DNA from: Tunicatimonas pelagia
GTDB taxonomy: Bacteria > Bacteroidota > Bacteroidia > Cytophagales > Cyclobacteriaceae
Assembly (NCBI RefSeq): GCF_030506325.1
Contig: NZ_CP120683.1
Location: 2,976,001-3,040,000, forward strand
Reading direction: 5' to 3'
Length of the DNA stretch: 64,000 nucleotides
Each line of letters begins with the position of its first letter. The stretch's first letter is position 1. The notes beneath the pieces are model-generated. The model saw only the letters and a list, made by a program, of their open reading frames with translations, did not search any database and was not told the DNA's origin. A program made the translations under genes and the position numbers. Positions 1 to 64,000 of this stretch are shown here, in pieces.

Positions 1-394
1 CAATGGCACCATCTTCATTCACATCGGTCAACGTAATGGTGATGGATGACAAGTTGCTTACTCCTTCGGCCGTAGCGGTTCCCGTAGCACTAATGACCGG
101 ATTGGTCTCAAAATCAAATAGTGAGGCATCGGCTACGGTGAGTTCCCCGATTTGTGAGTCAATGGCTAGTGCCCCAGCTGGGTTCGGCTCGGTGAGTGAA
201 TAAGCAATGGTACCTTGACTAGTGGTGGCTTCCAATGTACCCAGCGAAGCTCCGTCGGCTGGGTTTTCATCGATAGTCTTGGCGAAGGGCGTTACGGAGA
301 TTTGCACCCCTGAGGGGTCATCTTCTTTACAAGAAAAGAAGCCTGCTACAAACAGGAAAGAGAGAAAATACAGTAGTATTCCACGGTTCTTCAT
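1..394 (-). CDS. Cadherin-like lipoprotein, N-terminal part (runs off window)
   Basis: The visible 131 codons begin with a lipoprotein signal: a charged start (MKNR), a hydrophobic stretch and a lipobox ending in SCKEDD, so the protein should be anchored to a membrane, probably the outer membrane. One cadherin-like repeat follows, with the pattern IDENP...LGTLEAT...SLTEPNPAGALAID...LFDFETNPVI...ITLTDVNED. The same repeat type occurs five times in the lipoprotein at 3181-5688, so the two are paralogues. The gene continues past the left edge, so its C-terminal module is unknown. The start was chosen for the signal peptide. Function is inferred to be surface adhesion or carbohydrate/protein binding; nothing more specific is visible. 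Confidence 0.75.
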   Translation of the reverse strand, partial: MKNRGILLYFLSFLFVAGFFSCKEDDPSGVQISVTPFAKTIDENPADGASLGTLEATTSQGTIAYSLTEPNPAGALAIDSQIGELTVADASLFDFETNPVISATGTATAEGVSNLSSITITLTDVNEDGAI

Positions 395-549
395 GCTGAT
401 AATACTTTAGATTTGTTATTATTTTGATCGCCCAAAAGTAGCACAAGAACATAGCCTTTGTAATAGCCCTCGGGGTGGGCGGCGGATAATGAAAAGTATC
501 TGGCAGAAATTGTAAGGCTTTACGGGAGGGATGTAATTTTCAGTGTAAA

Positions 550-663
550 ATAGCAGGAGCGCGGAGCCGGGAGCTAGGCGCAAGGGGTGCCTTCTGTGCG
601 TATAGAAAATACCTTTGTACGTATAGAAAGTGCTCCAAGCCCCGTGCTCCCCGCGCCTCGCCC
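550..663. repeat. GC-rich imperfect inverted repeat after the kinase gene
   Basis: The segment starts with a purine-rich run containing GGAGCGCGGAGCCGGGAGC and ends with a pyrimidine-rich run containing GTGCTCCCCGCGCC, which are imperfect reverse complements. In the middle, GTATAGAAA occurs twice. It is much richer in G+C than its surroundings and abuts the stop codon of the kinase at 664. It may act as a terminator-like hairpin or be a dispersed palindromic repeat. Confidence 0.45.
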
Positions 664-2244
664 TTAAAGTTTTATGCCGAACCGGGTACGGAATTTCTCA
701 GCAAAGCGGGTGCTGTTTTTGAACCCTACGGAGAAAGCTAACTGCTGGGTGGATTTGTAATTACCCTGATCGTAGTAGGCTTTGGCGCGGAGTAGGCGAC
801 GTTCCGTGATTAGTTTAGTAGGAGTAGAACCACACAGCTCCTTTACTTTTCGGTACAGAGTGCGTTCGGTTAAGTCCAGTTGAGCGCATAGTTCGGGTAC
901 GCCAAATGGCTTGTTGCCAATATTCTCATCAATCACGCTGCGTAGCCGCTGGTTGAATTCGGCTAGCTCGTCAGGTAGTAGTGGAGTTTGATTCTCGCGT
1001 AGTTGTTGCGCGATAAATTGCTTCCTGAAACTATCCTGCTCAAGCAGCTTATCAATCAGTATTGAGAGCTCTTCTTCTGAAAATGGTTTGGTCAGGTAGC
1101 CATCAATGCCTACCCGAAGCATATCCAACTTGCGCTGCTGGTCGGCTTGCGCGGTAATGACGACAATGGGCTGTTTATAATTTCGCTGCTTAAGTTCATG
1201 AATTAGTTTTAGCCCATCCATACGCGGCATCATGTAATCGGTGATGATTATATCAACATCATGTTTTTCTAATAGCTGTAGAGCTTCTTCACCGTGTACT
1301 GCCTCCAGAACTGTGTATTGGCTAATAGCGGGAATGCTTAGGATAAACCGTCGCATATCCTGATTATCTTCTACCAATAGAATTGTCTTCGTTGATGACG
1401 GAGATAATGGCGGAGCGTTTTCTTCCAGAGAGGTATCGTCAATAGTTATTTCTGAATGGGGCACTTCGGTAGCGGTAGAATCTCCTTGCCAAAACTGATC
1501 TTCCATAAAACGAATGGTGAACTGCGCGTAGCGGTTTACCTCGCTTGCTACCTGAATATAGTAGTCGTGTTGTTCTAAAATAGCTCGGGTTATTGATAGC
1601 CCAATGCCACTGCCCTGGCTGCGGGTAATATCATTTTTCACTTGGTAGAACCGATCAAAAATCCGGTCTACATCCTGCCAAGGAATGCCGATACCGGTGT
1701 TGTATATCTTAAGCAGGGCTTCATCTTCTACTTGCAGTATGAGCTTGGTAACTCCACCTTGATGAGTAAACTTTAGTGCATTGATAATTAAATTGGTAAT
1801 GGCTCGGTTCATCAGCACCGCATCGCCGTCGATGAATATCGGGCGGTCGGGAATATCTAGCGTTAGATTAATGGTTTGCTGACTGAAAATATCAGAAAAA
1901 TCGGCGTGAACTTTTTGCAGCAATTGCGATAGATTCACCGAAGTACGCTGAAGGGTCAGTCCTTTATTATCCAGCTTGCTTAGGTCAATAATACTGTCGA
2001 CCAGCTCTTTGATATCGGCAGATTTCTCAGCGATAATCTTAGCGTGCTGCTGGTTCGTTTCGCCAACAGCACTTTCGGAAAGTCGGCGGGCGTAGCCAGA
2101 AACCAAGGTAAGTGGGGTACGGATTTCGTGCGAGATATTAGCGAAGAAGTGGCTTCTGAAATCATGCAGTTCCTGTAGTTCCCTCGCTTGCGCTTCAATA
2201 GTGCGCCGATCAGCTAATGCTTTATTTCGCTCCAGGGCTAGCAT
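664..2244 (-). CDS. Hybrid histidine kinase / response regulator / AraC protein, C-terminal part (HTCS-like)
   Basis: Domains in order: a short coiled coil; HisKA with phospho-acceptor H39 in SHEIRTPLTL; HATPase_c with N-box around N151, G1 box NTGIGIP (Asn where Asp is more usual) and G2 box GSGIGLS; a receiver domain (about 285-400) with D336 in ITDYMMP and K386 in LTKPF; and a C-terminal AraC-type HTH (about 430-526). This is the cytoplasmic half of a one-chain two-component regulator. No sensor or membrane segment is present. The reading frame upstream is open back to a TAA at 2257-2259, beyond which the membrane part lies in the same frame. The four codons between that TAA and this ATG encode EAEK, which fits the coiled coil. 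Either the gene is broken by a nonsense mutation or the two halves are made separately by translational coupling. The probable target is nearby surface-protein genes (inference). Confidence 0.85.
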   Translation of the reverse strand: MLALERNKALADRRTIEAQARELQELHDFRSHFFANISHEIRTPLTLVSGYARRLSESAVGETNQQHAKIIAEKSADIKELVDSIIDLSKLDNKGLTLQRTSVNLSQLLQKVHADFSDIFSQQTINLTLDIPDRPIFIDGDAVLMNRAITNLIINALKFTHQGGVTKLILQVEDEALLKIYNTGIGIPWQDVDRIFDRFYQVKNDITRSQGSGIGLSITRAILEQHDYYIQVASEVNRYAQFTIRFMEDQFWQGDSTATEVPHSEITIDDTSLEENAPPLSPSSTKTILLVEDNQDMRRFILSIPAISQYTVLEAVHGEEALQLLEKHDVDIIITDYMMPRMDGLKLIHELKQRNYKQPIVVITAQADQQRKLDMLRVGIDGYLTKPFSEEELSILIDKLLEQDSFRKQFIAQQLRENQTPLLPDELAEFNQRLRSVIDENIGNKPFGVPELCAQLDLTERTLYRKVKELCGSTPTKLITERRLLRAKAYYDQGNYKSTQQLAFSVGFKNSTRFAEKFRTRFGIKL

Positions 2245-2256
2245 TTTTTCAGCTTC

Positions 2257-2844
2257 TTAGTTAAACTGTTTAATGTAGAGCACAATAAGGTAGGGCGTGA
2301 AAAAGGCTACGGTTATCACGACCAGCACCGTATTTGGTAAGTCATAATCCTGAAAAAAGATATGGCTACTTAGGGCAGCCGTTAAACTCACCAGCAAAAC
2401 GATAAAGTGAGCGGTAAACCGTTGGTAAAGAACAACCGCCGCCAGTGGATAAACAATAAGAAACAGTTCGGTCAGTTCGCCAGGTATCGTAAATATGCCA
2501 ACTAATGTACACTGTACGATACTAAAGCCAAAGAATAGAAATTTGGATAGCTCGGCGTAATCTTTAACATTGAGGTACTGCACAAAACTAAAAATAAGTA
2601 AGGTAGTAGCGGACTGCAGCGCAATAGGGTGCCAAAGTTGAGATGATACTAACCCGTAGATGGCGATAAATATCACTGATACATGATACCAAGTTATGCA
2701 CAGAATATTCAGCAACTTTTTATTTCGGTGTTCCCGCTTTTGTTCGGGGTCAATACCCAAGTTGACTAAGTAGGTATAAAAAGAAATCAGCGGTTTGAGT
2801 GTAAGTTGCGGGAAACGATAGATAGTTAGTTGAGCGGTTTTCAT
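2257..2844 (-). CDS. Membrane sensor part of the split hybrid kinase
   Basis: This 195-residue protein has a cytoplasmic N-terminus of about 45 residues and then about six hydrophobic segments, ending in VVITVAFFTPYLIVLYIKQFN. There is no catalytic domain. It lies directly upstream of the kinase at 664-2244 in the same reading frame, separated only by TAA plus four codons. Reading that TAA as a Gln codon (CAA) would give one continuous membrane-kinase-receiver-AraC protein. It is therefore best read as the N-terminal transmembrane module of that regulator. It could still work as a separate subunit if translation restarts at the ATG at 2244. Confidence 0.7.
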   Translation of the reverse strand: MKTAQLTIYRFPQLTLKPLISFYTYLVNLGIDPEQKREHRNKKLLNILCITWYHVSVIFIAIYGLVSSQLWHPIALQSATTLLIFSFVQYLNVKDYAELSKFLFFGFSIVQCTLVGIFTIPGELTELFLIVYPLAAVVLYQRFTAHFIVLLVSLTAALSSHIFFQDYDLPNTVLVVITVAFFTPYLIVLYIKQFN

Positions 2845-3110
2845 ACAGGCTTATCTAGAGTCATTAATTATGTAAAACTAATCAGGAGTTGCGGATTGTT
2901 TTACTTTCACCTTTTTCTTTTTGCCCTATGCGGGGGAATAGTACTGATAACCTGCACGCTTGCCATTCCCGAAGTACCTAGTATATGCTAACTTTCTTTT
3001 AGGTTGACAGAACCCTACGGGTACAGAGAGACAATTTCTATATGATAGGGAGCTTGTGGAGTGGATGCACCGAAAACCGGGAATGGGAGTTCAGGCCAGA
3101 AGTAAAACAG

Positions 3111-3140
3111 AGAGAGCCAGATTTTTACGTCTGGCTCTCT
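3111..3140 (-). terminator. Hairpin downstream of the cadherin/NHL lipoprotein gene
   Basis: AGAGAGCCAGA at 3111-3121 and TCTGGCTCTCT at 3130-3140 are perfect 11-bp reverse complements with an 8-nt loop. The hairpin is 41 bp past the stop codon at 3181. On the minus strand the downstream sequence is only modestly T-rich (CTGTTTTAC). The rest of the 2845-3180 gap shows no gene that I can support. Confidence 0.6.
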
Positions 3141-3180
3141 ACTATTCACTCGTTAAAAACTAGTCCTGACTGATAATACA

Positions 3181-5688
3181 TCAATCTACCCATGTCAGCT
3201 TTTTAATGCAATGATTACCAGAGTCAGCTACGTAAACATTTCCGGCAGCATCAATAGCCAAACCTTGTAGTCCGACAAAACCTGTGGCAATTCTTCTGGA
3301 ATTACCATTAGTATCTATTTCCCAGATTCGGTCATTACCAGTAATGTAGATATTTCCGTTCGAGTCGATAGCTACGTCGCTAATCCGGAAATATGACCCA
3401 GCTAAAGTCGTGACGTTATTATTGGTGTCTATCTTACGCAACTTATTATTGTCGTTATCAGCTACGTACAAGTTCCCTGAAGCATCAGCGGTAATTCCTT
3501 GAGGTTGGTTAAACTGAGCGACGTTCGGTGCACCATCAGCCGATCCGGCAGTCCCCCTACCTACCGAATAGGTAGTCCAGTTATTGTTACTGATACTAAA
3601 CTGCTCAATCGCATGTCCTCCAAACATAGAGGCGTATATGTTATTATTATAAATGGCTATTCCCCAGATGGTAGATGAGCCTGGGGCACCAGGGCTAGTT
3701 ACCACTCCGGCTGAGGTGATTTTTCGTATTCTACCAGCACCACCACCTGTTCCAAAGTCAGCCACCCATATAGTACCTGAGGCATCAACCTCTACATCAC
3801 TTGGGTCTAAGAACTGGGCACTAGTACCTATACCATCGCGCGAACCTCGAGTACTGCCGGCAAATGTAGTTACCACTCCGGTCGGGGTAATCTTACGAAT
3901 ACGATGATTACCTGCATCGGCTACAAATAGGTTACCATTGCTATCAAAAGCCATTCCCTTAGGGTCGTTGAACCGAGCAGCCTGACCAGTACTGTTAGTA
4001 TTACCTGATGCTCCAGGTGTACCCGCAAATACACTTACCACCCACTTATCGTTGTCATCGACGATGATGGTAAAATTCGCCGAAGAAGTACTACCATTTA
4101 GTTCGGCCTGGTAGGTTCCCGTGATAGTGGGGTTGGTTTCGTGGTCGAAGCTACTGGCAGTGGCGATTAGTAACTGCCCTTGGGCATTAATACTCACCGC
4201 ATTGGGCACTGACTGGCTTATAATGGTGTAAGTAGGCGTTCCAGTACCGTTGGCCACAGTGACATCTAATACGCCAATCGCGGTATTCACCTCACTGTTT
4301 TCGTTTACATTTCCAAAAAACGCATTGGCGGTTATCATCACCTCCAGAACATTGTTGATAGAAATGGTAAAGTCTGCTTCGGCTTCCTGGCTATCTACAA
4401 CTACCTTGTACCTTCCTGTAACCTGCGTATTGGTTTCAAAGTCAAATACAGTAGCATCGGCAATGCTGATTTCGCCTTGGGCGTTGATGCTGACCGCCCC
4501 AGTTATTGACTGACTGACAATCGAGTAGGTTGGCGTTGCCCCATTGAATCCGGTAGCGTTTACCGTGCCAATAATGGTATTCACCGGACTATTTTCATCT
4601 ACGTTTCCACTAAAATCAGTAGCACTTAGCGGTGTGGTAGGTTCCGTAATATCGTTAATTGTGATAGTGAAGTTGGCTTCTGCTTCTTGGCTACCTACAA
4701 CTACCTTGTACTTACCCGTAATCTGGGTATTAGTTTCGTAATCAAATGCACTAGCATCGGCTACGCTCAATTGTCCCTGAGCATTAATACTCACCGCTCC
4801 AGTTATGGACTGGGACGCTATGGAGTAGGTCGGTGTTCCTCCGGTCACGGTTGCTGATACGGTACCAATGGCCATACCTGCTGGACTATTCTCATCGATA
4901 CTGCCTGAGAAGTCAGCTATGGTAATCTTGATACCATCTTCATCCACCACTGTTACTTCTTCTACATTCAGAACCTTCACCGTAAAATTGGCGGTGTCCG
5001 TCACGGTACCCACGGTCGCCGTATAGGTTCCTGTAATTTCCGAATGGGTTTCATGGTCAAACAGGCTACTATCAGCTACAATAACTTCACCCTGGGCATT
5101 GACACCTACTGCGCCACTGGGCGATTGGCTAATGACCGCATAGGTAGCAGGATCACTGCTCCCAGTGACTGTCACGTCTAGGGTGCCAATGACGGTACCC
5201 GATGCGCTGTTTTCGTCCAAACTATCTAAGAAGGTATTGGCGTTAACCTGTATTTCGTTCACATCGGTAACAGTGATGGTAAAGCTTGCTGTGTCACTGG
5301 TTCCCTCAGCCGAGGCTACGTATTCCCCGCTGATGGTAGGGTTGGTCTCAAAATCAAACGCCGCTACCTGAGCTACTTTCAGCTCCCCGCTACTGGCTTC
5401 TACACTAACGGCCCCATCTACACTTTGGGAAAGCAAACTGTACAACAAAGCGGTACCCGTGCTGGCAGTAGCTACTAAGGTATCAATTACATCACCCATT
5501 GTTGGGTTTTCAGCAATACTTGCGGTAGCATCCATTGCCGTAATGGTTAAAAGGTTTCCTGTTCCGGGAGTGGGAGTTGGGGACGGTGGGTTGGAGGCAT
5601 CATCGTCCTCCCCGCAGGAAACGATGAGCAACCCACTCATGACAATGCCCCACAATAAAACTAGAAATCGCACACTGATTCTTTTCAT
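3181..5688 (-). CDS. Lipoprotein with five cadherin-like repeats and an NHL-type beta-propeller
   Basis: The 835-residue protein starts with a lipoprotein signal (lipobox SCGEDDD) and a Pro/Thr-rich linker. Five cadherin-like repeats of about 100 residues follow (about 46-545), each with a DENS/AENP start, a SQS...GAV...AQG core, an FD[FYH]ET motif and an F.I.V.D.NE end. The C-terminal part (about 548-835) contains NHL-type blades with motifs such as FNDPKGMAFDSNGNLFVADAG, NHRIRKI and QGITADASGNLYVADNDN. NHL propellers usually bind proteins, sugars or polymers. The protein is probably exposed at the cell surface. It is a paralogue of the gene cut by the left edge, and both lie beside the hybrid kinase, so co-regulation is possible but unproven. 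Confidence 0.85.
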   Translation of the reverse strand: MKRISVRFLVLLWGIVMSGLLIVSCGEDDDASNPPSPTPTPGTGNLLTITAMDATASIAENPTMGDVIDTLVATASTGTALLYSLLSQSVDGAVSVEASSGELKVAQVAAFDFETNPTISGEYVASAEGTSDTASFTITVTDVNEIQVNANTFLDSLDENSASGTVIGTLDVTVTGSSDPATYAVISQSPSGAVGVNAQGEVIVADSSLFDHETHSEITGTYTATVGTVTDTANFTVKVLNVEEVTVVDEDGIKITIADFSGSIDENSPAGMAIGTVSATVTGGTPTYSIASQSITGAVSINAQGQLSVADASAFDYETNTQITGKYKVVVGSQEAEANFTITINDITEPTTPLSATDFSGNVDENSPVNTIIGTVNATGFNGATPTYSIVSQSITGAVSINAQGEISIADATVFDFETNTQVTGRYKVVVDSQEAEADFTISINNVLEVMITANAFFGNVNENSEVNTAIGVLDVTVANGTGTPTYTIISQSVPNAVSINAQGQLLIATASSFDHETNPTITGTYQAELNGSTSSANFTIIVDDNDKWVVSVFAGTPGASGNTNSTGQAARFNDPKGMAFDSNGNLFVADAGNHRIRKITPTGVVTTFAGSTRGSRDGIGTSAQFLDPSDVEVDASGTIWVADFGTGGGAGRIRKITSAGVVTSPGAPGSSTIWGIAIYNNNIYASMFGGHAIEQFSISNNNWTTYSVGRGTAGSADGAPNVAQFNQPQGITADASGNLYVADNDNNKLRKIDTNNNVTTLAGSYFRISDVAIDSNGNIYITGNDRIWEIDTNGNSRRIATGFVGLQGLAIDAAGNVYVADSGNHCIKKLTWVD
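4048..5553 (-). repeat. Five tandem cadherin-like coding repeats (~300 bp units)
   Basis: Five consecutive units encode the cadherin-like modules. The third and fourth units are the most alike: both carry SQSITGAVSINAQG, an FD[YF]ETNTQ[IV]TG segment and YKVVV.SQEAEA. This suggests a recent internal duplication, while the outer units have diverged. Confidence 0.7.
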
Positions 5689-6086
5689 TGGAATAAAAGA
5701 TTACGTGAAATAAATGAGTAAAGCGGTGGGTCGGGAGGTGCAGAGAACCGGTGATTTAAAACCGGACGCTGCAATAGTAAAAAATAAAAAGTAACGGATA
5801 ATAACCCTTCAAATAGCGAGGATGTAATGATCTACGGGTCAGGATATAGCCGAAATGATGGAAATAGAAGTTCGCCTTACCGGGTCTGCCAAATATCTTG
5901 TTGGTTCCGAAAAATATGATTATTGCGACTTTTAATTAAACTTTTGTAAGAATTTTGAAGGTGTGCGAAATTACTACGAATTGAAGTGGGGTAATTAATA
6001 AAGAAGCCGAAGTTCCTTAGTCAAGAGGAGGAAAATAGCAATGAGTTTTTGGAATAAACGGGTGGAGTGGAGAAAGTCAATACGGT
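5689..6086. other. Intergenic region without a supported gene
   Basis: This stretch of about 400 bases lies between the start of the cadherin/NHL gene and the stop of the MORN-type gene, both on the minus strand. It should hold the promoter of the lipoprotein gene, but I could not find a convincing -33 TTTG / -7 TAnnTTTG pair. A plus-strand AGGAGG-like sequence precedes an ATG at 6041, but the frame it opens is antisense to the MORN gene. Confidence 0.5.
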
Positions 6087-6737
6087 CTAATTGGGGTTTT
6101 CGGATGTTTCTACTTTCATCTTTTTCTTTTTCCCTCGGGTATTATAGCGATACCAGTCGCCCACTCGCTCACCTTTCTCAAATTGCCCAGAGTATTCTAG
6201 TTTCCCTTTGGGAGTGTAGAACTTCCATTCACCATTTTCTTTTCCATCAGCAAAAGATCCGGTTTGCCAGAGTTCGCCGTTCTCATGGTAGAACATCCAG
6301 TCACCATCAGGTAAGCCCTGCTGATAATTCCCCACGCGTTTTAGTTGCCCACTTTCGTAAAAAAACTGCCATTGACCTTGGTATAAACCATTTTTATAAA
6401 CGCCTCGCTTTTCAACTAACCCGTTAGGAAAGTAGTAATAAGCTGAGTCCTCCAGTAGTCCGTACTGCCAGATTTCTTTTCCCGTCAGCTTTTCGTCAAA
6501 ATCAAAGTATTGTACTTTGCCGTGCAGCGTATCGTGCCGATACTCTTCTATCGAGTTAAGCTTTCCGTCAGGATAGTAGAATTTCCATATATCCTCTTTA
6601 CCAAAGTCGCTCTCTTTCCCCTCTGCCTTTATTGATCCATCTTCGTAGTATTCAACTGTTGTTGTCTGACTAAAAACATCTCCCGAGGTTAAAACAAGCA
6701 TCAAGCTGAGAAAGAGTGAATGCGTCAGTGTGTTCAA
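6087..6737 (-). CDS. Secreted MORN/YwqK-type repeat protein
   Basis: The 216-residue protein has an N-terminal signal peptide (hydrophobic LSLMLVLTSGDVFSQ) and then about seven repeats of the form YYEDGSIKAEG / YYPDGKLNSIEEY / FYESGQLKRVGNYQQG / FYHENGELWQTGSFADG. These are the MORN-like repeats of the YwqK family. The last repeat is followed by a Lys-rich tail. Such repeats build beta-hairpin stacks and are common in Bacteroidota exported proteins; some relatives are antitoxin or immunity proteins, but no toxin gene is adjacent here. The gene stands alone on the minus strand. A specific role cannot be assigned. Confidence 0.75.
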   Translation of the reverse strand: MNTLTHSLFLSLMLVLTSGDVFSQTTTVEYYEDGSIKAEGKESDFGKEDIWKFYYPDGKLNSIEEYRHDTLHGKVQYFDFDEKLTGKEIWQYGLLEDSAYYYFPNGLVEKRGVYKNGLYQGQWQFFYESGQLKRVGNYQQGLPDGDWMFYHENGELWQTGSFADGKENGEWKFYTPKGKLEYSGQFEKGERVGDWYRYNTRGKKKKMKVETSENPN

Positions 6738-6876
6738 GTATCGAAGTTTAAAGTGTTGTAGTACTTGGTAGGTGTTAGGGTATTCTCGAGGTTACTTGTT
6801 TAGTGTAAACGGAAATACCATACAGCGGTCACCATAATACAAAAACACCATAACACATTAACACACAAAACTAAGA

Positions 6877-6898
6877 GAGAATTAGTATACTTGTACTC
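6877..6898. promoter_or_regulatory. Imperfect dyad upstream of the galactose symporter gene
   Basis: A 22-bp imperfect palindrome centred on AGTA/TACT has GAG and CTC at its outer ends (8 of 11 pairs match). It ends 26 nt before the symporter ATG. TATACTTG at 6886-6893 inside it is one mismatch from the Bacteroidota -7 consensus TAnnTTTG, but no -33 TTTG lies at the right distance. It is a candidate operator for the gal genes. Confidence 0.3.
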
Positions 6899-6924
6899 TC
6901 GAACAATAACCTAACTACCAAACT

Positions 6925-8571
6925 ATGGGATTTTCTACTTTAGACATTATTGTCTTCCTGGTTTACTGCCTGTTTATTGTGGGACTAGGACTGTGGGTAT
7001 CGCGCGATAAAAAGGGGGAAGAAAAGAATTCGGAAGATTATTTTTTGGCAAGCCGCTCGCTACCCTGGTGGGCCATTGGAGCTTCACTTATTGCTTCTAA
7101 TATTTCTGCCGAGCAATTTATCGGTATGTCCGGTTCGGGCTACGCCCTCGGACTGGCAATTTCTACTTATGAGTGGATGGCAGCGGCTACGCTGTTGGTA
7201 GTAGGTAAATTCTTTTTGCCCGTCTACATCAAGAAGCAGATTTACACCATGCCCCAGTTTTTGGCTGATCGTTATAACGATACGGTACGAACCGTGATGG
7301 CCGTATTCTGGCTACTGGTTTATGTATTTGTAAACCTTACCTCAGTCATCTATCTGGGCGCACTCAGCATTGAAACCGTCATGGGTATTCCTTTCACCTA
7401 TGCTGTAGCAGGATTGGCCGCCTTTGCTTTGCTATACTCCATTTACGGAGGACTAACCGCCGTAGCCTGGACTGACGTAGTGCAGGTGGTGTTTCTGGTT
7501 CTGGGTGGATTGGTTACTACCTATTTAGCGTTGGAAATTGTGGGAGATGGCGATGTGCTGGGCGGACTAGCCCGCTTACGTGATGAAGCCCCTAAGCACT
7601 TCAATATGATTATTAATGAAGGCGAAATGATGATTCCCGACGGGCAAGGTGGCACCCGCGATGCCTACATGGACTTACCCGGACTAAGCGTACTGATTGG
7701 TGGTATGTGGATTGTGAACTTAAGCTACTGGGGCTTTAACCAGTATATCACGCAGCGAGCGTTGGCGGCTAAAGATTTAGATAATGCCCAACGCGGAGTG
7801 CTTTTCGCCGGATTCTTGAAGTTATTAATTCCTCTGATTGTAGTAATTCCCGGTATTGCGGCTTACGTGATTGTGCAGAATGAAGAGTTGGCAGGGAACT
7901 TTACCCAAACTATGACCGATCCCGATACCGGATTTATCAAACCGGATCGGGCGTATCCTACACTGCTGGGCTTGTTGCCTAACGGACTACAAGGGGTAGC
8001 ATTTGCGGCACTTACCGCGGCGATTGTGTCGTCACTGGCTTCGATGGCAAATAGTACATCCACTATTTTTACCATGGATATTTATCGGCATTATTTCAAT
8101 AAAAATGCCTCTGAGGCCAACTTAGTCCGCACCGGACGAATTGTGGTTCTCGTAGCTTTTATTGTTGCCTGCTTCGTAGCTCCGGCACTGGGAGTACTTG
8201 ACCAAGCTTTCCAGTTCATTCAGGAGTATACCGGCTTTGTTTCGCCGGGTGTATTTGCCATTTTTGTATTCGGGGTATTCTGGAAAAAGACCACTCCCAA
8301 AGCCGCGCTCACTGCGGCGATTCTTACCATCCCACTTTCTACCCTATTTAAGTTTGTCACCCCGAATATACCGTTTATCGACCGGATGGGGATTGTCTTC
8401 CTGATCTTAGCAGCTATTATTATTGTAATGAGCCGGGTAGAAGGAAGAGGTAGGGATCAACCTAACTCGGTAGAAATTGATTCGGGACTCTTTAAGACCA
8501 GTGCTAAATTCAACATCGGGGCACTGCTCATTCTTGGAGTTCTGGCAGCGTTGTATGCGATTTATTGGTAG
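6925..8571 (+). CDS. Sodium/galactose (glucose) symporter, vSGLT-like
   Basis: The 548-residue SSS-family transporter has about 14 hydrophobic segments. It closely matches the Vibrio sodium/galactose symporter family. The sequence keeps the residues expected for the sugar and sodium sites: Q64 in AEQFIG, E83 in TYEWM, N272 in YWGFNQY, K299 in GFLKLL, S369/S370 in VSSLASM and Q433 in IQEYTG. It couples inward Na+ flow to hexose uptake across the cytoplasmic membrane. Downstream on the same strand lie galK and galT, which supports galactose as the substrate. The start ATG is the first in frame and follows an A-rich leader typical of Bacteroidota, where Shine-Dalgarno sites are weak. A loop insert near 228-250 distinguishes it from the Vibrio protein. 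Confidence 0.93.
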   Translation: MGFSTLDIIVFLVYCLFIVGLGLWVSRDKKGEEKNSEDYFLASRSLPWWAIGASLIASNISAEQFIGMSGSGYALGLAISTYEWMAAATLLVVGKFFLPVYIKKQIYTMPQFLADRYNDTVRTVMAVFWLLVYVFVNLTSVIYLGALSIETVMGIPFTYAVAGLAAFALLYSIYGGLTAVAWTDVVQVVFLVLGGLVTTYLALEIVGDGDVLGGLARLRDEAPKHFNMIINEGEMMIPDGQGGTRDAYMDLPGLSVLIGGMWIVNLSYWGFNQYITQRALAAKDLDNAQRGVLFAGFLKLLIPLIVVIPGIAAYVIVQNEELAGNFTQTMTDPDTGFIKPDRAYPTLLGLLPNGLQGVAFAALTAAIVSSLASMANSTSTIFTMDIYRHYFNKNASEANLVRTGRIVVLVAFIVACFVAPALGVLDQAFQFIQEYTGFVSPGVFAIFVFGVFWKKTTPKAALTAAILTIPLSTLFKFVTPNIPFIDRMGIVFLILAAIIIVMSRVEGRGRDQPNSVEIDSGLFKTSAKFNIGALLILGVLAALYAIYW

Positions 8572-8629
8572 AAATTCCGCATCACTGATTAATAGTTTTC
8601 ACGAGATCGAGCTTTATAGATTGTAGCGA

Positions 8630-9202
8630 ATGATACCGGAATATCTGTACCACTACTATGAAACAAGCAATGGTTCTTTTCAAAATATCACACAAAATGG
8701 ATATGAGAAAGCCGTTAAGATTCAGGGCAAAATCTCGGAAGGCTGGAATAGTAAGAGGCCATCTAACTATATAGAACTTCGGTTTGCTCTGGAAAAGAGG
8801 TTAAGAGACCAGTTTATATCCAAGGGTGGGAAGCCTACTAGAGATGATCCGTTTTACTTTACATTAGGAGAATGTAAGTGGGCAAAATCCTGGTATATAA
8901 ACCCTGGAGTTGTAAAAATTCCATTATCTGATTTCAGTTCCGAACATATCAGTTTTACGTACCCTGATAGTATGGTATCGTTTCAGTTTAATGACGAACC
9001 TAAACTTGCAACGTATCGGAAAGGATGTAATGGACAAGTCTTTTTACTAAGCGAGTTAAGTGATCTGATCAGTGAGTATGGATTACCATCTGAGGAAAAA
9101 TCTCACGCTGAAGAAAGGCTAAAATATGACAAATATATAGAAGCTCAGGTGTGGGATGACTCAATAATAGAAGCATATAAAGCAAAGCTCAACGAGGTAT
9201 AA
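8630..9202 (+). CDS. Protein of unknown function between symporter and galK
   Basis: I do not recognise this 190-residue protein. It has no signal peptide, no membrane segment and no catalytic motif that I can name. It begins IPEYLYHYYETSN and carries a charged, helical centre (IELRFALEKRLRDQFI). The middle contains FYFTLGECKWAKSWY followed by a beta-rich part, and the C-terminus is helical and acidic. The YLYHYY start recalls proteins that open with a YHYT-type strand, including some ADP-ribosyltransferase folds, but this is a weak hint. It sits 58 bp after the symporter and 41 bp before galK, on the same strand, and is more A+T-rich than both. It looks like an insertion into the galactose module. 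Confidence 0.6.
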   Translation: MIPEYLYHYYETSNGSFQNITQNGYEKAVKIQGKISEGWNSKRPSNYIELRFALEKRLRDQFISKGGKPTRDDPFYFTLGECKWAKSWYINPGVVKIPLSDFSSEHISFTYPDSMVSFQFNDEPKLATYRKGCNGQVFLLSELSDLISEYGLPSEEKSHAEERLKYDKYIEAQVWDDSIIEAYKAKLNEV

Positions 9203-9243
9203 AATGCCCTAAAACGCGTTTTATACTAATCAATTTAGTTATA

Positions 9244-10401
9244 ATGAATAAGCAAACGATACAAACTGAATTTGAAACCCGCTACGGCAAACCAACCTTA
9301 CTAGTGCGCTCCCCGGGTCGAGTCAACCTCATCGGCGAGCATACCGATTATAATTTGGGGTTTGTGCTTCCGGCAGCAGTAGATAAAGAAATCATTTTTG
9401 CCCTATCTCCTAGTTCTGACAAACAGTCGCACTTCCACGCGCTTGACCTAAACGAGACGCTAGATTTCGATACCCAAAATTTTCAGAAATCAGAAAAAAC
9501 GTGGGCAAACTATGGCTTAGGGGTGATTGACCAATTGCAACAGCTTGGCCATCAAGTTCCGGCCTTTTCCTGCGTTTTTGGTGGAAATATTCCGCAGGGG
9601 GCGGGAATGTCATCATCGGCTGCCTTAGAGTGTGGTTTGGCCGTTGGGCTTAACGAATTATTCAATCTAGGCATTGACAGGGTAGATTTAGTTAAGCTTT
9701 CGCAAAAAGCGGAGAATGAGTTTGTGGGAATGAACTGCGGCATTATGGATCAGTTTGCCAGTGTGTTTGGTAAAGATCGCCATGCTCTGAAGCTAGATTG
9801 TCGTTCGCTAGAATATGAGTACTATCCGGCAGACATTAGCGAATACAAACTGGTGCTGTTCAATAGTGCCGTAAAGCATTCTTTGGTAGATTCAGAGTAC
9901 AATGTTCGCCGTAGCCAGTGTGAAGAAGGAGTCGCGCTTTTACAGAAACTGGGTGAAAATGTAGCTAGCTTACGAGATGCCACTTTACCAATGCTGGAAA
10001 AATATCAGAGTCATTTTGACGAAGTGGTTTACCATCGCTGCGCCTATATTGTAAAGGAAAACCAGCGGGTGCTAGACGCTTGTCAGGCATTAGCGAATCA
10101 AGATTTAGCTACCTTTGGTCAGAAGCTCTACGAGTCGCAGCACGGTATGCAGTACGAATACGAGATCACGGTGCCCGAAACCGAATTTTTGGTAGATCAA
10201 ACCCGCGACGAACCCGCTGTTTTAGGCGGACGACAGATGGGTGGCGGATTTGGTGGCTGTATCATCAACTTGATTGAAGAAGCCGAAATTGACCGTATTG
10301 CTAACCAGCTCGCTCAAACGTATAAAGAAAAATTTAATCTAGACTTAGAAGTATACATCGCCGATATTGTCAACGGAACCGAAATAATGATTGATGATTG
10401 A
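9244..10401 (+). CDS. galK: Galactokinase
   Basis: The 385-residue GHMP-family kinase phosphorylates galactose at C1 with ATP in the cytoplasm, the first step of the Leloir pathway. It has the galactokinase signature GRVNLIGEHTDYN (25-37), the ATP loop PQGAGMSSSAAL (117-128), the catalytic Asp D169 in CGIMDQF and the C-terminal glycine-rich GGRQMGGGFGG. Length is normal for the family. galT follows 73 bp later and a galactose symporter lies upstream, so uptake and the first two enzymatic steps are clustered. The 3' end is unusually repetitive (ATTGATGATTGATG around the stop). No epimerase (galE) or mutarotase is present in the window. Confidence 0.96.
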   Translation: MNKQTIQTEFETRYGKPTLLVRSPGRVNLIGEHTDYNLGFVLPAAVDKEIIFALSPSSDKQSHFHALDLNETLDFDTQNFQKSEKTWANYGLGVIDQLQQLGHQVPAFSCVFGGNIPQGAGMSSSAALECGLAVGLNELFNLGIDRVDLVKLSQKAENEFVGMNCGIMDQFASVFGKDRHALKLDCRSLEYEYYPADISEYKLVLFNSAVKHSLVDSEYNVRRSQCEEGVALLQKLGENVASLRDATLPMLEKYQSHFDEVVYHRCAYIVKENQRVLDACQALANQDLATFGQKLYESQHGMQYEYEITVPETEFLVDQTRDEPAVLGGRQMGGGFGGCIINLIEEAEIDRIANQLAQTYKEKFNLDLEVYIADIVNGTEIMIDD

Positions 10402-10474
10402 TGCCTCCGTGGCGCGGATAAATGATTAATTAATATCATCAGTCATTAGTCATCACTCATTAATCATCAACAAA

Positions 10475-11530
10475 ATGGAATTTAACCTTACTGATCATCC
10501 GCATCGCCGTTACAATCCACTCACCGGAGACTATGTGCTAGTTTCGCCCCACCGCACCAAACGACCCTGGCAGGGGCAGGTAGAAAAATCGGAGGAAGAA
10601 AAACGACCAGAGTACGATCCCGACTGCTATTTGTGCCCGGGTAATGAGCGGGCTGGTGGTGAAATTAACCCCAATTATCAAAACACTTTTGTCTTCACTA
10701 ATGACTTTGCCGCGCTCAATCAGGAAAGTCCTAGCGGTACTTACGAAGTAGGTGGTCTGTTGCGAGCTAGGAGCGAGACCGGAATTTGCCGGGTAGTTTG
10801 TTTCTCACCCCGCCACGACCTTACAATACCCGAATTGTCGGTGAGCGACATTGAAAAAGTGATTAAGCTGTGGCAAGATGAGTACCGCATACTGGGAGCG
10901 AATCCGGACATTAACTACGTACAGATTTTTGAGAATAAAGGCAAAATGATGGGTTGTAGTAATCCGCACCCGCACGGGCAAATATGGGCGCAAAGCACGG
11001 TGCCGAACGAACCAGCTACCGAAGGAAAATTTCAAGGCGATTACTACCAGCGCAACCGCCGCAGTCTGCTGGCTGATTATCTGAAGATAGAGATGAAGGA
11101 GCGAGAACGGATTGTCGTAGAAAATGATCATTTTGTGGCGTTGGTACCCTTCTGGGCGGTTTGGCCCTACGAAACTATGATTATCAGTAAACGGCATATT
11201 CAGCATATTTTGCAGTTCAATGACGAAGAAAAAACCGCCTACGCTGAAATCCTCCAGCAATTGACTATCCGTTACGATAACCTATTCGAGACCTCTTTCC
11301 CATACTCCGCCGGAATCCACCAGGCTCCTACTGACGGTCTAGACCACACGGAGTGGCACTTCCATCACCATTTTTATCCCCCATTGCTTCGCTCTGCCAC
11401 TGTAAAAAAATTTATGGTCGGCTACGAAATGCTCGGCGATCCCCAACGCGACATTACCGCCGAAATGGCTGCTGAAAAATTAAGAAGCTTACCAGATGTG
11501 CATTATAAAAACGAGGCTACTAAGATTTGA
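10475..11530 (+). CDS. galT: Galactose-1-phosphate uridylyltransferase
   Basis: The 351-residue enzyme transfers UMP from UDP-glucose to galactose-1-phosphate, making UDP-galactose. The active-site HPHGQ motif is present with H165 and the nucleophilic H167. C51 and C54 in CYLC, with H114 and H165, match the usual metal site. The C-terminal signature [10 protein letters not shown] and KFMVGYEML is intact. It is the second enzyme of the gal cluster. The short gap before it contains ATGATTAAT and ATTAATCAT as inverted repeats, which may form a small hairpin between the two cistrons. Confidence 0.96.
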
Positions 11531-11592
11531 AACTCCGTAATTTCTTGATGCTGTAATATGAACTCTATGTAAGGAAACGGTATATAAAAATA

Positions 11593-11604
11593 AACTTATA
11601 AGTT
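11593..11604. promoter_or_regulatory. Perfect palindrome, candidate TA operator
   Basis: AACTTATAAGTT is a perfect 12-bp palindrome 7 nt before the ATG of the three-gene toxin-antitoxin-chaperone operon. HTH antitoxins commonly bind such sites to repress their own operon, so this is the natural candidate operator. Binding is inferred. Confidence 0.45.
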
Positions 11605-11610
11605 GATTTT

Positions 11611-12180
11611 ATGGTTATAAATGGTATCTTTGCTATTGTCAATGGGAGCTTACTGTCTGTCCGGTTTGAGGGAAATGAAAGAGATGAGTTTGCTAGACTA
11701 TTTGAGCAATGGCAAGATATCGAGTACCTCGAAAACTTTTTTGAAAGTAACAAAGATGATTTGCAAAATGGATTTTTCGGAAATATTAGCATTGAAGATG
11801 CAGTATTTACTACTACTGAAGAAGCCGATGAACTGGAAAACCACATTCAGGAAGTGGCCAAAAAAGGACAGGAAGATGATTATTCTACACTCTACGATCT
11901 GATATTTCATCCTTTACATGCCAACGATGTGTCAACGTCGCACATAGAAAGCAAAGCATACGGCTTAACCTCTAAATCTTGGTTACGAGTGTATGCTATT
12001 CAGATCGCTACTAATTTATATGTTGTTTCTGGCGGTGCCATCAAGCTTACCAAAGCTATGCAAGATCGTCCACATACTATAGAAGAACTTAAGAAACTTA
12101 GAGCTACTGCATCCTATCTTAAAGAAATAGGATTAGAAGGTAGCGGAGACTACGGTTACATAGATATACAAACATCATGA
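11611..12180 (+). CDS. Putative HigB/Gp49-like toxin of a TAC operon
   Basis: The 189-residue protein has an acidic N-terminal part (1-110) that I do not recognise. Its C-terminal part resembles the RelE/HigB/Gp49 fold: SWLRVYAIQIATNLYVV, GGAIKLTKAM, then a helix EELKKLRATASYLKE. This corresponds to the core strands and C-terminal helix of HigB-type ribosome-dependent mRNA interferases, but the family call rests on pattern only. Typical HigB proteins are about 90-120 residues, so the N-terminal extension is unusual. Its stop overlaps the start of the HTH gene by 4 nt (ATGA), so the two are translationally coupled. The order toxin-antitoxin-chaperone matches the HigB-HigA-SecB-like systems known from Mycobacterium tuberculosis. 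Confidence 0.6.
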   Translation: MVINGIFAIVNGSLLSVRFEGNERDEFARLFEQWQDIEYLENFFESNKDDLQNGFFGNISIEDAVFTTTEEADELENHIQEVAKKGQEDDYSTLYDLIFHPLHANDVSTSHIESKAYGLTSKSWLRVYAIQIATNLYVVSGGAIKLTKAMQDRPHTIEELKKLRATASYLKEIGLEGSGDYGYIDIQTS

Positions 12181-12662
12181 TTACACGACAAGACGCACTT
12201 AACAAACTTAACGGGATTATTTTAGATGGGCGGCAATCCGCGACTCCTAGCCAGTGGCACGAGGATGTAAAGCGACGCGCTGAAGAAAAGCCCTGGAAAA
12301 AACGATCTCAAGCAGTAGCCTTAGCCGTTCTACGAACCCTCCGCGCCAAGAAAATGAGTCAAAAAGAACTAGCTGAACAGTTAGGCGTATCTGCTCAACT
12401 AGTTAATAAATGGGTAAAGGGTAAAGAGAACTTTACTTTTGAAACAGTTTCAAAGTTAGAGGAAGCCTTAGATATTCAGTTAATGCAAGTTACTGGTCTT
12501 AAAAAGCAAACAACTAAGTTGAAAGAGTACATTATGGTGGAAAAGGTTGAGAAGGCTAAAAAGTCGCATAAACCTACTCAGACGGCTTCAACAGAAACCA
12601 AAGTGATTCCAATGAGCAGAGAACTTAGTTATATTCCTGACGAGCAATATGCCTACTCATGA
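12177..12662 (+). CDS. XRE-family HTH antitoxin with C-terminal extension
   Basis: The 161-residue protein has an N-terminal helical segment (1-50) and a clear XRE/Cro-type HTH at about 51-103 (MSQKELAEQLGVSAQLVNKWVKG). After the HTH comes a 58-residue tail, first Lys-rich and then ending in Tyr-rich SYIPDEQYAYS. In chaperone-controlled HigA antitoxins a C-terminal chaperone-addiction (ChAD) sequence makes the antitoxin depend on a SecB-like chaperone. This tail is placed correctly to be one (inference). The gene overlaps its neighbours by 4 nt on both sides. It probably represses the operon through the palindrome at 11593-11604. Confidence 0.75.
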   Translation: MITRQDALNKLNGIILDGRQSATPSQWHEDVKRRAEEKPWKKRSQAVALAVLRTLRAKKMSQKELAEQLGVSAQLVNKWVKGKENFTFETVSKLEEALDIQLMQVTGLKKQTTKLKEYIMVEKVEKAKKSHKPTQTASTETKVIPMSRELSYIPDEQYAYS

Positions 12663-13111
12663 AAGAAGAAGAAGCTGGGAAAATAGGTTTCCTTCTTAGC
12701 AACATTAGTACTTTAGAATTTGCTACAATCGATAGTGCCTATCAGGAAGGTAGTCCAGAAGATTTACAGCTAGGCTTCGGCTTTGGGATACTAGAAGAAG
12801 AGAGGTGGATAGTCTGTGATGCCAACGTTGAATTTCATATTAATAATCGCCCCTTCATCATCATAAAGGTACGGTGCGAATTTGAAATCGATCCGAATGC
12901 TTGGGAAAGGTTCGTTGATTACAAAAAAAATACAATAACATTTCCGGATGGGCTCCTCCGACATCTGGCGGTTCTTACTACGGGTACTACCCGCGGTATA
13001 CTACATGCCAAAACGGAAAACACAAAATTCAATCAAATCATACTACCCACTCTTAACATTGCTGATATTGTCAGCGAACCCATAACTTTTGATATAGACG
13101 CTAAGAAGTAA
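12659..13111 (+). CDS. SecB-like chaperone of a TAC operon
   Basis: The 150-residue protein is mostly beta-rich: paired strands such as WIVCDANVEFHINN and PFIIIKVRCEFEID. A helix and loop follow, GLLRHLAVLTTGTTRGILHAK, and then a strand ending ILPTLNIADIV. The strands-then-TTRGI-helix-then-LPxxN order fits the SecB fold, in which the C-terminal part reads TTRAGF..LPPINF in canonical SecB. No other SecB gene is visible in the window. As third gene of an overlapping operon after an HTH antitoxin, it probably protects the antitoxin from aggregation and degradation. The alternative is a stand-alone SecB-like protein of unknown client. A+T content is high, as for the whole operon. Confidence 0.6.
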   Translation: MKEEEAGKIGFLLSNISTLEFATIDSAYQEGSPEDLQLGFGFGILEEERWIVCDANVEFHINNRPFIIIKVRCEFEIDPNAWERFVDYKKNTITFPDGLLRHLAVLTTGTTRGILHAKTENTKFNQIILPTLNIADIVSEPITFDIDAKK

Positions 13112-13362
13112 TTACTTGCTCTGAATAGCCTCTTAAAAATGTACATTTTGTTCGATACCAAACAAGTTAATCTTATCAAAGATTACAACCCTACTAACAA
13201 ATCAAGAACTTATGCTAAATATATTCCATTTTGGGCATAACTCTTATGTGACGGTTATGTGATTGAGTAAAGCGGTTAGTTATATTTATATGTGTAAATA
13301 ACTGTAAATCAGTTGCTTAAAAATAATCACTCGTATGATGGCTATGTGATTAAGCATTAAAA

Positions 13363-13914
13363 ATGAACCACTTTCCAAAAATAGAAACCAACAGGCTACT
13401 TCTTACTGAGTTGAAAGCAGCCGATATTCCTACTATTGTCAAGCACGCTTTCAATCCGAAAATATCAGACTTCACAGGAAATATACCTTATCCGTACTCA
13501 GAAAAAGACGCGATCTACTGGCTAAATCTGGCGAATCAAGGATTTAGAAGCGGAGCAAATGTTATTTTCGCAATTAGACTAAAACCTCAAGAAGAATTTA
13601 TTGGAGGAATAAGTTTGACCATTGAGCGAAGATTCAATCGGGCAGAAATTGGCTATTGGATTGCCGAACCGTTTTGGAACCAAGGTTTGACTACGGAAGC
13701 CACAAAGGCGATAGTAAAGTTCGGTTTTGAGATACTCAATTTGAACAAACTAACCTCATCGCATCTCGCCAAAAACATAGCTTCAGGAAAAGTGATGCAA
13801 AAGGCTGGAATGGTCAAAGAAGGTGAATTGAAGGAGCATATTCTCAAAGATTCTGAATACCATGATCTGATTTTGTATGGACTTACTAAAACTGATTACG
13901 TTACACGAATATAA
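13363..13914 (+). CDS. GNAT-family N-acetyltransferase (RimJ/RimL type)
   Basis: The 183-residue protein has the RimJ/RimL start (IETNRLLLTELKAADIP) and a strand with FIGGISLTIE. A long GYWIAEPFWNQGLTTEA region forms the acetyl-CoA-binding part, followed by NIASGKVMQKAGM, the conserved motif B helix. It should transfer acetyl from acetyl-CoA to an amine, most often a protein N-terminus or a small molecule; the substrate is not predictable. It stands alone between the TAC operon and hicB. The 250-bp gap before it contains two copies of TATGTGATT[GA]AG, function unknown. Confidence 0.88.
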   Translation: MNHFPKIETNRLLLTELKAADIPTIVKHAFNPKISDFTGNIPYPYSEKDAIYWLNLANQGFRSGANVIFAIRLKPQEEFIGGISLTIERRFNRAEIGYWIAEPFWNQGLTTEATKAIVKFGFEILNLNKLTSSHLAKNIASGKVMQKAGMVKEGELKEHILKDSEYHDLILYGLTKTDYVTRI

Positions 13915-14031
13915 ACGGAATGGTGGCTACAGAGAGGTATGAAAAGAGTATGACACCAAATTAGTGCAATATTTGTTATAGTTTTACGATCAGGGCATTA
14001 TGAATGGTTATCCACACTTAAGATCATCAGT

Positions 14032-14262
14032 ATGGAAAAATTACTGAAACTGCATATTGAAAAACTTCCAGAGGGATTTTACTTAGCAACATCTGACACA
14101 ATTCAAGGTTTGGTAGCGCAAGGAAGAACTTTGAATGAAACCATAGAGATTGCAAGAGATATTGCTAAAAAATTGATTGAAGCCCAGGAGGGAGAAGGAG
14201 CAGAGGATAAGCTAACTACTATAGATGATAACTTTGATTATTCAATAGTTGTCGGAGTTTAG
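14032..14262 (+). CDS. hicB: HicB-family antitoxin
   Basis: The 76-residue protein has the partial RNase H-like HicB/UPF0150 fold: LHIEKLPEGFYLATSDTIQGL, then VAQGRTLNETIEIARDIAKKLIEAQ. In type II HicAB systems HicB binds and blocks the small mRNA interferase HicA. The hicA gene that should follow is present only as a remnant starting 2 nt after this stop. HicB is thus an orphan antitoxin, as in many decaying TA loci, and may still neutralise HicA made elsewhere. The order HicB first, HicA second is common in Bacteroidota and cyanobacteria. Confidence 0.85.
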   Translation: MEKLLKLHIEKLPEGFYLATSDTIQGLVAQGRTLNETIEIARDIAKKLIEAQEGEGAEDKLTTIDDNFDYSIVVGV

Positions 14263-14264
14263 TA

Positions 14265-14480
14265 ATGGGAAGGTTAGCTGGGTTTCGCTACAGACAAATC
14301 ATAAAGAAACTTACGTCAGGCCGCAGGCAGTCATGAGATATGGCCACCATGGAATGGCATAATGAAGAAACTAAACGATTCACTACTATTCCTAATTATC
14401 CTGGCGATATGCCTGAAGGAACACTGAGAGCTATCCTGAAGCAAGCTAATGTTTCACCAGACGAATTTCTGCAAAATTGA
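14265..14480 (+). pseudogene. hicA: hicA toxin remnant (internal deletion and frameshifts)
   Basis: The ATG at 14265 opens MGRLAGFRYRQIIKKL, a typical HicA N-terminus, but this frame stops at a TGA at about 14336. In other frames the rest of HicA can be read: AAGSHEIW, containing the conserved catalytic His region, then WHNEETKRFTTIPNYPGDMP and EGTLRAILKQANVSPDEFLQN before the stop at 14478. The segment that normally joins KKL to the RQAAGSH motif is missing, and at least two frame changes are needed. The toxin cannot be made intact. The family order and spacing after hicB confirm the identity. Confidence 0.85.
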
Positions 14481-14674
14481 AGAAATACATATTGTCGGGA
14501 ATAGGTATTTTGGTTGGGCTCGGATTAATTTTAGATGTATTCATTTTTCAAGATAAGGCTATTGTTCCCGGATGGGGAGAATCTATGATAACTCCTTTTC
14601 AATTTGTTGAACTAATAGGTGCAGTATTACTGATTGCTTCGAGAGTCTTTTCGTATAGAAAGGTAACAGTCTAA
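14477..14674 (+). CDS. Small two-helix membrane protein (tentative)
   Basis: A 65-residue reading frame starts with TTG (KKYILSGIGILVGLGLILDVFIF) and contains two predicted transmembrane helices separated by QDKAIVPGWGESMITPFQ; it ends with a basic tail (SYRKVTV). The start overlaps the last bases of the hicA remnant. The well-formed amphipathic pattern suggests a real gene, but the non-ATG start and small size leave doubt. Function unknown. Confidence 0.45.
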   Translation: MKKYILSGIGILVGLGLILDVFIFQDKAIVPGWGESMITPFQFVELIGAVLLIASRVFSYRKVTV

Positions 14675-14708
14675 GTCGGAAAGAGCTAATCTCATAAGAT
14701 AACAATTC

Positions 14709-15659
14709 ATGCAAAAACAACTCATCGTTGGCCTAGCCCAAATTTCCCCGGTATGGCTAGACCGGGAAGCAACGCTGGTAAAAGTAGCCGATTACGTAAA
14801 CCAAGCAGCCGAGCAGGGCTGCCGGTTAGTAGCGTTTGGAGAAGCTTTGGTTCCCGGTTACCCGTTTTGGTTAGAACGAACCAATGGTGCCCAATTCAAC
14901 TCACCTGTTCAAAAGGAGCTACACGCGCTTTATCTACGAGAAGCCGTAGTGGTAGAAGAGCATTTGAGTGATCTGCAAAAATTAGCGCAGCAAAAGCAAA
15001 TTGCTGTGTATTTGGGCTGTATCGAGCGAGCGATGGATCGGGGTGGACACAGTGTTTACTGCTCGTTGGTTTATATTGATACTAAAGGAGAAGTTGGTTC
15101 GGTACACCGTAAACTGATGCCAACTTATGATGAGCGACTGGCTTGGTCACCGGGTGACGGTCACGGACTGCGAGTGCATCCGCTGGGCGCATTTACCGTA
15201 GGCGGGCTGAATTGCTGGGAGAATTGGATGCCGTTGCCTCGGGCTGCTCTTTATGCTCAAGGCGAAGATGTGCACGTAGCCGTTTGGCCGGGTTCTCAGC
15301 GAAATACGCAAGATATTACCCGTTTCATCGCCCAAGAAGCCCGCTCCTACGTCATCTCGGTTTCGGCACTAATGCGAAAATCGGATATTCCTGACGATGT
15401 GCCGCAATCGACACAGATCAAAGAAAACAGTGATGAGTATTTGACCGACGGAGGTTCTTGTGTCGCCTCACCCGATGGAAGTTGGTTGCTGGAACCGCAG
15501 GTAGGTGAAGAAGGGCTATATACTGCTACGCTGGATCATCAGAAAATTCGAGAAGAACGGCAAAACTTTGACCCCTCCGGTCACTACTCTCGCCCTGATG
15601 TTACTCAGCTTATGATAAATAGAGAGCGCCAAAGCGTAGTGAAATTCCGTGAGGAGTAA
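14709..15659 (+). CDS. Nitrilase / carbon-nitrogen hydrolase
   Basis: The 316-residue protein carries the nitrilase-superfamily catalytic triad: E45 in VAFGEALVPGYPFW, K135 in VHRKLMPTYDERLAW and C169 in GGLNCWENWMPL. The NCWENWMPL context is typical of true nitrilases (branch 1), which hydrolyse organic nitriles to acids and ammonia. Other superfamily branches act on amides or carbamoyl groups, so the physiological substrate remains open. No signal peptide; cytoplasmic. It lies on the same strand 145 bp before the large SGNH/cytochrome c lipoprotein, but a functional link is not evident. Confidence 0.9.
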   Translation: MQKQLIVGLAQISPVWLDREATLVKVADYVNQAAEQGCRLVAFGEALVPGYPFWLERTNGAQFNSPVQKELHALYLREAVVVEEHLSDLQKLAQQKQIAVYLGCIERAMDRGGHSVYCSLVYIDTKGEVGSVHRKLMPTYDERLAWSPGDGHGLRVHPLGAFTVGGLNCWENWMPLPRAALYAQGEDVHVAVWPGSQRNTQDITRFIAQEARSYVISVSALMRKSDIPDDVPQSTQIKENSDEYLTDGGSCVASPDGSWLLEPQVGEEGLYTATLDHQKIREERQNFDPSGHYSRPDVTQLMINRERQSVVKFREE

Positions 15660-15804
15660 TAAGTGTACTTCACTATCGCGGATAAAGAAGAAGGGTGTTC
15701 TGACCAGTGTGATTCTAAAATCTACCGGCTTTTTTTATGGTTTCCAGAACTGTTGTATATTGTGAGTCGCGGTAAGGTAAATACCGAAAATACAACAATA
15801 CTAG

Positions 15805-18800
15805 ATGATAACCTTTCAAAAGAAATTTACCGATGGTGTCTTCGGTATATTAGGTGCTGCCATAATAGCCGTTGGGCTGGGTGGCTGCTCTAATTCCAAC
15901 ACTTCTGGCCTATCGGTAGAAAAAGATTCCCACATTGTTCTTATTGGTAATAACTTAGCCTCCCGAATGATGCACTTTGGTCACTTTGAGACCGAGATGC
16001 AATTGCGCTATCCCGAACATAGTTTGTTCATTCGTAATATGGCTGATCCGGGGAATACACCCGGGTTTCGTCCCCATTCTAGCCGAAACTCGCCTTGGGC
16101 CTTTCCTGGAGCGGAAAAGTTTCAGGACGAACTAGCCAACGATTCCGGGAGTGAAGGGCATTACCCAACCCCCGACGAATGGCTGACTAGTTTGGAAGCC
16201 GATATTATCCTAGCGTTTTTTGGGTACAATGAATCCTTTGAGGGTGAAGAAGGGCTAGAAAATTTCCGGGCTGAACTAGATGCTTTTATTGACCATACGC
16301 TCAGTCAGAACTACAACGGCGACTCATCGCAGGCGGTACAATTAGCAATTGTGTCACCCATCGCTTTTGAAAACCTGTCCGACCAGTATGATCTGCCCGA
16401 CGGAACAAAGGAGAACGCGAACTTGGCTATGTATACCCAAGCCATGCAGGAAGTAGCGTCAGAAAATGGGGTACACTTTGTAGATGCTTACAACCCCACC
16501 AAAGGTTGGTTTAGTGAGGCCGAAGCTGCCCTAACGATTGACGGTTTTCAACTGACCGATGACGGCTACCGTCAGTTCGCTGACTTACTGGCCGATAAAG
16601 TATTTGGTGAGAAAGAGGCAGGGGCCGAAGAGCACCGGGCCTTAGTACACGAGGCGGTGATGGAGAAGAACTGGATGTGGCACAACGACTACAAAATACC
16701 GAACGGCGTACACGTATACGGTCGTCGTTACGAACCCTTTGGCCCCGATAATTATCCGGCTGAGATCAAGAAGCTTGGGGAGATGGCCGCTATTCGGGAC
16801 GAGGCTATTTGGCAAGCTACCCAAGGGGAAGAAATGGATTTAGCCGCTGCTGATGCCCAAACGAGTCCGCTACCTCCGGTAGAATCTAATTATAAATCGG
16901 AAGAAGCTAGCGGTAGCGATGAGTACCTCTACGGACAGGATGCCTTAGATAAATTCACGATGGCCCCCGGTTATAAAATTGAGCTGTTTGCCTCTGAGCA
17001 GGAGTTTGAAGATTTGGCAAATCCGGTACAGCTATCATTTGATAATCAAGGAAGGCTTTGGGTAGCTACCATGCCGAGCTATCCGCATTACAAACCCGGC
17101 GATGGTAAACCCAATGATAAAATCATCATTCTGGAAGATACCGATGGTGACGGCAAAGCCGATAAGCAAACAACCTTTGCCGATGGCTTACACCTGCCCG
17201 TGGGCTTTGAGATTGCCCCCGAAGGAGTGTACGTTTCGCAACCACAAGACTTACTGTTGTTCAAAGATACTGACGGCGATGACCAAGCCGATGTGCGCGA
17301 AGTCTTGCTCAGCGGTTTCGACGATCATGATACCCACCACATGCACAGTGCGTATACGGGAGACCCCTCAGGAGCTATTTACATGGGTGAAGGAGTGTTC
17401 TTGCATACGAATGTAGAAACCCCCTACGGTCCGCTGCGGGCTACCAACGGTGGATTTTACCGCTACAATCCGCAACGGCGACGGTTGGAGCGCGTAGCGC
17501 AATTGCCTATCCCTAACCCTTGGGGCATTGCTTTTGATGAATGGGGGCAAGATTTTTACGCAGATACATCAGGGCCAGACGTACACTGGATGATGCCGGG
17601 TGAGGTGAATCCCCGCTACGGAGTAGCCACGGCTGAATCCCGCAACCTGATTGAAGATGCCCATCGGGTGCGGCCTACCTCGGGGCTAGAGTTTGTTTCC
17701 AGTCGTCACTTTCCCGAAGAGGTGCAGGGCGATTTGCTGATTAACAATACCATCGGGTTTTTAGGAACCAAGCAGCATAGCATGGTAGATGATGGTACCG
17801 GGTTCGAGAGTCGGCATCGGCACGATTTGGTGCAAAGCTCTGATCCTAACTTTCGCCCGGTGGATATGGAATTTGCGGCCGACGGCTCACTTTATCTGGT
17901 AGATTGGCATAATATGCTGGTGGGGCATATGCAGCATAACGCTCGTGACCCTTACCGCGACCACGTACACGGACGCATCTACCGTATCACCTATCCTGAC
18001 CGTCCGCTGGTGGAATCGGCTGAAATTGCCGAAGCCAGTATGGATCAACTGCTAGAAAATCTGAAACTTCCCGAATATCGTACCCGCTACCGCACCCGCC
18101 GTGAACTGCGAGGACGCAACTCACCCGAACTGCCTTCTAAACTGAAAGGTTGGGTAGAAGGCTTAGATGAGAGCGATGCTCATTACGAACACCACTTACT
18201 AGAAGCCCTTTGGGTAAGCTGGGGACTTAATCAGGTGAATCAGGATTTACTACGCCGACTACTTAAAGCGGAAGACTATCGGGTTCGATCAGCAGCTACT
18301 CGGGTACTACGCTACACCGGGCATCAGGTAGAAGACCAAGCTGATCTACTGATGCAGATGGCGCAGGACGAGCACGGTCGGGTTCGCTTAGAAGCTATCG
18401 TAGCAGCCTCCTGGCTGGATAAAGAGCAAGGACTGCCCATTGTAGAAGTTGCGGGTGAAAAACCGATAGACGAGTGGATGCAGACTACCTACGAAACAGC
18501 ACTAGCCCACCTGAACGGACGCTCTATGCAGGAAGAAAAAGACGAGTCTATTTCTACCCAACTGGCCGGAGCCGAACGAGAGCTATTTATTAAAGGTAAG
18601 GAGATTTACAATGAGGAAGGCTACTGCGGAACCTGTCATCAACCCGATGGGGGTGGATTGAGTGCTTCGCAGTTTCCTCCGTTGGCGGGAACGCAGTGGG
18701 TGTTAGGTAACGAAGAACGTTTAATTAAGCTAACCCTTCACGGACTGATGGGACCAATTGAAGTATTAGGGAAAGAGTATCCGGGACAGGTACCGATGAC

Positions 18801-18987
18801 CCAATTTGGCGGACTACTGAATGATGAGGAACTGGCATCGGTGCTCACCTACGTGCGAAATTCGTTTGGTAATGAAGCTTCGGCTATTTCACCAGAGAAA
18901 GTGAAGGAAGTACGCGCTGCTACCGCCGATAAAACTGGATTCTATTCGCCCAAGGAATTACTAGAAGAACATCCACTTGAGAATTAG
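15805..18987 (+). CDS. SGNH / PVC-type propeller / HEAT / cytochrome c lipoprotein
   Basis: This 1060-residue lipoprotein (signal ending LGGC, Cys 28) has several domains. An SGNH-hydrolase-like region (about 40-265) shows block motifs GYNESF and DGFQLTDDGY, though the GDSL block is degenerate (GNNLASR). A membrane-bound-dehydrogenase-type beta-propeller (about 375-745) contains YKIELFASEQEF, GRLWVATMPSYP, LEDTDGDGKAD and GDLLINNTIG. HEAT-like helical repeats follow (about 770-900). A C-terminal cytochrome c domain has heme-binding CGTCH (C941-H945) and a candidate distal Met in GQVPMTQFGG. Proteins of this type (TIGR02604/PVC-type) are exported, heme-bound and common in Planctomycetes and Cytophagales, where they are linked to sugar catabolism. 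The exact oxidation reaction is unknown. A ThuA lipoprotein gene follows on the same strand. Confidence 0.85.
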   Translation: MITFQKKFTDGVFGILGAAIIAVGLGGCSNSNTSGLSVEKDSHIVLIGNNLASRMMHFGHFETEMQLRYPEHSLFIRNMADPGNTPGFRPHSSRNSPWAFPGAEKFQDELANDSGSEGHYPTPDEWLTSLEADIILAFFGYNESFEGEEGLENFRAELDAFIDHTLSQNYNGDSSQAVQLAIVSPIAFENLSDQYDLPDGTKENANLAMYTQAMQEVASENGVHFVDAYNPTKGWFSEAEAALTIDGFQLTDDGYRQFADLLADKVFGEKEAGAEEHRALVHEAVMEKNWMWHNDYKIPNGVHVYGRRYEPFGPDNYPAEIKKLGEMAAIRDEAIWQATQGEEMDLAAADAQTSPLPPVESNYKSEEASGSDEYLYGQDALDKFTMAPGYKIELFASEQEFEDLANPVQLSFDNQGRLWVATMPSYPHYKPGDGKPNDKIIILEDTDGDGKADKQTTFADGLHLPVGFEIAPEGVYVSQPQDLLLFKDTDGDDQADVREVLLSGFDDHDTHHMHSAYTGDPSGAIYMGEGVFLHTNVETPYGPLRATNGGFYRYNPQRRRLERVAQLPIPNPWGIAFDEWGQDFYADTSGPDVHWMMPGEVNPRYGVATAESRNLIEDAHRVRPTSGLEFVSSRHFPEEVQGDLLINNTIGFLGTKQHSMVDDGTGFESRHRHDLVQSSDPNFRPVDMEFAADGSLYLVDWHNMLVGHMQHNARDPYRDHVHGRIYRITYPDRPLVESAEIAEASMDQLLENLKLPEYRTRYRTRRELRGRNSPELPSKLKGWVEGLDESDAHYEHHLLEALWVSWGLNQVNQDLLRRLLKAEDYRVRSAATRVLRYTGHQVEDQADLLMQMAQDEHGRVRLEAIVAASWLDKEQGLPIVEVAGEKPIDEWMQTTYETALAHLNGRSMQEEKDESISTQLAGAERELFIKGKEIYNEEGYCGTCHQPDGGGLSASQFPPLAGTQWVLGNEERLIKLTLHGLMGPIEVLGKEYPGQVPMTQFGGLLNDEELASVLTYVRNSFGNEASAISPEKVKEVRAATADKTGFYSPKELLEEHPLEN

Positions 18988-19170
18988 ATTTACATACGCA
19001 AATCCCCCTTACCCCCTTTACGAAAGGGAGAAAATGCTAACAAGTAAGGATGATTTATATTCTTACTTGAGACTTCAATCAGAACATCCCCCTTGCTGAA
19101 GCCGACGTGGCGCGGAGGATTAACCCTTGTAAACTTCAATAATAAATATCAACTCACAATAATTGAAAAT
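18988..19170. repeat. Intergenic region with C-rich and dispersed repeat fragments
   Basis: The 183-bp gap contains AATCCCCCTTACCCCCTTTA followed by CGAAAGGG, and again CATCCCCCTTGCTGAAG. It also holds the 11-mer CGTGGCGCGGA (19106-19116), which recurs at 10408-10418. These look like remnants of dispersed intergenic repeats. No gene is supported here; the frame that enters it from the ThuA gene lacks a signal-compatible start. Confidence 0.4.
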
Positions 19171-20100
19171 ATGCCTTACCTATCATCCACCAAAAACCCA
19201 ATTCTATTTTGTTTCATAATCGCCACTTTTCTCTATAGTTGCGGATCATCCTCTAGCAGTAGCGAAAGCGAAGAAGCTACCAGCCAGACTGGAGTAGCTA
19301 GCGAAGCGGAAGAGGAACAGCCAACGGTAGTCTTTGTTACCGGAGATCATGAGTATAGTAGTGAAGGTACCATGCCTAAACTAGCGGCCGAGCTAGAAAA
19401 GAACTATGGGCTAAAAACGATCGTACTCAAATCTGCTCCCGACTATAATGCTGAGGAAAATATTCCAGGATTAGAAGCTTTGCAGGAAGCTGATATGGCG
19501 GTATTCTTCTTGCGCTGGCGGCGGTTACCTTCCGATCAGGTAAAGCATATTGAAGATTATCTAAAAACTGGAAAGCCTCTGATTGGTTTCCGCACATCTA
19601 CCCACGCCTTCAATTATCCCGAAGGGCACGAACTGGAAAATTGGAATGCCTTTGGTGAATTTGCCCTCAATGCGCCTCCCGGCTGGGGTGGCGACCACAA
19701 CCATACCCACTACGGTCATGAGTCTACCACCGAAGTGAGTGTGATTGAAGAGGCAGGTGACCGGGAAATTCTTACCGGAGTGAATGATACGTTTGATGCT
19801 GCTTCCTGGCTTTACACTACACTTCCCGATTACCCCACCGAAGATTCAGAATGGCTACTGATGGGGAGCGCAGTCAATCCTGATAAGGAAGCTATTGACC
19901 ACCCGGTAGCCTGGACGGGTACGAACTCTTTCGGTAGTAAAGTATTTACTACTACCCTAGGTCACCCGCAGGACTTTGACCGAGAACCGTTTCAGCGTTT
20001 AGTTATTAATGCCGTTCATTGGGCGCTAGATATGCCTATTCCCGAAGAGTGGGCCGGCCCCATGGAAATGAACGTGGCCTATCATGGGATAGAGAATTAA
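19171..20100 (+). CDS. ThuA-domain lipoprotein
   Basis: The 309-residue protein begins MPYLSSTKNPIL with a hydrophobic stretch and the lipobox LYSC; this ATG was chosen over an upstream in-frame ATG at 19093 because it gives a proper signal peptide. A Ser-rich linker leads to a ThuA-like (glutamine amidotransferase-like) domain: VVFVTGDHEYSSEGTMP, MAVFFLRWRRLP, KPLIGFRTSTHAF and VFTTTLGHPQDFDREPFQ. ThuA proteins are implicated in sugar metabolism (trehalose/3-keto-sugars), but their reaction is still uncertain. The neighbouring SGNH/cytochrome c protein is a frequent partner type, so both probably act together on sugars outside the cytoplasm. Confidence 0.85.
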   Translation: MPYLSSTKNPILFCFIIATFLYSCGSSSSSSESEEATSQTGVASEAEEEQPTVVFVTGDHEYSSEGTMPKLAAELEKNYGLKTIVLKSAPDYNAEENIPGLEALQEADMAVFFLRWRRLPSDQVKHIEDYLKTGKPLIGFRTSTHAFNYPEGHELENWNAFGEFALNAPPGWGGDHNHTHYGHESTTEVSVIEEAGDREILTGVNDTFDAASWLYTTLPDYPTEDSEWLLMGSAVNPDKEAIDHPVAWTGTNSFGSKVFTTTLGHPQDFDREPFQRLVINAVHWALDMPIPEEWAGPMEMNVAYHGIEN

Positions 20101-20194
20101 TGTAAAAATAACATTTAGTTCTTAAGAAGGTATCATCTGTAATAGTCCGCTTCAAACGAGCAAGTGCTGCATAGAAGCCGTATTCCGGAGGTGC

Positions 20195-21433
20195 CTAAAT
20201 TAGTTTATTGATGGCTTCGGTTATCGCTTCGTCGGTAGAATCACCGCTGTATCCTCCAAATACCTCTTGGATAATACGGTTTTGGTCTAAAATAAAGAAT
20301 ATGGGCGTAGCTTGAATATTATAGTTACTATTGACTTCTTTCTCGGACATTAAGAGTTTGTAGTCCAACCCCGTTCGTTTTCGGTAAGAAGATAAGACGT
20401 TCGTATTGCTGGTGTAACTTTCTACAGCTACCAAATCAAAGTCTTCCTCACTGTATTCTGAGGCTAGTTTATTTAGAAAGGAAATAGATGCACGACAGGG
20501 GCCACAGTTCACACTGGTAAATTGAACGAGTACAACTTTACTTTTTAACTCATTCAAGCTTATTTTTTCTTTATGCTCATCGGTCAGTAACCAATCAGGA
20601 GCCTTTTTACCCAATAGCTCGTGGGGACTGGCTACTTTTCTTTTTTTTCCGTATTGCCTGATTTCGTAACCTCCTGGAAAGTATGATGCGGCTACAATAT
20701 CCTCCAACTCAACGCTATTAAAGCGAGAGTTAAACACGCTATTTACTGAAATATTATGATCCATTTCTCGCCGATACTTATAAGGTAAATTGGTAGACTT
20801 GTTAATCCATAGTTCATACCGGGATGTTGGATCTGTATAACCGTAGGGAGGTTCTGGCATATGGTATGCCTGTCCAAAAAACTCTACCTTCTGCTCTTCG
20901 TATATCGTTAATTTTACGTAGATGGAGTCTTTTAAATCGTCGAGATCGAGGGTAATACTATCTTTGGTATTTAAGATATACTCAATTATGTCTTGGGTGT
21001 AGTTATAAAATGGAACACTAACTGGTCGGAAAGGCAGTTTTCTTACATTGAAGCTGTCGATCATTATTCCCTGCTTGTCTTCGTAAACGGAAGCACGCAT
21101 TTTGCCATCGTAGGCAAATCTTAATTGGGTGGTGTCGGCCGAGTCTAGCGTTACCCATTTAACCCCCAAAGTAGTATCCGCCGGATTGTCGTAAGTTTTG
21201 AAGTAGCTATAGTGAACAAAGGAGGGTACGGTGTCTCCGGGAGACCAAGCTTCACCTCGGGAGTAAAAAGTAGCTGATTTTATCTCGTCAAGATTTAAAA
21301 GAACTTCTTTCAAGTACTGATTAGGGTTGCTTGATTCAGGATTAGAACAAGAAGCTAAGAACAAGATACAGCTCAGTGAAAAGGTAAGAGGTCGGCAGTT
21401 CATAGCTCTATTTTTCTGTTTGTATTCACTCAT
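20195..21433 (-). CDS. Thioredoxin-like (TlpA/AhpC-type) lipoprotein
   Basis: The 412-residue protein has a lipoprotein signal (CILFLASC) and a long N-terminal domain of unknown fold, then a C-terminal thioredoxin domain (about 270-412). That domain carries the redox motif CGPC in QFTSVNCGPCRASISFL and the cis-Pro strand IQATPIFFILDQN. It should act as a membrane-tethered thiol-disulfide oxidoreductase, as many Bacteroidota TlpA-like proteins do. An alternative start, M11 (21403), also gives a good lipoprotein signal. It lies just downstream of the large M56 gene on the same strand (32 bp), so it may be co-transcribed with that stress-response module. Confidence 0.85.
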   Translation of the reverse strand: MSEYKQKNRAMNCRPLTFSLSCILFLASCSNPESSNPNQYLKEVLLNLDEIKSATFYSRGEAWSPGDTVPSFVHYSYFKTYDNPADTTLGVKWVTLDSADTTQLRFAYDGKMRASVYEDKQGIMIDSFNVRKLPFRPVSVPFYNYTQDIIEYILNTKDSITLDLDDLKDSIYVKLTIYEEQKVEFFGQAYHMPEPPYGYTDPTSRYELWINKSTNLPYKYRREMDHNISVNSVFNSRFNSVELEDIVAASYFPGGYEIRQYGKKRKVASPHELLGKKAPDWLLTDEHKEKISLNELKSKVVLVQFTSVNCGPCRASISFLNKLASEYSEEDFDLVAVESYTSNTNVLSSYRKRTGLDYKLLMSEKEVNSNYNIQATPIFFILDQNRIIQEVFGGYSGDSTDEAITEAINKLI

Positions 21434-21465
21434 TAAATTCAGTAAGCCTTTAGGTTATTGCAATT

Positions 21466-24400
21466 TCACTTCAGAATAATCCGTCGCGTAATTGAGAAGT
21501 TGTCAACGCTAATTTGTAGCAGATACGCATTAGCTGGAAAGCGGGCGGTAGGAATAGTTACTTCTTTACGTCCAGCATCAGGATAATGATACTCTACTGA
21601 ATGTAGCACATTGCCATCTTGATCTCGTAGTTCAAATTCTACTGAACCCGCTTCTTCTAGCATAATTTTTACATTGATCTCGTCATCTGCTGGATTGGGC
21701 GAAACAATAAGTTGTTTGTTGAAGGTAGGAGCCTTATCGGGTATTTCCTCCTTTCTTAGGTGTAGCGTCCAGGCCATAGGAATTGACTGGATTAAGCGGC
21801 GATCTGGCAGCACAATCGAATTATAACCCGGATAGGAATACTCGACCGTTGCTACATCTTCGGGTAAAGTTACCTTATACTCGCCTCGCTCATTGGTACG
21901 GGTTAGCAAAACTTTTTTTCCGTGGCGTAGTCCGCTGATTTTAGCCCCAGCTAGTGGTTCTCCACTTCCTGTAGCAACTAGTTTACCCCGAACAGTGCGG
22001 CCTACTAAGTGCTGCTCAAAGTCATCAGTAACTATTCTAACTAGCTTAGTGTAACCCTGCTCACGATACTCTGGCGGAATACTCATCCAGCGGTCATATC
22101 CTGTAAAGGTTTGAGTAGATGTTATGTCTAAGTTTAAAGCCTCGACATCATCAAAGGAGTGAATGTCGCTGCGAATATTACCGTCAACAATAAATAACTC
22201 CTTCTCCAGATTAGTTTTTTCAAGCAAGTAGGGAGTATCCTTTTGATGATTTTCCGGCTTTATGAACCCAATATTTCCAATCTTACTATCTTTAATTTCC
22301 GCCTCAATCCTCCCCTTAGGATAGTCAGAATGAGTAAACCCAAGGAAGATTTTTTGGGTAGTCGCGGGTAACTGAATCTGATAATATCCTTCTTCGTCTG
22401 TTTCGGCAGTAGAACTATTATCTGCTTTTACCTTTACTCCAGCGATGCCTTTCTTAGTCTCAACTTCTACAATTCTCCCTTCTATAGTTTTGAAAGCGGT
22501 TGGATTCTTGGTAGTGATTAAAACGGCTCCGCCAACGGCCTCTTCACCGTAGCGTTTTTGAGCTTCAAGACTTTTTATTGTTTTAATAGATTTAATGTCT
22601 TTAGGAGATAAGTTACTAGGGAAATCTTCTTCAGGATAGATTATCCCATCAATAACGAGTATTGGTGGTTGCTCAGTCGGATCAAGTAGATGAAAGTTAG
22701 AAAGGTCAACAGAGTCGGTTTCCTCAGCACCCTCCTCTAACATAAATGCATCTTTAGTAGTCACATAAACCACCTGATCTTTCCCTTCTATCGGCAATCC
22801 CTTAAACTGATCGACCCGATTGTCTTTCACCTTTACCGTTTCTACCGAAAGTACTTGGGTTTGGTCAAATTTCAGCATTTCCTGAATACTTTTCACTTCA
22901 CCATCTACTACGTACAGCGACTTAGGCATAATCTGCGGAAAGTCGCGCTGAAGTTTGAGCATCCGATTAGATGTTCCCGGTTTCATAGTTATCTGAATGG
23001 GTTCGGTTGAGTTAACTACCAGTTCTTGAGCCGCAAAACCAATCTTTTCAAACAGCAAAGTAGCCGATTTAATATCTGGTATATAGGCTTCAAACTGGCC
23101 TTGCTCGTCGGTTACAACCGTTTTACTAGAGGTAGCAACCTGTACTCCGGCTAGTGGTTTACCCGTCGCTTCTTCTACCACCTGTCCTTTCAAAGGACGA
23201 AGATTAGAAGCTCTTTTGGTGGTAATCAAAATCACTCCGTTTCTTCCTCGGTTTCCGTAAAGTGCGGTTGCAGTTCGATCTTTTAACACGTCAATAGTAA
23301 GAATATCGTCAGGGTCGAGGGAAGGTAGACGATCATTGGTATCCGATTGGTCAAAAGCATCTACGTTAGATCCGAATTGAGGAATACCATCAATTACATA
23401 CAAAGGTGCTTTTGAACTATCAATTTGTACTCTAGCATCCAATACTATTTTTACCGGATCATCAGAAGTACTCGAGGAAACTTTTTCTTGTGAAGCTACC
23501 GATTGCTTTGTCCCGAATAGGCTAAGATTTATGGACTTTTCTATATTGGCGTTTACTTCAATTTCTTGAGTATCATAATCAGAATGGGCAAACTCAAAAA
23601 CCGTGTTTGTAGTATGAATCGGAAGATGAATCTTGTAGTAACCTTTAGCATCAGTCACCGCGGTAGGACCGTCTGAAGCTCTTATAGTTGCGCCTTCAAT
23701 GCCTTGATTAGCATAAGCATCCATCACTCGCCCTCGAATAACCCTGGTTAGCGTATCTATCTGCCCATCTTGCTGTAATGAATTAATTGCTTTCTCCAAT
23801 GTATTAATTTCTTGTTGTATGGCTTTCCTATCTTTCTCCAAGGTAGTTTCATCCATTCGCTGCTTGAGGCGTTTCTGAATTTCCTGATACCTTCGGATAC
23901 GGCGTTGGGGATTCTGAGCAATCAGATGGAAAAACTCCCGCCCATTGATTTCTAGCTCACTAGTAGTTTCATCAGGCCAGTGAACAATTAGCGTTCCTTC
24001 GGCAGAAGCGGGCACTCGAAATTTGCCAACTTCGTCGGTTATTGCTTGCTCAATACCTTTCTTTACTTCTACCCTAATTCCCGGCACGGGTTGAACTTTC
24101 CCCTCCTCCTGAGTAGTAATCTGACCGCTAACAACAAATGGCTGTTGCTTGTCAGCAGCTTTATATTCTCGGGAAAAAGCGCGTACTACGGCTGAGTAGC
24201 TTCGGTCAGCTAAATTCTGTAGTGGCGCAGGTAAGGGATCGTAGTACACCTCAAATCGGCGGACGGTATTAAGTTTAATACTGTTCGGATCATCTACCAT
24301 ATTTCCATCCAACAAATACAGAGTGGATTGTTGAAAGAAGGTTTTGGGGTCAGTCTTCTTCTGACTGAAATCACTGTGACCAATTAGGTAATTACCTTTA

Positions 24401-26052
24401 GACTCGTAAGCCAGATGGCGAGGCAGTGGCATAAGTTGTGAAGCCAAGTTTCCATAGTCAATGTAATCTGGTGGACGTAGATCACCTTCTGCATTTCTAA
24501 AACTACCCTGCTTAGAAATTAATCGGACAACTACCGAATACTCACGATTAACTAATTCTTGTAGATCTGGATGAAAGGGCGCCCGGAATACCTCCAGACT
24601 CTTCACCGAAAACCTTTTCACTGTTTTAGGGTCAACGACTACACCATCCAACAAGTAGACTACTGATGAAGAGGAGTAGTTGACAGGGCTTTCCGCTGAA
24701 GTATTACCGCCATACTGCATTGCGCTTCGTGATAGCTGATTGAGCGACTGATCGATGGTGAGTACCTGGTCATATATCTCGTCAATTCTCAGGCTAGTAG
24801 TGTCTAGAAATTTGTCAGATAAGCCATCCATTACTTCCTGAAAAGTAGAGCCGTAGTCAATAGAGTTTGTATCAGGCTGGTTTAGTGGCTGAAGAAATTC
24901 CGGACTCATATAACCGTATCCTTCCTGACTAGAATAAATCGGTTGGTGAAGCGAATCAGCTAGTTGTTCATTACTCAGCCTATCGGACTCAGGCTGATAC
25001 CAGGAAAAAGCCGCTAACGACAGGCTAATTACACTAAGCAGTAACAGGAAGGGAAGAACGGATATACCGCGTTGCGCCCGTCCCGGATAAATAATCTGTT
25101 GGATACGATCCGATAAACCACGCTTACGAGCCGCGGCTACACTTGGTAGAGGAACTTGATTAGACTGAACGGCTACTTGTAGTAACGCCCGGGCGTAAGT
25201 GCGGGGCCGATGAGTAACCGATACCGTGAGGTTATCACAAGCCAGTTCCCGTTCCCGCTCCAATACCGACGAAATGTACCAGTAAGCTGGATGGTAAAAC
25301 AGGATTACTTCGGCTACCGATTGTATTAGATTCCACAAATAGTCGCGTCGTTTGATGTGGGCTAGCTCATGGATAAGAATAGTCTCCAGTTGGTCAGTCG
25401 GCATCATGGCAAATAAACTGCCGGGAATCAGAATAATCGGTTTGAGATACCCCAGCGTAAGCGGAGTACTGCTTCTATCAGTACTGGCAAACACTATCGT
25501 TTGGCTGATACCTAGTTGTTCAGCCAGCTTTTTAGCTCGTTGCTGCCAGTCAGCCGGAATAGGTTGCGTGCGATACCGCAATCGCTGACTTTGTACCAAT
25601 CCGTTAGCCAAACGCAGAGCGAAAATGAAGCTACCAATTACCCAAAGCCAGGCTAGCCAGGGAACAAGTTGGGTAAGCCGGGTCAGTCTAGCTTCCCAAT
25701 TACTGTCGTTGCTGCTTTCAATTATTGTGGTTGGCTCAGGTACGGGTTCAGTAAATTCGTCCGTATCCACTGCGGTTACTTCGGTAGGAACATCAGCCGA
25801 AAGTTCAGTAATGGCAGGAGATGTGAGAGTGGCCCATTGCTGGTAGAACGTACCTCCAAAAGCCGCTAAAAAAAGTAGCAGGGTAGCAAAGGCGACCGCA
25901 AAGCGGGTATTGGATGACTTAGACTTACTGAGGCGCAGAAACAAGGCGAGCAAAAATAGAAGCAAAAACCCTTGCCATAGCGAATGCAAAATAGTGATTC
26001 CTAACACTTCGGCAGCCGTTGAGAATAGGAGATATTCGGTGAAAAAACTCAT
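21466..26052 (-). CDS. M56 (BlaR1-like) metalloprotease fused to plug-like and CarboxypepD_reg modules with T9SS tail
   Basis: The 1528-residue protein starts with a BlaR1/M56 membrane protease: transmembrane segments near 15-40, 50-70, 133-150 and 333-350, zinc motif H228-E-L-A-H232 and a third ligand, probably E269, in ERELACD. The part outside is a chain of modules: TonB-plug-like units (YLLDG..., YVIDG...ITTK) occur six times, alternating with CarboxypepD_reg-type beta-sandwiches, with one coiled coil near 710-770. The protein ends with a region like the T9SS type A sorting domain (SPNPADDEINV ... RRIILK). In BlaR1-type systems the protease senses a signal and triggers cleavage of the BlaI repressor. 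The BlaI gene lies directly upstream with a 4-nt overlap. Modules of surface receptors on an inner-membrane sensor are unusual. Confidence 0.88.
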   Translation of the reverse strand: MSFFTEYLLFSTAAEVLGITILHSLWQGFLLLFLLALFLRLSKSKSSNTRFAVAFATLLLFLAAFGGTFYQQWATLTSPAITELSADVPTEVTAVDTDEFTEPVPEPTTIIESSNDSNWEARLTRLTQLVPWLAWLWVIGSFIFALRLANGLVQSQRLRYRTQPIPADWQQRAKKLAEQLGISQTIVFASTDRSSTPLTLGYLKPIILIPGSLFAMMPTDQLETILIHELAHIKRRDYLWNLIQSVAEVILFYHPAYWYISSVLERERELACDNLTVSVTHRPRTYARALLQVAVQSNQVPLPSVAAARKRGLSDRIQQIIYPGRAQRGISVLPFLLLLSVISLSLAAFSWYQPESDRLSNEQLADSLHQPIYSSQEGYGYMSPEFLQPLNQPDTNSIDYGSTFQEVMDGLSDKFLDTTSLRIDEIYDQVLTIDQSLNQLSRSAMQYGGNTSAESPVNYSSSSVVYLLDGVVVDPKTVKRFSVKSLEVFRAPFHPDLQELVNREYSVVVRLISKQGSFRNAEGDLRPPDYIDYGNLASQLMPLPRHLAYESKGNYLIGHSDFSQKKTDPKTFFQQSTLYLLDGNMVDDPNSIKLNTVRRFEVYYDPLPAPLQNLADRSYSAVVRAFSREYKAADKQQPFVVSGQITTQEEGKVQPVPGIRVEVKKGIEQAITDEVGKFRVPASAEGTLIVHWPDETTSELEINGREFFHLIAQNPQRRIRRYQEIQKRLKQRMDETTLEKDRKAIQQEINTLEKAINSLQQDGQIDTLTRVIRGRVMDAYANQGIEGATIRASDGPTAVTDAKGYYKIHLPIHTTNTVFEFAHSDYDTQEIEVNANIEKSINLSLFGTKQSVASQEKVSSSTSDDPVKIVLDARVQIDSSKAPLYVIDGIPQFGSNVDAFDQSDTNDRLPSLDPDDILTIDVLKDRTATALYGNRGRNGVILITTKRASNLRPLKGQVVEEATGKPLAGVQVATSSKTVVTDEQGQFEAYIPDIKSATLLFEKIGFAAQELVVNSTEPIQITMKPGTSNRMLKLQRDFPQIMPKSLYVVDGEVKSIQEMLKFDQTQVLSVETVKVKDNRVDQFKGLPIEGKDQVVYVTTKDAFMLEEGAEETDSVDLSNFHLLDPTEQPPILVIDGIIYPEEDFPSNLSPKDIKSIKTIKSLEAQKRYGEEAVGGAVLITTKNPTAFKTIEGRIVEVETKKGIAGVKVKADNSSTAETDEEGYYQIQLPATTQKIFLGFTHSDYPKGRIEAEIKDSKIGNIGFIKPENHQKDTPYLLEKTNLEKELFIVDGNIRSDIHSFDDVEALNLDITSTQTFTGYDRWMSIPPEYREQGYTKLVRIVTDDFEQHLVGRTVRGKLVATGSGEPLAGAKISGLRHGKKVLLTRTNERGEYKVTLPEDVATVEYSYPGYNSIVLPDRRLIQSIPMAWTLHLRKEEIPDKAPTFNKQLIVSPNPADDEINVKIMLEEAGSVEFELRDQDGNVLHSVEYHYPDAGRKEVTIPTARFPANAYLLQISVDNFSITRRIILK

Positions 26053-26450
26053 GACGGGGGATTGTTATCGAGACCATCTAAAAAATTTCTTATTTCTTCA
26101 ATTTCTTCGGCTGAGATTTCAGAACGACCAATGGCTCGCATCACCATAGAACTGGCCGAACCACGAAAAACCCGCTGAATAAATTGGTCGAGCAACTGTC
26201 CGTTCACCTGCTTTTCAGTAACGGCTGATGAGTAAAGGTGGGATTTGCCTTTGGCTCCTTCGGTGGTGCGGGTTACTAATCCTTTATCGTGCATAATTTG
26301 CATCAGCTTAAGCGTAGTGGTATACCCGGTGGGCTTTTTCTGATTCAGAACTTCGTTTACACTCTTGACTGTAGCAGGTTCCCGCTCCCACAGCACCTGC
26401 AAAATGGCCAGTTCGTTTTCCGATGGTTTAGAAAATTTTAGCTTATTCAT
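26049..26450 (-). CDS. BlaI/MecI-family transcriptional repressor
   Basis: The 133-residue winged-helix repressor has the BlaI pattern: SENELAILQVLWEREPATVKSVNEVL, TGYTTTLKLMQIMHDKGLV, and a C-terminal dimerisation helix region. It should bind operator dyads upstream and be cleaved when the M56 partner is activated. I placed the start at MNKLKFS because the in-frame upstream ATG (26477) would make the operator at 26455-26472 coding. Its stop overlaps the start of the M56 gene by 4 nt, so repressor and sensor are co-translated. Two matching dyads upstream support autorepression. Confidence 0.9.
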   Translation of the reverse strand: MNKLKFSKPSENELAILQVLWEREPATVKSVNEVLNQKKPTGYTTTLKLMQIMHDKGLVTRTTEGAKGKSHLYSSAVTEKQVNGQLLDQFIQRVFRGSASSMVMRAIGRSEISAEEIEEIRNFLDGLDNNPPS

Positions 26451-26454
26451 ATTA

Positions 26455-26472
26455 TTACGAATTGTTTCGTAA
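26455..26472. promoter_or_regulatory. BlaI operator 1 (7-4-7 inverted repeat)
   Basis: TTACGAATTGTTTCGTAA is a perfect 7-bp inverted repeat (TTACGAA/TTCGTAA) with a 4-bp spacer, 5 bp before the repressor start codon. The same arms occur 56 bp upstream. The paired arrangement is typical of autoregulated BlaI/MecI operons. Confidence 0.8.
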
Positions 26473-26510
26473 TACAAGTAAAGCGAAAAAAAATCAGTAT
26501 GTCAATATAA

Positions 26511-26528
26511 TTACGAAATAATTCGTAA
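26511..26528. promoter_or_regulatory. BlaI operator 2 (7-4-7 inverted repeat)
   Basis: TTACGAAATAATTCGTAA has exactly the same arms as operator 1 with a different 4-bp spacer. The centre-to-centre distance is 56 bp, a little over five helical turns. The promoter of the blaI-M56 operon probably lies between or within the two sites. Confidence 0.8.
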
Positions 26529-26592
26529 TACAACTTTCTCTATTAATCCCAGTTTTTTTGAGAGTTATCTAGAAGGTAAAGAAGTATGCGAT

Positions 26593-26976
26593 TCAGTATG
26601 AGCCGGATTGTAATAATCTCTTTCGCTCACTCACTCTTTCGTTCTGATTAATATTAAAAATACTAATGGTCACCCGCCCTTCCGGGGTCAGTGGTTGAAT
26701 GAACCCCTTTTCAATTATGAAGTGATCGCTCCATTTATGGACTCGAGGATTAAAGAATTGGGTTAGTTCACCAGTTATCGGGTCAAACGATCCTACATTA
26801 GAGCCTTTGTATCGGTTACAGCGCATACATGAGAGAGCTAGATTGTTCTCTTCAGTTTTGCCACCATGCTGAGTGGGTATAATATGATCTACTTCGTTCT
26901 TGTGCAAAGCTACCGATTGAGGCAATAAGCAGTATTCGCAACGATGCTTAGCTCGCTTCGTCACTTTCTTACGCAT
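26593..26976 (-). CDS. HNH endonuclease-domain protein
   Basis: The 127-residue protein carries an HNH/zinc-finger nuclease core: CEYCLLPQ, then EVDHIIPTQHGGKTEENNLALSCMRCNRYKG. The two CxxC pairs can bind zinc, and the DH plus the Asn and second Cys pair form the usual HNH (beta-beta-alpha metal) motif. It could be a DNA-nicking nuclease; its role in such small stand-alone operons is not known. A companion gene ends 13 bp upstream on the same strand and is frameshifted. The pair is a gene order I associate with several Bacteroidota and Cyanobacteria (recollection, not checked). Confidence 0.85.
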   Translation of the reverse strand: MRKKVTKRAKHRCEYCLLPQSVALHKNEVDHIIPTQHGGKTEENNLALSCMRCNRYKGSNVGSFDPITGELTQFFNPRVHKWSDHFIIEKGFIQPLTPEGRVTISIFNINQNERVSERKRLLQSGSY

Positions 26977-26989
26977 GTCATCCGATACA

Positions 26990-27348
26990 TCAGATGGTAT
27001 CTCTCTTCTTAGGTAACTGCGCTGTAACCTCAGCTTTTAGCATAACCAAAACATGCTCAATCTTTTCTAATTCGTCTAGTTCAAGCTGCTCACCTTCGCT
27101 TAGTATTCCAGAATAGTGCAATGCTAAAAGCTCCTGTAGCCTCGCTTGAGACCGTTCGGATGCATGATAAGCTAGTACTTCTTGCGGAGTAGGGTTGGAC
27201 GATAAAAATGTTAAAATTTCACTGGCAGTTTGCGTAGCGGGCGTTTTAAAACTATCAGACTTAGTTCCAGTACTGTAGGTAACCAAGCGCGAATAGGGCG
27301 TAATCGCTCAGCCATTGCTTCCGAAACCTCCATTACTACTTCAGCCAT
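26990..27348 (-). CDS. HNH-associated small protein, interrupted by a -1 frameshift
   Basis: Two overlapping frames together read as one 119-residue protein. The first runs from ATG at 27348 (MAEVVMEVSEAMAERLRPI ... VLELSLIV) and the second gives FKTPATQTASEILTFLSSN and ends at 26990. The join falls on TTTTAAAA (27244-27251), where the minus-strand codons TTA AAA would have to slip back by one base (T TTA AAA heptamer). Without the slip the first frame ends after a few codons, at 27211. The C-terminal part is helical and acidic. The gene lies 13 bp upstream of the HNH gene. It could be a pseudogene, a sequencing error in a homopolymer-like site, or programmed frameshifting. Confidence 0.6.
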
Positions 27349-27605
27349 ATTTTTAGAAATCAATACTAATATCTTAACTAAGATACGTCCTTTATCATTG
27401 CTTAGCAACTAACATAATCTTACAAAAGACTGGTTTCTTCAGTAAGAATGTCTAAGACTGTCAAACATTCTAGCATTGGATCGGTCATTAACCAAAGAGG
27501 TATTATAGTGCTAATGTGCTTTAGTCACTTCTACACAAAATAATTCTGCGAAAACCCCAAGCACTTTAACAACTAAGTACTCAAACACAATAACACCAGT
27601 CAACT

Positions 27606-28559
27606 ATGAAACAACTAACATTTAGCAACGGAGATACAATGGCTGCCATCGGACTAGGAACTTGGAAATCTGATCCGGGTGATGTACACGATGCGGTGAT
27701 TGAGGCCATAAAAGCGGGCTACCGTCATATTGATTGTGCGGCCATCTACGGTAACGAAGCCGAAATTGGGGAAGCCTTCAGTAAAGTATTTTCAGACGGA
27801 ATTGTGAAGCGGGAAGAACTCTGGGTGACTTCTAAACTTTGGAACAGTGCCCATATGCCCGAAGATGTGCAACCTGCTCTTAAAAAGACATTAACTGATC
27901 TACAGCTAGCGTATTTGGATTTGTACCTGATGCACTGGCCCGTGGTGCTGAAACCCGGTACAGTTTACCCTCAATCGGGAGAAGATTTTCTGAGCTTAGA
28001 AGAAGCTCCGATCATTGACACTTGGCGAGCAATGGAGGCCTTGAAAGATCAAGGACTAACCCGGCACATCGGCGTTTCCAACTTCAGTGTGAAGAAGCTG
28101 AAAGATCTAAAAGAGCGGGCAAATCATCAGCCGGAAATGAACCAGGTAGAAATGCACCCGCTACTGCAACAGCCTGATTTGGTAAGTTACTGCCAAAGTG
28201 AAAATATTCATATCACGGCCTACTCACCACTCGGTTCTAACGACCGACCCGAGCGGCTAAAGAAGGAGGATGATGTAAATCTGCTGGAAGAATCTACCAT
28301 CAATCAAATTGCGGAGAAGCACGGTTGCACTTCCGCGCAGGTACTGCTTAGCTGGGGAGTAGAGCGCGGTACAGCGGTGATTCCCAAATCGGTAAATCCG
28401 AAGCGGATTAAACAAAACTTGGAGTCGGCGGAAGTTTCGCTCAGCGAAGAGGATATGCAGCAACTGGCTAAGCTAGACAAACACCGTCGCTACATTGATG
28501 GAGCTCTCTGGGTACACGAAAGTAATTCCTACACGATGGAGAATTTGTGGGATGAATGA
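27606..28559 (+). CDS. Aldo/keto reductase
   Basis: The 317-residue AKR is a cytoplasmic NAD(P)H-dependent oxidoreductase. Catalytic residues are in place: the Asp and Tyr in HIDCAAIYGNE, Lys in VTSKLWN and His in LYLMHWP. The cofactor-binding end has VIPKSVNPKRIKQNL. It resembles the aldehyde/aldose reductase branch, which reduces sugars and aldehydes. It stands alone; the gap before it (27349-27605) holds nothing I can support beyond short AACACAATAACACC-type repeats. Confidence 0.92.
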   Translation: MKQLTFSNGDTMAAIGLGTWKSDPGDVHDAVIEAIKAGYRHIDCAAIYGNEAEIGEAFSKVFSDGIVKREELWVTSKLWNSAHMPEDVQPALKKTLTDLQLAYLDLYLMHWPVVLKPGTVYPQSGEDFLSLEEAPIIDTWRAMEALKDQGLTRHIGVSNFSVKKLKDLKERANHQPEMNQVEMHPLLQQPDLVSYCQSENIHITAYSPLGSNDRPERLKKEDDVNLLEESTINQIAEKHGCTSAQVLLSWGVERGTAVIPKSVNPKRIKQNLESAEVSLSEEDMQQLAKLDKHRRYIDGALWVHESNSYTMENLWDE

Positions 28560-28622
28560 AATAGTGTTATAGTGCGAAGTGTTAGGGTGCTGCCTAATAG
28601 AGGGTATTCCGATAAACTTCTA

Positions 28623-28644
28623 AGGTTCGTGACATCACGAACCT
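28623..28644. terminator. Hairpin between two convergent genes
   Basis: AGGTTCGTGA and TCACGAACCT are perfect 10-bp inverted repeats separated by CA. The hairpin lies between the aldo/keto reductase stop (+) and the DUF6483 stop (-). No T-run follows on either strand, so it may be a dispersed palindrome instead of a rho-independent terminator. Confidence 0.4.
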
Positions 28645-28675
28645 CGGAGTAAATAATTATCAGAATAAGGTTTAA

Positions 28676-29089
28676 TTACTGCCGAAGAAGCTTCTCTATA
28701 GCCACTTTCTTATCCATTCTTTCAAAAGAAAAGGTGGCAGACACTTCTTCGGCGAGTTCCAGCAAAGTGATGGCCTGAGTTAGATAGGTTGCAGCTTCTG
28801 GCTGATTAGCCGATAGTTTGTGTTCGCCTACTGCCTTGAGGTAGTCGGATAAGGTCTCGAAGTTGGTGGAAGTGACATTTCGCTCTAGCAGATAGGCTTT
28901 TAGCGAAGCTCGATCTAGCGTAAGTAAGTAGTCAACGTCAATATCTAGCTCATCTTTCAGCTGCTGATTGGCGACCTCAATACCCTGAAACACCTGCGTA
29001 TTAGATTTTAGCCTGAGAACAGATTCTACGATGCGAGCCATTACTTTACCTAGTTGCTCAACATGTCTCATAATATAGTCTCGTTCCAT
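28676..29089 (-). CDS. DUF6483-like helical protein
   Basis: The 137-residue all-helical protein begins MERDYIMRHVEQLGKVMARIV, the start I associate with DUF6483, and continues with two charged helical blocks (DIDVDYLLTLDRASLKAYLL, and a C-terminal LTQAITLLELAEEVS). Function unknown. It overlaps the stop of the DUF5686 gene by one base (TAATG), so the two are coupled. Confidence 0.65.
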   Translation of the reverse strand: MERDYIMRHVEQLGKVMARIVESVLRLKSNTQVFQGIEVANQQLKDELDIDVDYLLTLDRASLKAYLLERNVTSTNFETLSDYLKAVGEHKLSANQPEAATYLTQAITLLELAEEVSATFSFERMDKKVAIEKLLRQ

Positions 29090-31704
29090 TAATCAAACAT
29101 GTTCTCTAAACTGGTAGAAATACCGATACGGACACCAAAGTCTACATAGTCAGTATCATTAAAGCTGGCGACGGCTTCTACCCGGAAAAAGCGGAAGATA
29201 TTGTCTAAGCTGTAGCCTATTTCAGTATAGTGCGGAGAAGCATCCGTTTTAAGGTAATTGACGAAGATATTCTCCTTCAAGCCTAGCATCCTGACTTCAA
29301 ATATCTGGGTGATCAGAAATTTACGCAGTTGGTAGTACAGATGGCTGGCAAAATAACTCTGCTCCGTACTATACAGATAATAATCCAACAAGCGATAGCT
29401 GCCCACCGGGTCAGACTCTTGCAGAAAGATGCGGTTCCCGGCAAAGTGTTGAAAATCCATGAAGAAGATCTGCTCATTATTCAAAAAGCTTCCGGCGTAG
29501 ACGTTGGCAAATAACCTTCCGCGAGCACCGATGTCAAACTGATGCTTGGCTCCCACTTCTAGAAAATCATAATCTACGTCGCTAGACAGCAGTGACGCGA
29601 TTCCTTTACGATACGTGAGACGAAACTGAGGTGATGAATTCTCGATCACCCGCTTTTTACCGTTGCGAATGCGGTACCTCAAAAATGGTTCGTATTCCCC
29701 CGAAAGGCTAAACATGAGTGCTTGGTGCATGGGGAAATCTATCGTAGTTTCTAGGTTAGGCGGAGCGTTGGGGGTATATTCTCGGCTGCGGTCAAATAGG
29801 GCGTAATCGGTATTATTGAAGAGTTGATAACGCTCGGCCCACTCCAGCGACGGACGTATCTCCAGTTTATCATTCGGACGGTAGCGAGCTCCTAGCTTTC
29901 CGTAGGACTTCTCGTAAATCTTCATAAAATTCTGCTTACCCAGCAATGTAAACACTGTATTCAGCAGTGGACTGATCGGTTCATTTTCGTTAAACTGGCT
30001 AACAAACCGCCCGCCCTCAGCAGTCACTCTCCACTGCTTATTGAAAGAGTAAGGGATGATACCTTTTCCAGTCAATTTCTCACGGGCAAAAGCGTAGCGA
30101 GGGAGAAATTGAGGCTGAATGGAAGTAGAATCTTTAAGCTTGATACTGAAGTTAATGGGCAAGGTAATGTTAAAACCCTCCACTGTATTGTAGTAGGGTA
30201 TCGGAAAATTAAACCAGAAAGAAACCCGCTTACCCAGTGAAAAATGTTTTCCTAAGTCAAAGCCATTTCCTGATCTTGATCTGCCTTCTTTCTTTTGTCC
30301 CTCTTTTTTACGTTCCTCCTCTTCTTCCTCCCGCTCCACCACTGCTAAGCTATCCAACTTTTTATAGCTGTTACGCTCCATTTCATTCAAGGGAACCGGA
30401 CGCACTTTCGCCCAGTAGGCTGAATCGGATTTGGCGGCGGTAGAATCTACGGTCATGCTCGTAATCGAAACCACATCTTCGGTTTCTGACTCTTCTTCCA
30501 GATCGTCTTCGTACTCCCGCAGCATTTTGCGGAGCTGCTTACGAGTGAGCTTTTGCTCTTGCTGAAATAGCTTTTTCGTTTTACGATCGGTAACGGTATC
30601 AGCTCGGGCGGCGAGTTTTTCCTCCTGAATAAGTGCTGCCGCCAGTTCCTCATCAATTTTTTCATCAACCACCTCTACGGCTACGTCCAGATCAGGATTA
30701 AGTGTAATATCGTAATCGCTGACAGTAGCCAAGTACTTGTACTCCAGGTCAAAGCCAAGAATCTTTCCGGTGACATCAATATTGTAGGTGACGGGTAACC
30801 ACACCGCTTCTTGAATAGGCGCGTAGATTTGCTTAGCCAGAATCTTGAAGCCTTGTTTGTAGGTAAACATATTGAGGCTGTGAATACTCCACAGATCGTC
30901 TATAATGTAAATTACCCCGGTGAATACATCGTCGCCCTCGGAGCGAGGAATAATCCTGATTTTATTGACTTCGCGCCCCCGGTCGTAGAAACTGCCTTCG
31001 TAGCGAAAGCGATAGTACGCAAATGCCCGAGGCGATAGCGGGGAAACTGCTCCGGCAATCTGGGGTTCGTAGAAACTGCCGTAGATAAAACCGTTGGGAC
31101 TAGTATCGTTATCTTCGCCCGAGCTACGCACTGAGATCACTCGTTCTTTTAGCGTATTGGGCTGCTCAAAGGTAATTTCACTGATCGACTCCGAGACAAA
31201 CACCGTCGAGCTATCCACTCCTTCCTTTTCCAGTAGTTTTCGCAGGTAAAACGGAGTTTTCTTCACGCGTCCACCTCCTTTCACGTACACTTGGGCGGTG
31301 TAATGCTGCACCTGCATCTGATGATACTTACTTTTGGCAATCGCTTTCCGCATAATGGTGTAGGCCGGGTCTTCGGCTCCGGCTTCTACAATCACTTCTT
31401 TCAACTGAATGGTCTGGGTAGGCAGCGTGATATTGACCTCTTCAAAGCTGTTTCCAACAGTTACCGAGCGAGATTGAGCCGTGTAGCCCATATACTGAAA
31501 AACCAGATCGTACCTTCCCGATTCTAACCGGATTTCGTAGTAACCCTCTTCATTGGTGGTAGTTCCGGTCTCTAGCTGCTGGATATAGATGGTGGCGTAA
31601 GGTAAAGGGTAGCCTCGCTCATCGCGAACAGTGCCCTGCACACCCTGAGCGAAGGACGAAACGGAGGCTAAAAAAAAGAGAGAGTAGCAATAAAAGTAAC
31701 GCAT
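29089..31704 (-). CDS. DUF5686 / CarboxypepD_reg outer-membrane protein
   Basis: The 871-residue protein has a signal peptide (FYCYSLFFLASVSSFAQ), an N-terminal CarboxypepD_reg domain (VQGTVRDERGYPLPYATIYI), the DUF5686 body with APIQEAVWLPVTYNIDV, and a C-terminal beta-barrel-like region with alternating aromatic strands. A charged, low-complexity stretch rich in Glu/Lys lies near the middle. Such proteins are restricted to Bacteroidota and presumably form an outer-membrane barrel with a periplasmic plug; the substrate is unknown. I chose the second ATG, because the upstream one at 31761 adds 19 residues before the signal peptide. DUF6483 follows. Confidence 0.85.
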   Translation of the reverse strand: MRYFYCYSLFFLASVSSFAQGVQGTVRDERGYPLPYATIYIQQLETGTTTNEEGYYEIRLESGRYDLVFQYMGYTAQSRSVTVGNSFEEVNITLPTQTIQLKEVIVEAGAEDPAYTIMRKAIAKSKYHQMQVQHYTAQVYVKGGGRVKKTPFYLRKLLEKEGVDSSTVFVSESISEITFEQPNTLKERVISVRSSGEDNDTSPNGFIYGSFYEPQIAGAVSPLSPRAFAYYRFRYEGSFYDRGREVNKIRIIPRSEGDDVFTGVIYIIDDLWSIHSLNMFTYKQGFKILAKQIYAPIQEAVWLPVTYNIDVTGKILGFDLEYKYLATVSDYDITLNPDLDVAVEVVDEKIDEELAAALIQEEKLAARADTVTDRKTKKLFQQEQKLTRKQLRKMLREYEDDLEEESETEDVVSITSMTVDSTAAKSDSAYWAKVRPVPLNEMERNSYKKLDSLAVVEREEEEEERKKEGQKKEGRSRSGNGFDLGKHFSLGKRVSFWFNFPIPYYNTVEGFNITLPINFSIKLKDSTSIQPQFLPRYAFAREKLTGKGIIPYSFNKQWRVTAEGGRFVSQFNENEPISPLLNTVFTLLGKQNFMKIYEKSYGKLGARYRPNDKLEIRPSLEWAERYQLFNNTDYALFDRSREYTPNAPPNLETTIDFPMHQALMFSLSGEYEPFLRYRIRNGKKRVIENSSPQFRLTYRKGIASLLSSDVDYDFLEVGAKHQFDIGARGRLFANVYAGSFLNNEQIFFMDFQHFAGNRIFLQESDPVGSYRLLDYYLYSTEQSYFASHLYYQLRKFLITQIFEVRMLGLKENIFVNYLKTDASPHYTEIGYSLDNIFRFFRVEAVASFNDTDYVDFGVRIGISTSLENMFD

Positions 31705-31927
31705 AAGGACAAGGTTTCTCTGTACAGGATGCAATATCGGGGCGAAGGGTTGTTTCATCAACTAATACACTTCCGAAAATGACTAAACTTAAAACGATTC
31801 GGGCGAAAAGAGAGGTAGTATTTAATTTTTTGAAAATAAAATAGGGTTGTTTTATCTTTTCTTTACTTCTTTTGGGACATATCACTAAAAGCTTTGTTAG
31901 AAGCATGTATACTTTTTTAGCTTGTTT

Positions 31928-33172
31928 ATGTGGCTATACCAGATTGGGATTACATTATTAAAAATCGGACTATATCTATCGGCTCCCTTTTCGGAGAAAA
32001 ACCGGAAGTTTTTGCGAGAGCATAAAGGTATATTTAAGCAATTAGCAACTTTTGCCAGAATACGGCAAGATGAGCCTTGCTTTTGGTTCCACTGTGCTTC
32101 GTTAGGTGAGTTTGAGCAGGGACGCCCCGTTATTGAAGCTCTAAAAGAAAAATACCCAAGCGCGTGCATTATTCTTACCTTCTTCTCTTCTTCCGGCTAC
32201 GAGGTTCGGAAGGATTATGAGTTGGCTAACCTAGTTTGCTATCTACCCCTCGATGGTTTTTTCAATGCCCGCCGCTTTGTTAAACTGGTTCGCCCCACAG
32301 TGGCCATCTTTATTAAGTATGAGTTTTGGTACGGTTACCTACGGGCACTAAAACACGATGATATCCCCAGCATATCGGTTTCTACCCTACTTCGTCCTGA
32401 TACTACACCCTTTCGGTGGTACGGTGGTTTTTATCGGAGGATGCTACGGCTAATTACGCACTATTTTGTGCAGGATGAACTCACAGGAAAGTTATTAGAG
32501 AGCATTGGTATCCGATCTACTACCTTAGCAGGTGACACTCGCTTTGATCGGGTAGCGGCTCTTTGTCATCAGGCTGAGACCATAGAGTTGGTAGAAGAGT
32601 TTAAAGGCAATGAAAAAGTAATGGTGGTAGGTAGTAACTGGCCACCTGATACCGAAGTGCTGTTACCGTTTATCCGGGAGTTTGAGGAGCAGATGAAATT
32701 TATCATTGCCCCGCATAATATTGGAGAAGAGCATTTGGCTTACATAGAGAAAAGCATTCCGTACAAAATTATTCGTTACTCGCAGGCCAAGGAGAATACC
32801 ATATCCAATTACCGAGTGCTCCTGATTGATAATATAGGAATGCTTACCTCGCTGTACCGCTACGGCGATTTTGCTTACGTAGGTGGTGCCTTTGGAAAAA
32901 GTCTGCACAATATATTGGAGCCGGCCACCTTCGGAATGCCCCTGTTTTTTGGCAACCGCAGCTACCAGCATGTACGGGAAGCCAACGATTTGCTAAAGCT
33001 AAAGGGAGCTGTCACCGTAAACGATACCAAGGATTTGCGCTACAAATTTTTAACGGTGTGGAACGATGAAGAAAAACAGCAACAAGTAGCTGAAATCTGT
33101 CAGAACTACGTACAAACCCACACGGGTGCTACCCAAAAAGTGGTCGATTACTTAGAGCGTTATCTATCATGA
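31928..33172 (+). CDS. waaA: 3-deoxy-D-manno-octulosonic acid (Kdo) transferase
   Basis: The 414-residue glycosyltransferase attaches Kdo from CMP-Kdo to lipid A in lipopolysaccharide synthesis. It has the N-terminal membrane-associated region and KdtA motifs CASLGEFEQGRPVIEALK, KYEFWYGYL, VVGSNWPPDTEVLLPF and AYVGGAFGKSLHNILEPA. ATG at 31928 is preferred over a TTG two codons earlier. It overlaps rsgA by 4 nt. The length and the single-copy form are usual for Bacteroidota. Confidence 0.93.
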   Translation: MWLYQIGITLLKIGLYLSAPFSEKNRKFLREHKGIFKQLATFARIRQDEPCFWFHCASLGEFEQGRPVIEALKEKYPSACIILTFFSSSGYEVRKDYELANLVCYLPLDGFFNARRFVKLVRPTVAIFIKYEFWYGYLRALKHDDIPSISVSTLLRPDTTPFRWYGGFYRRMLRLITHYFVQDELTGKLLESIGIRSTTLAGDTRFDRVAALCHQAETIELVEEFKGNEKVMVVGSNWPPDTEVLLPFIREFEEQMKFIIAPHNIGEEHLAYIEKSIPYKIIRYSQAKENTISNYRVLLIDNIGMLTSLYRYGDFAYVGGAFGKSLHNILEPATFGMPLFFGNRSYQHVREANDLLKLKGAVTVNDTKDLRYKFLTVWNDEEKQQQVAEICQNYVQTHTGATQKVVDYLERYLS

Positions 33173-34092
33173 AGGGACTGGTGATGAAATCGACTGGATC
33201 GTGGTACAGCGTACTAGCGGATAATGGTCAGGTGTACCCCGCCCGATTACGTGGGAAATTTAAAATAAAGGGACTGAAGGTGACTAACCCAGTGGCAGTA
33301 GGTGACCACGTAACGGTGAAAGAAGAAAATGATGAGGAAAATACGGCGGTAATCACCGAAATTTTACCTCGCGAGAATTATATCATCCGCAAATCAACCC
33401 GCAAGGCACATCACGGTCATATTCTGGCCGCCAACATTGACCAAGCCGTTCTTATTGTCACGTTGGTTTTTCCGCGTACTTCACTAGGTTTCATTGACCG
33501 TTTTCTGGTCTCGGCCGAGTCATTCCGTATTCCCGCCTTATTGGTTTTCAATAAGTCTGATGTGCTGGACGAGGATCAGCAGGAGCTGCAAGCGGCCATT
33601 ATGGACTTATACGAGCGGATAGGTTATCGTAGCCTGAGTATTTCGGCCCTGAATGCGGAAGATGTAAACCAGCTTAGTGAGCATCTGGCTGGCAACGTAA
33701 GTCTATTCTCCGGCCACTCTGGCGTAGGAAAATCTACTATTCTTAACCAGATCCACCCGGATATTGAGCAGAAAACATCGGAGGTTTCTACCTTTGCGAA
33801 CAAAGGCGTACATACCACCACTTACGCCGAAATGTTTCAGATCGAAGATCAAACCTTCGTCATCGATACTCCTGGTATTAAAGAATTGGGTTTGATGGAC
33901 ATAAACGAAGGCGAGCTACGCGATTACTTTCCCGAAATGCGAGCCTTGCTGGGCGAGTGCAAATTCTACGATTGCACCCACGTGCACGAGCCCGGTTGTG
34001 CGGTACGGCAAGCAGTAGAAGCTAATGAGATTGATGAAAGTCGTTACTACAGCTATCTCAGTATGCTGCAAGATGAAGATTCTCATCGCTAG
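33169..34092 (+). CDS. rsgA: Ribosome small-subunit-dependent GTPase A
   Basis: The 307-residue circularly permuted GTPase helps 30S subunit maturation. It has an N-terminal OB fold, then G4 (NKSD), G1 (GHSGVGKST) and G3 (DTPGI) motifs in the permuted order, and the C-terminal zinc ligands CKFYDCTHVHEPGC. It is translated from an ATG overlapping the waaA stop. Its own stop lies next to the stop of the DUF421 gene on the other strand with no spacer. Confidence 0.95.
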   Translation: MKGLVMKSTGSWYSVLADNGQVYPARLRGKFKIKGLKVTNPVAVGDHVTVKEENDEENTAVITEILPRENYIIRKSTRKAHHGHILAANIDQAVLIVTLVFPRTSLGFIDRFLVSAESFRIPALLVFNKSDVLDEDQQELQAAIMDLYERIGYRSLSISALNAEDVNQLSEHLAGNVSLFSGHSGVGKSTILNQIHPDIEQKTSEVSTFANKGVHTTTYAEMFQIEDQTFVIDTPGIKELGLMDINEGELRDYFPEMRALLGECKFYDCTHVHEPGCAVRQAVEANEIDESRYYSYLSMLQDEDSHR

Positions 34093-34629
34093 CTACTGAA
34101 GGCGGGATACCCCTCGTACTCCCTGTAAAATATCAGGGTCAAGTTCAGTGTCTTGACTGGTATGGAGCACCGAAACATCGCCCGTAGTTTCAAAAACGAC
34201 TGCCTTCACCTGAATATAGTTTAAGACATTGGCCTCCCGCAATTTCGCCCGTAAATCACTTTCGGTAAGCTGAGATTTTTTTAAATTTTCGTGAAGAATA
34301 GTAGAGCCATCCATCAGAAGAAGTGGTTGATTGTCCGCAACTTTACTGAACCAACTTAAGTTCTGCCGCAGTAACGCTATAATTAACTGGAGCAAGTACA
34401 GACTTAACAAAGCTATTCCACTCTGGACGACGCTCGGGCTTTTATTGACGATAGCCGAGGCTAGCATAGTACCGACGGCCACCGTCATGGCAAAATCGAA
34501 ACTTGACATCTTGGAGAAGCTTCGGAGGCCAAAAATACGGGTGTAGAGAATGACCATTGTATAAATCAGTACAGCCGATACCAGAGTGGGAAGCAACTCA
34601 TCTGCCGAAGAAAAAATCCATTCTTTCAT
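34093..34629 (-). CDS. DUF421 (YetF-like) membrane protein
   Basis: The 178-residue protein has about three N-terminal transmembrane helices (LVSAVLIYTMVILYTRIFGL, FAMTVAVGTMLASAIV, VQSGIALLSLYLLQLIIALL) and a cytoplasmic DUF421 domain with QPLLLMDGSTILHENLKK and YIQVKAVVFETTGDVSV. The family includes Bacillus YetF; function is unknown. I start at ATG 34629; a GTG lies three codons upstream. Confidence 0.85.
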   Translation of the reverse strand: MKEWIFSSADELLPTLVSAVLIYTMVILYTRIFGLRSFSKMSSFDFAMTVAVGTMLASAIVNKSPSVVQSGIALLSLYLLQLIIALLRQNLSWFSKVADNQPLLLMDGSTILHENLKKSQLTESDLRAKLREANVLNYIQVKAVVFETTGDVSVLHTSQDTELDPDILQGVRGVSRLQ

Positions 34630-34810
34630 AAGAAACACAGTTTAAAAAGTAAATAACCAAAGTCCAAAAAGGTAAAATAGGTAATTCGGTTGGGATGACC
34701 GAACGATTGAGTGGCTAATTTTAACGATTCGTCCGGCTACATTTACCATTCAGTAACTTCCATTCGCACCAAGGCAGTCTCTCGACTACTTTTATCAAAA
34801 AATACAGCGC

Positions 34811-35494
34811 ATGGAAACTATTCGAACCATTATCTTGATCTTACACATTACCGCTGGGTTTATTGCCCTCATCGTTGGGATTATTCCCTTTGCTGCCAAA
34901 AAAGGCGGAAAGCTGCATAATGCTACCGGTAAGGTCTTTTATTACGCCATGATCTTCGTAGCACTTTCAGCCTTCGGGTTAGCTACCTACCGGTTCAACC
35001 CTTTCTTGCTAATGGTGGGATTATTGACGCTATACTCTACTCTCACTGGCTACCGGGGGCTACAGTTAAAGCGGCAACGGGCTATCCGAGGACAGCGACG
35101 CGATTGGGGTTTGTTGGCTTTAGTAGGACTAGGCTTAATTTTTACTGTTTGGCAAACCATTACTCAGTTTGGCACCGAGAATACGGGCATATTGATTCTG
35201 GTAAGTGTATTCGGAAGTCTGCTAATGGTTGATTTAATATCGGACATTCGGCTATTCAGCGGTCGGAAAACCATGACTAACAAACGATGGATTCGTTACC
35301 ACATTAGCCGTATTTCAGGAGCATATATTGCCGCCTGTACCGCCTTCCTAGTGAGTAATGCTCAAACTGACCCTGCGTTTATCGCTTGGCTTTTACCTAC
35401 TATCATTGGTATTCCGCTGGTTTCGGTTTTGCGCCGTCGGTACTTCGCGGGGAAGAGAAAAGTGATTAGTACTCAAGTAGAATTAGCTAAATAA
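34811..35494 (+). CDS. DUF2306-like integral membrane protein
   Basis: The 227-residue protein has about six or seven transmembrane helices, with an early LHITAGFIALIVGIIPFAAKKGGKLHNATGK segment whose conserved His and KG..HN pattern is typical of DUF2306/DUF2231-type four-helix redox-like membrane proteins. No catalytic role can be assigned. Its last 12 bases overlap the 3' end of the AAA-ATPase gene on the opposite strand. Confidence 0.7.
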   Translation: METIRTIILILHITAGFIALIVGIIPFAAKKGGKLHNATGKVFYYAMIFVALSAFGLATYRFNPFLLMVGLLTLYSTLTGYRGLQLKRQRAIRGQRRDWGLLALVGLGLIFTVWQTITQFGTENTGILILVSVFGSLLMVDLISDIRLFSGRKTMTNKRWIRYHISRISGAYIAACTAFLVSNAQTDPAFIAWLLPTIIGIPLVSVLRRRYFAGKRKVISTQVELAK

Positions 35495-37084
35495 TTGTTT
35501 AACTCGATTTCTAAACCAATTCGTACTTACTAGCTCTTTAACACTCAAATTATGGGAAGCTATAAATTCTTTATTGAACTTAGCTTTCATATCAAAGAAC
35601 CGATAATAAGTCTCGAATTCCTGGCTAGAAAAACTTTCTACAATAGTGTCAACGTTTTTATCACGAATGTCACTTTCTTTCAAAATTGCGTAAGAGTTCC
35701 TGACAGTTTTAATCTCTAATACAATCTTCAATTTCTTATCTTCTTTCTGCTTAAAGATTTCTTGCTGATAAGCTTCAGTATCGAAATCTGAAATGAGTTC
35801 ATTAATATTATTTGGGTGGTAGAGATAGTTCTCAAAGCAGTAATATTCCAAGATGCGTAGATTCGGATATTTACGTTTAGCTTTCGTGATTTCTTGATCG
35901 ACTAAAAAATCCCGGTCCATTAAACCCATAAATTTTTTATCTCGCTTGACCTGTATAAAGACTTGGTTTTTATCGGCAACCCCAACGAAGAGTTTATTTT
36001 CAAGGTTGAGCAAATTGTAGAACTGATCGTTCTGATTTTCACACAGGATAATATCCTTGTTGTGAAACAAATTGAAAATCGTGTCTTTTGGAACGGCTAC
36101 ATCAAAAATATCGAGTGAATTTTTAGACTCTGGTAGCAGCACATGCTTTTCGTCAAAATCAAAACTATCGAAATCAATAACTGCCGAGTGATCGGTTTCG
36201 CGAGCATACTCAATGAATCCAAACGAATGACTAGCAGTCCACAACTGACAATTCTTGGGAATCCAGTTTTCAGTAATTTCTTTCAGTAATGCGTACTGTA
36301 GCTTGGTGTTTAAGTGAAGGTCAAGTTCATCAATAAAGTAGATAGTATCGTTGTACGTATCGCGCCGGACGAATAGATTAAGCAGAATATTGATTACTTC
36401 CTTTTCGCCCGAACTCAGCAAATCGTAGTGAATCTCAGAAATACCCTTTTTAAAGCGAACATCAGCCACATTTCCACCTAAAGGAGGTTTTAGAGAAACC
36501 AGCTCTAACAGAGAGGCATCTAGTCCACCAAATATTCGGAATAAACTTTGATTAATCGGCTCCAGATAACGTTCCTTCAGCTTTTTGGCATCAAAATCTG
36601 AACCGGTGAATACCTCTTCTAGTATCTTCTGGGTCAGTATCTCAATATCATTCTCAAAGCGGTTATCGCGCTCGATATAGCGTAATGGGCGATCAGAATC
36701 ACTCTCTAAGCTAAAGTTAGACATTCGTTTTTTCTCAAGCTTAGGAATTTGTCGAAGAGAGCTTCTACCATAAAAAGCTGTCCTAGGGATATTGCCAGGA
36801 GTACTCGGCTGACTCGGGTCAAGTTCAGGAATAATTGGCCTTATGTATAGTTCTTTACTTGTATCTTTTTGATAATATCCGCTATCGTCTCTAGTATTCG
36901 TCCAACTGTGACCATCCTTTGAAAAGTTAGAAAGAGATTCAAAAGCGTCAAACACTGAAGACTTGCCACTACCGTTGGCTCCAATCAATAAAACCAGTTT
37001 TGGTGGAGTAGCAAGCTTGGACAGATCAATGGTTAGATCAGTAAAGCGTTTGAAGTTGATAAGTTGCAAGTGGGTAATATGCAT
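35483..37084 (-). CDS. AAA-ATPase fused to DUF4435 (PARIS-like defence protein)
   Basis: The 533-residue protein has an ABC/RecF-like ATPase (about 1-330): Walker A GANGSGKSS (35-43), signature LSSGEKE (223-229), Walker B TIYFIDELDLHL (247-258) and H-loop TASHS (283-287). The C-terminal part matches DUF4435, a TOPRIM-like nuclease fold: acidic E349 in LCENQND, D390-R391-D392 in GLMDRDF and E418 in CFENYLYHP. In the PARIS anti-phage system AriA is an AAA ATPase and AriB a DUF4435 protein; fused forms are known. This protein joins both in one compact chain, so a defence role is plausible but unproven; OLD-type nucleases are the alternative. The gene is A+T-rich relative to its flanks. A DUF6958 gene lies upstream. 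Confidence 0.8.
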   Translation of the reverse strand: MHITHLQLINFKRFTDLTIDLSKLATPPKLVLLIGANGSGKSSVFDAFESLSNFSKDGHSWTNTRDDSGYYQKDTSKELYIRPIIPELDPSQPSTPGNIPRTAFYGRSSLRQIPKLEKKRMSNFSLESDSDRPLRYIERDNRFENDIEILTQKILEEVFTGSDFDAKKLKERYLEPINQSLFRIFGGLDASLLELVSLKPPLGGNVADVRFKKGISEIHYDLLSSGEKEVINILLNLFVRRDTYNDTIYFIDELDLHLNTKLQYALLKEITENWIPKNCQLWTASHSFGFIEYARETDHSAVIDFDSFDFDEKHVLLPESKNSLDIFDVAVPKDTIFNLFHNKDIILCENQNDQFYNLLNLENKLFVGVADKNQVFIQVKRDKKFMGLMDRDFLVDQEITKAKRKYPNLRILEYYCFENYLYHPNNINELISDFDTEAYQQEIFKQKEDKKLKIVLEIKTVRNSYAILKESDIRDKNVDTIVESFSSQEFETYYRFFDMKAKFNKEFIASHNLSVKELVSTNWFRNRVKQLFS

Positions 37085-37179
37085 AGCTCAGTAATTCCGT
37101 AGGTAAATATACGAAATCAGATTTCGCTTTAGCGAGGTAACGAAGTGTCCGGCAGTTTTAATACAGAAAATCCTACGAA

Positions 37180-37464
37180 TCAAGCCACCGAACTAATCCG
37201 GTAACGGGCAGGACTTAATGAGGTGTCTCGCTCAATCAAATGGTGAGCCTCTAAATCTAGCTTTACCGTTTCGGTGTACCATCCTATAGAACCATCAAAC
37301 GAATCTTTCAATAACTCAGATACTTCGTTGGTTAAATCCGTGTGAGTAAGCTCTTTTCCTTGGAGGGCACCTAAAATAGCAGCTTTCACCTGTTCATGTT
37401 TACTCTTCTCAATATTGACTCCTTGCTTACCTTGGGGGTGTTGCGTTTTAATTCGGTCATTCAT
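37180..37464 (-). CDS. DUF6958-like small protein
   Basis: The 94-residue protein (MNDRIKTQHPQGKQGVNIEK...) matches the DUF6958 pattern: a short basic start, then a winged-helix-like part with VKAAILGALQGKELTHTDLTNEV and SIGWYTETVKLDLEAHHLIER. The upstream in-frame ATG at 37485 would add seven residues. It could be a DNA-binding or regulatory factor. It lies 95 bp upstream of the AAA-DUF4435 gene on the same strand; a link is possible but relatives also occur alone. Confidence 0.65.
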   Translation of the reverse strand: MNDRIKTQHPQGKQGVNIEKSKHEQVKAAILGALQGKELTHTDLTNEVSELLKDSFDGSIGWYTETVKLDLEAHHLIERDTSLSPARYRISSVA

Positions 37465-37667
37465 GGTAGTTTTTTTAGGGTACATTACATTGTCAGGATA
37501 GATAAACCTGATGGCATTTCAAAGGGCTTAGACATAAAAAATACTGTAGGCTATGATTGCTGGGCGAATTACCTAAATTAGCTGTGGTAGTTGATAAGTA
37601 GTAATTGAAAATGGATAATGGCAGTTAACCATTGAGCCATTGAACAATCGACTAGTTGAGTAAACTT

Positions 37668-38837
37668 ATGAAAAAATCTACCTACTACCCTACCCGTCGC
37701 AAATTTGTTAAACGTATTTCCCAGGGAACCGGAGCTGGTTTATTCTTATCTGCTTCGATGAGCTTACTTGGTTCGGCCTGCTCCTCGCCTAATCAATCTT
37801 CCGAAACAACCAGTGAGGCTAGTGCTGCCCCAGCGAGGAAAGATCAATTGGGGTTGGCTTTGGTAGGTTTGGGCAGTTACAGTAACGGACAGTTAGCTCC
37901 TGCGTTGAAACAAACGGAAAAGTGTTATCTCGCCGGCATTGTCACTGGTACTCCTTCCAAAGCCCAAGAATGGAAGCAAAAGTATAATATCCCCGAGGGC
38001 AATATTTATAATTATGATAACTACGACGAACTGGTCAATAACGATGATATTGACATCATCTACGTAGTACTACCCAATTCTATGCACGCCGAGTATACCA
38101 TTCGGGCGGCAAAGGCTGGTAAACATGTGATGTGCGAAAAGCCGATGGCCGTATCGGTAGATGAATGCCAACAGATGATTGATGCTTGCCACAAAAACAA
38201 TGTAAAACTGGCGGTAGGCTACCGGCTACACTACGAACCCTTCAACCAGGAAATTATGCGATTGGCTGAAGAGCAGGTGTTCGGTTCACTTACAGGAATT
38301 CAGAATAATTTTGGCTTTACCATTGGCGACCCTACCCAATGGCGACTAGACTATGAACTAGCTGGCGGTGGGGCACTAATGGATGTGGGCATTTATACTA
38401 TCCAAGCCGCTTGTTATACTTCAGGTGAAGAACCCATTTCGGTAGTGGCCAAAGAGTTTAAAACCGATACGGAGAAGTTTAGCGAAGTAGACGAAACCAT
38501 TCACTTTACCCTAACTTTCCCCAGTGGGCTAAAAGCCGAGTGCAAAACAAGTTATAACCAGAACTACAACCTGTTGCGGGCTGAAGCCGAAAACGGTTGG
38601 TTTCAGTTGGATCCAGCTTATCACTACGGACCATTGATCGGAGAAACCAGTAAAGGAGCAATGGACTTTCCTCAGATTCGAGAGCAGGCGGTTCACATGG
38701 ATCGTTTCGCTGAGTGTATTATGCAGGATGAAGCCATCAAGACTACCGGAGAAATGGGTATGCGCGATATGAAGATTATTGAAGCGATTTATCAGTCTAT
38801 TGAGGAAAATGGCCGGGAAGTGGCACTAGCACTGTAA
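37668..38837 (+). CDS. Gfo/Idh/MocA-family oxidoreductase (exported)
   Basis: The 389-residue protein starts with a twin-arginine-like signal (TRRKFVKRISQG) and a lipobox-like LLGSACSS, so it is probably exported. The Rossmann domain follows (LALVGLGSYSNG), with the active-site signature CEKPMAVSVDEC and the C-terminal alpha/beta domain (GGGALMDVGIYTIQAAC). These enzymes oxidise or reduce sugars with NAD(P); exported Bacteroidota members usually act on glycosides or 3-keto sugars. I chose the ATG at 37668; a TTG four codons upstream is also possible. A ThuA gene follows. Confidence 0.88.
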   Translation: MKKSTYYPTRRKFVKRISQGTGAGLFLSASMSLLGSACSSPNQSSETTSEASAAPARKDQLGLALVGLGSYSNGQLAPALKQTEKCYLAGIVTGTPSKAQEWKQKYNIPEGNIYNYDNYDELVNNDDIDIIYVVLPNSMHAEYTIRAAKAGKHVMCEKPMAVSVDECQQMIDACHKNNVKLAVGYRLHYEPFNQEIMRLAEEQVFGSLTGIQNNFGFTIGDPTQWRLDYELAGGGALMDVGIYTIQAACYTSGEEPISVVAKEFKTDTEKFSEVDETIHFTLTFPSGLKAECKTSYNQNYNLLRAEAENGWFQLDPAYHYGPLIGETSKGAMDFPQIREQAVHMDRFAECIMQDEAIKTTGEMGMRDMKIIEAIYQSIEENGREVALAL

Positions 38838-38893
38838 CACGTAACATACTAAAAACTTTTCACAAATCCATTCAAGAAGTAAGTATAGCATTC

Positions 38894-39757
38894 ATGAAAA
38901 GAGCATTAAAAATTGTAGGTATTTCTTTAGCAGGGCTGGTGCTCGTAGCCGTTATTGGCATGAGTCTGTTTATTTATAAAGCCCGCTACGGCTTTAATTT
39001 CTACGAAACCACTCCTCCCGAACTGCCGACTGACCTAACCGAAGATGCAATACTTATTTTTTCTAAAACGAATGGCTACCGCCACAGTGATGCTATTGAA
39101 GCGTCGCTGCCTGCTTTTAGACAAATAGTGAGGCAAAATGGTTGGTCGATATTTACAACGGATAATGGTGCGGTGTTCAACCCAGAGCAGTTAGCTAAGT
39201 TTAAGGTAGTAGTCTGGAACAACACCAGTGGTAAAGTGCTGAACGAAGAGCAGCGTCAGGCGTTTCGTGTGTATCTGGAAGATGGCGGCGGGTTTGTAGG
39301 TATTCACGCGGCGGGTGATAATTCGCACCAATGGGAGTGGTATGAACAAGAAGTAATTGGTGCCGATTTCTCTCATCATCCGCTTAACCCTCAGATGCAG
39401 CAATCTATGCTTTATTTGGAACCTGACGCGGCTAATCATGCGGTAGCGAAAGATTTACCGGGCCGTTGGGAACGAGAAGAAGAATGGTACATCTTTTCCA
39501 CCAACCCTCGTGAGCGTGATGCTGACGTACTTTACACGCTAGATGAATCTCTGATCAACCCCAGCGGAAACTTCGGCTTTTTAGTAACGGATAAAGGCTG
39601 GGGCATGGGCGATGATCATCCTATTGTTTGGTACCGAACTGTAGGGAAGGGAAGAGTATTTTACTCCGCGCTAGGTCACCAAGCAGCAGCTTTTGAAGAG
39701 CCCTTTCACCTAACAATGCTAGAGAATGCCATTCGATGGACTGGCAAACTACCTTAA
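38894..39757 (+). CDS. ThuA-domain protein with membrane anchor
   Basis: The 287-residue protein has one N-terminal transmembrane helix (IVGISLAGLVLVAVIGMSLFIY) and then a ThuA domain: AILIFSKTNGYRHSDAIEASLP, FKVVVWNNTSGKVL, GGFVGIHAAGDNSHQW, HPIVWYRTVGKGRVFYSALGH. It is a second ThuA protein in the window and follows a Gfo/Idh/MocA gene, the classic partnership for periplasmic sugar metabolism. The catalytic mechanism of ThuA is not settled. Confidence 0.87.
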   Translation: MKRALKIVGISLAGLVLVAVIGMSLFIYKARYGFNFYETTPPELPTDLTEDAILIFSKTNGYRHSDAIEASLPAFRQIVRQNGWSIFTTDNGAVFNPEQLAKFKVVVWNNTSGKVLNEEQRQAFRVYLEDGGGFVGIHAAGDNSHQWEWYEQEVIGADFSHHPLNPQMQQSMLYLEPDAANHAVAKDLPGRWEREEEWYIFSTNPRERDADVLYTLDESLINPSGNFGFLVTDKGWGMGDDHPIVWYRTVGKGRVFYSALGHQAAAFEEPFHLTMLENAIRWTGKLP

Positions 39758-39912
39758 TTACGAGGAATTGACAGGTTCGTTAGCTTATGGATTGGTGATT
39801 TGCAGAAGACATACTGCTATTAGACATTATCACGAGAAGTAGTTAGAGGAAAGGTTAAACTAATTAGCAAAATTTGCCCTGCAAAATCATTCGTAATAAC
39901 CACTATTATTTT

Positions 39913-42066
39913 TCAAACAGTTTGGCTGGGATGTTGTTCTAGCACGTATTTAGGAAATTGCTCTGACGTAGTTAGCAAAGTAAAGAAAAAGGTAGTTCCC
40001 TGGCTTGGTTCACTTTCTACCCAGATTTTTCCCCCGTTAGCTTCCGTAAACTCTTGGCATAACACCAAACCTAAACCGGTTCCCTTCTCGTTGGCAGTAC
40101 CGTACGTTGTATGATTATTCAGTTGAAAAAGCTTATCTATATCTTTAGTTTGAATACCTACCCCGGTATCACTTACGGATACTATCACTTGCCCACCTTG
40201 CTGCTGCGCTTTAGCTGTAATAGAGCCCCCTTGATCGGTAAACTTAATGGCGTTAGATATCAAATTTCTAACAACTAATCGAACCATTTCAGGGTCAGCA
40301 TATACCAAAATAGAATCTTTCGTATCTTGTAATAAGGCAACGCCTTTCTTTTCAGCAGTCGTAGTTTGGCTAACTACCACTTCATTCATAATCTCAGATA
40401 AAACAACCCGCTCAGGACTTACCTTAACGCCTGACATTTGACTGCGAGTCCATTTTAGTAAATTGTCTAGCATGTTAGTAGTATTGTCTACTGTGGTAGA
40501 AAGCGTACTAAAAAGCTGTGGTATTTCTTCAGGTGCCAGCGCATCGCTATCGAGAATATTAATAATTCCTTTTAGCGAATTAAGTGGGCTTCGGAAGTCA
40601 TGAGAAATAATAGAGAGTAATTTATCTTTTAACTGGTTTAAGCTAAAAAGATCTTGGTTTTGATGTTGCAATTGCTGCTGCTGTTGCTGAAGCTTATCAT
40701 TCATCTGAATGAGTTGCTCATTGTTAGTAACGATCTCTTCTTGCTGCTCTTCCAGTTGCGAGGCCAACTTTTTCCGGTAGTTGTACGAGATATATACTAA
40801 AATGAGTGCTCCTAACAGTAAGACCGCTACTAAAGATGTGCCAATGGTGTAGATCATTTGCCGTTCAATCTGCCCCTTTTTCAGAGCATTGTCTTTTTCT
40901 AATACTTTAATTTTAGCATCTGCCTGGGCTTGTTCCAAATTGGCAATAATTTTACTTTTCTCAATAGAGTAGATGCTATCTTGATGAGCTACCTGTGTTG
41001 CTCTGTACTGATGTGCCTTTTCAAACTCACCTAATTCAGCGTAATAGTCAGCCAGCATCCTGCTCAAGTCACTGATTTGTAGTGAGGCTTGACTGGTTAC
41101 AGCCAACTTATAGGCTTCTGTAGCGGCCTGAATTGCTGATTGGTACTCGTTACGTGCCCCCCGCACTTGAGCCAGTAACTGCCATGCAGACGTTTTAGCA
41201 TTAATATTTTGTATGGATAAGGCAATCTCTAAAATATGTTTGGCGTTAATCAAAGCACTATCAAGCTGTCCTTGCTTTATCTGAACATTGGTAATTCCAA
41301 TCAGAGGGATTGATGCAATGTATTCATCATCTTGTACCTTGGCCCATTCTAAAGCGCGCTGATAGTATGCCATGGCCGAGTCTGATCTGTTTAGGTTTTT
41401 ATTCCATGTCATACCAATATTAGAGTATAAATGGATAATTTTAGCAGTATCTTGAATAGCTAAACATATGTCTAAGCTCCGTTCGTAATACTTAACTGCC
41501 TTGTGGTATTCTTCTCGGTAGTAATATACATTGCCAATATTGGTGATTAACTTACTTAGCCCTTTGTTAAATTGCTTTTCTTCCCAAATGGCTAAGGCTT
41601 CGTAAAAGCACTTTAGCGATTCAACATGTTGCCCCTTTAGGTAGTATGCAATACCAGTCAAGTTAAGCATATTTGCCAAATGAGAAGAGGACCTGTCATC
41701 TTCTCTAATAACATTGGTTACCTTACTAAGTACTTGAATAACACTATCGTATCTTCCCTGATTGTAATATGCAAATGCTAAATTATAGTCAACCTGCGCT
41801 AATGTATCTGGTATACCAAGTTCTTGAGCTTGCCACTTAATGCGTTGACCTACTGCCAACATTTGTTGAGGGTTTTCGCGTAAGTCTAGTAGTATATTTG
41901 TCCGTTTGGTTGCTTCGGATTGGAAGTAGAGGTTGACGATACTATCTAGATTAGTAGGCTGGGCAGTGGTTTTTGTTCCGCTAAGAACGAACACCAAACA
42001 AACCAACACAATTGAGAGGTTCTTACCCGTATCCGAAATTAGTATTTTTCTAATAAAGCGACGCAA
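39913..42066 (-). CDS. TPR sensor histidine kinase (paralogue 1)
   Basis: The 717-residue membrane kinase has a signal/anchor, about 330 residues of tetratricopeptide repeats outside (LNLTGIAYYLKGQHVESLKCF, ITNIGNVYYYREEYHKAVKYYERSLDI), one transmembrane helix near 405, a Gln-rich coiled coil (QQQQQLQHQNQDL), HisKA with its His near residue 488 in ISHDFRSPLNSL, and HATPase_c (NLISNAIKFTDQGG, DTGVGIQ, GTGLGL). It has no receiver domain, so it must pass phosphate to a separate regulator. It is paralogous to the next gene and probably arose by tandem duplication. Confidence 0.9.
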   Translation of the reverse strand: MRRFIRKILISDTGKNLSIVLVCLVFVLSGTKTTAQPTNLDSIVNLYFQSEATKRTNILLDLRENPQQMLAVGQRIKWQAQELGIPDTLAQVDYNLAFAYYNQGRYDSVIQVLSKVTNVIREDDRSSSHLANMLNLTGIAYYLKGQHVESLKCFYEALAIWEEKQFNKGLSKLITNIGNVYYYREEYHKAVKYYERSLDICLAIQDTAKIIHLYSNIGMTWNKNLNRSDSAMAYYQRALEWAKVQDDEYIASIPLIGITNVQIKQGQLDSALINAKHILEIALSIQNINAKTSAWQLLAQVRGARNEYQSAIQAATEAYKLAVTSQASLQISDLSRMLADYYAELGEFEKAHQYRATQVAHQDSIYSIEKSKIIANLEQAQADAKIKVLEKDNALKKGQIERQMIYTIGTSLVAVLLLGALILVYISYNYRKKLASQLEEQQEEIVTNNEQLIQMNDKLQQQQQQLQHQNQDLFSLNQLKDKLLSIISHDFRSPLNSLKGIINILDSDALAPEEIPQLFSTLSTTVDNTTNMLDNLLKWTRSQMSGVKVSPERVVLSEIMNEVVVSQTTTAEKKGVALLQDTKDSILVYADPEMVRLVVRNLISNAIKFTDQGGSITAKAQQQGGQVIVSVSDTGVGIQTKDIDKLFQLNNHTTYGTANEKGTGLGLVLCQEFTEANGGKIWVESEPSQGTTFFFTLLTTSEQFPKYVLEQHPSQTV

Positions 42067-42211
42067 AATAGTAATTACATAAACAACTTATTGTGCAATA
42101 AAGACAATAAATTGTAGAGAGCGAAGAATCTTTAGGGAATAAAAGCACATTGTACAAAAATAAATTTAATTGTATATTTTTATGCTTATTCCTTTTTGAG
42201 AAACATTAAAT

Positions 42212-44353
42212 TCAGTTTGTAGTAGTTATAGGCTGTTTATCCAATGTATGATTAGGAAACTGTTTGGGGTGAGTAACTAAAGTAAAGTGGAACATGCTAC
42301 CTATTCCTTGTTCACTTTCTACCCAAATTCTACCACCGTTCACTTCAACAAATTCCTGACATAGAATAAGTCCTAGCCCGGTCCCTTTCTCGTTATCGGT
42401 GCCGTATGTGGTGTGCTCCTTTAACTGAAAAAGTCGGTTTATATCTTCTGAGCTCATACCAATGCCAGTGTCAACTACCGAGACAGTTACTTCATTGTTA
42501 TCTTGAAAGGCTCCTATCGTAATAGAATCATTCTTAAAAGTAAACTTGATAGCATTAGACACTAAGTTCCGTACAATAAGTCGCACCATCTCAGGGTCGG
42601 CGTAAACCGATAAATCTGAAGCAATATTGCAGTAGAGAGTTACCTCTTTCTTCTCAGCTAAAATAAGCTGTGAACTTACCACTTCCTCTACTAATGTAGA
42701 CAAGGTAATATATTCGGGTTCTACTCGAATGCCGTGCATCTGGTTCCGCGTCCATTTTAAGAGGTTGTCTAACATGTTGGTTGTATTTTCCACTTTAGAG
42801 GAAAGCGACTCAAACACCTGCTCAATTTCTTCCGCCGAAAGAGCGTGGCTATTTAGCATGGCAATCACTCCTTGTAGCGAGCTTAACGGACTGCGGAAGT
42901 CATGGGAGATAATAGAAAGTAGTTTGTTTTTAAGGCTATTGAGCCGAACTAAGTCTTGATTCTGCTCTTGCAATTGTTGCTGTTGTTGGCGCAGCCTATT
43001 ATTCATCTGAGTCAGTTGCTCATTGCTTCTAGCAATCTGCTCCTTCTGAGTAGATAGTTGTGTGCTAACCTTATTTCGCTGCTTATTGGTTCGGTATAAA
43101 AGTAGCAACCCACCCAATAGTAGCAAAACAGCTACCGAGGCGGTTATTGAATATACCATTTGCCGTTCAATCACCGCTTCCCGTTCCGAAATTTGCGCTT
43201 TCTTCAGCGCATTATCTTTCTCCAGCATCTTAATCCTAGTGTTATCGCGGGTGCGTTCTAGGTTAGAAATGATTTTGCTCTTCTCAATAGAGTATACGCT
43301 ATCTTGATAAGTCATTTGGATAGCTTGGTAGTCGTACGCTTTCTTAAAATCTTTTAGCTCAAAATAGTAGTCAGCTAGCAACTTTCCAGATGTGTTGATC
43401 TCCATCAACGCTTGGCTAGCTACCGCTAGATTATAAGCCTGAGTAGCGGCACGAATAGCTGCTTTACGCTCTTTCCGAGCCCAGCGTACATGGGCTAATA
43501 ACTGCCAGGCATGTAATTTAGCGTTGGTGTTTTGCTGGCGCTGAGCGATATCTAAAATGTACTGAGCATTAGATAAAGCTTCATCAAGTTGACCACGTTT
43601 TATTTGGACGTGCGTAATTCCGTACAAAGGAGTGGCTCTAATATGCTCATCCTGGTGTTGTTTGGCCCAATCGAGAGATTGCTGGTAATAATCCATCGCC
43701 AATTCCAGACTATCAAGGTTTTTACGCCATATCAAACCAATGTTAGAGTATAGATAAACAATATTTACGGTATCGCGATTAGCTAAACTTAGCTCAAGGC
43801 TTTTTTCGTAATAATCGATGGCTTTATAGAATTCCTTCTGATAGGCATAGACATTACCAATATTAATATAAGCTATACCTTGCCCATTTTCATTTTCTAG
43901 GCTTTCCCAAATGGACAGAGACTCATAGTAACTTTGCAGTGCTTCGGCATACTGCCCCTGAAAATCGTAGGCAACTCCGGCCAGGTTGAGCATCTTAGCT
44001 AATTGAGATGACTTATTGGCATCATTACGAGCTGCGCTAATTGCATTGTTAAGAATTTGAATAGCACTGTCGTAGTTACCGTTATTATAATGACTAAAAG
44101 CTATTTCGTAATCAATATTTGATAGAGTATCAGAAATACCCAAATCTTGCACTCGCTTTTTTACCTTCTGACCCAGAATCAGCATTTGCTTAGGGGTTTG
44201 TCGTAGCTGCCCTAGTATGTTAGCTTGTTCCGTAACATCAGCCTCGAGGTAAACACGCGCCAAACTATCAGCATTAATAGACTGAGCTGTACTTATTCCT
44301 CCACTGAAGCAAAAGAATAAGTAGCTAAGAAAAACCGGCAGGTAACCACTCAT
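42212..44353 (-). CDS. TPR sensor histidine kinase (paralogue 2)
   Basis: The 713-residue kinase has the same domain order as its downstream neighbour: signal, TPR region (LNLAGVAYDFQGQYAEALQSYYESL), transmembrane helix near 408, coiled coil with QQQQQLQEQNQDL, HisKA (ISHDFRSPLSSL), HATPase (NLVSNAIKFTFKND, DTGIGMS, GTGLGL). Start at ATG 44353; an upstream TTG codon is less likely. A 145-bp gap separates it from the first paralogue, so each may have its own promoter. Partner regulator unknown; the receiver-only protein at 54179 is one possibility but is far away. Confidence 0.9.
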   Translation of the reverse strand: MSGYLPVFLSYLFFCFSGGISTAQSINADSLARVYLEADVTEQANILGQLRQTPKQMLILGQKVKKRVQDLGISDTLSNIDYEIAFSHYNNGNYDSAIQILNNAISAARNDANKSSQLAKMLNLAGVAYDFQGQYAEALQSYYESLSIWESLENENGQGIAYINIGNVYAYQKEFYKAIDYYEKSLELSLANRDTVNIVYLYSNIGLIWRKNLDSLELAMDYYQQSLDWAKQHQDEHIRATPLYGITHVQIKRGQLDEALSNAQYILDIAQRQQNTNAKLHAWQLLAHVRWARKERKAAIRAATQAYNLAVASQALMEINTSGKLLADYYFELKDFKKAYDYQAIQMTYQDSVYSIEKSKIISNLERTRDNTRIKMLEKDNALKKAQISEREAVIERQMVYSITASVAVLLLLGGLLLLYRTNKQRNKVSTQLSTQKEQIARSNEQLTQMNNRLRQQQQQLQEQNQDLVRLNSLKNKLLSIISHDFRSPLSSLQGVIAMLNSHALSAEEIEQVFESLSSKVENTTNMLDNLLKWTRNQMHGIRVEPEYITLSTLVEEVVSSQLILAEKKEVTLYCNIASDLSVYADPEMVRLIVRNLVSNAIKFTFKNDSITIGAFQDNNEVTVSVVDTGIGMSSEDINRLFQLKEHTTYGTDNEKGTGLGLILCQEFVEVNGGRIWVESEQGIGSMFHFTLVTHPKQFPNHTLDKQPITTTN

Positions 44354-44496
44354 ATCCGAATACAACGAACTTCTTATTTAAAAAGTATAAACTATTCGCT
44401 GATTAACTACAAAATAGTCGATTATTGCAATTAAGTTAATAAAGTATTTTGAGGAAAGTTGTTTTCGCAGATAAAAGTACGTTGTATAAAAAACAA

Positions 44497-44865
44497 TTAT
44501 ACAGGTTCTTTACGGTTCTTGGGTGTAGATGCTGACGGCATCCACCCCCATTTACTGCAATGTTGCTTCATAGTAGTTTTAAACTTATCCCGCTCTTCAG
44601 GAGTCATATTATGCCATTTTTCTTCAAATCGGCGCTTCCACGTGCGTTTACGAGCCGAGTATCCGCCACTCCATCGCCCTCGCCCCAAGCTGCTAAAAAG
44701 TATCTTTGATAGCACCAGTAAACCTAGTGCCTGACCAAATGAAATAGATGGGCCATTAAATAGCGATGGTACTAGCCAGTTCCAAAGTAACATTACAACT
44801 GCACTAAGTGCCAAAATGGCTAAGGCACTCAGGACAATTATCTTCAAAATCCAGTAGCGTTTCAT
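44497..44865 (-). CDS. Small membrane protein next to sigma factor
   Basis: The 122-residue protein has two N-terminal transmembrane helices (IIVLSALAILALSAVVMLLW and a second near 41-60, with GQALGLLVLSKILF) and a basic cytoplasmic tail containing WKRRFEEKWHNMTPEERDKFKTTMKQ. This arrangement often occurs downstream of ECF sigma factors in Bacteroidota, where such proteins may act as membrane co-regulators. No anti-sigma domain is recognisable. It follows the sigma gene after 25 bp. Confidence 0.7.
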   Translation of the reverse strand: MKRYWILKIIVLSALAILALSAVVMLLWNWLVPSLFNGPSISFGQALGLLVLSKILFSSLGRGRWSGGYSARKRTWKRRFEEKWHNMTPEERDKFKTTMKQHCSKWGWMPSASTPKNRKEPV

Positions 44866-44890
44866 TTTTCTTAGTATTAGGGAGTTGGAG

Positions 44891-45475
44891 CTAATCGCGG
44901 AGGTCGTCGTATAAGTTTTGTAGCCGTTTTCGCAGGAATAAAACTGCGTATCGCTTCCGGGATAATAGCGTGTTGACTGGAGCTTTCGTAATAGTACTTA
45001 TTTCTTTGAAGCTAAGGTCTTCAAATTCGTGCATCACAAATACTTCTCGCTGATCTTGAGGCATTTCCTCCAGTGCTTCCTCCACAGCGTGCCAGATAAC
45101 AGAACGCATCAATTCACTTTCAGGATGATTACTGAGGTCAGCCAGCATATCCTCCAACCGAAGGGCGGTGTCACCTTCCTCAGAACTTACTGCTTGCTCG
45201 CTAAAACTGCGGGGCTTTTTCTTCCGATAGCGGTCGGTGATTTTGTTACGGGCTACAGTGAATAACCAGGAGGTGACCCGGTCGATAGACTTTACCGTAC
45301 GGTAGGCTTCGGTAAACTGATAAAATACGTCTTGTAATATATCTTCGGCTTCTTCTCGGTCGGGTATGCGTTGCTGGATAAAGCTTAGTAAACGCGGACG
45401 CTCGCGCTGTACTGCCAGACTAATTTCATTTTCCTTACTCGATACCAACCCACCGGTTAAACTCAGTGCTTTCAT
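44891..45475 (-). CDS. ECF-type RNA polymerase sigma factor
   Basis: The 194-residue protein has sigma-70 region 2 (DREEAEDILQDVFYQFTEAYR, then TSWLFTVARNKITDRYRKKKP) and region 4 with an HTH (LPQDQREVFVMHEFEDLSFKEI, then PVNTLLSRKRYAVLFLRKRL). It should direct transcription of a stress or surface regulon. The small membrane gene 25 bp downstream is its likely operon partner. No classic FecR-type anti-sigma is nearby. The start gives a short N-terminal tail (MKALSLTGG) before region 2. Confidence 0.88.
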   Translation of the reverse strand: MKALSLTGGLVSSKENEISLAVQRERPRLLSFIQQRIPDREEAEDILQDVFYQFTEAYRTVKSIDRVTSWLFTVARNKITDRYRKKKPRSFSEQAVSSEEGDTALRLEDMLADLSNHPESELMRSVIWHAVEEALEEMPQDQREVFVMHEFEDLSFKEISTITKAPVNTLLSRKRYAVLFLRKRLQNLYDDLRD

Positions 45476-45517
45476 GATGATTAGTAAGACGTACTAACGA
45501 GAAAAAAATTGTAAAGT

Positions 45518-45670
45518 TGAGAAACGGAGTCCGAAGACCGGAAGATGGAGAAAGGAAGGCGGGACACGGAAACCCATAATTTGTTCATTCTTCGTCCTCC
45601 CTTCTCCCTTTCTCTATTCTTATCAGTTGCGTCCGTCCTCCAGACTCCGGTGTCTGGTCTCCGTATTTTC
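45518..45670. repeat. Nested imperfect inverted repeats overlapping the 3' end of the M3 peptidase gene
   Basis: GGAGAAAGGAAGG (45547-45559) is nearly complementary to CCTCCCTTCTCC (45597-45608). Further out, CGGAGTCCGAAGACCGGAAG resembles the reverse complement of the CTCCGGTGTCTGGTCTCCG region inside the peptidase 3' end. The last codons of that gene thus lie in the repeat. The element resembles the GC-rich repeat at 550-663 in style, though not in sequence. Confidence 0.4.
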
Positions 45671-47830
45671 GGGAAAGCCCCGGTCGCGCATGAGGGCGTC
45701 AATCTGAGCATCGCGACCCCGGAACTGTCGGTAGGCTTCAGAAGCCTCTACGGAATTTTGGGGCGCAAATAAGTATTTGACCATTTTATCCGCTAATTCC
45801 TTGTTATAAAATCCATTTGGTGCCTTATCAAAAGCTTCGGTAGCGTCAGCAGTAAGTACATCGGCCCACATGTAACCATAGTAAGCCGTTGCATAGCCTT
45901 CACCTGAGAATACGTGACTGAAATGCGGAGTACGGTGACGCATCACCAGTTCTTCTGGCATATTCATAGCAGCTAGTGTCTCTTTCTCAAACTGGTCTGC
46001 ATCCAAGTTTTCTGGATCAGCCAGATGGAGTTTCATGTCCATTAGCGCAGAGGCTAGGTACTCAGTAGTGGCAAAACCCTGGTTGAAGGTGGCCGCTTTC
46101 TTAATCTTGTTGACCAGCTCTTGGGGCATTGGTTCACCTGTTTCATAATGAACTAGGTAATTTTCAATAACTGGGTCGGTAGAAAGCCAACGCTCTAGCA
46201 ATTGAGATTGAAACTCAACATAATCACGAACAGCACCATTAAGCGTTGGGTAACGCACTTCTGACGAAAAGTAGTGCAGGGCATGACCAAACTCGTGAAA
46301 GAAGGTGGTAGCATCATCCCAAGAAACTAGTACTGGCTCGCCAGGAGCAGGTTTCACAAAGTTAGAATTATTGGAGCCTAACACAGTTTTTTTACCGTCG
46401 AACGTAGCATGGCGACGGTAGGTAGTCGCCCAGGCTCCCGAACGCTTCCCGGTGCGGGCAAATGGGTCGAGATACCATAGGCCGATATGCTCTCCCGAGG
46501 TTTTATCGGTCACTTCCCACACTTTCACATCTTCGTGGAATACGGGTACTTCTCCGTCGGGCACTGGAGTGAAATCGTAATTAAACAGCTCACCTGCCAC
46601 AAAAAACATGGCTTCCCGAAGCTTATCTAGCTGCAAATATTCTTTTACTTTGTCCGAATCCAGATCGTACTTTTGCTGACGAACCTTCTCGGCGTAGTGG
46701 CGGTAGTCCCAGGGTTTAATGGTAATATCATCACCTTGGGCATCGGCTACAGCTTGCATATCTTCCACTTCTTCGGCCACTCGGGCAATGGCAGCGAGCC
46801 ACACGGCATTCATCAATTCCATTGCGTTTTCGGGGGTTTTAGCCATCCGATCCTGTAAACGCCACTCGGCGTAGTTGTCGTAGCCTAACAAACCGACCCG
46901 CTCTTTGCGAAGCTTCAAAATTTCTTCGATGATCTTATTATTATCGTGCTCATCGCCATTATCTCCTCTTGAATAGTAAGTACGCCACACTTTCTCCCGT
47001 AAGTCCCGCTCATCTGAATAAGTTAAAAAAGGATCCATTGATGAGCGAGTATTAGTTACCGCGTACATTCCCTCTTTATCTCGATCCGCTGCGGCTTTAG
47101 CGTAGGCATTAACTAGTGGCTCCGACAAGCCGCTGAGTTGATCTTCGGAAAGATAGGTTACGTAGCCTTCCTCGTCAGCTAGCACGTTATTGGAAAATTG
47201 GGTGTAAAGCTTGGAAAGCTCTTTATTAATCTCCGCGTAGCGTTTCTTCTTCTCTTCGTCTAATTCAGCCCCGTTCATCTGGAACTGCTTGTAGATCAAT
47301 TCTACTAATCGCTGCTGATCGTCTTCCAGCGGAGTGCCGCCCAGCGGAGTTTGCTGAGTTTTTTCGTATACGGCTTTGATCCGCTTAAATAGCGCTTCGT
47401 TCTGAGAGATTTTTGAGGAATATTCGGATAGCTTAGGAGCCATCTCTTGCTGCACTTCCCGAAACTCGGGTGACGAACGGTTACTACTATAAATACCGTA
47501 GTAGGTAAACACTCGCCCCAATTCTTCGCCTGCCCGCTCCATCGCAACAATAGTGTTTTCAAAAGTGGGTTCTTCGGGGTTGTTGGCGATAGCATTAATT
47601 TCTTCTAGGCTCATTGCCATGCCCTGTTCCAGAGCAGGTTTTACTGCCTCAACAGTCATTTCATCGAAGGCAGGTACCCCACCGTAGGGTCCCGTCCACT
47701 CTTGCAAAAGCACATTAGTAGTGTCAGTTAAATAATTAGAATCCAATGTTATTTTTTTAGGGTGAAAACCGGATAGAAGGATTAGCGCGCATATACTGAG
47801 CGCAAAAATGCTAGTGTTGGGTAGTGTCAT
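45623..47830 (-). CDS. dcp: Peptidyl-dipeptidase (M3 family, Dcp-like), exported
   Basis: The 735-residue zinc metallopeptidase has a signal peptide (SIFALSICALILLSG) and the M3 signature HEFGHALHYF. The body matches the Dcp/oligopeptidase A fold: helical N-terminal domain (EWTGPYGGVPAFDEM, then NNPEEPTFENTIVAMERAGEE) and a C-terminal catalytic region with FAPQNSVEASEAYRQFRGRD. It removes dipeptides from the C-terminus of peptides in the periplasm. Length is slightly above that of E. coli Dcp because of the signal. The final residues (PENTETRHRSLEDGRN) fall in an inverted-repeat element. Confidence 0.9.
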   Translation of the reverse strand: MTLPNTSIFALSICALILLSGFHPKKITLDSNYLTDTTNVLLQEWTGPYGGVPAFDEMTVEAVKPALEQGMAMSLEEINAIANNPEEPTFENTIVAMERAGEELGRVFTYYGIYSSNRSSPEFREVQQEMAPKLSEYSSKISQNEALFKRIKAVYEKTQQTPLGGTPLEDDQQRLVELIYKQFQMNGAELDEEKKKRYAEINKELSKLYTQFSNNVLADEEGYVTYLSEDQLSGLSEPLVNAYAKAAADRDKEGMYAVTNTRSSMDPFLTYSDERDLREKVWRTYYSRGDNGDEHDNNKIIEEILKLRKERVGLLGYDNYAEWRLQDRMAKTPENAMELMNAVWLAAIARVAEEVEDMQAVADAQGDDITIKPWDYRHYAEKVRQQKYDLDSDKVKEYLQLDKLREAMFFVAGELFNYDFTPVPDGEVPVFHEDVKVWEVTDKTSGEHIGLWYLDPFARTGKRSGAWATTYRRHATFDGKKTVLGSNNSNFVKPAPGEPVLVSWDDATTFFHEFGHALHYFSSEVRYPTLNGAVRDYVEFQSQLLERWLSTDPVIENYLVHYETGEPMPQELVNKIKKAATFNQGFATTEYLASALMDMKLHLADPENLDADQFEKETLAAMNMPEELVMRHRTPHFSHVFSGEGYATAYYGYMWADVLTADATEAFDKAPNGFYNKELADKMVKYLFAPQNSVEASEAYRQFRGRDAQIDALMRDRGFPENTETRHRSLEDGRN

Positions 47831-47999
47831 AGTTTCTTCTTCAGTTAGGTACTATGGAATAACGCAAATAACCGTATAAAGTGTTTCTGAACTCGCAGCA
47901 GAAAAGTAAACAAATGTGTTTGGGGTGTTCAAATCCAGTGCTTCGGATAATCTCAGAAAATTTTCTGAATCAATTGTTCAAACCTTAGAAAAAAAGGTG

Positions 48000-48454
48000 A
48001 TGCCAAAACAGTCTTTCCAAGCAGTTGCCGCGTTTGAGCTTCATGTCAAAGAGGCAAATGAACTATTAGCGGACGGCTAGTCTTTGACGGTACGGAAAAT
48101 CTCACCGAGCGTCCGCAAGGTCATTGGCCGGCATTCCGGGATTTACAGCGAAATAAATACAGTGGGCACCCACCGCGTGGAAAGAAAGGAACGCATACTG
48201 ATATTACCTTGGTACTTTCAGACAAAACTACCTGGATTTATTACGTAAGCCGGTATTACAACGGCAAAAACAACCTATTGAGTAAAGAAAGAATATTTGT
48301 TGAGTATGCTATTGGGAAAATGAAGCGATATAGAATACTAAAAAATCGTTGTCGATTGAAGTGTAGCCATCTGAAAAACAAAAATACTTGGAATAGCGGC
48401 TGCACTCTGGAACTATTAACTCAGTCTAAAGTACTGATTAGCAGAGCCGAATAA
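48000..48454 (+). pseudogene. IS5-family transposase remnant
   Basis: The remnant begins MPKQSFQAVAAFELHVKEANELLADG and stops at TAG. In another frame it continues LVFDGTENLTERPQGHWPAF, then KYSGHPPRGKKGTHTDITLVLSDKT and WIYYVSRYYNGKNN. After a deletion it resumes with LSKERIFVEYAIGKMKRYRIL. These are the DDE_Tnp_4/IS5-type motifs (DGTER.. around the first catalytic Asp, and the final ..KERIFVEHAIG.MKRY helix carrying the Glu). The middle catalytic Asp segment is missing, and at least one frameshift interrupts the reading frame. No terminal inverted repeats were found. It lies between dcp and fadN. Confidence 0.8.
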
Positions 48455-48472
48455 GTCTAACAATTAATTTTG

Positions 48473-48509
48473 AAAAAGGGTTACCTTAATTTAAGATTAC
48501 CCCTTTTTT
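48473..48509. terminator. A/T-flanked hairpin at the 3' end of fadN
   Basis: AAAAAGGG...TTACCCCTTTTTTT forms an imperfect hairpin (A-T pairs, GGG:CCC and inner pairs) with T-runs on both strands. It lies 21 bp beyond the fadN stop and downstream of the IS remnant, so it may terminate transcription from either side. Confidence 0.45.
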
Positions 48510-48529
48510 TAAGCCGAATATAGATTATG

Positions 48530-50935
48530 CTAATTCCGAAGCGGTTTTCCGCCTTGCAGTAGCGACTGGATTCGCTCCAGCGTTTTCTTTTCTCCGGAAA
48601 GAGACAGGAATGCTTCCCGCTCCAAATCCAATAGGTACTGTTCTGATACCATTTGCGGGTACGATAGCTCGCCACCGCACATCACGTAGGCAATTTTTTC
48701 GGCAATCTTTTGATCGTGATCCGAGATGTAACGTCCCTGGCGCATACCGTAGATTCCCGCTAGGAAGAGCGCCATACCGCCTTTGCCCTGCACTTTGATG
48801 TCTTTGCGCTGAGTGGGTTGAGTATACCCCTGTTCAGCTAGTGATAAGGCCGCTTCTTTGGCATCGGCTAGCAAACGGGTTTTGTTCAAGGTAATGCGGT
48901 CGCGCTTACGTATATAGTTGAGATCAACCGCTTCGTGAGCCGAGGTAGATACTTTGGCGGTAGCAATGTTCATAAAAGCATTTTGCAGCGCGTTTAGCTC
49001 TACATCTCCGGCTTCAATACTGTCAGACACTCGCAAGGTCATTTCTTTGGTTCCACCTCCGGCGGGGATCAGTCCCACCCCTACTTCAACCAGACCCGTG
49101 TAGGTCTCGGCAGCAGCTTGTACGTGGTCAGCGTGTAGGGTAAGCTCACAGCCTCCCCCCAGTGCCATACCGTGGGGAGCCACTACCACCGGAATAGAAG
49201 AGTAGCGAGCCCGCATTATGGTGCGTTGGAACTGACGGATCATCATATCTACCTCATCAAACTCCTGCTCAATGGCGTACATAAACAGCATCGCCAGGTT
49301 CGCTCCGGCCGAGAAGTTCTGACCTTCGTTACCGATCACTACGCCTACGTAGTCTTTTTCAGCCATATCAATAGCACGATTGATAGCTTCCACCGGGTCA
49401 TTACCTAGCGTATTCATTTTGGTGTGGAACTCCACGTTCAGAATGCCGTCGCCCAAATCGAGGATAGTAGCTCCATCACTACTCCACAGCACTTTGTTTT
49501 CCCGCAGCGTATCCAGCAACACAAACTCATCGGTACCCGGAATTACTTGGTAGGATTTGCTATCGATATCGTAGTACAGGCGTTTGCCGTTTTCGGCTTT
49601 GTAGAAGCTTTCCGCACCACTTTCCAGCATGTCGTACACCCACTGGTTGGGTTTGTAGCCCGCTTCTTCCATCTTCTCCAGGGTCTTCTTCACGCCCAGC
49701 ATATCCCAGGTTTCAAAGGGGCCATACTCCCAACCAAAGCCAGCACACACTGCCTGATCGATACGGTAGAGTTCATCCGCAATTTCAGGGATACGATTAG
49801 AGCAGTACTTGAAAGTATCATAGAAATGAGCACGGTAAAATTCTCCGGATTTATCCTGAGCGGTTACCAAAATTTTCAGTCGCTCTTTGAGATCATCTTT
49901 GGGCTTCGCCATTTCCAGCGAAGGAAACCTGGCTTTGGTGCGATCACCGTATTCGTAGGTTTCTAGGTTCAATTCCTGAATAACCGATTTGCCTTTCTCG
50001 TCTTTAATCTTCTTGTAGTAGCCCTGCCCGGTCTTGTCGCCCAGCCATTTGCGGTCATACAGCTCTTTCATGATTCCCGGCAACTGGAACATATCGCGGG
50101 CTTCGTCCTGCTTTAGCACTCCGAATAAGTTATTAGCTACGTTCACGGTCGTATCCAGCCCCACCACATCCATCGTACGGAAGGTGGCTGATTTGGGTCG
50201 CCCAATAAGTGGCCCGGTCAAACTATCTACTTCGCCTACGGTTAGTCCTACCTTCTCGATGGTGTGCATGGTAGACAGAATGCTGTAGACCCCGATGCGG
50301 TTGGCGATGAAAGCCGGAGTGTCCTTACAAAGCACTGTTTCTTTACCTAGGTACAGGTCACCGTAGTGCATCAGAAAATCTACAATTTCCGGATCGGTTT
50401 TTTGCGACGGGATAATTTCCAATAGGCGCAGGTAACGGGGCGGGTTGAAGAAGTGGGTTCCGCAGAAGTGCTTCTGAAAATCTTCACTACGGCCTTCCAG
50501 CATCATATTAATCGGAATACCCGAAGTATTGGAAGTAATTAGCGTTCCCGGTTTGCGATGTTGCTCTACTTTATCAAACAGTTGCTGTTTAATATCCAAC
50601 CGCTCCACAACTACCTCAATCACCCAATCGTAGTCAGCAATTTTGCTTAGGTCATCGTCAAAATTGCCCAACGTCACCCGGTCGGCAAATGACTTGTGGT
50701 AGAGCGGAGCAGGTTTAGATTTTACTGCTTTTTGGAAAGATTCGGTTACGATACGATTGCGTACCTGCGGACTTTCCAGCGTCAGTCCTTTCTTTTCTTC
50801 CTTCTCAGTCAGTTCACGCGGAACAATATCTAACAGTAGTGCTTCTACGCCAATATTGGCAAAATGACAAGCAATGCGGGAGCCCATCACTCCCGAACCG
50901 AGTACGGCTACCTTGGTAATGTTGTGTTTCTTCAT
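48530..50935 (-). CDS. fadN: 3-hydroxyacyl-CoA dehydrogenase / enoyl-CoA hydratase (FadN-type)
   Basis: The 801-residue protein has an N-terminal NAD-binding dehydrogenase (GSGVMGSRIACHFANIGVEALL, residues 13-34; then THFFNPPRYLRLLE and CKDTPAFIANRIG) and a C-terminal crotonase domain (NFSAGANLAMLFM, GMALGGGCELTLHAD, GVGLIPAGGGTKE). The HCDH-first order matches FadN of Bacillus, not FadB. It catalyses two steps of fatty-acid beta-oxidation. It overlaps a MarR gene by 4 nt. The thiolase and acyl-CoA dehydrogenase that often follow are absent; an IS remnant lies downstream instead. Confidence 0.92.
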   Translation of the reverse strand: MKKHNITKVAVLGSGVMGSRIACHFANIGVEALLLDIVPRELTEKEEKKGLTLESPQVRNRIVTESFQKAVKSKPAPLYHKSFADRVTLGNFDDDLSKIADYDWVIEVVVERLDIKQQLFDKVEQHRKPGTLITSNTSGIPINMMLEGRSEDFQKHFCGTHFFNPPRYLRLLEIIPSQKTDPEIVDFLMHYGDLYLGKETVLCKDTPAFIANRIGVYSILSTMHTIEKVGLTVGEVDSLTGPLIGRPKSATFRTMDVVGLDTTVNVANNLFGVLKQDEARDMFQLPGIMKELYDRKWLGDKTGQGYYKKIKDEKGKSVIQELNLETYEYGDRTKARFPSLEMAKPKDDLKERLKILVTAQDKSGEFYRAHFYDTFKYCSNRIPEIADELYRIDQAVCAGFGWEYGPFETWDMLGVKKTLEKMEEAGYKPNQWVYDMLESGAESFYKAENGKRLYYDIDSKSYQVIPGTDEFVLLDTLRENKVLWSSDGATILDLGDGILNVEFHTKMNTLGNDPVEAINRAIDMAEKDYVGVVIGNEGQNFSAGANLAMLFMYAIEQEFDEVDMMIRQFQRTIMRARYSSIPVVVAPHGMALGGGCELTLHADHVQAAAETYTGLVEVGVGLIPAGGGTKEMTLRVSDSIEAGDVELNALQNAFMNIATAKVSTSAHEAVDLNYIRKRDRITLNKTRLLADAKEAALSLAEQGYTQPTQRKDIKVQGKGGMALFLAGIYGMRQGRYISDHDQKIAEKIAYVMCGGELSYPQMVSEQYLLDLEREAFLSLSGEKKTLERIQSLLQGGKPLRN

Positions 50936-51387
50936 GGTGTGGTGGTTACAACGGGTGGATTTATTTCTTCTTCTACGATTTTGTTGATCTTATCAATGAC
51001 CTCAAAAAATGTGTTGATCTTATCCTCAGGAATAATTGCCCGAACAGCGTCATTGAAGTTAAGTACGGTTTTGCGCGATATTTCTTTCTTCTCTCGCCCT
51101 AGTTCCGTCAACATAATCCGTACCGAGCGACGGTCATTCAGATCAGGCTGCTTGATAATCAGCCCTCTCTCTTCCATATTCTTGAGCATCCGGGTCAGGC
51201 TGCGCGATTCTAACCCGATTAATGGAGCAATTTTGGTAGCGGGCGTTCCTTCTTTAGAATCAATATTGAGTAATACGTAGCCGATGGATGTAGTAAAGTC
51301 GTTCTTCAGTGCTTGCTGATTGTACATGCGATAAATCGCGTGCCAAGCTGTTTTGATGTTATAATCTACCGTCAGTTCTTTCTTCAT
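50932..51387 (-). CDS. MarR-family regulator of the fatty-acid genes
   Basis: The 151-residue winged-helix protein has the MarR pattern: an N-terminal helix (YNIKTAWHAIYRMYNQQAL), the HTH (TPATKIAPLIGLESRSLTRMLKNMEERGLI) and the wing (DRRSVRIMLTELG). It overlaps fadN by 4 nt, so it probably controls beta-oxidation, sensing acyl-CoA. A 32-bp dyad 15 bp upstream of the start is its likely operator. The ATG at 51387 was chosen over an upstream TTG. Confidence 0.88.
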   Translation of the reverse strand: MKKELTVDYNIKTAWHAIYRMYNQQALKNDFTTSIGYVLLNIDSKEGTPATKIAPLIGLESRSLTRMLKNMEERGLIIKQPDLNDRRSVRIMLTELGREKKEISRKTVLNFNDAVRAIIPEDKINTFFEVIDKINKIVEEEINPPVVTTTP

Positions 51388-51402
51388 AGCAAGCAAATAT
51401 AC

Positions 51403-51434
51403 TGAATTTTAGTAGGCATGCATACTAAAATTCA
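51403..51434. promoter_or_regulatory. 32-bp dyad operator for MarR, between divergent genes
   Basis: An almost perfect palindrome runs from TGAATTTTAGTA to TACTAAAATTCA around a GGCATGCA centre. Fifteen of sixteen pairs match; only the G15/A22 pair of 51415/51422 does not. It lies in the divergent region between the MarR-fadN operon and the O-methyltransferase gene, so one regulator may control both. Confidence 0.75.
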
Positions 51435-51490
51435 CAATTTGTCTAGCCTATCATTGACGATGCTAACAGATTATTGTAGACTTGTATGCT

Positions 51491-52132
51491 ATGCAATTAC
51501 TATCGGTTGCTATTGAGAACTACGTGCGGGAGCACAGCATTTCAGAAACCCTTTTGCTAAGCGAGCTACGGCGAGAAACTTACTTAAAAGTACTGATGCC
51601 CCGAATGCTCTCTGGCCCGGTGCAGGGAAGTGTACTGGCAATGTTGGTACGCATGGTTCGCCCCCAGCGCATTTTAGAGATCGGCACATTCACCGGCTAC
51701 TCAGCTATCTGGATGGCATCTGCTATGCCTAGCGGTAGTAAACTGATTACCCTGGACATTAATGAGGAATTGAGCGAGATGGTGCAGAAATACATTCGGC
51801 GGGCTAAATTGCAAGATGTTATTGAAACCAAAATTGGTCATGCGCTGGAGATCATTCCTACTTTAGAGGAACCCTTTGACCTGGTTTTTATTGATGCTGA
51901 TAAAATCAATTATCTAAATTACTATGAGTTGGCATTAGAGAAGCTGTCTTCCGGTGGATTTATTATTGCCGATAATGTGTTGTGGCACGGAAAAGTAGTA
52001 GATTCTGGCAAAAAGGCTGATGCTAAAACGCAGGTGCTCAAAGATTTCAATGCTTTCGTTCAACAAGATTCTCGCGTAGAAAACGTTCTCCTACCAATAC
52101 GCGATGGACTGATGGTCGCTCAAAAAAAATAG
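51491..52132 (+). CDS. Class I SAM-dependent O-methyltransferase (COMT-like)
   Basis: The 213-residue enzyme has a Rossmann fold with the SAM motif ILEIGTFTGYSAIWMA, the acidic motif LITLDINEE and the metal-binding DADKINYLNYYE. It should methylate a catechol-like or other hydroxyl group using Mg2+. The ATG at 51491 is preferred to an upstream TTG. The lytic transglycosylase gene starts 3 bp after its stop. Family substrate is not predictable. Confidence 0.9.
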   Translation: MQLLSVAIENYVREHSISETLLLSELRRETYLKVLMPRMLSGPVQGSVLAMLVRMVRPQRILEIGTFTGYSAIWMASAMPSGSKLITLDINEELSEMVQKYIRRAKLQDVIETKIGHALEIIPTLEEPFDLVFIDADKINYLNYYELALEKLSSGGFIIADNVLWHGKVVDSGKKADAKTQVLKDFNAFVQQDSRVENVLLPIRDGLMVAQKK

Positions 52133-52135
52133 GGT

Positions 52136-54025
52136 ATGAAAAACATAAGTATGCTGGGGTGCTTAGTGCTGTGCTTGGTCTTTTCTGCCCAGGCTGAATC
52201 GCCTCGGGCTGAATCGCCAAAGGTACCGGAAATCATTCATTTTGCTGATATGCGGTTGGAACTTACCGCCGATGCCCGTAAGAAAGTGCAGACCGACGTA
52301 GATGCCCTCACCCGCTACGAAAAATACTTCAACGCCAAAGTAGATCGTATCGATGCCTATTTTCCATTGATTGAGAAGATTCTGCGTGAAGAAAACGTAC
52401 CCGAAGACATTAAGTATTTAGTAGTTCAAGAAAGTGCTCTGGTGGGCGATGCAGTTTCTAGTTCTAACGCCATTGGCTACTGGCAGTTTAAAGTTGCAGC
52501 AGCGGAGGAAGTGGGCTTGACTATCAACAGTGCCGTGGACGAGCGAATGAATATCATCACAGCTACTCGGGGTGCCGCTCGCTATTTTAAAAACAATAAT
52601 GCCCTGTTCGACAATTGGCTACACGCCCTCATGGCCTACTACGAAGGCCCCGGCGGAGCCTTGAAAAAAGCGGACAAACGCTTCAATGGAAGAAAAGTGA
52701 TGCGACTCGATGGAAAAGCTCACTGGTACGTACTGAAATACCTTTCACATAAAATTGCTTTTGAAAGTGCCGTAGGTCAAAATCCTAGCCCTCCAATTCA
52801 GCTTTTTGTATATCAAAATGGAGGTGGAAAAACCCTGCGGGAAATTGCCCAAGAATTTCGAGTGACCGAAGATGAGCTTCAACCCTACAACACCTGGCTA
52901 AAACAAAGAAAGGTTCCTCAAGATAAAGCTTACCCAGTTATTGTTCCTGATTTTAGCGGGCGTTTGCGAGAACCTCCGCTGGCAGATAACGCGGATAATC
53001 CGCCCTCAACAAAACCTGCGCCAGAGCAGACCGCGACCGCCTCGGTACTGGCTGGCGAAAAACTCAACTCCGAAGCTTTTCCCATGATAAAGACCCGTCG
53101 ACTATTTGGGAAAGAGCAATTATTGGTCAACGGAATTCCGGCGGTCATTGCCAAAGAAGGTGAAGATGTGAAGCGACTCGCACAACGCACCGGAGTACCA
53201 CCGAGCAAGATTATCAAATTCAATAACTTGGGCCATCCGCAGGCAGCTATTACGGCGGGGCAGCCGTATTATTTACGACCAAAACGTAACCGCGCCCCGG
53301 CTCACTACCACGTGGCCGAAGAAGGAGAAAATTGGTGGAATGTTTCCCAGCGATTTGGCATTAAGCTCAACAAGCTACTTAGAAACAACCGCTTGCGAAA
53401 AGAAGAACCGCTTCAATCTTACCAAGTGCTTTGGCTACGCTATATTCGTCCTACTACCATTGCAGCTGAGTTTCGCCGTCCGGATGGATCAACCAGTCAA
53501 CCCCTGGCGTTAGCATCGGCTGCCAAAACAACCACTAAAAGTACCGTGGCCGACCCCAGATTAGCTACCACTGAAGTAGCTGATACACCAATAAGCGTGG
53601 ATTCGTCTGCACAACCATCAGATTCTGATATTGCATCTGAACGAGCTTGGCGAAACGACCCAGCGCAAAATAATACCACTAAAGATATACAAAACGAGTC
53701 AGAAAATACTATTGCGTCCCATACCGTACGTCCTAAGGAAACGTTGTACAGCATTGCCCAACAGTACGATATTTCAGTGGCGGAACTAGCCGATCACAAT
53801 CAGCTATCAATCTACGACTCTATTCAAGAAGGACAAAAGCTACTTCTTCCGACCTCAAGCAGTGAACCGACCGCAGTTAAAGAGTATCACGAAGTACAGA
53901 CCGGGGAAACTATGTATCAGATTGCTCAGCAGTACCGTATTTCTATTCGAGAGCTAATGGAATGGAACCAAAAGGAAAGCTTTAATCTTAAAGCAGGTGA
54001 GCAATTGCGAGTTGCTCAACCTTAG
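52136..54025 (+). CDS. Membrane-bound lytic transglycosylase with LysM repeats (MltD-like)
   Basis: The 629-residue exported protein has a signal peptide (LGCLVLCLVFSAQA), a transglycosylase domain with the catalytic Glu E99 in YLVVQESAL followed by AIGYWQFK, and five LysM-like repeats toward the C-terminus (KTLREIAQEFRVTEDELQ, EDVKRLAQRTGVPPSKI, ENWWNVSQRFGIKLNKL, ETLYSIAQQYDISVAEL, ETMYQIAQQYRISIREL). It cleaves peptidoglycan glycan strands and binds the wall through LysM. It lies downstream of the O-methyltransferase and is probably co-transcribed. Confidence 0.9.
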   Translation: MKNISMLGCLVLCLVFSAQAESPRAESPKVPEIIHFADMRLELTADARKKVQTDVDALTRYEKYFNAKVDRIDAYFPLIEKILREENVPEDIKYLVVQESALVGDAVSSSNAIGYWQFKVAAAEEVGLTINSAVDERMNIITATRGAARYFKNNNALFDNWLHALMAYYEGPGGALKKADKRFNGRKVMRLDGKAHWYVLKYLSHKIAFESAVGQNPSPPIQLFVYQNGGGKTLREIAQEFRVTEDELQPYNTWLKQRKVPQDKAYPVIVPDFSGRLREPPLADNADNPPSTKPAPEQTATASVLAGEKLNSEAFPMIKTRRLFGKEQLLVNGIPAVIAKEGEDVKRLAQRTGVPPSKIIKFNNLGHPQAAITAGQPYYLRPKRNRAPAHYHVAEEGENWWNVSQRFGIKLNKLLRNNRLRKEEPLQSYQVLWLRYIRPTTIAAEFRRPDGSTSQPLALASAAKTTTKSTVADPRLATTEVADTPISVDSSAQPSDSDIASERAWRNDPAQNNTTKDIQNESENTIASHTVRPKETLYSIAQQYDISVAELADHNQLSIYDSIQEGQKLLLPTSSSEPTAVKEYHEVQTGETMYQIAQQYRISIRELMEWNQKESFNLKAGEQLRVAQP

Positions 54026-54111
54026 CAATAAGTAGCGCCCTGTTCACCACTTGATTGTATTTTAGAATAAAACCTTACGTGTATTTAGTATTTAGTGAAT
54101 CCTGCTTTTTA

Positions 54112-54142
54112 TTTGGTAAATATCAACTGAACTTTACATTTA
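54112..54142 (+). promoter_or_regulatory. Candidate Bacteroidota promoter of the response-regulator gene
   Basis: TTTG at 54112-54115 and TACATTTA at 54135-54142 are 19 bp apart, matching the Bacteroidota -33 TTTG / -7 TAnnTTTG pattern except that the last base is A. The ATG at 54179 gives a plausible short leader. Confidence 0.4.
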
Positions 54143-54178
54143 GGATGATAGTGGGTAGATCACAGAATGGCTTAGTAA

Positions 54179-54571
54179 ATGATTAACTTGGTGTTGCTTA
54201 TTGATGATAACGATACTGATAATTTTATCAGCCGACGAGTTATCGAACTTACTGCATTCGCTGAGCGCGTTGTAGTGAAAAGCTCGGGACAGCAAGCATT
54301 AGACTACCTCCAGGAAAATGCTCAGTCACCTGATGAAATCCCTGATCTGATTTTTTTGGATATTAACATGCCGATTATGGATGGGTTTATGTTTCTTTAT
54401 GAGTTTGAAACACTACCGTCCGAGATTCAGCAAAAGCCCAAAGTGATTATTTTGTCTAGTTCTGAAGACCGAAGGGATGTAGATAAAATTATTACTAACC
54501 AAGCAGTGATAAAATACATCACTAAGCCACTCACCCAAAGTGATTTAGAAGTAATCAGCAATGAATTGTAG
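54179..54571 (+). CDS. Single-domain response regulator (CheY-like)
   Basis: The 130-residue protein is a receiver domain only: acidic pair DD in LLIDDNDTDN, phospho-acceptor D61 in IFLDINMPIMDG, Thr/Ser in VIILSSSED and Lys in YITKPLTQ. Without an output domain it probably passes the phosphate on or works by binding a partner, for example in a relay with the Hpt protein at 62689. It is transcribed separately and ends 5 bp from the convergent dnaX stop. Confidence 0.88.
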   Translation: MINLVLLIDDNDTDNFISRRVIELTAFAERVVVKSSGQQALDYLQENAQSPDEIPDLIFLDINMPIMDGFMFLYEFETLPSEIQQKPKVIILSSSEDRRDVDKIITNQAVIKYITKPLTQSDLEVISNEL

Positions 54572-54576
54572 TGGCT

Positions 54577-56310
54577 TCAATAATCGGGGTCAAGCCCCAT
54601 GCGCTGGGTAAGCTCTCGCAGTAGCGGATGTTTCTCACTTAAATAGTTGAGTTTTTCCGAAGGAGTGTAAGGACGACGATCCCGCTCTTCTTTTACCACC
54701 TTGGTCTTTACGTTGATCTGAGAATTACCTAAGCGACGGCGCAAACGCTGTAATAATTCAGCCCGCACCCCATCAAACTGATCTTCTTGAATGGGACTAA
54801 TAAATGTGAGCGGAATAGTCACCCCATCGCCTTCCAGATTAATAGGTTGGTTAAGTAGTACGTATTCAATCTCTTTACCTTCGGCTCGCCGTTCCTCAAT
54901 AAACTCCTTCCACACTTCTTCTAGCTTAGTTAGAGAAACCGGCTGATCGGTTTTTTCTTCTAACACTGCTGTATCTACAGTATTGTCTAATTCAGCTACC
55001 TCAGCGGCTTTGGTAGCGTGACCGTTTCCGTTGGATGATGGTTGAGGCGGAGCCTGCCCTAATTTTGGAATTCGAATGGTGCTCTGTAAGCGAGGCGCTG
55101 CTCCGAGACTCATGGGCGTAGCTCCTCTTCCGCCTGATGTTGGAGGCTGATCGGAACTTTGGTCATTGGATGTGCTTACTTCTGAGGCATCAGACTGAGG
55201 TGTGGCTGCTTTTTTTTTATCACCTGCCGGGGCCGGTTTTTGTTGGGCTAACTGGACTGCTGACTCAATGTAAGCCATTTTAATAAGCGACAACTCCACG
55301 TGTAATCGCTGATTTTTGCTGTTCTTATATTGCAAATCGCACTGTCCAGCCAAGTTCATAGCCGTAAGTAAAAATGAGAGCGGAGCTTGCTCTGCCTGCT
55401 GCTGGTAGCGATTTTGCACCGTGTCTGATACTTGTAGTAGCGGTAAAGTGGCTGAGTCTTTGCAAACCAACACATTACGCAGGTGCTCATTCAAGCCTAC
55501 TATGAAATTATGCCCATCAAAACCCTGACGGAGAATATCGTCCAGGATTAGCAGCACCTGAGGTAACTTCTGCTCTAGCAGTAAGTCTACTATTTGAAAA
55601 TAGTAATCATAATCCAGCACATGCAGATTCTGAATAGTTTCCCGATACGTTACCCGGCGATCAGCCGAAAAGGTAACAATCAGATCAAAAATAGAAAGCG
55701 CGTCGCGCAAGGCACCATCGGCCTTTTGAGCAATCAGGTTTAAAGCTTCTTCTTCGGCCTCTATTCCTTCCCGCTCGGCAATCTTCTGCAAGTGCCGCAT
55801 CATACTGTCTATCTGAATCCGGTTAAAATCGTAAATCTGGCAGCGCGACAGAATGGTAGGAATAACCTTGTGCTTCTCGGTAGTTGCTAGAATAAAAATG
55901 GCGTAAGGCGGTGGTTCCTCCAGCGTTTTCAAAAAAGCATTAAATGCCTGATTCGATAGCATGTGTACCTCATCAATAATGTACACCTTAAATTTTCCTT
56001 GCTGAGGTGGGTAGCGCACTTGGTCAATCAGGTTCCGAATGTCTTCCACTGAGTTGTTAGAAGCTGCATCCAGTTCGTAAATATTGAGGGCGTTGGTGGA
56101 AGATTCTTCGTCGAAGCCGTTGATTTTTCGAGCCACAATACGAGCACAAGTGGTTTTTCCCACTCCTCGCGGACCGCAAAACAGCAGGGCTTGCGCCAGA
56201 TGATTCTGGTCAATCGCATTTTGCAGGGTAGTAGTGATATGCTCCTGTCCGACAACTTGTTCAAAACCGGTCGGGCGATATTTTCGGGCCGAAACAACGA
56301 ATTTTTCCAT
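54577..56310 (-). CDS. dnaX: DNA polymerase III subunit gamma/tau
   Basis: The 577-residue clamp-loader ATPase has Walker A GPRGVGKTT (46-54), Walker B/DEVH at 113-116, sensor 1 LATTEKHK, the SRC motif (155-157) and helical C-terminal domains followed by a Ser/Pro-rich linker and a tau-like C-terminus. It loads the beta clamp on DNA. The region between the N-terminal ATPase segments that usually contains four zinc-binding cysteines (after KINC) reads KINGFDEESSTNALNIYELDA and has no Cys. No slippery A-run typical of the E. coli gamma frameshift was noted. Confidence 0.95.
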   Translation of the reverse strand: MEKFVVSARKYRPTGFEQVVGQEHITTTLQNAIDQNHLAQALLFCGPRGVGKTTCARIVARKINGFDEESSTNALNIYELDAASNNSVEDIRNLIDQVRYPPQQGKFKVYIIDEVHMLSNQAFNAFLKTLEEPPPYAIFILATTEKHKVIPTILSRCQIYDFNRIQIDSMMRHLQKIAEREGIEAEEEALNLIAQKADGALRDALSIFDLIVTFSADRRVTYRETIQNLHVLDYDYYFQIVDLLLEQKLPQVLLILDDILRQGFDGHNFIVGLNEHLRNVLVCKDSATLPLLQVSDTVQNRYQQQAEQAPLSFLLTAMNLAGQCDLQYKNSKNQRLHVELSLIKMAYIESAVQLAQQKPAPAGDKKKAATPQSDASEVSTSNDQSSDQPPTSGGRGATPMSLGAAPRLQSTIRIPKLGQAPPQPSSNGNGHATKAAEVAELDNTVDTAVLEEKTDQPVSLTKLEEVWKEFIEERRAEGKEIEYVLLNQPINLEGDGVTIPLTFISPIQEDQFDGVRAELLQRLRRRLGNSQINVKTKVVKEERDRRPYTPSEKLNYLSEKHPLLRELTQRMGLDPDY

Positions 56311-56575
56311 CTACGCAATTTATAAATTCTTCAAACGGATTGAAACGAAGTGGGTACTTTAAAAAAGTGATGAAATTCCAAAAACAGAAACAAGGATCTA
56401 GCAATCAATGTGTTAAATTTATTCGGAACAAATCTATCACTGGTTCTTCTGTGGTTTGTTAGCTCGCTTATTATCTGACTAAAAACAAAAGGGCTTCCCA
56501 CATCCACGAACTTTTCAGTACTTTCGTAATTGTAATCCTACTAAATCATTGCACTTTATACACTTCTTTTTTTAG

Positions 56576-57790
56576 ATGGCTCAACCAACTATTGCATTAA
56601 TCCGGGAAGATAAGGTTCCGGTAGACCATCGGGTTCCGCTAACGCCCGATCAAGCTGTACAAGTTCAAGAAAAATTTGGTACCGAAGTACTTTGCCAGAG
56701 TAGCACATTACGCTGTTTTCCTGATGAAGAATACCGCCAAACAAATATTCCAGTGGTAGACTCCGTACAATCAGCCGATATTCTGATGGGAGTGAAAGAG
56801 GTACCCATTGACCAACTGATTGCTGGAAAAAGCTATCTATTCTTCTCTCATACTATTAAAAAACAAGCCTACAATCGGGATTTACTGCGGGCTATTCTGG
56901 AGAAAAATATTCGCCTGATCGACTACGAGCGACTCACCAATCAGAAAAACCAGCGGGTAGTGGCTTTCGGCCGATTTGCCGGCATTGTGGGAGCATACAA
57001 CGGTTTATACACTTTTGGAAAAAAGTTTGGTTTGTACGACATCCGGCGAGCCAAAGATTGCTTTGACCTGGCTGACTTACGGACGGAATACGCAAAGATT
57101 AAATTACCCGCTATCAAAATTGCTATTACCGGTACCGGACGAGTTGCTCAGGGAGCTACGGAAGTGCTTAATGAGGTAGGCATTCGTCAGGTAGATGCTA
57201 CTGGCTATCTGAAGCAGGATTATCAGGAACCAGTATATACCCAGCTAGAAGTAACTCAGTATAATCGTAAAAAAGACGGCAAACCATTTCGTAAGCAGGA
57301 GTTCTACGATTATCCTGAGCAGTTTGTGCCCGGATTTTTACCCTTCGCTCACCAAACTGATCTGTTGATTGCCGGAGCCTACTGGGACTCCAACTCACCC
57401 GTGCTATTTTATCGGGATGAAATGCTGAAAGAGGACTTTAAGATCAAAGTGATTGCCGACATTACCTGCGATATTGAAGGTTCTATCCCTTCCACCAAAC
57501 AACCTTCTACCATTGATAATCCAATCTATGATTATGATGCTCGGAACGATCAGGTAGTTGATCCTTATCAGCCTCAGAATACCGTTTCCGTGATGGCGGT
57601 TGATAATTTACCCTCGGAATTACCCCGCGATGCCTCTCATGCTTTCGGTGAAGCATTAATAGCGCAGGTCTTACCCAATTTGCTTGGGAGTGACGAAGGT
57701 GGAATGATTGCCCGAGCTACCATTACGAAGAATGGTAAGCTAACCGAACCCTATCGCTATCTGCAAGATTTTGTAGATGGGAAGGAGTAA
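56576..57790 (+). CDS. Saccharopine dehydrogenase-like (LYS1-type) oxidoreductase
   Basis: The 404-residue protein has the alanine-dehydrogenase/PNT N-terminal fold (IALIREDKVPVDHRVPLTPDQAV) and a Rossmann domain (IKIAITGTGRVAQGATEVLNEVG), with the C-terminal part close to NAD-dependent saccharopine dehydrogenase (VIADITCDIEGSIPSTKQP). It probably handles lysine metabolism through saccharopine; related enzymes act on other amino acids. It stands alone; 265 bp before it show no gene. The coding end lies in an A-run that begins the terminator hairpin. Confidence 0.8.
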   Translation: MAQPTIALIREDKVPVDHRVPLTPDQAVQVQEKFGTEVLCQSSTLRCFPDEEYRQTNIPVVDSVQSADILMGVKEVPIDQLIAGKSYLFFSHTIKKQAYNRDLLRAILEKNIRLIDYERLTNQKNQRVVAFGRFAGIVGAYNGLYTFGKKFGLYDIRRAKDCFDLADLRTEYAKIKLPAIKIAITGTGRVAQGATEVLNEVGIRQVDATGYLKQDYQEPVYTQLEVTQYNRKKDGKPFRKQEFYDYPEQFVPGFLPFAHQTDLLIAGAYWDSNSPVLFYRDEMLKEDFKIKVIADITCDIEGSIPSTKQPSTIDNPIYDYDARNDQVVDPYQPQNTVSVMAVDNLPSELPRDASHAFGEALIAQVLPNLLGSDEGGMIARATITKNGKLTEPYRYLQDFVDGKE

Positions 57791-57792
57791 AA

Positions 57793-57814
57793 AAGCCAGC
57801 GACTAGGCTGGCTT
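57793..57814 (-). terminator. Rho-independent terminator between convergent genes
   Basis: AAGCCAGC (57793-57800) and GCTGGCTT (57807-57814) are perfect inverted repeats around GACTAG. On the minus strand the hairpin is followed by TTTTTT, a classic terminator for the small coiled-coil gene. Its A-run on the plus side lies in the end of the saccharopine dehydrogenase gene. Confidence 0.75.
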
Positions 57815-57894
57815 ATATACAAATGGTAATTCTATCGCGATGACTCTAATTGGTCTAACCTTTCTTTAATTTTGCTGATCTCCTCTTTAGCATT

Positions 57895-58161
57895 TCAAAC
57901 ATTAGTTAAAAATAAATTGATTGACTTTATCTCTTCTTGCTGATTTAGAAGTATTTCTTTGATACTGTTGAAAGAGCTATGTTGACTGAATACAATCTCC
58001 TTAAAATTCTTCATCACGCTAGTAAGGTTATCTATCTTTTCTGCGACAACTTCGTTGTATTTTTGTTGTTTGCTTTCATTCCGATCCATTCGCTCAATTA
58101 TCTGATCTTGTCTTTTCAGACTTTCAGCTAATAGCTCTACAACTCTGTCCTCATTCTTCAT
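57895..58161 (-). CDS. Small coiled-coil protein, in-frame TGA followed by coding-like extension
   Basis: The 88-residue protein (MKNEDRVVELLAESLKRQ...) is helical and hydrophilic with heptad repeats throughout. It ends at TGA (57895-57897) after LFLTNV. In the same frame after the TGA the sequence reads NAKEEISKIKERLDQLESSR before the TAG at 57832, continuing the coiled coil. The natural C-terminus may therefore lie at 57832, with the TGA a nonsense mutation or sequencing error. Function unknown; a DNA- or membrane-associated coiled-coil protein is possible. A terminator follows at 57793. Confidence 0.6.
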   Translation of the reverse strand: MKNEDRVVELLAESLKRQDQIIERMDRNESKQQKYNEVVAEKIDNLTSVMKNFKEIVFSQHSSFNSIKEILLNQQEEIKSINLFLTNV

Positions 58162-58234
58162 ATAGGTAAGTTTTTTCTCAATTAGTTATACGATAATACC
58201 ACGAGAATGTTGACAGGGGTACAATCAAGAAAAG

Positions 58235-60055
58235 TTACCCATTCATAGAAATCAAGAACTCTTCGTTGTTCTGAGTTCCTTTCATTCGAGATAGTAAGAA
58301 CTCAATGGCTTCGTTGGAAGTCATGTCAGACATAAGCTTCCGCAAAATCCAAACCCGCGATAGCTCTTCTTTATCCATCAGCAGATCTTCACGACGCGTA
58401 CCCGAAGCCGGAACATCAATTGCCGGGTAGATTCGCTTATTAGAAAGCTTACGATCTAGCTGTAGCTCCATATTACCCGTTCCTTTAAACTCCTCGAAGA
58501 TCACTTCGTCCATTTTAGAACCGGTTTCAATCAGTGCCGTAGCAATGATGGTAAGGGAACCGCCGTTTTCTACGTTTCGAGCCGCTCCGAAGAATCGCTT
58601 CGGTTTGTGCAGTGCGTTGGCATCTACCCCACCCGACAAAATTTTACCAGAAGATGGTACCGTAGTATTGTACGCTCGGGCGAGACGAGTAATAGAATCG
58701 AGCAAAATCACTACATCATGACCGGATTCTACCATACGCTTGGCTTTCTCTAGTACAATACTAGCCACTTTCACATGCTTTTCTGCTTGCTCATCGAAGG
58801 TTGAGGCAACTACTTCCGCTTTCACGGATCGGGCCATGTCGGTTACCTCTTCCGGGCGTTCATCAATCAGTAGAATAATGAGATATACTTCCGGATGATT
58901 TTCGGCAATGGCGTTCGCTATTTCTTTCAACAGTACCGTTTTACCTGATTTCGGCTGCGAAACAATCATACCCCGTTGCCCTTTTCCAATAGGAGCGAAT
59001 AGATCCAAAATTCGGGTAGAGTAATGCCCCGATTTGGTAGATAAGTTCAGGCGCTGTTCGGGAAAAAGTGGGGTAAGGTACTCAAACGGAACCCGATCAC
59101 GAATATCTTCGGTAGTTTTTCCGTTAACGGATGACACCCTCAGTAGCGCAAAGTATTTTTCGCCTTCTTTGGGCGGACGAATTTGCCCGTGTACAGTGTC
59201 TCCGGTTTTCAGCCCAAATAATTTAATCTGGGAAGGTGACACATAAATATCGTCGGGGCTGGCCAAATAGTGATAATCCGATGAACGCAGAAAGCCGTAG
59301 CCATCTTGCATAATCTCCAGCACCCCTTCGTTCTCAATAGCCCCGTCAAATTCTTTGATCGGCACCATCTGGTTTTGCTTTTTGTCGTCGTTTCGCTTTT
59401 TATCGCGGTTACCATCCCGCTGATCGCGGGAATTTCTTGAGTCGCGGTTATCACGACCTTTTCGCGAGTCGCCGTTAGATCGATCGTTATTATCATTTGA
59501 ACGATCCTGCTTGTTTCGCTCGTCTTTTACTTTGTTTTCGGGAGGGTCTTTAGTTTCTCCTACTTCCTCCATTTCAATATCAAAAGATTCTAGCAGGTCG
59601 TTCGTGCTACTGGGCGCATCCGTGCTACCACTACCACTATCTTCGGTTTCGGTTACGTTTACCCGCTTACGCTTACGCTGAAACGCTTCACTTTCTTTCG
59701 GCGGTTTTTGCTGATTGCTACTATCCTCTTTAGGCTCTTTTTCGGTGTTTTGGTCTGATTCAGCCGTTGCACTCTTTGCTTTTTTAGGGCGCCGCCGTTT
59801 GGGTTTACTCTCTGGTTTGGGTGAAGCAGCACTCTCAGTATCAGCGTCTTTGCTGGGAGAAGTAGCATCTGACTCTTCATTTGCCCTTTCCTTTTTTTGC
59901 GGAAGCTGGTCTTCTGGCAGAATAGCCTGCTGGTCCAGAATTTTGTAGATAAGATCTTTTTTGTTGAGTTTCTTGTAATTGGACAATCCCATCTGCTCGG
60001 CTATTTCCCGCAACTCGGAGAGCAAGCGAACCTGTAATTCATCAATGTTGTACAT
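58235..60055 (-). CDS. rho: Transcription termination factor Rho with long disordered insert
   Basis: The 606-residue Rho has an N-terminal Rho_N helix bundle (1-45), a low-complexity region of about 190 residues rich in Lys, Asp, Arg, Ser and Asn (about 50-235), the RNA-binding cold-shock domain ([20 protein letters not shown]) and the RecA-like ATPase: Walker A PKSGKT, Walker [18 protein letters not shown] and R loops ([21 protein letters not shown]). The enzyme unwinds RNA and stops transcription. In Bacteroides a similar disordered insert drives condensate formation; here it is longer than in E. coli, which lacks it. The -35/-10 promoter at 60207-60235 lies in a 150-bp leader. Confidence 0.95.
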
Positions 60056-60206
60056 AAATTGGAATGCGTAATACTAAAAATTTGGAAATTCAGCAGTGAA
60101 GCCGAAGGATAAGGACATTAAATAAATGGATATTATAGGATAATGCAGCGCACTGAATTTGGAGTGGAATGCAAAGACGCTTTGCTTCTCCTGGTTTGCT
60201 AGTGCA

Positions 60207-60235
60207 AGTATAGACCATCGGTTGCTATTTGTCAA
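60207..60235 (-). promoter_or_regulatory. Sigma-70-type promoter of rho
   Basis: On the minus strand TTGACA (60230-60235) and TATACT (60207-60212) are separated by 17 bp, an almost ideal sigma-70 arrangement. TATACTTG is also one base from the Bacteroidota -7 TAnnTTTG. The start would give a leader of about 145 nt, in keeping with the autoregulated leaders of rho genes. Confidence 0.5.
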
Positions 60236-60344
60236 GCAATTATCCGTGAATTTTATCCATACCTTCCGACTTAATTCACCTCCGCCCTTTTCTTTTCTAA
60301 AGCATTTTTTCGTACTTCGTTTCTTTCTAAAATTTTGAAAGAAC

Positions 60345-61619
60345 ATGTTAGCTATCGCAACCATTGCCAATAACGAAGCAGCTACCGTACAAGGTCTGAT
60401 AAAACGGGGCCTAGCCAATGCTCAACACTTAGTTGATCAGGTAGTAAAACTAAACCAATCGCGAAAAGAAACCCAAGCCAAGCTAGACGAAACGCTGGCA
60501 GCATCTAACAATCTGTCGCGACAGATCGGCCAGCTTATGAAAGAAGAAAAGCGCGAGGAAGCTGAAGCTGTAAAGTTAAAAACCGCTGAGCTAAAGAATA
60601 GTTCCAAAACGCTGACTGAAACCCTACGCAGATACGAGGAGCAACTGCAGCAAGCACTCTACAATATTCCTAACCTTCCTCACGAGAGTGTGCCGGAAGG
60701 AATGCGGGCCGAAGATAACGAAGTGGTGCTGGAAAGTGGCGAACTTCCAACCCTACCAGAGGGGGCACTACCGCACTGGGAGCTCATTGAGAAGTACAAT
60801 ATCATTGATTTTGCCTTAGGCAATAAAATTTCTGGGGCGGGTTTTCCGGTTTATAAGGGAAAAGGAGCCCAACTGCAACGGGCATTGGTTAATTTCTTTT
60901 TGGATAAGGCGCGAGAAGCAGGTTATTTAGAAGTGCAACCTCCACTACTAATTAACGAAGATTCCGGCTACGGAACCGGACAGTTACCCGACAAGGAGGG
61001 ACAAATGTACGAGGTGGTAGATCAAAAGCTATTCCTGATTCCTACATCGGAAGTGCCTATCACGAATATGTACCGGGACATAATTTTACGAGAAGCAGAT
61101 TTGCCGATGAAAAATACCGGATATACTCCTTGTTTTCGGCGCGAGGCTGGCTCGTGGGGAGCACACGTTCGGGGGCTGAACCGTCTTCATCAGTTTGATA
61201 AAGTAGAGATTGTGCAAGTTAGTCATCCCGCACAATCGTATCAAGCCTTAGAAGAAATGTTACTACACGCTCGTCAGTTACTGGATCAATTAGAACTTCC
61301 TTACCGGGTGCTAAAACTTTGTGCGGGCGATATGGGCTTCACCGCCGCGCTCACTTATGATTTGGAAGTCTATTCGGCTGCTCAGCAAAAATGGCTCGAA
61401 GTAAGTTCGGTAAGTAATTTAGAGACGTACCAAGCCAACCGTCTCAAACTTCGTTATAAAGATGAAAACAATAAAACCCAGATGCTGCATACCCTCAACG
61501 GGAGTGCACTAGCACTTCCCCGGATTGTAGCGGCTATTTTAGAAAACAATCAATCTGCTGACGGGGTTAAAGTGCCAGAGGTGCTTGTCCCCTACACCGG
61601 ATTTGATACTATTAGCTAA
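60345..61619 (+). CDS. serS: Seryl-tRNA synthetase
   Basis: The 424-residue class II synthetase charges tRNA-Ser with serine. It has the N-terminal coiled-coil tRNA-binding arm (LDETLAASNNLSRQIGQLMKEEKREEAEAV), motif 2 (CFRREAGSWGAHVRGLNRLHQFDKVE) and motif 3 (GSALALPRIVAAILENNQ). Length and order are normal for the family. The 290-bp gap before it contains the rho promoter on the other strand. An EEP-family gene starts 27 bp after it. Confidence 0.96.
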   Translation: MLAIATIANNEAATVQGLIKRGLANAQHLVDQVVKLNQSRKETQAKLDETLAASNNLSRQIGQLMKEEKREEAEAVKLKTAELKNSSKTLTETLRRYEEQLQQALYNIPNLPHESVPEGMRAEDNEVVLESGELPTLPEGALPHWELIEKYNIIDFALGNKISGAGFPVYKGKGAQLQRALVNFFLDKAREAGYLEVQPPLLINEDSGYGTGQLPDKEGQMYEVVDQKLFLIPTSEVPITNMYRDIILREADLPMKNTGYTPCFRREAGSWGAHVRGLNRLHQFDKVEIVQVSHPAQSYQALEEMLLHARQLLDQLELPYRVLKLCAGDMGFTAALTYDLEVYSAAQQKWLEVSSVSNLETYQANRLKLRYKDENNKTQMLHTLNGSALALPRIVAAILENNQSADGVKVPEVLVPYTGFDTIS

Positions 61620-61646
61620 CAACCAAAACCAAATTACCGTTTTGCC

Positions 61647-62699
61647 ATGAAGATTGTCCTATACGTAATAGGTAGTTTATTCGTGGTAGCTACGTTATTA
61701 CCTCTCATAAAGCACGACCATTGGGCAGTAAGAGGGTTTGATTTTCCGCACGTTCAGATTACCATTGTGAATCTCCTGCTATTTCTGAGTCTGGTTATTT
61801 TTTTTCCGGTGCAGGGTTGGTTTAACATTTTGTTTATTCTCACGCAAATTGGGTGTCTGATATACCAGGCGTTTATTATCTACCCGTATACTCCGGCAGC
61901 CGGATCGCAGGTGAAGCAAACCCAACAGCACATCGGTGACAATGCTATTGGCTTGATGGTGACCAATGTTTTAATGTATAATCGGAATATTGAAGAGTGT
62001 TTGGAGCGAATCAGGTCGGTTGACCCCGATGTGCTACTAATGGTTGAAACTGACGAATGGTGGAAAACGAAAATGGCACCCATCCGGCAAAAATATAATC
62101 ACTATTTGGAGTATCCGTTGGAAAACACCTACGGCATGTTGCTGTACGCTAAATTCAAGTTAGAAGATTTCGATATTAGATTCTTAGTTAAACCCGATAT
62201 CCCATCATTCCACGGCAAAGTAATTCTACCTTCAGGCCAGCCGATAAACCTCCATTGCTTACACCCTGAACCCCCCAGCCCCACCGAAAGCGAAACTTCT
62301 ACTGAGCGCGATGCTGAGTTACTTATTTTAGGTAGAAATATTATCAAGGCCGACGAGCCTACGCTGGTGGCCGGAGATTTGAACGATGTAGCTTGGTCGT
62401 ACTCTACCCGTTTGTTTATTAGAATCAGCGGGTTGCTCGACCCGAGAATGGGGCGAGGCTTTTATAGCACCTTTCACGCAAAGTACCCGCTTATGCGGTG
62501 GCCACTAGATCATGTTTTTATTTCTAACCATTTCAAGTTGGTAGAGCTAAAACGGCTACCTTCCTACGGGTCTGATCATTTACCTATTTACATTAGGGTA
62601 AACTATGAGGCCACCGCTCAATACGAGCAAGAGAAGTCTAAGACCGATCAGCTAGGTCGGGAATTGGCGAAAGAGAAGATCGAGAAAATCAGGAGCTGA
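61647..62699 (+). CDS. Endonuclease/exonuclease/phosphatase-family membrane protein
   Basis: The 350-residue protein has two or three N-terminal transmembrane helices (VLYVIGSLFVVATLLPLI, TIVNLLLFLSLVIFFPVQGW, FNILFILTQIGCLIYQAFI) and a C-terminal EEP (DNase I-like) domain: LMVTNVLMYN, VAGDLNDVAWS, LDHVFIS and YGSDHLPI. It could be a phosphodiesterase/phosphatase facing outside the cytoplasm. Its stop overlaps the end of the Hpt gene on the opposite strand by 11 bp. Substrate unknown. Confidence 0.85.
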   Translation: MKIVLYVIGSLFVVATLLPLIKHDHWAVRGFDFPHVQITIVNLLLFLSLVIFFPVQGWFNILFILTQIGCLIYQAFIIYPYTPAAGSQVKQTQQHIGDNAIGLMVTNVLMYNRNIEECLERIRSVDPDVLLMVETDEWWKTKMAPIRQKYNHYLEYPLENTYGMLLYAKFKLEDFDIRFLVKPDIPSFHGKVILPSGQPINLHCLHPEPPSPTESETSTERDAELLILGRNIIKADEPTLVAGDLNDVAWSYSTRLFIRISGLLDPRMGRGFYSTFHAKYPLMRWPLDHVFISNHFKLVELKRLPSYGSDHLPIYIRVNYEATAQYEQEKSKTDQLGRELAKEKIEKIRS

Positions 62700-63051
62700 T
62701 AATTTCTTGGAGTTGCGTGAGCGTATTGTGGCAAATATTAGTAACTTTTTCAGTGCAACTATTCAACGATACCTCCTTAGCTGTTTCTTTTTTTAGTATA
62801 TCGCGCGCCTCAGCAAAAGCATCAGAAAGTGCCTGAAGGGACAATACGTGGCAGGTTGTTTTGTGCTTATGATGAAGCTCTGCAATACCTGTTAAGTTTC
62901 TTTGCTCAGCCAAACGGGCAAAATCATGGGGAATATCCCGCATATAATCGGAATAGATAACTACCAGTTGTTTCTTAAAATCCCGATCATTTTCAGCAAC
63001 CTTGGATAGCTGATGGTCTACCGTATTACGATACAGTGAATGTTCTGACAT
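62689..63051 (-). CDS. Hpt (histidine phosphotransfer) domain protein
   Basis: The 120-residue all-helical protein has a pattern close to Hpt domains: AELHHKHKTTCHVLSLQAL corresponds to the HK.K.TC..LGL..L helix, with H61 as the likely phospho-acceptor. It would pass phosphate between a hybrid kinase and a receiver; candidates in the window are the hybrid kinase (664) and the single-domain regulator (54179), but neither is adjacent. The call rests on motif similarity. Confidence 0.65.
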   Translation of the reverse strand: MSEHSLYRNTVDHQLSKVAENDRDFKKQLVVIYSDYMRDIPHDFARLAEQRNLTGIAELHHKHKTTCHVLSLQALSDAFAEARDILKKETAKEVSLNSCTEKVTNICHNTLTQLQEIISS

Positions 63052-63102
63052 AGCGACATAAAGTAAAGCGACATAGAATAAAGATATTGATAGATAAAAC
63101 TA

Positions 63103-64000
63103 TCAGGCCACCTTTTTTGGTAACTTCTCTTGTTGCTTAGTAAACCCTCGGCGCTGCATGTCACCCCAACTTTTCTTTCCAACTAAAAGATCTAGATTTC
63201 CCTTTAATGAATTAACCAAAATAATAGGGTGATAAAATATAGGTTCCAGCAGAGCAGTCAGAATAAGCTTGGCCATATCTGACGTATGTTGGTACTTATG
63301 ATAAGAGTATTCTTCGGCTACTAATGCAATTAAGGACAACAGTACTGAGAAGAAATATATTATAATTAAAAAGAATAAAAAATTAGTCCAATCTAGCTGA
63401 CCTACTATTGCTAACGTTAGAAAGTAAGCCAAGCCAATACTCTCAACAAATGGAGCTAAAAACTCAAAGCACAACCAATAAGGGTAGCTCAACCAGCCCA
63501 TCAGTTTATATTTAGGATTAAGTAGTAGCCCTCGGTGTTTGATTAAGGTTTCGGCAGTGCCCCGTGCCCAGCGGTTACGTTGCCGACTAAGTTGGGCTAT
63601 ATTTCCCGGGGCCTCAGTCCAGCACAGTGGGTCGGGTATATAGATTACTTTGTAAGGTAGGTTGTTTTCATGCATGTATCGGCGCATTCGTATCGTTAGC
63701 TCCATATCTTCGCCTACCGTATTGGTGTAGTACCCCCCGGCTTTTACCACAATTTCTCGATCAAACAGACCAAAAGCTCCCGAAATGATTAATAGACCAT
63801 TCAACCGACTCCACCCCAAGCGGCTGAGAAGAAATACCCGAATATATTCCAACGCTTGAAACCGAGCCAACCAACCTTTGGGCAATTGTATTTTAACCAA
63901 ACTTCCGTCTTCAATTGTGCAAGAATTGGCAATACGGATCATACTACCCGTGGCAATCACTCGCTTAGAGTCCTGCAAAAAGGGCTTTACCATTTTGAGT
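63103..64000 (-). CDS. Membrane glycosyltransferase family 2, C-terminal part (runs off window)
   Basis: The visible part (about 299 codons) is the C-terminal half of a processive-type GT2 glycosyltransferase: IATGSMIRIANSC, then GAFGLFDREIVVKAGGY, the GEDMEL motif and the acceptor motif QRNRW in SRQRNRWARGT. Four hydrophobic segments follow (WLSYPYWLCFEFLAPFV, FLTLAIVG, FLFFLIIIYFFSVLLSLIALV). The frame is open at the right edge, so the N-terminus and the DXD motif lie outside. Cellulose-synthase-like or N-acetylglucosaminyl transfer are both possible. Confidence 0.85.
   Translation of the reverse strand, partial: LKMVKPFLQDSKRVIATGSMIRIANSCTIEDGSLVKIQLPKGWLARFQALEYIRVFLLSRLGWSRLNGLLIISGAFGLFDREIVVKAGGYYTNTVGEDMELTIRMRRYMHENNLPYKVIYIPDPLCWTEAPGNIAQLSRQRNRWARGTAETLIKHRGLLLNPKYKLMGWLSYPYWLCFEFLAPFVESIGLAYFLTLAIVGQLDWTNFLFFLIIIYFFSVLLSLIALVAEEYSYHKYQHTSDMAKLILTALLEPIFYHPIILVNSLKGNLDLLVGKKSWGDMQRRGFTKQQEKLPKKVA

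Follow-up and report, generated by a model that had tools for sequence, protein, structure and literature searches.

A probable toxin-antitoxin-chaperone operon with a SecB-like third gene in Tunicatimonas pelagia, and antitoxin ends that match tmRNA tags in some of its relatives

Introduction

SecB-dependent toxin-antitoxin-chaperone (TAC) modules are represented by HigBAC (Rv1955-Rv1957; Bordes 2016, PMC5105189), and the same paper sets out the concept of a chaperone-addiction region for the tails of TAC antitoxins and states that such tails are not significantly similar from one TAC to another. In HigA1 of the Mycobacterium tuberculosis TAC a ClpX degron ending Val-Ala lies within the chaperone-addiction region (PMC8165232, excerpt, citing Texier 2021). 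In CmdTAC (PD-T4-9; PMC11618068 and PMC9519451, excerpts) the antitoxin CmdA carries a terminal LAA, said to be comparable to the ends of the antitoxins of other TACs, and without its chaperone it is broken down in a ClpP-dependent way. The trigger of HigBAC in E. coli C496 is the major tail protein of phage lambda (PMC11980606, excerpt, citing Mets 2024), and in ParD an SsrA-like motif is located nearer the N-terminus (PMC6191456, excerpt).

An operon in a 64-kb stretch of DNA from Tunicatimonas pelagia (the whole stretch is called the window below) is, on its sequence, best read as a TAC system that fits the PADLOC candidate PDC-M64. It is similar to HigBAC in the order of toxin, HTH antitoxin with a C-terminal extension and SecB-like chaperone and in its apparently HigB-type toxin, but the window toxin is longer and outside Pfam Gp49, the chaperone is under the Pfam SecB threshold and the tail is unrelated in sequence. 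The TAC layout is shared with CmdTAC, whereas CmdT is an ADP-ribosyltransferase and the CmdTAC antitoxin consists of two N-terminal helices and a long unstructured C-terminus, with no such HTH. All three window proteins match the models of PDC-M64, a candidate defence system of PADLOC-DB 2.0.0 whose name, absent from the literature searched, is a candidate label only. TAC systems and ClpX-type antitoxin ends were already known; the new point concerns relatives of the operon, in which some antitoxins end with a full copy of the tmRNA (ssrA) tag of their own genome, also where this tag varies from lineage to lineage, and for such copies no report was found in the literature searched, which mostly excludes subscription papers.

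Results

Layout of the operon and distribution of the family

Reading of the open reading frames in the window gave three genes on the + strand, spanning positions 11611-13111 and preceded by a 12-bp palindrome:

11593-11604, no strand assigned: putative operator palindrome AACTTATAAGTT, present within 3 mismatches in 102/114 loci
11611-12180, + strand: toxin, 189 aa, PDC-M64B-type, the C-terminal half a predicted distant relative of Gp49/HigB
12177-12662, + strand: antitoxin, 161 aa, with a Cro/C1-type HTH (Pfam HTH_3 1.5e-12; PDC-M64C 5.2e-15)
12339-12482, + strand: HTH core of the antitoxin, residues 55-102 (Pfam HTH_3 match)
12483-12659, + strand: antitoxin tail, 59 aa, a probable chaperone-addiction region, ending SYIPDEQYAYS
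12659-13111, + strand: SecB-like chaperone, 150 aa, subtype A (PDC-M64C 1e-8; family-to-SecB profile match)

The genes overlap by ATGA at 12177-12180 (toxin/antitoxin) and 12659-12662 (antitoxin/chaperone), and these coordinates confirm the three genes with 4-nt overlaps and the perfect palindrome described in the initial annotation. An overlap of exactly 4 nt is no rule in the family and was found between toxin and antitoxin in 9/68 loci and between antitoxin and chaperone in 15/68.

For comparison, 157 toxin loci were reduced to 130 by merging identical antitoxins and then to 114 usable loci, defined by a minimum length of 90 aa for the antitoxin and 150 aa for the toxin, together with a detected chaperone or, failing that, 500 nt or more of downstream sequence. 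All 114, after de-duplication, encode the same toxin and antitoxin, and in 68 the gene adjoining the antitoxin was scored as SecB-like; the proposed co-occurrence of the three genes was thereby borne out. Relatives of the toxin were encoded in 16/195 related genomes (the own genome included), 34/395 genomes of the phylum and 48/390 genomes of the order. In a collection of named genomes 479 stretches encode a toxin relative, and the best 80 of these 479, which were kept, read as Bacteroidota, Chlorobiota or Ignavibacteria-type organisms. Among viral contigs, 4 of 28 pattern matches gave a locus; no chaperone was seen at the three of these with a readable antitoxin, one of which has only 489 nt downstream.

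When compared with the PADLOC PDC-M64 models, which have no stated cut-offs, the toxin gave an E value of 1.5e-4, the antitoxin 5.2e-15 and the third protein 1e-8. The match of the window toxin spans residues 123-170 only, and PDC-M64B was matched by 75 of the 77 toxins in the family alignment described below. Inspection of the neighbouring genes by eye did not establish a defence-island setting. The reading as a TAC operon, proposed in the initial annotation, is supported by the gene co-occurrence together with the profile match to SecB and the indirect profile link of the toxin to Gp49/HigB.

The third protein and SecB

No meaningful family was found for either the window toxin or the third protein in Pfam, NCBIfam or PHROGs. 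The third protein had no Pfam match and was below the gathering score of SecB (PF02556), and SecB was absent from the 11 Pfam families matched by any of the 42 members in the alignment of the main chaperone subtype; a sequence-profile search of the PDB with the chaperone family gave zero matches. The profile of this subtype was compared with that of a SecB set consisting of E. coli SecB and homologues, and here the match was 86% (E 5e-6, 128 columns) with unrelated controls at 0.52% or lower. By this family-to-SecB comparison the third protein is related to SecB, as had been suggested from its strand and helix order.

A second chaperone subtype, found in 7/70 loci of the same toxin family, matched the SecB set at 89%, and the scanned members were also below the Pfam SecB cut-off; the two subtypes matched each other at 46% only. 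In distant relatives with the same layout the third gene exceeds the Pfam SecB cut-off (E 1.6e-9 and 9.7e-7). SecB of the Pfam type is rare, being found in 2/59 related genomes (1 over the cut-off) and in 4/198 genomes of the phylum, and three of these four (G268, G276 and G396) have it inside such operons. The seven loci with the second subtype (L009, L011, L012, L015, L272, L274 and L276) have matching antitoxin tails that end with AMAG or ALAG, and chaperone and tail were apparently swapped as a unit.

The toxin family

The toxin had been described as unusually long. Across 112 loci the length of the toxin has a median of 185 aa and a range of 161-223 aa, so that 189 aa is ordinary for the family and the idea of an enlarged toxin was rejected. 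Toxins were aligned in 77 rows, comprising the window toxin and 76 of the 84 loci L017-L100 (L001-L016 were unused; toxins shorter than 170 or longer than 230 aa and five near-duplicates were excluded), and the residues L40, F99, R126, Y128, G141, G142, I144, K145, L146 and E159 were invariant.

The initial annotation had also called the toxin HigB/Gp49-like, and this was supported through an intermediate family and gained little from direct comparison. No Pfam family matched more than 2 of the 77 toxins, the window toxin was below the gathering score of Gp49 (PF05973), and neither Gp49 nor any other RelE/HigB family was among the best 25 of the 36 Pfam families found for the 77 toxins. The best match in a sequence-profile search of the PDB had an E value of 0.38 and nothing was credible. 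Compared directly with Gp49, the toxin profile gave a weak match of 16% (E 0.0016) in the C-terminal part. The 159-aa, PDC-M64-type toxins of the distant TACs in G268 and G276 were the source of a bridge family, and in profile comparisons the toxin family matched the bridge family at 97.7% (E 2.2e-12) and the bridge family matched Gp49 at 92.3% (E 5.5e-7); the combined toxin and bridge profile matched Gp49 at 74%, and unrelated control profiles reached at most 1.54%. Because the bridge family joins the two profiles, the toxin is called here a distant Gp49/HigB relative, placed by sequence outside PF05973 and with an added N-terminal part. Elsewhere in the same genome (C1:5352810-5353055) there is a separate toxin gene of the Pfam Gp49 family.

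The antitoxin tail and its association with the chaperone

The second gene was confirmed as an HTH antitoxin with a C-terminal tail (HTH_3 1.5e-12, tail 59 aa). Tails of at least 30 residues were found in 67/68 loci with a chaperone and in 16/46 loci without (Fisher p 9e-15), and the number of residues past the HTH core had a median of 58 and 19.5, respectively. One locus, L197, was scored as lacking a chaperone although its next gene is a Pfam SecB, which the chaperone profile missed; after moving it to the chaperone group the numbers are 68/69 and 15/45. Nine loci of Chlorobiota type (L046, L053, L068, L080, L082, L177, L178, L179 and L187) have tails of 35-65 residues, often Lys-rich, and no SecB-like gene was detected beside their antitoxins.

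A toxin tree was made from 112 of the 114 loci (L197 and L028 excluded). The best tree requires 17 or more switches of chaperone state, and counting starred branches alone the minimum is 6, with the reservation that this is a quick tree carrying a warning about the meeting of the long branches of L196 and L277. When independent pairs were drawn from the tree, the tail went with the chaperone in a mean of 5.6 out of 6 pairs (p by sign test: median 0.031, range 0.031-0.219). Judged from sequence, a chaperone-addiction region would be expected to behave in this way (concept: PMC5105189, excerpt).

Tyrosine makes up 5.1% of the tails of TAC antitoxins versus 0.9% of the rest of the protein, and 2.4% of the tails of antitoxins without a chaperone. 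The Tyr-rich tail noted in the window is therefore a trait of the family and not special to this copy. Antitoxins ending Ala-Ala were found in 21/68 loci with a chaperone and in 0/44 without; given that such ends are frequent and not universal, a ClpX-type end was not treated as defining a TAC. The window antitoxin itself ends Tyr-Ser, with no ClpX-type hydrophobic end.

A conserved palindrome upstream of the toxin gene

A spacer of 6 nt separates the palindrome AACTTATAAGTT from the first ATG of the toxin gene. Since there are 15 perfect 12-bp palindromes in the 64-kb window, this occurrence is by itself weak evidence. Among the 114 loci, a palindrome with at most 3 mismatches was found upstream of the toxin in 102, as compared with 27.0 expected from base-shuffled upstream sequence, and with at most 2 mismatches in 81, as compared with 3.4 expected, and it was present in loci with a chaperone as well as in loci without. 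Chance was rejected as an explanation given this recurrence in diverged relatives. Out of the 81 palindromes with at most 2 mismatches, 48 end 5-8 nt before the assigned start, 21 overlap the start, 10 are farther upstream and 2 are nearer, and for the 102 with at most 3 mismatches the corresponding numbers are 60, 24, 16 and 2. In the 21 overlapping cases with at most 2 mismatches the start codons were probably assigned too far upstream. Its conservation suggests that the palindrome is an operator, most simply the probable site at which the antitoxin represses its own operon.

Copies of the tmRNA tag in related loci

Charged tmRNA adds an alanine ahead of the encoded tag. Own tags of the genomes were obtained from Rfam RF00023 followed by ARAGORN or direct reading (a usable tmRNA match was absent for L031 and L065), and the ends of the antitoxins were compared with them in 72 loci, comprising 62 TAC loci (including L012 and L015, whose toxin ORF is broken or short) and 10 hand-picked two-gene loci (including L028, with a fused antitoxin). 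The tag-copy result concerns relatives in the family and other TACs and not the window copy: the window antitoxin end PDEQYAYS has 0/10 identities with the tag of its own genome, GESNYAMAA, and was rejected as a tag copy.

Exact copies of the own tag were found at the antitoxin end in 3 of the 62 TAC loci, and in one further TAC, of HEPN type, from the blind scan below. In L066 (Emticicia) the antitoxin ends AGNTSYAMAA and the tag is GNTSYAMAA, in L051 the end is AGEENSYAMAA and the tag GEENSYAMAA, and in L067 (Fulvivirga) both are GESNYAMAA; the tails of L066 and L051 also carry the first alanine that tmRNA adds. A near copy was found in L079 (end AGNERYAVAA, tag GNNRYAMAA). For each of these four tails the own tag beats each of 35 other tags, and the best tree places the four loci in separate groups, not all of which have strong support. 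In genomes with the unusual tag DNNYSYRLAA the tails end DSDYNYRNAA, DSDYNYREAA, DYRYRLTG and IYRLAG, the first two having this tag tied with two other tags as best match; a counter-case with a single match is L184 (..KMMLVG). The mean identity with the own tag was 2.76/10 for the antitoxins of the 62 TAC loci versus 0.40 for the chaperone ends and 0.50 for the toxin ends of the same loci, and it was 0.9/10 for the 10 two-gene antitoxins.

A blind scan for tag-like ends

The pattern Gly-[Glu/Asp/Asn/Lys]-x-x-Tyr-Ala-Met-Ala-Ala-stop was searched in 390 genomes of the order and matched in 256, with exactly one match in 254 of them. Among 30 of the single matches that were examined, 28 were tmRNA according to ARAGORN and the other 2 were inside Rfam tmRNA matches. 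One of the two remaining genomes (G752) has two matches, one being tmRNA by ARAGORN and the second repeating the sequence of this tmRNA at a contig end. The other (G193) has three, one being tmRNA and two being the ends of antitoxin genes in two other TACs. The first of these TACs (L320:713-1924) has a HEPN toxin (Pfam 2.4e-7), a Pfam SecB (1.4e-12) and an antitoxin ending AGERTYAMAA, an exact copy of the own tag GERTYAMAA. The second (L325:686-1918), a CmdTAC relative, has a CmdT-type toxin (PD-T4-9_A 3.3e-17), SecB (1.3e-10) and an antitoxin ending GNYDYAMAA, a near-copy of the tag. We know of no TAC with a HEPN toxin in the literature. The shorter pattern Tyr-Ala-Met-Ala-Ala-stop was found in two places each in G218, G211 and G219, namely in the tmRNA and in a TAC antitoxin.

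Discussion

The explanation of the operon as a tripartite TAC, with a toxin, a tail-dependent antitoxin and a SecB-like guard, is in our judgement very likely as a whole, and it draws on gene order, operator conservation, the profile links to SecB and Gp49, the co-occurrence of tail and chaperone and the tag copies of relatives. The first gene would encode the toxin, most likely an mRNA endonuclease of the Gp49/HigB type with an extra N-terminal half, the mRNA cleavage being suggested by the family. The HTH antitoxin would bind and neutralise this toxin and repress the operon at the palindrome, and its 59-residue tail would make it dependent on binding by the neighbouring dedicated SecB-like chaperone. 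If the chaperone were lacking, the tail would expose the antitoxin to aggregation or proteolysis (by ClpXP, by analogy) and the toxin would be freed. The trigger might be an event such as phage infection, and the PADLOC candidate label and the analogy with CmdTAC and HigBAC make such phage-responsiveness possible. The degron step is the least supported for the window operon because its tail ends Tyr-Ser and shares no identities with the own tag. In some relatives the end of the tail is a full copy of the host tmRNA tag, which would make it a ready-made ClpXP degron guarded by the chaperone.

The same genes could instead form a plain two-gene toxin-antitoxin system accompanied by a hitch-hiking SecB-like gene, with an antitoxin tail that serves, for example, in multimerisation or operator binding. 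Two-gene relatives are common (46/114 loci as scored without a detected chaperone), so that toxin and antitoxin can work alone, and the 16 chaperone-less loci that keep a long tail include several of the Chlorobiota type, along with L197, which is a SecB operon. We regard this as very improbable, however, given that tail and chaperone change jointly across the toxin tree and that the tails are enriched in tyrosine with Ala-Ala ends confined to chaperone loci. More weight, though still on the unlikely side, is given to the view that the toxin of the tripartite system differs in fold and target from RNases of the Gp49/HigB type; this would agree with the direct profile score of only 16%, with the missing of a consistent Pfam family for the 77 toxins and with the N-terminal approximately 90 residues, for which a known relative was not found, but it is opposed by the bridge family, which is linked to both sides far above the level of the controls.

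The tag-like ends in relatives might also be generic ClpX-type ends, such as Tyr-Ala-Met-Ala-Ala, that are alike through the preference of ClpX and are not copies. Ends of this type (Val-Ala, LAA) are known on TAC antitoxins (PMC8165232 and PMC11618068, excerpts), 43 of the 62 TAC tails share at most 3/10 residues with the own tag and are not copies, and when 36 tags are compared, 28 tails reach 4 or more identities with one of them, the top score, alone or shared, belonging to the own tag in only 8 of the 28. Against this, the matches extend into tag positions that vary between genomes (GEENSYAMAA, GNTSYAMAA and GESNYAMAA exactly, GNERYAVAA against GNNRYAMAA), the tails DSDYNYRNAA and DSDYNYREAA occur where the tag is DNNYSYRLAA, albeit in a tie with two other tags, and when tags were shuffled the observed sum was reached in 0/20000 shuffles for the 62 loci and in 1/50000 for the 28, both uncorrected for relatedness, related tails and tags being non-independent. 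Generic ends are judged improbable as the explanation. That DNA of the tmRNA gene was captured into the antitoxin gene is suggested by exact peptide identity across 9-10 residues, but synonymous codons differ from those of the tmRNA at 6/9 positions in L066, 6/10 in L051, 6/9 in L067 and 3/9 in L320, with the serine codon TCT compared against AGC or AGT in L051 and L067. The likeness is therefore at the level of the peptide and not of copied DNA, and capture is considered extremely unlikely.

Returning to peptide-level copies, we consider about as likely as not the wider proposal that in Bacteroidota and kin chaperone-addicted antitoxins can carry a gene-encoded copy of the tmRNA tag of their host. 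Such copies would have evolved more than once, each fitting the local tag, and would occur in TACs of the Gp49-like and HEPN kinds, with a near-copy in one of the CmdT type. The SecB-like chaperone would then guard an ssrA degron and the switch would read the state of ClpXP and trans-translation. Loss of the chaperone would send the antitoxin into the ssrA route. Cleavage of mRNA would produce a flood of ssrA-tagged proteins, which would draw on ClpXP in competition with newly made antitoxin and so spare it, a built-in brake.

The tag copies in relatives suggest how such switches become armed. If functional, they would define what the chaperone shields and connect TAC activation to ribosome rescue. 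They would also be a sequence signature by which new TACs can be recognised, as with the HEPN-type and the CmdT-type TAC to which the blind scan led. The family also includes natural pairs that differ in the presence of chaperone and tail, in which the gain or loss of addiction could be studied. One further arrangement was observed at L028:5568-6614, where the antitoxin HTH is fused to about 250 more residues that include a hydrophobic stretch.
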